The notes under the pieces: generated by a model
Told to the model about the DNA's origin: nothing
Database searches by the model: none
What the model saw: the letters and a program-made list of their open reading frames with translations, nothing else
Shown: positions 1 to 10,807 of the stretch, piece after piece
Layout of the letters: each line of letters starts with the position of its first letter
Numbering within the stretch: the stretch's first letter is position 1
From: Candidatus Desantisiibacteriota bacterium
GTDB lineage: Bacteria > JACRDZ01
Length of the DNA stretch: 10,807 nt
Reading direction: 5' to 3'
Assembly (NCBI GenBank): GCA_016209155.1
Contig: JACQWU010000100.1
Span: forward strand, 1 to 10,807
Translations under genes and position numbers: made by a program

Positions 1-1
1 A

Positions 2-2023
2 GGAAAATTCGCAATAGTATTATTTGTTTTTTCATTCAATTCTTTAAAAATTATTTTCGTGAAATTATTTCCTGTTTTATTATTTCCAACAGGTGTAATT
101 TTAAGTTTATACTTTCCTTCGTCAAGCAATGTTGATATCCCTCTTGAAAAAGGTGATTATAATCTTAAGATATGGTCTATTGATCATCAGCCATATAACG
201 CGGTTTTGGAATTATCAAACATCATTGCGGATTTGATTAATTATAAAGATTTAAAAAATTTCGAAAAAATAAAATCAATTTTAAAAAATAATTATTTAAT
301 CGCAAAAATAAAAGTTGATGAACCTGGAATATATGAATTTTTTGGAGAGAGAAATATATATTATAGTAATAAATATGGCTTTAATTTCGTCAGCTCCAAT
401 AATAAAATAAATGTTTTAAATAATTATTTCTGGGTATTTTACAGACCATCCAAAAATAATATTTATTTTTCAAAATTCATTTTTGATGGTAATTTTTATA
501 ACACTACATCAGTTAATATATATGGCGAAAATCCTGTTTTACTGGATATTAAGTCAAACAAAATAGGCCCAACTGTTACCATTTCAAGTACAAAATATAA
601 TCAGATAATGTCCGGATTCGTAACAGGAGAAGATAAAAATTCATTAAATGTTTTACCTGAAGTATTTATTTCATCAAGTAATATATTTGATAATAATAAA
701 TGCTTATCAATTGCCTTACCCGGAAAAGCTAATAAATTAATGTTATGGAATCCGGAGGAGAATTCAAAAGATATTACTTTTAATACAAATATTGAATTAT
801 ATTACTTTAAAAAACCTTTAATTGAAAATAATATAAATTTTGGAAAATTTTCAGATAAAATAAAAGGTTTATCACAAATAAAATACAATTTACCTAAAGG
901 AAACAAAAGCATTGAATTCGTTTTAAGAAAGAATATGATTGCATATACTTTTGATGAGGATTCAATTAAAGACATTTTTTGGGCAAGAGATGATTATAAT
1001 TCTTTCTATTTAGAAACAAATCTTGACAAATTTATTATTTTAAATTTATATAATAGCATATCTGCTTATGAGATTACTGTTTTAAATAAACAAAAAATTT
1101 CTACTTCCATGTTAATATCACAAGAAAGTATGTTCGAAAAAATTTATCAGGATTCCGGTGAAATAAATATAAATATCGATGGAAAAATTAATGATAATAA
1201 ATTATTAAATATTACCGGGAATATATCAGAATGTATATTAATTAATAAAAATGGCAAGATTCATAAAATAATAAATGAAAAACCGTTTATTCTCTTAAAT
1301 GAAATCAGCTATTTGAAAATTAAATATAATCCCGGATTAGTTAAAGTCTGGATTTCAGAAAAAGATAATATTTTAGAAAAACGATGGGGAAAAGATTCCG
1401 CTCTAAACAAAATTCAACTCGAAAATTTTTCTTTAAATTTACCGCCTGCAAATAATAATTCATATGAATTCACAGTAAATACACCTTCTATGGTTTATGT
1501 CTCTTCTCAAGAACCATATGTCGTTGCTATGCAAAAAGATGGAGCATATTTAGTATGCAATGAGATTTTATCAGGTTCATTTAATTATTTTTTATCTGTG
1601 CAAGGTAACTATCAACTTAAACTGCGTTCAATTAATGATAAACAATTTCAGGATGAAATTGAATTTTCGATAGTTCCAATTATTGAAATCACAGATACTC
1701 TTGGGCCTGAGACAATTATTGAAAAAAATGAATCAAAAGCATTTAGCTTTATACATAAACAAAAAGGATATATCGGTATTGCTGTAAAAGCTTTTAAGGA
1801 CATATTAAATTGTGAAGTTTATTCAAATGATCAAAAGTTGATCAAAAGTGGAAGACTCTTATATTTAAATCTTGATGCCGGTCAATATTTTTTAAAAGTA
1901 GTACCAAATAATGACAATGAACCTTTGAAATTTAAACCTGTTATTGCCGGAATTGTTGAACAACCTTCAAGTCCGCCAAAGGAATATATAAAAGAATTTT
2001 TTGAAAAATACGGGATTAAATAA
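2..2023 (+). CDS. Unrecognised large secreted or membrane-anchored protein, 5' end outside the window
   Basis: I do not recognise this family. The frame is open from base 2 to a TAA at 2021-2023, giving at least 673 residues. A GTG at 59 could be a start (654 residues), but no Shine-Dalgarno site precedes it and the 19 codons before it are hydrophobic coding-like sequence (FAIVLFVF, then KIIFVKLFPVLLFP), so I favour a 5'-truncated gene. The first 40 or so residues form one or two hydrophobic segments, fitting a signal anchor or membrane segments. The rest is Asn/Lys/Ile-rich, has few Cys, and reads as repeated short beta strands. Near the C-terminus, the stretch around nt 1855-1910 (LNLDAGQYFLKVVP) resembles the last strands of PPC-like or immunoglobulin-like beta sandwiches; this is a weak resemblance. 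It lies upstream of and in the same direction as the A2M/PbpC genes, 160 bases away across a repeat element, so operon membership is uncertain. No catalytic motif was seen. Confidence 0.8.
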   Translation, partial: GKFAIVLFVFSFNSLKIIFVKLFPVLLFPTGVILSLYFPSSSNVDIPLEKGDYNLKIWSIDHQPYNAVLELSNIIADLINYKDLKNFEKIKSILKNNYLIAKIKVDEPGIYEFFGERNIYYSNKYGFNFVSSNNKINVLNNYFWVFYRPSKNNIYFSKFIFDGNFYNTTSVNIYGENPVLLDIKSNKIGPTVTISSTKYNQIMSGFVTGEDKNSLNVLPEVFISSSNIFDNNKCLSIALPGKANKLMLWNPEENSKDITFNTNIELYYFKKPLIENNINFGKFSDKIKGLSQIKYNLPKGNKSIEFVLRKNMIAYTFDEDSIKDIFWARDDYNSFYLETNLDKFIILNLYNSISAYEITVLNKQKISTSMLISQESMFEKIYQDSGEININIDGKINDNKLLNITGNISECILINKNGKIHKIINEKPFILLNEISYLKIKYNPGLVKVWISEKDNILEKRWGKDSALNKIQLENFSLNLPPANNNSYEFTVNTPSMVYVSSQEPYVVAMQKDGAYLVCNEILSGSFNYFLSVQGNYQLKLRSINDKQFQDEIEFSIVPIIEITDTLGPETIIEKNESKAFSFIHKQKGYIGIAVKAFKDILNCEVYSNDQKLIKSGRLLYLNLDAGQYFLKVVPNNDNEPLKFKPVIAGIVEQPSSPPKEYIKEFFEKYGIK

Positions 2024-2048
2024 AAGGCAAAACATGAGATAAAAAATG

Positions 2049-2147
2049 AACCACAGAGGGCACAGAGAAAAGCTATTAATTTCTCAGTGTTCTCAAAAAA
2101 TTTCTTTAAAGATTAATATATAAAGGTTTTTCTGTGTTCTCTGTGGT
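2049..2147. repeat. Imperfect inverted repeat of the CCACAGAG / CTCTGTGG type
   Basis: The left arm (about 2049-2070) begins AACCACAGAGGGCACAGAG. The right arm (about 2127-2147) ends CTGTGTTCTCTGTGGTT, its near-exact reverse complement, with differences at the central GG/AA and one extra base. Between them, at 2080-2094, TTCTCAGTGTTCTC looks like a degraded copy of the right arm. The arms are rich in CAGAG units, unlike the surrounding AT-rich sequence. From memory, motifs of this form occur as dispersed intergenic repeats in several AT-rich environmental bacteria. Whether this genome has more copies cannot be seen here. Confidence 0.75.
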
Positions 2148-2172
2148 TAATTTTTAGCATTACATTTTTTAT

Positions 2173-2177
2173 AGGAG
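2173..2177 (+). promoter_or_regulatory. Ribosome binding site AGGAG for the A2M gene start at 2184
   Basis: AGGAG lies six bases before the ATG at 2184. It decides the start: the ATG at 2300, first in the main frame of the A2M body, is preceded only by A/T-rich sequence without a Shine-Dalgarno site. The natural start of the A2M gene is therefore 2184, in another frame. Confidence 0.8.
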
Positions 2178-2183
2178 TTTGTT

Positions 2184-2294
2184 ATGCAAGTAAAAAAACT
2201 TTTTTTGGTAATGGTTTTTGTTTATTTAATTTTTTGGCCTAAAATGATCGCGGATCTAAAAACAATAGTCCTGAAGACCATCCTGAAAAATTAA
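2184..2294 (+). pseudogene. Frame-shifted start of the A2M gene: signal peptide fragment
   Basis: From the ATG at 2184 this frame encodes MQVKKLFLVMVFVYLIFW, a basic start followed by a hydrophobic core typical of a signal peptide, and then runs to TAA at 2292-2294 (36 codons). The A2M body is open in another frame back to base 2243, where it reads NDRGSKNNSPEDHPEKL before the Met at 2300, a polar linker as expected after an export signal. Adding one base between about 2240 and 2291 joins the two. The A run at 2241-2244 is the simplest site and gives a continuous protein. Adding a T in the run 2230-2235 would read IFLA followed by TAA just where a lipobox cysteine would be expected, so a lipoprotein ancestor is possible but needs a second change. 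A sequencing or assembly error is equally possible. Confidence 0.7.
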
Positions 2295-2299
2295 TAAAA

Positions 2300-5200
2300 A
2301 TGGATAAAGTCCCCGCAGGTGAATTTAGATGGCTGGATGAAAAAACTTTGCAATTTAAACCTGCAGATGCATGGCCTCCGCTAACACAATTCAAATGGAC
2401 AATTGATAATACTACAAAGGAATTTATTACATTGCTTTCTATCCCGGAAGAAGTTCGGATAAAAGATAGTTCGAAAAATATTGATAAAATTATAGCTCAA
2501 ACTGATAAACCAAAAAACGCGTATTCAAGAAAAAGAAATTATTATGAAAATTATAATGAAGAAGAGAACGAATATAATAACGAGGAATTTCTTGAATATT
2601 CTAATGAAAGAACAAAAAACTATAATAATGGAGAAAACCTTTCCGAAGTTAGTGAAATAATCTTTATATTTAAAGACAGGATTGAAATAAATAAATTGAA
2701 AAATTTAATTTCAATTGAATTACGCAGTTTACCGGGAATAAATAAAGAAGAAAGTGTTTTATTAAATCAGGATGACTATACTCTTAAACCTGTTGAGAGA
2801 AACGTATTTAAAGACAAATTTACATATATATTAGCTTTTAAAATCCCGGTTAAAGAAGGTTTCAAAGTAATACTAAATTTATTTTTATCATCAGATGAGA
2901 AATTGAAAGATTCTAAAATTGAATATTTATTTGCTACAAAAGAACCATTTAGAGTAAAAGCTATTGGTATAGGAAATACTTCATATAACATAACATTATT
3001 TAAACCGGCTATTGAAAAAATTGAATTTACTCTGGCAGATAGAAAATTATTGATTAAGGGCAATATCAAAGAAGAAACTCTGTATAAAGCCGAAATATCA
3101 CCGGTTAAACTTTCTGATGGAAGACAATTGCAAAATAAAGCTTCATCCGAATTCTATTTTTATTTCCCTAAAAAGGAAGCGTTCTTAGTATGGAAAGAAT
3201 GTAATGTTATTATTGAACGTTATGGACCTCAGCAAATCCCAATGACAGGCAGGGCTGATACAAAAATTGATTTGCGAATATATAAAATTGATCCGTTAAA
3301 TTTAGCTCTATGGCCATTTCCTGACAGCCCAATTATAATTGATGAATCAACCAGACCTCCCATTCCGGGGGAAGAACCAATCTCAACGGAATCAATAAAA
3401 AATTTTATTTCTTCTAATGATTTTAATACTCATTTAAAAATGTTAGGAAGTCCGTTAATTTCAAATGTTATTGATTTACCAAAAATAAGTTCAATAAATA
3501 AAACGGATTTTGGATTAGATGTAAAAAAGTTTTTAGGAGATATTTCGGGTTCTGGAAAATCCGGTACTTATTTAATCGGATATAGAAGATTAAACGATGA
3601 AAATAAGAGATATTATGTTAGAGTGCAGGTTACTGATTTGTGCCTGACAACTTTTGAGGAAAAACGCGGAATAAAATTTGTTGTTACATCACTGAAAACA
3701 GGAAAACCAATTGAAGATGCAAAAATAATACTGCAAGGCAATACCGGTTATAGAACCTCAGAATTTAGTGACATAATAATTGGAGAAACTGATGAATCCG
3801 GCATGTTTTATTATTTACATAAAAATAATTTGCAAAGTAACTTTACTCGATTTATAGTAAAAAAAGATGATGATATTTTAGTGATTAATCCTGCAAATCC
3901 ACCTGTATCTTTTTTAAATAATCATTGGTTTAAAACACAAAATTCATGGCTTAGCTGGCTTAATTCATATCCAAAATATTTTGGGACAGAACCTGATAAT
4001 ACAGATTCTTTAGTAAAAGGTTTTGTTTTTTCCGAGCGTCCTATTTATAGACCCGAAGAAGAGGTTTATATCAAAGGTTATGTTCGAAAAATTTTAGAAG
4101 GAAAATATAGTATTGAACAAAATATATCCATTGAACTTGAAATTGTCGGCCCTGATGAAAATAAGACATGGAAGTATCCCCTTAAGCTTACTTCACAGGG
4201 GAGTTTTTATTATAAATTTCAAGAACAATCTTTGCCCAGCGGAAATTATACTGTAAATATATATCGAATTTTAAATCCCGGCAGATATTTTATAGCTAAA
4301 ACAGATTTTAAAAAAGAAGCATATCGAATACCAAAATTTAAGATTGAATTATATGGTCAGGACAAGGTTCCTCTTGATCGTGAATTTACAGTACTTTTAA
4401 CCGGTGACTATTATGCCGGCGGTAAGGTTATCGGTAGGCCTGTTACATGGCGTGTTACTAAATTTTCTTACGCACATACACCAAAAGAAAAAGAAGGGTA
4501 CATATTTTCAACAGATAATCGATACTCAAAATCTCAAGAGAAAACATCAAGCGGTGTGATTGAAAAAAAGGATATTACTGATGAATCAGGGTCTGCCAGA
4601 CTTATAATAAATCCTGCTTTAGAGACTGAAGGGAAACCAATACTATATATTGTTGAGGCAACTGTTACTGATATTGATGAACAGACTTTTACTATAACGC
4701 AAAAAGTTATTGCATTACCTGCTTTTAATATTGGGGTTAAATTGGAACGTTATTATAAAGATTTTAAAAATATAATACCGGAAATAATAGCTCTTGATGT
4801 TTTTGATAAACTTCAGGATGGAGTGGAATTAAATGTAAATTTGCTAAAAAGAGAATGGCATTCACGTTTGCAGGAAACAGATTTTTCTTCAGGTGAATTA
4901 TCATATATAAATGATATTGTAGATAATAAAATGTATGAAACAACAGTTATAACAGGGGAAGAATTGAATAAACTGCAATTACCTGTTAAAGAGGCAGGTG
5001 TATATGTTTTAGAAGTTGAAGCGCGTGATAAATTAAACAGATTACAGCTTGTTTCTGTTGATTTTTATGTTAGCGGTAATGAAAAAGTATCATGGGAAAA
5101 AACAAAAGAATCTATTTTTGAGGTTGTTGCAAATAAAGATAATTATGATTCAGATGAAAAAGCATCTATTGTACTAAAAAGTCCGTTTCAAAACGCAGAA

Positions 5201-7897
5201 GCAATAGCGATTGTTGAAGCGCCTGATAAAAACTATTATTTCTGGATGAATGTTAAAAATGGAAGTGCAGTTTTTGAATTTCCGATATTAAAAACATACA
5301 TACCTAAAATTCCGGTACATTTTTTATTATTACGGGGACGAAATACAGATGAAATTAAAAATAGTAACGATATAGGCAGACCTAAATCAATAGCTTCAAC
5401 TATTTATATTAAAGTTAATCCGGAGCAAAATAGAGCAATAATAGATTTATCTCATCCTAAAAAAGCTATACCGGGTGAAGAGATAAAAATATTAATATCA
5501 TTAACTAATTTAAAAAAAGAACCTATTCCGGGTGAAGTTACTTTATGGTTTGTTGATGAAGCTGTACTTGCATTGCGCAAGGAAAAAAGCATTGATCCAT
5601 TACCAAATTTTATTCCTGATGTAGAGTCATATTTAAGGATAATTGATACGCGAAATAAAGTTATAGGAAATGTCTTAACATCTGAATATCCCGGAGGAGA
5701 TACAGGTGGAGATGAGTCTGGTACATTTTTCAAAGGCAATGTCAGGAAAAATTTTAAAACAGTACCATATTATAATCCTAATATTTTAGTTGATGAATCC
5801 GGAAAGATTGAGGTTACTATTAAGCTCCCTGATAATTTAACTAATTTTGCAATAAGAGCTGTTATATGTTCAAAAGAAGATAAATTCGGATTTGCTAAAT
5901 CATTAATTTCTGTTCGCCTGCCGGTTATTATTCAACCTGCAATGCCGAGATTTGTCCGCATTGGAGATAAATTTACAGCAGGCGGAATCGGGAGAATTGT
6001 TGAAGGAGAGGGCGGTGCGGGATTATGCAGTATCGAAACAGAAGGATTAACAATTGAAAATAATAAAGTTAAAAAGATAGATTGGCTGCTAAATAAACCG
6101 AAACAAATATATTATAACTTTAATGTTAATACTCATATTTTTAATGATAAAGGATTATTAATTGATAATAAAGTAAAAATTAAAATGTCTGTAATAAGAA
6201 ATTCGGATAATAAAGGAGATGCTTTTGAAATAACACTGCCTTTAAAGGATGATAGGAAACAGATAATACAGCAAAAATTTGTTAATTTAGAAAAGAATAA
6301 AAAAATATCATTTTCTGAAATTAAAGAAAAATATCGTAAAAACAGCCTCCGGCGAACTGCGCTTATATCAAATCAAATACGAATTTTAAAAATGGCAAGC
6401 TCAATACAATATTTGATCAATTTCCCATATGGGTGTACTGAACAGAAAATAAGCCGGGTATATCCTGCGCTTGCTTTAAAAGGAATTTTTTCGAATTTTA
6501 AAATAGATGAATTAATTCCCAATATTGATATTATAGTAAAGGAAACATTAGAGTATTTAAAACAAACAATGACAAGAGATGGCTTATATAGTTACTGGCC
6601 AGGCGGGCGGGGATATGTAAATTTAACAGCTTATGTTCTGGAATTTCTTGTGGAAGCTAAAAAAGCCGGATACAGTGTTGATGATGATTTATACGCTCGC
6701 GCAATTGATTCATTAAAAAAAGCAATGCGTTCGGATTATAATCTTTTTATTGACGGATATGCTTATGAAGAGCGCAGTTATGCGTTATATGCTTTATCTA
6801 TGGCAGGACAATTCGATCCTGCGTATGCAAATGAAATGTATAAATCCGCAAAAGTATTACCACTTCATACTGAATCAAAAATATTACTGGCTTTTTTAAA
6901 TTCAAATTATAAAAATGAAAAAATATTGTCTGATATGTCGGACGATTTATGGAATAACCTTATATTTAAATTAAGGGATGGAAAAGAAGTCTATGGCGGA
7001 TTGCAGGATAGAGTTGATTCATGGGGCGGATTAATTAATTCAAATGAAATTACAACATTAGCAAATGTAATAAGCGCTTTATCTCATGCAAAAACCAAAG
7101 ATCCAAAATTTAATCTTTTAGTTGATGAACTTATTACAACCTGCGGAAAAGACGGATGGGGGAATACAAATGCTACATCTGCTTCTTTACTTGCTTTAAA
7201 AGATGTTACAGGTACTGATAAAACTACGATTGGTGAATACGCATTACAAATAAATTTTGGCGGTAAAAATAATAAACTTAAAGTAAACAATCAAAATCCA
7301 ACTGTTTTTTTAGTAAGCAATGATGAAGGTGATGCAAATATTACAATGAATGAGAGTTCTTTAAATAATCCTCTTTATGCAAGATTAGAAGTTTCATATA
7401 TACCTGATAAACAGGGAGACACAGTTAAGGCAGAAAATAAAGGTTTTGTTGTTACAAGAGAAATAATACATATTTTAAAAGACGGACAAGCCCCAAAACG
7501 CTATTTAATTGAAAAAGAAAATGAAAAATATAATTTTAATATCGGAGATGTAATTGAGGAGCATATACAGGTAATAAATCCTGAAGATAGATATTTTGTG
7601 GCAATAATTGCTCCAATGGCTTCAGGTTTTGAACCATTAAATCCGAATTTGGATATCTCACCTCCTGAATCAAAACCGCAAGGTGAAAATACTTTAAATT
7701 CAACATATAATATGTTTCAGGATGATTATGTTGGATATTTTTATGATTTTCTTCCAAAAGGTACTTATGATTTTTATTATAGATTAAAAGCCTATACTGA
7801 AGGTTCATTTATACATCCTGCGGCATATGCTGAAATGATGTATATGCAGTCTGTCTCGGGAAATTCAAATGGAACAAGAATTGTTATTGAGAAGTAG
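2300..7897 (+). CDS. Bacterial alpha-2-macroglobulin (YfhM-like), thioester type, main frame
   Basis: This is a large protease-trapping protein of the bacterial A2M family, acting in the periplasm or on the membrane. When a protease cuts the bait region, a reactive thioester is exposed and the protease is captured. The main frame from 2300 has 1865 residues; with the frame-shifted signal peptide it would be about 1,900, longer than E. coli YfhM (about 1,650). In order: an MG-type start (RWLDEKTLQF near residue 10); a Tyr/Asn/Glu-rich low-complexity stretch (about 75-115); an MG2 domain with the YRP signature at Tyr583; the A2M_N_2/bait area (about 1040-1150, with WFVDEAVLAL); the A2M core domain from about 1156 (PYYNPNIL, then LPDNLTNFAIRA); the thioester FPYGCTEQ with Cys1379 and Gln1382, inside an alpha-toroid domain rich in helices to about 1600; and a C-terminal MG10-like domain. 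pbpC lies downstream, the usual partner. The last 24 codons are duplicated before pbpC. The 2300 start is only the first Met in frame, not the likely biological start. Confidence 0.92.
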   Translation: MDKVPAGEFRWLDEKTLQFKPADAWPPLTQFKWTIDNTTKEFITLLSIPEEVRIKDSSKNIDKIIAQTDKPKNAYSRKRNYYENYNEEENEYNNEEFLEYSNERTKNYNNGENLSEVSEIIFIFKDRIEINKLKNLISIELRSLPGINKEESVLLNQDDYTLKPVERNVFKDKFTYILAFKIPVKEGFKVILNLFLSSDEKLKDSKIEYLFATKEPFRVKAIGIGNTSYNITLFKPAIEKIEFTLADRKLLIKGNIKEETLYKAEISPVKLSDGRQLQNKASSEFYFYFPKKEAFLVWKECNVIIERYGPQQIPMTGRADTKIDLRIYKIDPLNLALWPFPDSPIIIDESTRPPIPGEEPISTESIKNFISSNDFNTHLKMLGSPLISNVIDLPKISSINKTDFGLDVKKFLGDISGSGKSGTYLIGYRRLNDENKRYYVRVQVTDLCLTTFEEKRGIKFVVTSLKTGKPIEDAKIILQGNTGYRTSEFSDIIIGETDESGMFYYLHKNNLQSNFTRFIVKKDDDILVINPANPPVSFLNNHWFKTQNSWLSWLNSYPKYFGTEPDNTDSLVKGFVFSERPIYRPEEEVYIKGYVRKILEGKYSIEQNISIELEIVGPDENKTWKYPLKLTSQGSFYYKFQEQSLPSGNYTVNIYRILNPGRYFIAKTDFKKEAYRIPKFKIELYGQDKVPLDREFTVLLTGDYYAGGKVIGRPVTWRVTKFSYAHTPKEKEGYIFSTDNRYSKSQEKTSSGVIEKKDITDESGSARLIINPALETEGKPILYIVEATVTDIDEQTFTITQKVIALPAFNIGVKLERYYKDFKNIIPEIIALDVFDKLQDGVELNVNLLKREWHSRLQETDFSSGELSYINDIVDNKMYETTVITGEELNKLQLPVKEAGVYVLEVEARDKLNRLQLVSVDFYVSGNEKVSWEKTKESIFEVVANKDNYDSDEKASIVLKSPFQNAEAIAIVEAPDKNYYFWMNVKNGSAVFEFPILKTYIPKIPVHFLLLRGRNTDEIKNSNDIGRPKSIASTIYIKVNPEQNRAIIDLSHPKKAIPGEEIKILISLTNLKKEPIPGEVTLWFVDEAVLALRKEKSIDPLPNFIPDVESYLRIIDTRNKVIGNVLTSEYPGGDTGGDESGTFFKGNVRKNFKTVPYYNPNILVDESGKIEVTIKLPDNLTNFAIRAVICSKEDKFGFAKSLISVRLPVIIQPAMPRFVRIGDKFTAGGIGRIVEGEGGAGLCSIETEGLTIENNKVKKIDWLLNKPKQIYYNFNVNTHIFNDKGLLIDNKVKIKMSVIRNSDNKGDAFEITLPLKDDRKQIIQQKFVNLEKNKKISFSEIKEKYRKNSLRRTALISNQIRILKMASSIQYLINFPYGCTEQKISRVYPALALKGIFSNFKIDELIPNIDIIVKETLEYLKQTMTRDGLYSYWPGGRGYVNLTAYVLEFLVEAKKAGYSVDDDLYARAIDSLKKAMRSDYNLFIDGYAYEERSYALYALSMAGQFDPAYANEMYKSAKVLPLHTESKILLAFLNSNYKNEKILSDMSDDLWNNLIFKLRDGKEVYGGLQDRVDSWGGLINSNEITTLANVISALSHAKTKDPKFNLLVDELITTCGKDGWGNTNATSASLLALKDVTGTDKTTIGEYALQINFGGKNNKLKVNNQNPTVFLVSNDEGDANITMNESSLNNPLYARLEVSYIPDKQGDTVKAENKGFVVTREIIHILKDGQAPKRYLIEKENEKYNFNIGDVIEEHIQVINPEDRYFVAIIAPMASGFEPLNPNLDISPPESKPQGENTLNSTYNMFQDDYVGYFYDFLPKGTYDFYYRLKAYTEGSFIHPAAYAEMMYMQSVSGNSNGTRIVIEK

Positions 7898-7901
7898 AGA
7901 T
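7825..7901 (+). repeat. 77-bp direct repeat, copy 1 (3' end of the A2M gene)
   Basis: This copy covers the last 24 codons of the A2M gene with its TAG at 7895-7897, plus AGAT. It matches 8682-8758 at 76 of 77 positions, with a constant offset of 857 bases. The only difference, T7885 versus G8742, is a third codon position (GTT/GTG, both Val). The match ends abruptly on both sides. Copy 1 is followed at once by the higA end of the inserted unit. Confidence 0.95.
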
Positions 7902-7902
7902 T

Positions 7903-8253
7903 TTATCCAATTAACGACTCAGCAGGGATATTGAAATTTATATATAGGGATTTAATCATTTTTACAGTTAAATGCCTTTTTTTGTTTAAAATCTCTGATA
8001 CACGATTCCTGCCTCCTAAATACGGAGCTAAATCAGAATTTTTTAATCCCATTTGTTCCATCCTAAATTTAATTGCTTCTATTGGATCAGGCGGCACTAT
8101 TGGATAGTGTTGTTGTTCATAATGCTCCACTAAAATAGATAAAATCTCCAATTCATCCCCTTGTGGTGTATTTTTTTTAGTATCAAATATTTCTTCAATT
8201 TTTTTTAAAGCTTTTTCATAATCTTTGTTATTTTTTATTGGTTTAATTACCAT
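7903..8253 (-). CDS. higA: HigA-type antitoxin, XRE-family helix-turn-helix repressor
   Basis: This 116-residue protein neutralises the HigB toxin by binding it and represses the higBA promoter. Residues 1-60 are charged and helical (KALKKIEEIFDTKK, LEILSILVEHYEQQ) and are expected to contact toxin or form the dimer. The helix-turn-helix spans about 62-110, with AIKFRMEQMGLKNSDLAPYL followed by RNRVSEILNKKR, the usual pattern of HigA antitoxins (COG5499). The ATG at 8253 follows the higB stop by two bases, and a GGAGG site lies within the last codons of higB, seven bases before the start, so translation is probably coupled. The toxin-first order is typical of higBA. The gene converges on the A2M gene: the two stop codons are only five bases apart, with no terminator between them, and the higA stop codon begins two bases inside the inserted unit. 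Confidence 0.93.
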   Translation of the reverse strand: MVIKPIKNNKDYEKALKKIEEIFDTKKNTPQGDELEILSILVEHYEQQHYPIVPPDPIEAIKFRMEQMGLKNSDLAPYLGGRNRVSEILNKKRHLTVKMIKSLYINFNIPAESLIG

Positions 8254-8255
8254 AG

Positions 8256-8549
8256 TTATACCTCCGCTACTTTTATTCTATCATATTCTTTATGAGTACC
8301 AATAAATCTTATAAAAACAATTTTATAGGCATAGTTTATTGCTACAACTAATCTATATGTATTACCTCTTATATTAAAAACAGCTTTATTATTGGCTAAT
8401 ATACTTGCTGAACTGTACATTTGCTTGATGTCATTTGGATTGTTCCAATTTGATTTTTTAGTTTCTTCATACCAGGCACGTAATGCCTGCTCCGAATCAC
8501 TATGTTTTTCCCAAAACTCTCGTAACCTTTTGACTGATATTATTCTCAT
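8256..8549 (-). CDS. higB: HigB-type toxin, ribosome-dependent mRNA interferase
   Basis: This is a 97-residue toxin of the HigB/RelE fold (HigB_toxin family), expected to cut translated mRNA on the ribosome when HigA is degraded. It starts MRIISVKRLREFWEKH and shows the family landmarks in order: ALRAWYEETKKSNW, a DIKQMYSSAS segment, FNIRGNTYRLVVAINY and VFIRFIGTHKEYDRI. I chose the ATG at 8549 because family members start with a M-x-I-I/V-S pattern at this point. An upstream TTG at 8588 would add 13 residues, but it is the first part of the TTGACA -35 box and has no ribosome binding site. The TAA at 8256-8258 sits two bases before higA. The gene appears intact. No strong Shine-Dalgarno site precedes the ATG, and the predicted mRNA leader is only a few bases. 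Confidence 0.93.
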   Translation of the reverse strand: MRIISVKRLREFWEKHSDSEQALRAWYEETKKSNWNNPNDIKQMYSSASILANNKAVFNIRGNTYRLVVAINYAYKIVFIRFIGTHKEYDRIKVAEV

Positions 8550-8559
8550 ATATATTGAA

Positions 8560-8588
8560 AATATATTCCCAAATTGGGATTTTGTCAA
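8560..8588 (-). promoter_or_regulatory. Sigma70-like promoter of higBA
   Basis: On the minus strand TTGACA (8588-8583) is followed after exactly 17 bases by TATATT (8565-8560), a consensus -35 and a 5/6 match to the -10. Transcription would begin about seven bases further, only about four bases before the higB ATG at 8549, giving an almost leaderless toxin mRNA. A 13-base palindrome lies inside the spacer. A second TATAAT further upstream on this strand lacks a good -35. Confidence 0.65.
8567..8579. promoter_or_regulatory. Palindrome TCCCAAATTGGGA in the higBA promoter spacer, candidate HigA operator
   Basis: Six-base perfect arms (TCCCAA / TTGGGA) surround one central base. The site lies between the -35 and -10 of the higBA promoter, where a bound repressor would block RNA polymerase. 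HigA antitoxins are known to autoregulate through palindromes in their own promoter; that this one is bound is inference. Confidence 0.5.
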
Positions 8589-8626
8589 GAATATTTTAGG
8601 AATGGCATGGAAAAATTTCTTGACAA
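8582..8626. promoter_or_regulatory. Perfect 10-bp inverted repeat TTGTCAAGAA / TTCTTGACAA holding two opposed -35 boxes
   Basis: Arms at 8582-8591 and 8617-8626 are perfect reverse complements, 25 bases apart. Each arm contains TTGACA reading outward: the left arm on the minus strand is the -35 of higBA, and the right arm on the plus strand is the -35 of a possible promoter facing pbpC. The repeat may simply reflect two promoters back to back, or may be a repressor site with two half-sites. Confidence 0.6.
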
Positions 8627-8648
8627 CTCTATTTTTATATAGTTAAAT
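8620..8648 (+). promoter_or_regulatory. Possible plus-strand promoter carried by the insert and facing pbpC
   Basis: TTGACA at 8620-8625 is followed after 17 bases by TTAAAT at 8643-8648, a consensus -35 with a 4/6 -10. It would start transcription near 8655, about 100 bases before pbpC. Because the minus-strand higBA unit now separates pbpC from the A2M gene, such a promoter could supply pbpC on its own. The -10 is weak, so this is tentative. Confidence 0.4.
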
Positions 8649-8675
8649 TATAACATCCAATTTTTATTTAACTAT
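8639..8675. repeat. Perfect 10-bp inverted repeat ATAGTTAAAT / ATTTAACTAT at the right end of the insert
   Basis: Arms at 8639-8648 and 8666-8675 are perfect reverse complements with a 17-base loop, a few bases before the second copy of the 77-bp repeat. The left arm includes the possible -10 box of the plus-strand promoter. It may be an operator, an element end or a weak hairpin. All-A/T-rich sequence makes some inverted repeats expected by chance. Confidence 0.45.
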
Positions 8676-8681
8676 CCATCT

Positions 8682-8758
8682 ATATGCTGAAATGATGTAT
8701 ATGCAGTCTGTCTCGGGAAATTCAAATGGAACAAGAATTGTGATTGAGAAGTAGAGAT
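8682..8758 (+). repeat. 77-bp direct repeat, copy 2 (orphan A2M gene end before pbpC)
   Basis: This second copy of the A2M 3' end has no A2M gene in front of it. Its in-frame ATG at 8692 could still be read for 20 codons (MMYMQSVSGN and on) to TAG at 8752-8754, two bases before the pbpC ATG. The last bases of the repeat are the A and T of that ATG. The copy thus preserves the original junction between A2M stop and pbpC start, including the weak GAGAAG ribosome binding site. Confidence 0.93.
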
Positions 8759-10807
8759 GAAAAAAAAGATACTATTCATTTTTTTGCTATTAATAATTTT
8801 ATTTATAACCTATTACAAAAATCATAAAGATATTATTTTAAAGCCGTATAATTCATCCATTTTGCTTTTAGATTGCAACGGGAAATATCTTGCTGATATT
8901 GAGACAGAGAGTGGATTATTCGGGTATTGGCCATTGCCGGATATTATCCCTGATAAAATTATTAAATCAACCCTTGCTGCTGAGGATCATAGATTTTATT
9001 CTCATAATGGAGTTGATGTTCATTCAATTCTGCGTGCATTCTGGTCAAATCTAAAAAACAGAAAAATAGTTTCCGGAGCATCTACGCTCGCAATGCAAAC
9101 CGCAAGACTTCAAAATCCTGGTAAAAGAACTTTTTTAAAAAAAATAAATGAAGCATTCCAGGCATTAATCCTTACTAAAAAATATGGGCGTATAAATATT
9201 TTAAGGCAATATCTGAAAATAGCGCCATATGGAAATAGAGCATATGGAATAAATTATGCCGCAAGAAAATATTTTAAAAAACCAATTCAGGATTTAAGCT
9301 GGGGAGAAGCAGTTTTGCTTGCCTCTCTGCCTCAATCTCCGGGTAAAATGAACTTTACAAAGGAGATCGGCAAAAATTTAATTATAAAACGCGCAAAATT
9401 TATTTTAGATAGATTAATTAAATTAAACTGGATTTCTAAAGAAGATTATGAATACACTCAAAAAGAATTGCAGGAATTTAAAACTGCAAATATTCATAAA
9501 GATAAAATCCCGGATACACTAATCCATGCAGTACTTGATATTAAAACAAAAATAAAAAATAATGAATCAATTAAAAATAAGTATTCACTTAAAACAACAA
9601 TAGATATTGATTTGCAAGAAAGAGTTTTTGATATTGCAAATGAAGCAATAATACAGTACAGAGATTATGGCGCTGATAACATAGCTGTTTTAATAGTCGA
9701 TAAACACACAGGCGGAATAGTAAGTTATATTGGTTCTGATGATTATTTTTACGATAAATTTTATGGTAAAATAAATTTTGTTCAAACATTACGTTCATCA
9801 GGCAGTACATTAAAACCATTTATTTATGCATTCGGGATGTCTGAAAACGGCTACACTGCGGCGCACATTCTTAAAGATGTTGGATTTTTGCTTAATTTTA
9901 AGGATGGAAAGTATTTTGTCAGAAATTACGATGAAAAATTTTTAGGCCCGATTCTTTATCGCGATGCTCTTGCAAATAGCAGAAATCTACCGGCTATTGA
10001 AGTATTACAAAATGTCGGGATTGATGTTACTTATGATAAATTTAAAAAACTCGGGCTTGCAGATATAAAACATAATGCGGAATATTATGGACTCGGGATG
10101 TCTATAGGCGGAATATATGTAACATTATATAATCTTGTGCAGGCTTATGGAGTTTTAGCGTGCGACGGGAAAGAATTTCAATTAAAATTTTTTACTGATG
10201 AAAATTCAAATATTAATAAAAAACAATTAATACCCGAAGATATTGCACGGCAAATAACACTTTTTTTAGCTGATCCAATGGCAAGGCTTCCAGGTTTCAG
10301 TAGAATGAGCGCATTAGAATATCCCTTTCCCGTAGCTGTTAAAACCGGAACATCTCAGGGATTTAAAGATGCCTGGGCGATAGCATATTCAAAAGATTAT
10401 ATCGTTGGAGTATGGATTGGAAATGCTAATTGTCTTCCTATGAAAAGATTAACAGGGTCAATTTCATCGGCAAAGGTAATTAAGCAAATAATGTTTTCTT
10501 TGCATCCGGAGGATTTAGACGGTTTAAGAGAAATTGAATTCCCTGCGCCAAAAGGATATAAAGAATACAGAATTTGTAAATTAACAGGTAAATTAGCAAC
10601 AACTGAAACACCATATACTGCCACAGAAAGATTTAAGCCGGGTACAGAACCAAAAGAATATAGTGATATATATAAAAGAATATCTATTGATATACGCACG
10701 GGTTTAGAGTCACAAGGAGATTGTCCTGAAAAATTTAAAATTACAAAAATATTTGTGAATTTACCAAATGAATTTGCTATTTGGGCAAAAGAATCAGGAT
10801 TTGAATT
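8757..10807 (+). CDS. pbpC: Penicillin-binding protein 1C, bifunctional class A, 3' end outside the window
   Basis: This inner-membrane enzyme polymerises and cross-links peptidoglycan in the periplasm. The window holds 683 codons with no stop. A short basic start (MKKK) and one hydrophobic segment (about residues 5-19, ILFIFLLLIILFITY) form the membrane anchor. The GT51 transglycosylase domain shows AAEDHRFYSHNG with catalytic Glu76 and then GASTLAMQTARL, the PbpC variant of the second motif. The transpeptidase domain has all three motifs: Ser350-T-L-Lys353, Ser408-R-Asn410 and Lys529-T-G followed by TS. The sequence beyond about residue 600 is the start of the PbpC-specific C-terminal domain. 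All key residues are present, so the enzyme should be active. Start choice: the ATG at 8757 lies two bases after the TAG of the duplicated A2M end, with GAGAAG just upstream. It was probably once cotranscribed with the A2M gene. Confidence 0.95.
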   Translation, partial: MKKKILFIFLLLIILFITYYKNHKDIILKPYNSSILLLDCNGKYLADIETESGLFGYWPLPDIIPDKIIKSTLAAEDHRFYSHNGVDVHSILRAFWSNLKNRKIVSGASTLAMQTARLQNPGKRTFLKKINEAFQALILTKKYGRINILRQYLKIAPYGNRAYGINYAARKYFKKPIQDLSWGEAVLLASLPQSPGKMNFTKEIGKNLIIKRAKFILDRLIKLNWISKEDYEYTQKELQEFKTANIHKDKIPDTLIHAVLDIKTKIKNNESIKNKYSLKTTIDIDLQERVFDIANEAIIQYRDYGADNIAVLIVDKHTGGIVSYIGSDDYFYDKFYGKINFVQTLRSSGSTLKPFIYAFGMSENGYTAAHILKDVGFLLNFKDGKYFVRNYDEKFLGPILYRDALANSRNLPAIEVLQNVGIDVTYDKFKKLGLADIKHNAEYYGLGMSIGGIYVTLYNLVQAYGVLACDGKEFQLKFFTDENSNINKKQLIPEDIARQITLFLADPMARLPGFSRMSALEYPFPVAVKTGTSQGFKDAWAIAYSKDYIVGVWIGNANCLPMKRLTGSISSAKVIKQIMFSLHPEDLDGLREIEFPAPKGYKEYRICKLTGKLATTETPYTATERFKPGTEPKEYSDIYKRISIDIRTGLESQGDCPEKFKITKIFVNLPNEFAIWAKESGFE

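Follow-up and report, generated by a model that had tools for sequence, protein, structure and literature searches.

A bare higBA toxin-antitoxin unit lies between the genes for a bacterial alpha-2-macroglobulin (A2M) and penicillin-binding protein 1C (pbpC) in a draft genome of Candidatus Desantisiibacteriota bacterium, enclosed by two copies of a 77-bp sequence that takes in the end of the A2M gene. Insertion of the unit is well supported, and we regard illegitimate insertion with a long target duplication, the insert then being retained through addiction, as the best explanation of the locus, with a probability of roughly 0.6. The window analysed here is one whole contig (C17, 10,807 nt) of an assembly in 352 contigs that is 78.8% complete.

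The 77-bp repeat and the genes it encloses

A repeat search of the window returned a direct repeat (D1) of 77 nt, the copies of which are identical at 76 of 77 positions (98.7%) and lie 857 nt apart (Table 1), in agreement with the first-pass annotation, which had placed the same repeat around higBA. Exact repeats in the window reach 60 nt, whereas in 20 first-order random sequences matched for composition the longest was 14 to 17 nt, which excludes a chance origin. The single mismatch is a synonymous one for A2M, GTT and GTG both encoding Val. The right copy stops within the pbpC start codon (8757-8759) and supplies the pbpC ribosome site (GAGAAG at 8746-8751, 5 nt upstream of the ATG), together with a leader ORF that encodes 20 amino acids of the A2M end (8692-8754, MMYMQSVSGNSNGTRIVIEK). 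The gap between the A2M stop codon and the pbpC start in this copy is 2 nt (TAG-AG-ATG) rather than the four bases proposed earlier. The further claim that neither neighbour is damaged holds: the A2M C-terminus is intact and aligns by eye with the A2M ends of relatives, and the pbpC frame is open to the contig end, past which the gene extends. No structured RNA or tRNA is found in the 10,807-nt window.

Table 1. Features of the A2M-higBA-pbpC locus (positions in the window)
Feature	Position	Strand	Remarks
A2M (bacterial alpha-2-macroglobulin)	2300..7897	+	Pfam bMG10, A2M, MG2, A2M_BRD; 3' end intact
Left 77-bp copy	7825..7901	+	Final A2M codons, stop codon and AGAT
Insert between copies	7902..8681	.	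780 bp, 28% G+C (A2M 31%, pbpC 32%)
higA antitoxin	7903..8253	-	116 aa, full length; HTH_3 match just below cut-off
higB toxin	8256..8549	-	97 aa from ATG 8549; HigB_toxin PF09907, E 1e-33
higBA promoter (predicted)	8560..8588	-	TTGACA-17-TATATT, 11/12 matches
13-bp palindrome TCCCAAATTGGGA	8567..8579	.	Between the hexamers of the predicted higBA promoter; listed by the scan as a terminator-like stem
Outward promoter (predicted)	8620..8648	+	TTGACA-17-TTAAAT, hexamers 8620-8625 and 8643-8648; faces pbpC
Right 77-bp copy	8682..8758	+	Leader ORF, ribosome site, first two bases of pbpC start codon
pbpC (penicillin-binding protein 1C)	8757..10805	+	TIGR02073, E 6.5e-136 (under the curated cut-off); Transgly and Transpeptidase domains

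Apart from higA and higB, the 780-bp insert contains nothing but two predicted, divergently oriented promoters; its description as higB, higA and their promoter was thus right for the genes and incomplete for the second, outward-facing promoter. The toxin scores 115.6 bits against PF09907 (cut-off 27) and matches HigB of PDB 5ycl, 5ifg and 6kml, and the antitoxin matches HigA of PDB 5ifg/5ycl and shows 55.9% identity to plasmid HTH proteins over residues 1-116 (116/116 residues aligned). Translation of higB probably starts at ATG 8549, the listed ORF beginning earlier, at 8588. The palindrome TCCCAAATTGGGA is probably a HigA operator. We infer the promoter and operator roles within the insert from motif matches, and a consensus scan overall gave promoter sites no more numerous than in shuffles. 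As in known type II HigBA systems, a toxin of the HigB_toxin family comes first and an HTH antitoxin second, behind a putative promoter of their own with a palindrome; here, however, the unit is chromosomal and bare, with no surrounding plasmid, phage or integron, and it lies antisense within the A2M-pbpC pair. The same genome yielded no second higB copy that could have served as an internal donor. The locus also falls outside PD-Lambda-2 (PADLOC), of which component A matches in full and component B only at positions 3-119 of its 402-position profile.

The predicted outward promoter is part of a dispersed, promoter-like element of about 69 bp (8614-8682) that occurs at about 20 places in the 1.14 Mb of the genome examined. 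Its core reads TTCTTGACA-N17-TTAAATT, conservation extends well past the promoter hexamers, and further copies include L097 1866-1933, L091 1623-1689, L094, L093, L095 and L190; the element is possibly a mobile or recurrent promoter. Twelve additional genome matches of the insert, considered as a mobile end, were rejected since they are this element. A second dispersed sequence, REP-like (GTAGGGGTTCGATTCATCGAACCC...AATCAAGCCCCTACAAT), is found in L157 (1-150), L105 (6960-7021) and about 25 other places. Upstream of the locus, a 29-nt inverted repeat (AACCACAGAGGGCACAGAG, 2042-2070 / 2127-2155) separates the upstream ORF from the A2M gene, and a CCACAG/CTCTGTG pair resembling it occurs also in L020; the A2M ORF as called begins at ATG 2300 and has no obvious signal peptide.

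Probable ancestral gene order and route of insertion

Nine distant genomes, including one same-phylum member, have pbpC immediately downstream of an A2M gene, and in at least three of them the two genes touch or overlap (TAA/ATG in L024, an ATGA overlap in L022 and a TAATG overlap in L029). The pair has therefore most likely been separated in this genome, by insertion. A search for relatives returned only same-phylum genomes, two scans of genome contigs gave nothing close that could supply an empty site, and scans of viral contigs gave no matches.

As the first-pass annotation had stated, no transposase or integrase is present in the 780-bp insert; it encodes no other recombinase either, and no terminal inverted repeats pair its two ends, so that a transposon or insertion sequence is rejected. 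The same annotation had offered, as one of two possibilities, an att-like integrative element, in which the A2M 3' end would be an attachment site and the recombinase would act in trans or have been lost. Preservation of the host gene's 3' end by the left copy is what att sites in genes would give, but the insert lacks a recombinase and shows no pairing of its ends as an inverted repeat, no ends are shared among the inserts of this genome (the sole strong match of the C17 insert, on C323, is to the dispersed promoter element), and the duplicated sequence is different at each of them. This possibility gains no positive support from the genome and appears highly improbable. An integron gene cassette at a secondary site can be named as a source because the same genome has an attC-like array, with a hicBA-like pair, on contig C121. 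It is contradicted by the lack of an attC core-site pair in or adjoining the insert: only 1 nt separates the left copy from the higA stop codon (7905-7903), which leaves no room for attC, and the 77-bp repeat folds no better than shuffles (z-scores 0.70 and 0.49), making a cassette origin scarcely credible.

The other possibility raised at the outset, arrival by a process that copies a long target, is supported by the adjacency of the two genes in relatives, by the lack of recombinase, inverted termini and attC, and by recurrence of the layout elsewhere in the genome. Under our preferred explanation, a bare higBA pair with its control region and an opposite-facing promoter would have been joined in at staggered ends between A2M and pbpC through illegitimate recombination, with no site specificity, the 77 bp made up of the last part of the A2M gene and the opening two bases of pbpC being copied to both sides. 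The left copy would preserve the A2M C-terminus and the right copy the pbpC ribosome site; pbpC would lose easy read-through from A2M, for which a promoter donated by the insert, the predicted outward one, would compensate. The direct repeats would permit excision by homologous recombination. Loss of higBA, however, would leave stable HigB with decaying HigA and lead to growth arrest, and the insert would be retained because excision between the repeats would remove the antidote. A plasmid-borne HigBA stabilises its plasmid via post-segregational killing (PMC11429247), and some chromosomal toxin-antitoxin systems do not stabilise their surroundings (PMC2654758).

Homologous transfer, the donor route already named in the first-pass annotation, would produce the same final layout with the neighbours intact, if a donor relative already had the A2M 3' end beside higBA and this segment, as a circle or fragment, recombined by a Campbell-type event or flank exchange with the A2M end of the recipient. 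Duplications of gene ends are seen also at C199 and C235. Against this route, the collections searched contain no such donor, an earlier illegitimate join would still be needed within the donor, and the repeats at C323 and C20 derive from a 5' end or from intergenic DNA; we think it unlikely.

An artefact of metagenome assembly, with a strain mixture or graph error creating the second copy, deserves mention in a draft of this fragmentation and completeness, and 77 is a common assembler k-mer length, with which the length of the repeat coincides. The one-base difference between the copies, however, means that they have no exact 77-mer in common, the junctions (AGAT/TTTATCC and ATCT/ATATG) are unique, unlike an overlap artefact, a repeat copy provides the pbpC ribosome site within a coherent gene order, and the other repeats of this genome vary from 56 to 272 bp and from 85 to 99% identity. 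We therefore hold an artefact to be very unlikely.

Long direct repeats at other toxin-antitoxin loci

We scanned 1.14 Mb of the 3.08-Mb assembly for non-dispersed direct repeats and added loci from family searches. Other toxin-antitoxin units between long direct repeats, which the first-pass annotation had suggested seeking, are present at six or more places besides C17. At C323, vapBC lies between 56-bp copies (93% identity) of the 5' end of a DEAD-helicase gene; at C20, vapBC lies between 67-bp copies (85%); and at C199, a 2.1-kb segment that includes vapBC lies between 272-bp copies (89%) of the 3' end of an ankyrin gene. At C42, a PIN-like ORF (so named by eye) and a small ORF, neither with a Pfam match, are found between copies of cas6, the repeat being 151 bp at 99.3%. 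At C1, a 167-bp repeat (97.6%) encloses BrxA, an antitoxin-like ORF, a parE interrupted by a single in-frame stop codon, and an RlaP-like gene. At C235, vapBC has an intact EamA-like gene on one side and, on the other, a copy of that gene with an internal deletion. The pairs at C17, C42 and C1 are all those seen at 97% identity or more that are non-tandem, off contig ends and not intragenic, and all three enclose toxin-antitoxin-like genes. Within C1, the parE-family gene with its in-frame TGA (L035 4968-5195), near the BREX brxA-like gene, represents either a decaying toxin-antitoxin unit or a defence remnant.

C42 and C235 are near-whole gene duplications with later deletions, and their origin may differ. 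They offer a parallel for a different history of the C17 locus, in which an older, repeat-free insertion was followed by tandem duplication of the A2M end with higBA and then by loss of the second higBA. This history takes more steps and a precise loss that spared the ribosome site and start of pbpC, and we consider it very improbable.

We further compared the frequency of such bracketing with the background, counting repeats of at least 50 bp and at least 85% identity, spaced by no more than 3.2 kb and not of low complexity (for the background, also non-dispersed). Bracketed PIN/ParE loci number 4/28, against 0.91% of background bases (binomial p 1.2e-4, a value that is indicative only, the rule being post hoc and some of the 1.14 Mb of contigs having been chosen for their toxin-antitoxin hits), and ABC-transporter control loci 0/30. 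In a same-phylum genome (G001), bracketing is seen at only one of 22 PIN loci, where the repeat measures 535 bp at 83% identity.

Three other loci were set aside. The hicBA-like pair on C121 was not counted, being a cassette between attC-like sites: four attC-like repeats (CTAAC...GTTAG; 4866-4937, 8578-8658, 9362-9428 and 11800-11874; L255, L261-L264), one of which was folded and did better than most shuffles, are interspersed with or flanked by NTase/HEPN-like pairs, a DUF5678-like ORF and the hicBA-like pair, and the whole is probably an integron cassette array. C203 and C192 were not counted because the toxin gene lies outside the copies. On C203 (L102), a repeat of 229-230 bp (2267-2495 / 3128-3357) surrounds a DUF5678 gene and a small ORF beside vapBC-like genes; it codes for a C-terminus resembling that of an antitoxin and for a toxin-like start (MEKEMKILFDTS), and the toxin-like start of one copy is fused to a cas6 reading frame. 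On C192 (L159), a 119-bp internal piece of the ribonucleotide reductase gene nrdJ is duplicated (1052-1170 / 1774-1892) directly after vapC, and the opening bases of this duplicate provide the vapC stop codon.

Precedent and meaning for toxin-antitoxin units

Long target duplications around addictive genes have a precedent, in that Nobusato et al. in 2000 reportedly found restriction-modification genes of Helicobacter pylori inserted with a long target duplication (cited in PMC1643837 and PMC3874152). Those insertions resemble the present one in their long and variable target duplication (~100 bp), in an inserted pair that is, or here would be, addictive and in having no known mobile element. 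The cargo here is higBA, which makes this locus a variant rather than a strict member of that class, and a single genome here shows the layout at several of its toxin-antitoxin loci. The original case was built on pairs of strains of which one has the insert and the other lacks it, whereas the evidence here is adjacency in distant genomes. Since restriction-modification genes are already described as inserting with target duplications on the scale of 100 bp (PMC3874152, PMC1643837), the first-pass view that this would be an unusual way for a toxin-antitoxin module to move has to be tempered. In the partial literature covered, we found no paper describing insertion with a long target duplication for toxin-antitoxin units.

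A further comparison is with minimal mobile elements, in which variable cassettes located between conserved genes move through homologous recombination in the flanks. The C17 insert likewise is small, lies between two conserved genes and has no recombinase of its own, but minimal mobile elements do not require a direct repeat, and no alternative cassette is known at this site.

Other toxin-antitoxin pairs lie between long duplications in this genome, which suggests that addictive genes often survive insertion of this kind. The sieve proposed for higBA would account equally for the long target duplications around the other units, and the retention step alone would yield enrichment, without insertion machinery specific to toxin-antitoxin genes. 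A larger proposal would make the toxin-antitoxin units of this lineage a mobility class of their own, spreading bare with a long target duplication and locked in place by lethal excision. It seems doubtful to us; under it, a recombinase acting in trans may perhaps assist the spread.

The C17 locus by itself is a modest find, of an event type known for restriction-modification systems, and its recurrence raises its weight. For the question of how bare toxin-antitoxin units move between and within genomes without a mobile element, insertion scars at several units in one genome offer a direct handle, since they allow insertions to be counted. Divergence between the repeats (about 1-15% here) would give a rough order of these insertions, and the scars allow one to ask whether addiction protects inserts that could otherwise be deleted via their repeats.
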